From: Ramlibacter sp.
GTDB lineage: Bacteria > Pseudomonadota > Gammaproteobacteria > Burkholderiales > Burkholderiaceae_C
Direction: 5' to 3'
Assembly: GCA_023701085.1 (NCBI GenBank)
Contig: JAMPXR010000037.1
Span: 1-11,395 of the forward strand
Length of the DNA stretch: 11,395 bases
Both the position numbers and the translations under genes were made by a program. The notes beneath the pieces were generated by a model. The model made no database searches, was not told the DNA's origin, and worked only from the letters and a program-made list of their open reading frames with translations. Below are positions 1 to 11,395 of the stretch, in pieces (position 1 is the stretch's first letter; each line of letters begins with the position of its first letter).

Positions 1-755
1 GTGATGCCCATCGCATCGGCGGCGTCCTGCGCCTTCTCCGAAGTCTTCCAGAGGATGGAAGCGCAACCCTCCGGACTGATCACGGAATAGATCGAGTACT
101 GCAGCATCAGCACCTGGTCGGCCACCGAGATCGCCAGCGCCCCCCCGGAGCCGCCCTCGCCGATCACCGTCGTGATGATCGGGACTTCCAGCTGGCACAT
201 CTCGAAGATGTTGCGCCCTATCGCTTCGGACTGGCCGCGCTCTTCCGCGTCGATGCCGGGGTAGGCGCCCGGCGTGTCGACGAAGGTGAACACCGGCAAC
301 TTGAATTTCTCGGCGGTCTTCATCAGCCGCAGCGCCTTGCGATAGCCTTCCGGGCGGCTCATCCCGAAGTTGCGCATGGCGCGCTCCTTGGTGTCGCGGC
401 CCTTCTGCTGGCCGATCACCATGCAGGCGTTGCCGTTGAAGCGCGCCAATCCCCCCACGATCGAGAGGTCGTCGGCGAACCGGCGGTCGCCGTGCAGCTC
501 GATGAAGTCGGTGAAGATCTCGTTCACGTAATCCAGCGTGTACGGCCGCTCGGGGTGGCGCGCGATCTTGGTGATCTGCCACGGCGTCAGCACGCTGTAG
601 ATGTCCTTGGTCAGCTGCTGGCTTTTCTTGCTGAGCTGGTCGATCTCCTCCGAGATGTCCACAGCCGATTCCGTCTGCACGTAGCGCAGTTCTTCGATCT
701 TGGTCTCGAGTTCCGCGATGGGCTGCTCGAAATCGAGAAAGGTCTTCTTTGCCAA
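1..755 (-). CDS. accA: Acetyl-CoA carboxylase carboxyltransferase subunit alpha, 3' end cut by window edge
   Basis: AccA pairs with AccD to form the carboxyltransferase that moves the carboxyl group from biotinylated AccB to acetyl-CoA, giving malonyl-CoA for fatty acid synthesis in the cytoplasm. About 251 codons are visible. The family is usually near 320 residues, so roughly 70 C-terminal residues lie outside the window. The N-terminus reads [13 protein letters not shown], and the Gly-rich active-site segment [10 protein letters not shown] falls near residues 199-208. [16 protein letters not shown] and [16 protein letters not shown] are also present. The start is TTG at 755: the conserved N-terminus begins exactly there, an AAGGAGA Shine-Dalgarno lies 5 bases upstream (761-767), and no in-frame ATG fits. 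It lies downstream of the glycosylase on the same strand, across about 190 bases that include a palindromic repeat, and probably has its own promoter, which I could not place. Identity is very secure; the start is secure. Confidence 0.97.
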
Positions 756-870
756 GGTGTTCTCCTTGTTCTCCGTATCCGCCGTCGCTCAGCGCCGCAC
801 CTCTGCGCTTCGCGACCCATGGGTTCACCAGCAGCGCACGCTATCCCACGGTCCATTCGCGGGCCGCCGC

Positions 871-943
871 GGAACCGGCTTTGCCGGGCCGCCGGCGGCG
901 CCCCCTTGAGGGGGAGGCGGCCGCAGGCCGCTTCGGGGGTGGG
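871..943. repeat. Composite palindromic (REP-like) element after the glycosylase stop
   Basis: Three perfect inverted repeats stand in a row: CCGGC-TTT-GCCGG (875-887), CCCCC-TTGA-GGGGG (901-914) and GCGGCC-GCA-GGCCGC (917-931). They end directly against the glycosylase stop codon at 944-946. The stretch is almost pure G+C. It has no T-run on either strand, so it is not a classical intrinsic terminator, though it may block transcription or protect mRNA 3' ends. From memory, elements of this design are common at gene ends in Comamonadaceae genomes; copy number was not counted here. The rest of 756-943 holds the accA ribosome binding site and nothing else I can support. Confidence 0.6.
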
Positions 944-1591
944 CTAATACTCCACCGGCAGCGGGTCCAGCGAGCGCCAAATATACCAAGTCGCCACACT
1001 GCAGAATGGATCCCAGGCGGCGGCCACCTCGCGCGCATCGCTGCGGCTGACCGGATCGCCCGAGAAGTAGTTCCGACTGATCCCCGTGATGAGCCCCACG
1101 TCGTCGAGCGGCAGCACGTTGGGCCGCATCAGGTGGAAGATCAGGAACATCTCGGCCGTCCAGCGGCCGATGCCGCGGATGCCCACGAGTTCGGCGATGA
1201 TGTCCTCGTCCGCCATCTCCTTCCAGGCATCCACGCGGATCGCGCCCGAGTCGAAATGCAGCGCCAGGTCGACGAGGTATTCGATCTTGCGGGCCGACAG
1301 GCCGGCCGAGCGCATGTCGTCGACCTTGAGCTTGAGCACGTTCGCGGCGCTCATGCGGCGGGGCAGCCGGGCGAACCGGTCCCATACCGTCTGCGCGGCC
1401 TTCACCGAAATCTGCTGGCCGACGATGCTGCGCGCCAGCGTGGTGAAGGGGTCGCCGCGCGACCGCAGGCAGGCTTCGCCAAACTGCGGAATCAGGCGCT
1501 TCATCACCCGGTCCTTGCGCGACAGGTGGCGCCGCGCCTCGTCCCAGTAACCGGGCGCGGTCGTGACGATGCGGGGCGGCACCGAATTCAC
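944..1591 (-). CDS. DNA-3-methyladenine glycosylase II family (AlkA-like, HhH-GPD)
   Basis: This base-excision repair enzyme cleaves the N-glycosidic bond of alkylated purines. The 215-residue protein belongs to the HhH-GPD superfamily. GQQIS (residues 58-62) is the conserved N-terminal core motif. The helix-hairpin-helix [13 protein letters not shown] spans 135-147. Asp164 in LPLDDVGL (160-167) sits at the catalytic aspartate position. No cysteine cluster for an iron-sulfur centre is seen, unlike EndoIII/MutY. It is shorter than E. coli AlkA (about 280) because the AlkA N-terminal domain is missing, as in many short bacterial homologues. I chose GTG at 1591: a GGAGG Shine-Dalgarno sits 7 bases upstream, and GTG overlaps the cysS TGA stop (GTGA, 4-base overlap), implying translational coupling. 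An open frame extends back to 1801, but that part is cysS in another frame. Confidence 0.9.
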
Positions 1592-2964
1592 GTGGCGGCC
1601 TCCCAGGTCGTGCCGGACGGCGAGTCCTTCAGCACCACCCCTTGCGCCAGCAGCTCGGCGCGAATCCGGTCGGCCTCGGCGAAGTTCTTCGCTTTCTTGG
1701 CGGCCGCGCGCTCGTCGATCCGCCGCGCGATGGTCGCCTCGTCCAGCCGCGTGCCCGCGCGCAGGAACGTCTTGGGATCGCCTTGCAGGATGCCCAGGCA
1801 AGCGCCCAAGGCCTTGAGCAGTCCGGCCGCTTGCGCGGAGCGGGTGCGGTTCACCTCGGCGGCCAGATCGAACAGCACGGCGATCGCCTCGGGCGTGCCG
1901 AAATCGTTGTCCATGGCCGACTTGAACTTCGCGGCTGGCGGCTGCGCCCAGTCGACCACGACCGGCGCCGGCGCCACCAGGTCCAGCGCGGTGTACAGGC
2001 GCCTGAGCGCGCCGCGCGCATCTTCCAGGTGCGCGTCGCTGTAGTTCAGCGGGCTGCGATAGTGCGAGCGCACGATGAAAAATCGCAGGGTCTGCGCGTC
2101 GAAGCGCTCCAGCACCTCGCGGATCGTGAAGAAGTTGCCCAGCGACTTCGACATCTTCTCGTTGTCAATGTTGACGAAGCCGTTGTGCATCCAGTAGCGC
2201 GCCAGCGGCTGCCCGTTCGCTCCCTCGCTCTGCGCGATCTCGTTCTCGTGGTGCGGGAACTGCAGGTCCGCGCCGCCGCCGTGGATATCGAAGGTCTTGC
2301 CCAGCAGCGCGCAGGACATCGCGGAGCATTCGATGTGCCAGCCCGGGCGGCCCTTGCCGTAGGGACTGTCCCACTGGGCGTCGCCAGGCTCGCTCGGCTT
2401 GGCGGCCTTCCACAGCACGAAGTCCAGCGGGTCTTCCTTGCCGTCCAGTACCGCGACGCGCTCGCCCGCGTGCAGTTCGTCGAGCGACTTGCCCGACAGC
2501 TTGCCGTAACCGGGAAAGCGCCGCACCGCGTAGTTCACGTCGCCGCCTTCGGCCCGGTACGCGAGCCCCTTGCCCTCGAGCTGGCGCACGATGTCCAGCA
2601 TCTGGGGCACGTAGTCGGTGGCACGCGGCTCATGCGTCGGCCGCTCGATGCCCAGCGCGTCGAAGTCGCGGTGCATTTCCGCGATCATGCGGTCGGTGAG
2701 CGAGCGCACGGTCTCGCCGTTCTCCACGGCGCGGCGGATGATCTTGTCCTCGATGTCGGTGATGTTGCGCACGAAATTCACCGCGTAGCCGCTGGCCTTC
2801 AACCAGCGCTGCACCAGGTCGAAGGCGACGTTGGCGCGGGCGTGGCCGACGTGGCACAGGTCGTAGACCGTGATGCCGCACACGTACATGCGCACACGAC
2901 CGGGCTCGAGTGGCGAGAAATCCTCCAGGGCACGCGAGAGCGTGTTGTAGATGCGCAGGCTCAT
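1588..2964 (-). CDS. cysS: Cysteinyl-tRNA synthetase
   Basis: CysRS, a class I synthetase, charges tRNA-Cys with cysteine using ATP in the cytoplasm. The 458-residue length is normal for the family. The HIGH-type signature is HVGH at 38-41 and KMSKS is at 270-274. The zinc site that discriminates cysteine is complete: Cys29, Cys213, His238 and Glu242. The C-terminal anticodon-binding part ends GTTWEAAT. The ATG at 2964 gives the canonical N-terminus MSLRIYNTL, but the bases before it (GACATCACTC) contain no recognisable Shine-Dalgarno, so initiation may be weak or leaderless-like. The gene is divergent from the TPR gene and is the first of a two-gene overlapping unit with the DNA glycosylase; that pairing has no obvious functional logic beyond co-expression. 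No convincing promoter was found in the divergent region on this strand. Confidence 0.98.
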
Positions 2965-3075
2965 GAGTGATGTCGTGGCGTCGGTCGGCGTTGCGTCGTC
3001 GCTCGGCGCTGTTTCGGATCATCCAAAAGGGGTTCAGGGAGTTGACCGGGCCTCGCGCATGCAGTGCCGGCTGGC

Positions 3076-3081
3076 TACAAT
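3076..3081 (+). promoter_or_regulatory. Candidate -10 box for the TPR gene
   Basis: TACAAT lies 62 bases before the ATG at 3143, in the divergent cysS/TPR region. No good -35 stands 16-18 bases upstream; a TTGACC at 3042-3047 is 28 bases away, too far to pair with it. It would give a leader of about 55 nt. This is a pattern match only. Confidence 0.35.
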
Positions 3082-3142
3082 CCCGGGCAGTATATAGCCC
3101 CCTGGTGCGGGCTTGCAGTCGCGAGATATTCAACGAGGCCTT

Positions 3143-3751
3143 ATGACGCGTGGCGGCAGTGCCCTTCCCCGAATCCTTCCGGTCCTGGCGCTCGCCGCGG
3201 CGTTGTCGATTCCGCTGCCGGGCCTGGCCGATGCCTACGGCGACGTCGACCAATTGATGAAGTCGGGCAAGCTGCCCGAGGCACTGGCCAAGGCGGACCA
3301 GTACATCGCGGCGCGGCCGCGCGATCCGCGGATGCGCTTCCTCAGGGGCGTGATCCAGACCGAGTCGGGCCGCACGGGCGATGCCATCGCGACATTCATC
3401 GGCCTCACGCAGGAATACCCCGAGCTGCCCGAGCCGTACAACAACCTCGCCGTGCTCTACGCGGGCCAGGGAGAATTGGACAAGGCGCGCGCCGCGCTGG
3501 AGCTGGCGGTTCGCACCAACCCGGACTACGCGACCGCGCAGGAGAACCTGGGCGACATCCATGCCCGGCTGGCGAGCCGGGCCTATGAGCGCGCCGGGCA
3601 ACTCGATCCGCGCAACGCGAGCGTTGCGCCCAAACTGGCGCTGATACGCCAGTTGCTCTCGCAAGCCGCGAGCCAGGGCGCGCGGCCGGCGGCGCCCGTG
3701 CCGAACCCGCCGGCCGGCAGCGCGAAACCGCCCGCCGCCTCCGGCGGCTGA
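3143..3751 (+). CDS. Secreted tetratricopeptide repeat protein
   Basis: The 202-residue protein has a likely Sec signal peptide: basic N-terminus (MTRGGSALPR), hydrophobic stretch 11-28, and probable cleavage after ADA at 29-31. TPR-like helix pairs follow at about 33-60, 63-94 and 97-128, the last with the clear pattern NNLAVLYAGQGELDKA. A fourth, degenerate one is at 132-156. The C-terminus from about 178 is a disordered Pro/Ala/Gly tail. It is probably periplasmic and a protein-protein scaffold; the partner cannot be read from sequence. I prefer the ATG at 3143, with GAGG 5 bases upstream, over an in-frame TTG at 3113 that would place ten polar residues ahead of the signal peptide. The next gene encodes a periplasmic cyclophilin, so a role in envelope protein folding is possible, but that is inference from context. 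Confidence 0.85.
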   Translation: MTRGGSALPRILPVLALAAALSIPLPGLADAYGDVDQLMKSGKLPEALAKADQYIAARPRDPRMRFLRGVIQTESGRTGDAIATFIGLTQEYPELPEPYNNLAVLYAGQGELDKARAALELAVRTNPDYATAQENLGDIHARLASRAYERAGQLDPRNASVAPKLALIRQLLSQAASQGARPAAPVPNPPAGSAKPPAASGG

Positions 3752-3885
3752 GCAGCCCGCCTCCCGGCGCCGCAGTTAACATTAGAGTTCTTTCGCGCAT
3801 ACCGCACAGCGGGTCGCCGGCGGCGCGTGACATCCCGCCCGGGCCAGCGCGAAGAACCTCGAGTCCTCAAGGAGCTACCAGCAAA

Positions 3886-4563
3886 ATGACAACTGTCATG
3901 CAACGCCGCAGCGCGGCTCTCGCACTGTCCCTGGGCCTGGCGGCGGGCCTTGCCGCCGCCCAGGACGCGCCCAAAGTGAAGTTCGCCACCACGGCCGGCG
4001 ACATCGTCGTGGAGGTCTATCCCGACAAGGCGCCCAAGACGGTGGAGAACTTCCTGCAGTACGTGAACGACAAGCACTACAACGGCACGATCTTCCATCG
4101 GGTGATCGACAACTTCATGATCCAGGGCGGCGGCTTCGACACCAGCTACATCCAGAAGCCGACACGGCCCGCGGTGCGGCACGAGGGCCAGGAGGCGCTG
4201 GCCAAGGGCGGGCCGAAGAACGTGGTGGGGACGCTGGCGATGGCCCGCACCAGCGACCCCCATTCGGCCACGGCGCAGTTCTTCATCAATGTCAAGGACA
4301 ACACTTCGCTCGACCCCGTGGTCATCCCGCCGGGCGACCCGGTGCCCCGGTTCGAATACCAGGGCCGCGTCTACGAGAACGTGCAGCGCGCCCAGTTGCT
4401 GGCCTCGCCGCAGCTCTATGGCTACACGGTGTTCGGCAAGGTCGTCAGCGGCATGGACGTCGTCAACAAGATCAAGGCCATGCCCACCGGAGCGGGCGGC
4501 CCGTTCGGCAGCGACGTGCCCAAGACGCCGGTGGTCATCACGTCGGCGACGGTCGTCAAGTAA
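3886..4563 (+). CDS. ppiA: Periplasmic peptidyl-prolyl cis-trans isomerase (cyclophilin type)
   Basis: This cyclophilin catalyses proline isomerisation of exported proteins. It has 225 residues, with a signal peptide 1-25 (MQRR, then an Ala/Leu-rich core, cleavage near AAA|QD). Catalytic features are FHRVI at 70-74 (Arg72 corresponds to CypA Arg55), MIQGGGF at 78-84 and QFFIN at 131-135. Residues 143-178 form an insertion of about 25 residues, relative to the neighbouring PpiB, in the loop before YTVFGKVV. The loop tryptophan that follows QG in PpiB is replaced here by Leu-Tyr (LYGYTVF). Start ATG 3886 has AAGGAG 11 bases upstream; a second ATG at 3898 would also keep the signal peptide. The 134-base upstream gap holds no promoter I can defend. 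It is probably co-transcribed with ppiB, 21 bases downstream. Confidence 0.93.
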   Translation: MTTVMQRRSAALALSLGLAAGLAAAQDAPKVKFATTAGDIVVEVYPDKAPKTVENFLQYVNDKHYNGTIFHRVIDNFMIQGGGFDTSYIQKPTRPAVRHEGQEALAKGGPKNVVGTLAMARTSDPHSATAQFFINVKDNTSLDPVVIPPGDPVPRFEYQGRVYENVQRAQLLASPQLYGYTVFGKVVSGMDVVNKIKAMPTGAGGPFGSDVPKTPVVITSATVVK

Positions 4564-4584
4564 TCAAGGCAGAGAGGATCCATC

Positions 4585-5091
4585 ATGAGCAACCCACGAG
4601 TCGAACTCCACATCGCAGGCTACGGCGTCATCGCCCTCGAACTGGACCGGGACAAGGCGCCCAAGTCCGTCGCCAACTTCCTGTCCTACGTCGCCAAGGG
4701 CCATTACGACAACACGATCTTCCATCGCGTGATCCCGGGATTCATGATCCAGGGCGGCGGCTTCGAACCCGGCATGAAGCAGAAGCCGACCGACGCGCCG
4801 GTCGAGAACGAGGCCAACAACGGACTGAAGAACGCGAACTACACGGTGGCGATGGCGCGCACCCAGGCGCCGCATTCGGCCACGGCGCAGTTCTTCATCA
4901 ACGTGACCGACAACGAATTCCTCAATCACACCGCGCCCAGCGTGCAGGGCTGGGGCTATGCGGTGTTCGGCAAGGTCGTCGGCGGCATGGACGTCGTCGA
5001 CCGCATCAAGGGCGTGAAGACCGGGCGCAAGGGTTTCCACGACGACGTGCCCAACGACGACGTGGTGATCGAGAAGGCCGTCGCGCTCTGA
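4585..5091 (+). CDS. ppiB: Cytoplasmic peptidyl-prolyl cis-trans isomerase B (cyclophilin)
   Basis: The 168-residue cyclophilin has no signal peptide, so it should act in the cytoplasm on nascent or folding proteins. All core motifs are present: FHRVI 46-50 with catalytic Arg48, MIQGGGF 54-60, QFFIN 102-106 and Trp123 in [11 protein letters not shown]. Length matches E. coli PpiB (164). An AGAGGA Shine-Dalgarno lies before the ATG, 21 bases after the ppiA stop, so the two form an operon and look like a tandem duplication whose copies specialised for two compartments. Several nucleotide blocks over the active site are nearly identical between the two genes (see findings). Confidence 0.95.
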
Positions 5092-5111
5092 AGTCCCGCG
5101 GGCGCAGCGTC

Positions 5112-5876
5112 GTGAACGGAGTGCCCCATATCGCCGAACTGCAGGCCCCGCCGTCCTGGCGCGCGGCGGACTTCATCTCCGACCTGCACCTGCACGCCGA
5201 CGATCCCGCCACCTTCGAGGCGTGGCGCCGCTACATGCTGGGCACCCCGGCGCAGGCCGTCTTCATCCTGGGCGACCTGTTTGACGTCTGGGTCGGCGAC
5301 GACGCGGCTGGCGAAGCAGGCTTCGACGCCGATTGCGCCGCGGTGCTGCGGTCGGCAGCCGCGCGGGCCGCGGTGTTCTTCATGCACGGCAATCGCGACT
5401 TCCTGGTCGGCGACGGCTTCCTGCGGTCCTGCGGGGCCACCTTGCTGCCCGATCCCACGGTGCTGGGCTTTGCGGGCGTGCGCTGGCTGCTGACGCACGG
5501 TGACGCCTTGTGCCTGTCGGACACGGAGTACATGCGTTTTCGCGGGCAGGTGCGGGCGCCGGCCTGGCAATCGGAGTTCCTGGCCAAGCCCCTGGCGCAG
5601 CGCCGCACGCTCGCGCGCGGCCTGCGCCAGCAAAGCGAGGACCGCAAACGGTCCGCCGTCGAGTACCCCGATGTGGACAGCACGGCCGCCGCCGCGTGGC
5701 TCGAAGCGGCCGACGCGCAGGTGCTGATCCACGGACACACGCACCGGCCCGCCGACCATGAGCTGCACGGGCGCAGGCGCATCGTGCTGTCCGACTGGGA
5801 CGCGCGTAGCGAGCCGCCGCGGCTGCAGGTCTTGCGTCTCACGCCGGACGGTGCCCGGCGCGTCGCCCTCTGCTGA
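5112..5876 (+). CDS. lpxH: UDP-2,3-diacylglucosamine diphosphatase
   Basis: LpxH hydrolyses UDP-2,3-diacylglucosamine to lipid X and UMP, the fourth step of lipid A synthesis, at the inner face of the cytoplasmic membrane. The 254-residue protein is a calcineurin-like metallophosphoesterase. Metal ligands are readable: Asp24 and His26 in SDLHLH, Asp55 in GDLFDVW, Asn94 in GNRDF, His129 in THGD, and His209/His211 in HGHTHRP. Spacing agrees with the E. coli enzyme. The start is GTG at 5112, 20 bases after ppiB; its Shine-Dalgarno is poor, and a second GTG at 5121 is an alternative. It probably belongs to the ppiA-ppiB transcript. Its TGA shares one base with the ATG of the next gene, suggesting translational coupling. 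Confidence 0.95.
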   Translation: MNGVPHIAELQAPPSWRAADFISDLHLHADDPATFEAWRRYMLGTPAQAVFILGDLFDVWVGDDAAGEAGFDADCAAVLRSAAARAAVFFMHGNRDFLVGDGFLRSCGATLLPDPTVLGFAGVRWLLTHGDALCLSDTEYMRFRGQVRAPAWQSEFLAKPLAQRRTLARGLRQQSEDRKRSAVEYPDVDSTAAAAWLEAADAQVLIHGHTHRPADHELHGRRRIVLSDWDARSEPPRLQVLRLTPDGARRVALC

Positions 5877-6640
5877 TGTTCGACTGGCTGCGAAAGCGCC
5901 GCGCCGCGCCCGAGATTCCCGACCGGTTGTGGGCCAAGCTGCTGGCCCGCTATCCGTTCCTGTCGTCGCGCCCGAGCGCCGAATTGACGCGCCTGCGCCA
6001 GTTTGCCGCGCAGTTCCTGGCGAGCAAGGAATTCCATGGCGCCAACGGCCTGGTGATCACGGACGCCGTCGCTTTGGCCATCGCGGCGCAGGCCGTGCTG
6101 CCGGTGCTGAACCTCGGGCTGGCCTGGTACGACGATTTCGTGGGCATCGTCGTGCACCCGGGCGAGGTGCTCGCGCGCCGAACCGTCACCGATGAACTCG
6201 GCGTGGTGCACCACTACGACGAGGTGCTGGCGGGCGAGGCGATGGAGGGCGGCCCGGTCATGGTCAACTGGATCGACGTGGACAGCGCGGGCAGCACCGC
6301 CGAACAGGGCTACAACGTGGTGATCCACGAGTTCATCCACAAGATCGACATGCGCGACGGCGCGCCCGACGGCTGCCCGCCGCTGCCCACGCGCGCGGCG
6401 CGCGAAGCCTGGCTGGCCGTGATGCAGGCCGAGCACCAGGCTTTCCGCGAGAAGGTCATCATCGCCGAGCGCTTTGGCGGACAGCCCACCTGGCTGGACC
6501 CCTACGGCGCCAGCGCGATCGACGAATTCTTCGCCGTCGCCTGCGAAGCCTATTTCGTGAACCGGCGGCGCTTCGACGCCGAGTTCCCGGCGCTCGCGCC
6601 GCTGCTGGACGGCTTCTTCGAACCCGGGCGGTCCGGTTAA
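5876..6640 (+). CDS. mtfA: MtfA-type zinc-dependent peptidase (M90 family)
   Basis: The 254-residue protein has the gluzincin-like site HEFIH (151-155), in which two histidines bind zinc and Glu152 is catalytic. Glu217 in DEFFAVACEAYF (216-227) is the likely third ligand. E. coli MtfA is an aminopeptidase-like enzyme that also binds the repressor Mlc and so affects the glucose PTS. Whether that link exists in this lineage is unknown, so only the peptidase assignment is firm. There is no signal peptide, so it should be cytoplasmic. The start overlaps the lpxH stop (TGATG). The stop TAA at 6638-6640 interlocks with the stop of the convergent DUF349 gene. It is the last gene of the plus-strand run beginning at ppiA, with no terminator in between. 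Confidence 0.88.
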   Translation: MFDWLRKRRAAPEIPDRLWAKLLARYPFLSSRPSAELTRLRQFAAQFLASKEFHGANGLVITDAVALAIAAQAVLPVLNLGLAWYDDFVGIVVHPGEVLARRTVTDELGVVHHYDEVLAGEAMEGGPVMVNWIDVDSAGSTAEQGYNVVIHEFIHKIDMRDGAPDGCPPLPTRAAREAWLAVMQAEHQAFREKVIIAERFGGQPTWLDPYGASAIDEFFAVACEAYFVNRRRFDAEFPALAPLLDGFFEPGRSG

Positions 6641-9354
6641 CGCCTCAGCAGCGCCTTCAGCGCCCCTTGCAGGCGACGAGCCGCGCCGGCCTCATAGGCG
6701 CTGTTCAGCGCGCGCGCCGCGTCCTGACCCCAGGTCTGCGCCGGGGAGGGATCGTTGCGGCGCGTCAGCAACTGCAGCTGCAACGCGCGCCGCGCGCCCA
6801 GGTGCTCGGCCGGCGTCGGGGCTTCGGCGGCGATCTCCAGCCGCAGCAAGGCCTCCGACGCGTCGCCGGACGGCGCGGCGCCCAGGGCCTGGATCCAGCT
6901 GCTGCGGACCGCCGGCGCCACCGACTTGCCCAGCTCCTGCAGGCTCGGCACCTGCTCGGGTGTGCGCTGCTCCCACGCGCTCATGAGCTGGGTGAGCGCT
7001 TCGCCATGGGCCTGCGCGGCGAGTTTCTTGAGCGTCACCTGCGCGTGCTCGAGCGCGTCGCGCTGGGCCCGGAACGCCACGTCGCCCAGCCGCGGCCCGC
7101 GGTCCTCGAATGGCGGCCGCTCGCCCGAACGCCCGAAACCGACGCCCGGACGATCATCGCGGCGCTCGCCAGGCCTGCCGCCCGGCCCGCCCTTGCGGTC
7201 GCCGAACCTGCCCCCTCGCCCGGCGGGCGCCGGCTCGGTCTTCTTCATGCCGGGACGGTCGTCGCCTCGCATCGCGATGACGGGCTTGGGCGCCGGCTTG
7301 GGCGGCGCGGCGGGTTCGGCCGGCGCCGCGCCGTCGGACTCGGGTGTCTCAGCGGGCGCGGCTTGCGCCTGCGGCACAGCCTCGGCGCTTTCGGCCGGCT
7401 GCGCTTCGCTGGCCTGGCTGGCGGCCGCGACAGCGGCGGCGGCCTGGGCCTGGCCGCGCAGCGCCGCTTCCAGTGCGGCCATCGCCGACTTGATCGCCTG
7501 CGCGTCGCCCTTCGCGTTGGCCGCTTCGAGCGCCTTGGACGCTTCCAGCACGACCCGGTCGCGCTCGCTCAGGGCGGCGGCCGCCCTCTCGCGCTCTTCG
7601 CCCTTGCGGTTGAAGGCGTCGTCTATGGGCTTGCGGAAGGCGTCCCACAGTTTCTGCTCGTGCTTGCGGTCCAGCGGCACGGCCTGGGCTTCGGCCTGCC
7701 ATCGCTGCTGCAGGGCCTTGACGGCGTCGACGCGCAGCTGCGGCGCCCCGCCCAGCGCCTTGGCCTCGTCGATCATCGCGTGGCGCCGCTCCAGGCTGTC
7801 CTTCTGGATGACCTCCAGCGGCGCCGCCGCGGCCTGCATGGTTTCCTTCCACAGCGGCTGCAGTTCCGCAAAGGCTTTCTCGCTCAGGTGGCCGGCCTCG
7901 CGCCAGCGGCTTTCGAATTGATGGAGGATGCGGTTGAAGCCCTTCCAGTCGCCGTCCTTGGCCGTCCGGTTGTCGGCGGCCCAGGCTTTCACCTCTTCGA
8001 CCAGCGCCAGACGCTGGGCCCGGTGTTCGGCCGCTTCCGCCTTGACCTTGTCGAGCCAGCTTTCCACCACCTTGTGGGCTTCGTTGCAGGCATCGTCGAA
8101 GCGTTTCCACAAGGCATGGTTGGGAACGCCGCCCTGGTCGGTTTGTTTCCATTGCTCGCGCAAAACGCGCAACTGCTCCTGCATCTTGCGCCCGCCATAG
8201 CGCGGCTTGGGCGGCTGCGGTTCCTGACCTTCAACGGGCGCCGGCTGCTCGAACAGCGCCTCGGCCTTGGCGACGAGTTCCTGCCTGAGCTGGTCGGCGC
8301 GCCAACGCTGCCAGCCTTCCAGTTCTCCCGCGGCCGCCAGCGCCGCGTGCGCCTGGTTCTCGAGCCGGTCGTCGATCAGCTTGCCATGTTCCTTGAGCGC
8401 GTTGCGCAAAGCGGCGGCGGCGCCGGCACTGGCCTTGCCATGGCCCTGCGCGATTTCCTGCTCCAGCTTGGCCAGGACGTCGCGCACCGCCTGGGTGGCC
8501 TGGGCACGCACCTCGGGGTCGATCCGGGGCTTGGCGGGCTTGACCGGCACTTCCACGGCGACCCCGCGCTCCGCCCGCAGCTCGTCCGCCCAGACCGGAA
8601 CCGGCGGCAGCGGCGCGGATGCGTCCTGGGCGGCGGCCACCGCCAGCGCCAGCGCGCTCTGGAACGCGTCCCATACCGCCTGGAGCTGCGCGCGGGACGC
8701 TTCGAGCCATGGCGGAAACCGGTTGTCCACGCTCTGCCAGTTCGGATCCGCCACCAATGTCTGGGCCTGCGCCTGCCAGTCGGGCACGTCGGCCGCCAGC
8801 GCCTCGGTCGCGGCCTGCGCGTCGCGCCAGGACTTGGTGGAAAGCACCTCGATGCGCTGCGCCAGCAGCACAGCGGCCTCGCGCTGGACCTGCACCCGAT
8901 GCTGCAAGTCCTCGATGCCCTTGACCCGCTCGGCCAGTTGCGCCTTCAGCGAGGCCAGCGGCTCCCGGCTGAGCGGCGCGCCGGCCTTCGCGGCGTCGCG
9001 CTGCCACGCCATGGCATCGGCGATGTTCAGCTTCTGCTGCGCCAGCAGCCCACGGCCTTTCTCGGCCCACTCGGCAGCGATCGCTTCCTGGCCCTTGCTG
9101 CGCTTGATCTCGTCGAGCTTTTCGCGCAGCAGCTTGGCCGCGCCCTTGTCGCGGCCGCTGAGCTCGCGAAACACCTCCTGCATCTGCTCGGGGCTCGGAT
9201 TGGCGGACAGCCACTCGCGCACGCGCGCCGCGCGTTCGCCGGAAGTGGGTGCGGAGAACGCGCCGCCGGTCAGCGTATCGAGCGCGCGCGTGTCGTTGTG
9301 TTTGAGGGTGGCTTGGGTCACAGGTCTTTTTGGATCGTTGAGCGAATGCCCCAT
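6637..9354 (-). CDS. Large DUF349 domain protein
   Basis: The protein is about 905 residues, cytoplasmic (no signal peptide or membrane segment), helical and charged, and of unknown function. Three DUF349-type repeats (W, then about 15 residues, then LW..F) can be seen near 395-430 (LREQWKQTDQGG, LWKRFDDACNEAHK), 470-508 (FESRWREAGHLS, LWKETMQ) and 548-590 (LQQRWQAEAQAV, LWDAFRKPIDDAF). Earlier N-terminal parts are similar coiled, Ala/Gln-rich helices. About 670-765 is a disordered Ala/Pro then Arg/Gly/Asp-rich linker (GRGGRFGDRKGG, GERRDDRPG), followed by a helical C-terminal domain. The basic linker hints at nucleic acid binding; that is inference. The start is uncertain: ATG at 9354 is chosen, with GTG at 9414 (no Shine-Dalgarno) and GTG at 9321 as alternatives. 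A terminator-like hairpin and a structured RNA lie upstream. Confidence 0.85.
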   Translation of the reverse strand: MGHSLNDPKRPVTQATLKHNDTRALDTLTGGAFSAPTSGERAARVREWLSANPSPEQMQEVFRELSGRDKGAAKLLREKLDEIKRSKGQEAIAAEWAEKGRGLLAQQKLNIADAMAWQRDAAKAGAPLSREPLASLKAQLAERVKGIEDLQHRVQVQREAAVLLAQRIEVLSTKSWRDAQAATEALAADVPDWQAQAQTLVADPNWQSVDNRFPPWLEASRAQLQAVWDAFQSALALAVAAAQDASAPLPPVPVWADELRAERGVAVEVPVKPAKPRIDPEVRAQATQAVRDVLAKLEQEIAQGHGKASAGAAAALRNALKEHGKLIDDRLENQAHAALAAAGELEGWQRWRADQLRQELVAKAEALFEQPAPVEGQEPQPPKPRYGGRKMQEQLRVLREQWKQTDQGGVPNHALWKRFDDACNEAHKVVESWLDKVKAEAAEHRAQRLALVEEVKAWAADNRTAKDGDWKGFNRILHQFESRWREAGHLSEKAFAELQPLWKETMQAAAAPLEVIQKDSLERRHAMIDEAKALGGAPQLRVDAVKALQQRWQAEAQAVPLDRKHEQKLWDAFRKPIDDAFNRKGEERERAAAALSERDRVVLEASKALEAANAKGDAQAIKSAMAALEAALRGQAQAAAAVAAASQASEAQPAESAEAVPQAQAAPAETPESDGAAPAEPAAPPKPAPKPVIAMRGDDRPGMKKTEPAPAGRGGRFGDRKGGPGGRPGERRDDRPGVGFGRSGERPPFEDRGPRLGDVAFRAQRDALEHAQVTLKKLAAQAHGEALTQLMSAWEQRTPEQVPSLQELGKSVAPAVRSSWIQALGAAPSGDASEALLRLEIAAEAPTPAEHLGARRALQLQLLTRRNDPSPAQTWGQDAARALNSAYEAGAARRLQGALKALLRR

Positions 9355-9483
9355 GGAGAGGCGAGCCCCTATTTTCGCCGCGAATCGGGCCCGGCCATCG
9401 GCCGCCGTAACCACGGCTCACAGAACGCCGGCCCACAACACGGACACAGGCAGGCGCAAACGAAAAGAGAAGGCGAAATGAGA

Positions 9484-9519
9484 AAGCCCGGACAGACGGC
9501 GAAACCGCCTGCCGGGCTT
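9484..9519 (-). terminator. Intrinsic terminator-like hairpin upstream of the DUF349 gene
   Basis: Read on the minus strand, AAGCCCGG and CCGGGCTT form an 8-bp stem enclosing a second GGCG-GTTT-CGCC stem with an asymmetric internal loop. The stem is followed by the pyrimidine-rich CTTTCTCATTT, a moderate U-tract. On the plus strand the stem is followed by GACGGC, so it is not a terminator in that direction. No gene precedes it on the minus strand, which is why a non-coding transcript is suspected. Confidence 0.6.
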
Positions 9520-9667
9520 GACGGCTGACTTACAGTCATATGCCGCCTGGGTTCGCAGACAGGGAGTATTGGTCCCTGAATGCGCCGGAGGCAACGGATT
9601 GCCTCCAAGAGGGGCCGGGGCTACCACCGGAGTGGCCCTACCGGCTGATTGCCCGATCGCTCGGACC
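9484..9667 (-). ncRNA. Candidate structured small RNA or DUF349 leader, unrecognised
   Basis: About 180 nt are bounded by a promoter and a terminator-like hairpin on the minus strand. In 5' to 3' order of the RNA, GCCGG/CCGGC (9641-9645 with 9583-9587) can close a three-way junction. Its two arms are GGGC-CAC-UCCG-GUG-(GUA)-GCCC and an 8-bp stem GGAGGCAA-UCCG-UUGCCUCC, both capped by UCCG. The last base pairs of that stem compete with the closing helix. Next comes CGCA-(UU)-CAGGGA-CCAAUAC-UCCCUG-(UC)-UGCG, then UGACU-GUA-AGUCA, then the terminator. Most stems are perfect in sequence. I do not recognise a known RNA family; 6S, tmRNA, RNase P RNA and SRP RNA do not fit. It could act in trans, or as an attenuator leader of the DUF349 gene, which begins about 130 bases downstream. 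Confidence 0.45.
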
Positions 9668-9672
9668 CCATG

Positions 9673-9701
9673 AAATTAGGTCAGTGACCCGCTCTTTTCA
9701 A
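9673..9701 (-). promoter_or_regulatory. Sigma70-type promoter for the candidate minus-strand RNA
   Basis: On the minus strand TTGAAA (9701-9696) is separated by exactly 17 bases from TAATTT (9678-9673). The -35 matches the consensus at 5 of 6 positions and the -10 keeps the key T, A and final T. The predicted start is near 9667-9666. The spacer contains the perfect palindrome GGTCA-G-TGACC (9679-9689 on the plus strand), a possible operator. Confidence 0.5.
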
Positions 9702-10116
9702 GCCCGACTTTTCAATGGCCGCTCATCCCGCGATTGCCGATATTGGCTTGACAAGCGCGCCGTGCCTGACCTTGAAAAACGGCGTGCAATACCGGGCTGA
9801 AAGTACCCCGCCCCTCTTGTTACACCACTTTTTTCGAGTGACTCGGGGTTTCGCGGGATTATTTTCGTATCGTGAGAAACTCGATGACGGCCGCAAGTCT
9901 CGGCGACCGCTGCCCGATAGAGCGAGAAACCCGGCAACCCTCGGCGGCATAGCGGCTCGATGCTACATTTTTAATAGCGTCTCAGGTCATGAGGAAGCGT
10001 CCGTCGGCCTCGTCCCACACCGGAAATGCCGTCCGGCCGACGTGAAATACTGCCGACCTTCGGGTAAATTGGCCCTCGCCCAGGTTAATTGTGAATAAGA
10101 ACGTAATTCAATATTC
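9702..10116. other. Non-coding stretch without a supported gene
   Basis: Composition is less GC-rich than the genes, and open frames here (9715-10098 plus; shorter ones minus) lack Shine-Dalgarno sites and the G/C third-position bias of their neighbours. Visible pieces are: perfect odd palindromes GCTTG-A-CAAGC (9746-9756) and CGAGT-G-ACTCG (9835-9845); an extended -10 box TGCTACATT (9961-9969) without a -35; an 8-bp stem CGTCGGCC/GGCCGACG (10002-10009 with 10035-10042) around a 25-base loop; and an AT-rich block 10083-10116 just before the next promoter that could serve as an UP element. None is enough to name a feature. Confidence 0.5.
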
Positions 10117-10146
10117 TTGACCGGATATTAGCCAGCCCCCTAGAAT
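10117..10146 (+). promoter_or_regulatory. Sigma70-type promoter of the lytic transglycosylase gene
   Basis: TTGACC (10117-10122), an 18-base spacer and TAGAAT (10141-10146) form a near-consensus promoter, preceded by an AT-rich block. The predicted start is about 10152-10153, exactly at the first base of an 8-bp hairpin. It leaves an untranslated leader of about 180 nt. Confidence 0.7.
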
Positions 10147-10151
10147 CCGTC

Positions 10152-10333
10152 GACCTCAGCAACGTACTGAGGTCCCAAACCCGCTGCCGAACCCGGCAAT
10201 GTCGAAGCGCTGCGATGAGTCCGTGACGGGCTCCCGGCCATTCGACGGCGTACCAATCCAAACGAGGAGCCTGACGGTGTGATGCTGCCCTTGCAGCTTC
10301 ACGACGCAGGTCCGCGCGTAGAAAGGAAGTGCT
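10152..10333 (+). promoter_or_regulatory. Hairpin-rich 5' leader of the lytic transglycosylase mRNA
   Basis: Four stems line up from the predicted +1. They are GACCTCAG/CTGAGGTC with a 7-base loop (10152-10174), TGCCG-AACC-CGGCA (10185-10198), GAGTCCG-TGA-CGGGCTC (10217-10233) and GTGA-T-GCTGC-CCTT-GCAGC-T-TCAC (10279-10302). The AAAGGA Shine-Dalgarno (10321-10326) follows. A second ribosome-binding-like GAGGAG (10264-10269) precedes GTG/ATG codons at 10279 and 10282 that open a frame overlapping the gene. No known riboswitch is recognised. A 5'-terminal stem may stabilise the mRNA; a regulatory role for the rest is inference. Confidence 0.5.
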
Positions 10334-11143
10334 ATGACAGCGCTAACAAAAATGGCCCAGGGCCTGCGAACCTTCGCATCCGACGTCGCCCAGGGCTTTT
10401 TCGAAATCACGCACAACAGCTTTGCGCTCGTCGGCCTGGCTGTGGTGTTCTGCCTTGTCGGCCTCGTGGCGCGCCCGGACTTGCGCCAGGCCGGCGAGAT
10501 CGAGCTGCGCAGCTGGCTGCAGGCGCGGCAGATGGCCGCCGCCGGCATGCGCATCGAATTGGACGCGATCGAGCGGGCCACGGCGACGAATCTGCATGAG
10601 TTGCCCAAGCAGCAGGCCGCCGTCGCGTACTGGCTGAGCAAGAAGTACCGGGTCGCGCCCGAACCCGTCGGCGCCCTCGTGGCCGAAGCCTACGAGATCG
10701 GCGCGGACGCCAAGCTCGACCCCACGCTGATCCTGGCCGTGATGGCGATCGAGTCCGGCTTCAATCCCTTCGCCCAGAGCTCCGTGGGCGCCCAGGGGCT
10801 GATGCAGGTGATGACGCGTGTCCACAGCGACAAGTACGAGAACTTCGGCGGCAAGCTGGCCGCGTTCGATCCGCTCACGAACCTGCGCGTGGGCGTCAAG
10901 GTGCTGCAGGAGTGCATACAGCGGGCCGGATCGCTGCAGGCCGGGCTGAAGTTCTACGTGGGTGCGGCCAACCTGGGCGAGGACGGCGGCTATGCCGACA
11001 AGGTGCTGGCAGAGCATGCCCGCCTGAAACTGATCGCCGCGGGCCGATCCGTGCCGCTGGCGCAGCCGGCGATCATCCGCACCGTCGCGCCCAGTGCGGA
11101 GCCGCCGCCGGCGGAAGACAAGGTCGCAGCCGTATCCATGTGA
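10334..11143 (+). CDS. Membrane-anchored lytic transglycosylase (SLT domain)
   Basis: This enzyme should cleave peptidoglycan between MurNAc and GlcNAc to give 1,6-anhydro ends, from the periplasmic side. The 269-residue protein has an N-terminal transmembrane segment at about 29-46 (SFALVGLAVVFCLVGLVA) with no cleavage site, so it is likely an inner-membrane anchor. A helical region runs 52-125. The SLT domain begins near 120: catalytic Glu140 in MAIESGFNP (137-145) and GLMQVM at 155-160. The usual YNAG motif is replaced by FYVGAANLG. The C-terminal 25-30 residues are a Pro/Ala-rich tail. ATG 10334 follows AAAGGAAG at good spacing. It is transcribed from its own promoter with a long leader and is separated from glyA by the ZTP riboswitch. 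Family is secure; the exact cellular role is unknown. Confidence 0.92.
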   Translation: MTALTKMAQGLRTFASDVAQGFFEITHNSFALVGLAVVFCLVGLVARPDLRQAGEIELRSWLQARQMAAAGMRIELDAIERATATNLHELPKQQAAVAYWLSKKYRVAPEPVGALVAEAYEIGADAKLDPTLILAVMAIESGFNPFAQSSVGAQGLMQVMTRVHSDKYENFGGKLAAFDPLTNLRVGVKVLQECIQRAGSLQAGLKFYVGAANLGEDGGYADKVLAEHARLKLIAAGRSVPLAQPAIIRTVAPSAEPPPAEDKVAAVSM

Positions 11144-11167
11144 GCTGGCGCCGCCGCAGCGGTCCGC

Positions 11168-11173
11168 TACACT
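11168..11173 (+). promoter_or_regulatory. glyA: Candidate -10 box for glyA
   Basis: TACACT stands 6 bases before 11179, the first base of the riboswitch P1 helix, which is where a transcript would be expected to start. The -35 region (near 11145-11150, CTGGCG) is poor. The placement relative to the aptamer is the main support. Confidence 0.45.
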
Positions 11174-11178
11174 AGCGT

Positions 11179-11313
11179 GGTGCGCGACTGGCGATAGGCG
11201 CGGCGTCCTCGGGGCGGCCGGCGCTGAAGTGGGTACAGGCGGGAAACCGCCGCTCGAAACCACTGGGAAGCGCGCCGCCGGGTCCGCCGGCGTTCAGCCG
11301 TTCGCCTGGGCAG
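11179..11313 (+). ncRNA. ZTP (pfl-type) riboswitch aptamer upstream of glyA
   Basis: ZTP/ZMP riboswitches sense 10-formyl-tetrahydrofolate shortage through a purine-pathway intermediate and commonly precede glyA, folD or purine genes. The conserved segments are all present: GCGACTGGCG (11184-11193), CTGGGAAGCGC (11263-11273) and CGCCTGGGCA (11303-11312). P1 is GGTGCGC/GCGCGCC (11179-11185 with 11270-11276, one G-T wobble). P2 is AGTGG/CCACT (11228-11232 with 11260-11264), capped by GGCGG-GAAA-CCGCC (11238-11251). The pseudoknot is GGCG/CGCC (11190-11193 with 11303-11306). An additional stem-loop, GCGC-GGC/GCC-G-GCGC (11198-11224), is inserted in the 5' junction. A linker hairpin CGCCGG/CCGGCG occupies 11276-11292. 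The match rests on motif recognition. Confidence 0.93.
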
Positions 11314-11353
11314 CCCTTGTTTCAAACAGGGACCACGTCTAAGAAGGACTGCC
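11309..11353 (+). promoter_or_regulatory. Expression platform: Shine-Dalgarno sequestering helix and competing hairpin
   Basis: GGCAGCCCTTGTT (11309-11321) can pair with AAGAAGGACTGCC (11341-11353) at 11 of 13 positions. That would bury the AAGGA Shine-Dalgarno (11344-11348) next to the glyA ATG. Its first four bases belong to the aptamer's conserved 3' GGGCA. A competing hairpin (11314-11331; CCCT/AGGG, one bulged T, GTT/AAC) uses the same CCCTT. There is no U-tract, so control should be translational: ligand binding would hold the 3' strand and free the ribosome site. Confidence 0.7.
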
Positions 11354-11395
11354 ATGTACCACCGCAACATCCTCGTCGAGCAAGCCGACCCCGAA
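11354..11395 (+). CDS. glyA: Serine hydroxymethyltransferase, first 14 codons only
   Basis: GlyA converts serine and tetrahydrofolate to glycine and 5,10-methylene-tetrahydrofolate, the main source of one-carbon units; it is a cytoplasmic PLP enzyme. Only MYHRNILVEQADPE is visible; the rest lies beyond the right edge. This N-terminus resembles Comamonadaceae GlyA as I remember it, and the ZTP riboswitch directly upstream is a strong independent sign. AAGAAGGA gives a good Shine-Dalgarno 5 bases before the ATG when not sequestered. Too short for any catalytic motif to be checked. Confidence 0.85.
   Translation, partial: MYHRNILVEQADPE

Follow-up and report, generated by a model that had tools for sequence, protein, structure and literature searches.

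A strongly structured RNA of Ramlibacter and other Comamonadaceae, probably encoded by an independent small-RNA gene

6S RNA (RF00013) is shaped as a single long rod that carries a bubble at its center, and RNAs of the CsrB/RsmY/RsmZ type are non-coding RNAs built of multiple hairpins with a terminator. The sX13 RNA of Xanthomonas (RF02232) is strongly structured and acts through its loops independently of Hfq; in the passages of PMC3771888 that concern it, these are defined as CCCC/CCCCC apical loops and the gene is located at polA. From the Burkholderiales, the Burkholderiales-1 motif has been listed as a candidate RNA that is marked doubtful and carries no Rfam accession (Weinberg and others 2010, PMC2864571, table row).

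The window analyzed here is the whole stretch of 11,395 nucleotides from Ramlibacter sp., a member of the Comamonadaceae. On its minus strand, the sequence TTGAAA-N17-TAATTT was followed by five hairpins (P1 to P5) and then by a GC-rich terminator hairpin. The features are as follows.

10334 to 11143, plus strand: SLT-domain lytic transglycosylase gene (Pfam PF01464), the divergent neighbor
9708 to 9754, minus strand: conserved upstream block, from the alignment of 30 same-genus upstream regions
9673 to 9701, minus strand: promoter, read directly, with the -35 hexamer TTGAAA at 9696-9701, a 17-nt spacer and the -10 hexamer TAATTT at 9673-9678
9484 to 9668, minus strand: proposed non-coding RNA gene of about 185 nt, from fold, homologues and covariation
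9651 to 9666, minus strand: hairpin P1 with a GNRA-type loop (GCGA in the window), from the same-genus alignment
9614 to 9645, minus strand: hairpin P2 with a UAGG/AGCC internal loop, from the alignments
9587 to 9606, minus strand: hairpin P3 with a UCNN-type loop (UCCG in the window) and a stem near GGARGCAA/UUGCYUCC
9554 to 9584, minus strand: hairpin P4 with a GGAC-loop-CUCC apex and a variable stem, from the 50-sequence family alignment
9548 to 9553, minus strand: single-stranded linker AACCCA, from the family alignments
9520 to 9547, minus strand: hairpin P5 with an outer stem GGCGGC..GCCGUC and an inner GAC/GUC stem, from the family alignment
9480 to 9519, minus strand: intrinsic terminator, an AGCCCGG...CCGGGCU stem with a UUUCU tail (UUUCUC), from the alignment
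6637 to 9414, minus strand: DUF349 gene (Pfam PF03993), a downstream and non-obligatory partner

Elsewhere in the window, two consecutive ORFs resembling cyclophilin-type peptidyl-prolyl isomerases and an LpxH-like ORF were read by eye at 3886-5876, and an M90 peptidase, MtfA-like, lies at 5876-6640.

The first-pass annotation had described the locus as an undescribed structured RNA and had proposed a search of Rfam. With Rfam 15 at gathering scores, cmscan gave no match in the window, and at E ≤ 10 the locus drew only two weak matches, both on the plus strand. Together with the strong covariation and with a promoter and terminator kept in most homologues, this bears the description out. Among the top literature matches listed there was neither a description of this RNA nor an sRNA study of Ramlibacter, and the portions of PMC3110155 and PMC2864571 covered here give no account of it. 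In 54 distinct loci of relatives, the only Rfam matches above gathering scores, to ZMP-ZTP and to a single tRNA, lay outside the RNA. The ZMP/ZTP riboswitch lies beyond the SLT gene in many relatives (L096:2900-3029, L100:176-307 and L206:3431-3560) and has no match inside the window. At L229 a tRNA gene (1514-1595) stands upstream of an RNA without P2, with no SLT, DUF748 or DUF349 match nearby.

As a working analogue, sX13 comes nearest, both RNAs being strongly structured and built of hairpins. Unlike sX13, the window RNA is without CCCC loops, has more hairpins and sits at a different locus, and the sX13 model did not match the window. One distant homologue, L151, scored 33.2 bits against that model, short of the required gathering score of 50; about 39 model positions are skipped in this alignment, which covers P5 and the terminator hairpin, and homology was ruled out as a likeness of these two elements. 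The RNA shares with 6S RNA its size class, single copy and own promoter, but consists of separate hairpins in a row with no long rod. With the CsrB/RsmY/RsmZ type it shares the multi-hairpin form with a terminator, but in its family GGA is hardly exposed in loops. Burkholderiales-1, listed for the same order, may or may not be the same RNA. We place the RNA as a new family within a known class, the intergenic structured small RNAs.

The minimum free energy of 9484-9668 on the minus strand was -101.9 kcal/mol, compared with -74.6 ± 4.3 kcal/mol in dinucleotide shuffles (n = 200), none of which was as good (z = -6.3). The stems named in the earlier reading, two UCCG-capped arms, CAGGGA/UCCCUG and UGACU/AGUCA, are present at their places and are conserved far beyond chance. 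The three-way junction that it had also drawn did not hold up: the closing stem GGGU/ACCC of the multiloop in the window's minimum free energy fold is not conserved, with 66% of cells paired and 122 of 500 shuffles as good.

The same-genus alignments (A1/A2) contain 29 of 30 loci, with L015, the one same-genus locus from which P5 is absent, left out. The RNAalifold structure of these 29 sequences has 51 pairs, 28 of them with compensatory changes. The fraction of cells paired was 95.8% versus 90.6% in shuffled alignments, and none of 500 shuffles reached any of five measures. Slid controls were 33-47% paired, a comparison tilted in favor of the structures since these came from the same alignments. 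A family alignment of 30 sequences (A4), drawn from the 48 sequences of A3 and omitting L085, L095, L101 and L103 for their different P2 and others as further same-genus sequences, had compensatory changes in 22 of 42 pairs. In an alignment of 50 diverse family sequences (A6; 50 of the 75 prepared), this was true of 21 of 28 core pairs. The same hairpins were seen again in both of these wider alignments, and in each, none of 500 shuffles was as good. Covariation in homologous intervals, a check also proposed at first pass, was found within the genus and across the family.

Individual hairpins differ in what they conserve. P1 showed a compensatory change in all 6 pairs, with 100% of cells paired in the 29 same-genus sequences, and its loop, as read from the alignment, fits GNRA in 28 of the 29 rows. 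P2, a short hairpin in the genus, is extended in many other genera and absent from L214 and L229. By eye, its internal loop comes in two forms, UAGG/AGCC and CAGU/GGCC; several other genera share the second form with locus L012 of the window's genus. P3 had 100% of cells paired in the 29 same-genus sequences and 99.0% in the 50 family sequences, and the A-U pair under its loop is invariant in all 50 core sequences. In L214 and L151 the P3 stem was re-made through paired changes with the A-UCNN-U apex kept, and some family members carry UACC-type variants of the loop. In P4, all 11 pairs showed a compensatory change and 77.2% of cells were paired (50 family sequences); the C at either end of its loop is nearly invariant and GGAC..CUCC is found in most members. 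The CCC of the linker is common to many, not all, family members. The outer stem of P5 had 99.3% of cells paired and the inner stem 78.6% in the 50 family sequences. The apical loops of P1 to P4 in the window are GCGA, UCCG, UCCG and CCAAUAC. A CAAUCUC repeat in the P3 and P4 loops was dropped as a tandem seed, at least two ATCTC being found in only a few of 98 homologues. These 98 are the homologue set used throughout, which excludes L015 and L235 as unconfirmed by covariance model R2.

The promoter pair of the first-pass annotation was read at 9673-9701 of the minus strand. TTGNAA-like and CTANNTT-like hexamers are kept in most of the 30 same-genus upstream regions, and promoter-like hexamers are present at most family loci of the family alignment. 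Counted by hand, the -10 hexamer TAATTT matches TATAAT at 3 of 6 positions, and judged by consensus the promoter is a weak one. The 5' end of the RNA gene, near 9666-9668, was placed from the position of the -10. Upstream of the -35, the conserved block has three parts, TTGTCAAG-N-CAAT at 9742-9754, GCAATCGC within 9725-9738, and ATTGAAAAG at 9708-9716 (also written ATTGAAAA), and its conservation suggests a putative site for an activator or other factor. At the other end, the 7 outer pairs of the terminator are invariant in 29 of 29 same-genus sequences. A terminator-like hairpin with a T-run recurs in 88 of the 98 homologues compared with 18 of 98 mononucleotide-shuffled copies, in agreement with the hairpin and U-rich tract reported earlier. 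With regard to the long 3' poly-U tail of Hfq-class sRNAs, the 3' tails are mostly UUUCU, and a few of the 98 have at least 5 U. Since a plain consensus scan of the locus listed neither promoter nor terminator, both calls rest on conservation.

Nucleotide search recovered the RNA from the window's own assembly and from 31 of 36 same-genus genomes, and from none of 24 genomes belonging to other families. Covariance model R1 found it in 33 of the 36 (50 best candidates scored per genome) and gave matches in 91 of 250 genomes of the window's family. The core model R3 matched 152 of 399 sampled family genomes, belonging to 61 of 141 genera. Every matching genome of both family sets had a single match. 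Among sampled genomes of the order, R3 had matches in 9 of 12 from the window's family and in 0 of 387 from other families. Sampling the class gave 3 matching genomes, which all belong to the window's family, and no match in the remaining 271. The same-family/other splits (12 + 387; 9 + 291) take the list of non-matching genomes as sorted by kinship. The exact genus-form P2 pattern occurred in 33 stretches, all from Ramlibacter, Caenimonas or Comamonadaceae/Burkholderiales assemblies; Ramlibacter cellulosilyticus and Caenimonas koreensis are among them.

Weaker R1 matches were confirmed by R2 at 39 of 40 loci, all but L235, and were backed by position, with an SLT gene on the divergent side at 37 of the 40. 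Weak R2 matches, with E from 2.4e-4 to 0.0095, also turned up in 6 of the 291 genomes from other families and were taken as chance; the 0/387 sample of R3 need not include all six of these genomes. An SLT-anchored scan in other families gave no RNA: an SLT match was present in 9 of 28 genomes, and the best E over the 10 loci covered was 0.11. Four opposite-strand matches over the RNA (E 0.002-0.005) are mirror images of its hairpins and were left uncounted. Within the family, 247 of the 399 sampled genomes had no R3 match; the large-set searches score about 9-15 best candidates per genome, and a non-match there is not equal to absence. When 24 SLT loci from non-matching genomes were searched with filters off, only 3 reached E ≤ 0.01. 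Given these two results, the RNA is neither universal in the family nor indispensable to it.

The most constant neighbor is the SLT gene, found at 55 of 58 and 37 of 40 RNA loci. The downstream side varies more. DUF349 lies within about 1.5 kb downstream at 37 of 58 loci, 29 of which are from the window's own genus. At 39 of 63 loci from other genera, the first gene downstream is of the DUF748/AsmA type, with a product of 1,259 aa in L176, and DUF748 adjoins the RNA in 17 of 20 longer downstream stretches. At L195, only a DUF748 remnant is left between the RNA and DUF349, a C-terminal piece of 49 residues at 556-702 ahead of DUF349 at 910; it is a trace of the deletion that put DUF349 beside the RNA. 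The next gene is a convergent DUF1841 at L224, L226 and L228, and a convergent cytochrome c at L095 and L101, which have no SLT neighbor. Since the downstream gene differs among loci, the RNA persists while its neighbor changes.

To judge from the DNA, the locus has the marks of a trans-acting sRNA gene: its own promoter, an intrinsic terminator, and retention independent of its neighbors. We therefore consider, with good though not full confidence, that it is an independent small-RNA gene whose product is most likely a strongly structured trans-acting regulator. A sigma-70-type promoter, perhaps helped by the conserved upstream element, would start the transcript at the foot of P1, and an RNA of about 185-205 nt with five hairpins would end at the intrinsic terminator. 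The trans-acting reading is favored because conservation sits in the hairpins, the loop apices and one internal loop, with little in single-stranded stretches. Contact would be made through the A-UCNN-U apex of P3, the GGAC..CUCC apex of P4 or the ACCC linker, either by pairing or by protein binding. Pairing via the conserved apices or linker is our leading, still tentative, candidate for the regulatory step. Protein binding or titration is a possible one, and some other step appears unlikely; pairing through hairpin apices would be somewhat likelier than protein titration. Predicted pairing with the mRNAs of neighboring genes was no better than with shuffled targets, either for SLT (n = 84, mean z 0.2, 3 below -2) or for DUF748 (n = 19, mean z 0.39, 0 below -2).

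A doubtful but serious alternative is that the RNA, single-copy and specific to the family, acts in a ribonucleoprotein of a new kind, bound by a protein or controlling one, with a housekeeping-like or global role. It is considered because the apices and internal loops are kept although P2 can be lost and the stems change in sequence, a pattern shared with RNAs that a protein recognizes by their shape.

It is rather improbable that the RNA is a cis-acting leader or attenuator, possibly a riboswitch, with a terminator that is read through under certain conditions so that DUF748 or DUF349 is expressed. Such a leader would agree with the terminator-like hairpin kept in most homologues and with the same-strand DUF748 or DUF349 that lies downstream at 55 of 58 and 32 of 40 loci, and because of these genes some cis effect through read-through into them may exist. 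However, the RNA is not always upstream of and on the strand of one gene, and five loci have a convergent gene as the next one. Conservation is lacking in the closing stem of the multiloop, and the 3' strand of P2 resembles the 5' arm of the terminator, yet P2 changes in L028 and the terminator does not. The first-pass annotation had offered an attenuated leader of DUF349 as its second reading; as a general explanation this was ruled out by the DUF748, convergent DUF1841 or cytochrome c genes found downstream elsewhere.

A protein-titrating RNA of the CsrB/RsmY kind, which would bind CsrA/RsmA through GGA loops, is very unlikely. The multi-hairpin form and a mean of 2.8 GGA triplets per homologue (n = 98) are in its favor, but none of the 98 homologues had at least 3 fully unpaired GGA in its minimum free energy fold and only 14 had at least 1; with GGA mostly in stems, a CsrA sponge was ruled out. 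An identity as 6S RNA, or as a second 6S-type RNA binding RNA polymerase, is similarly improbable despite the length of about 185 nt, the own promoter, the single copy, and the lack of any other 6S match in the window's own assembly (81% complete). RF00013 did not match at the RNA locus, 31 of 36 same-genus genomes have a 6S match at another place, and the window RNA is a row of separate hairpins. The 6S RNA of the genus scores low: in only 9 of the 36 genomes does it pass the gathering threshold, and annotation pipelines may therefore overlook it.

It is highly improbable that the RNA is the message for a small protein or has a dual function: an AUGGARGCAAUC at the foot of P3 could serve as a start in many family members, but others have UUG, ACG, AAG or CCG there. 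The frame is also broken by single-base indels, the P3 loop differs between species by one base in the same-genus alignment, and homologue lengths, with ends set by the covariance model, fall into all three classes modulo 3 (18, 38 and 42; n = 98), which argues against coding. That the locus is not a gene and that its high G+C has given a chance fold or repeat is scarcely credible, being refuted by covariation and opposed by the slid controls, the single match per matching genome and the absence of R3 matches in the 387 other-family genomes of the order.

Soil, water and wastewater are common habitats of Comamonadaceae. A single-copy and strongly covarying RNA that is present in 61 of 141 sampled genera of this family and missing from Rfam 15 is a candidate for an Rfam entry, and it offers a tractable target for knock-out and pull-down. 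Because it was found in one family only, the RNA could serve as an example of the origin and establishment of a structured regulator within a single lineage.
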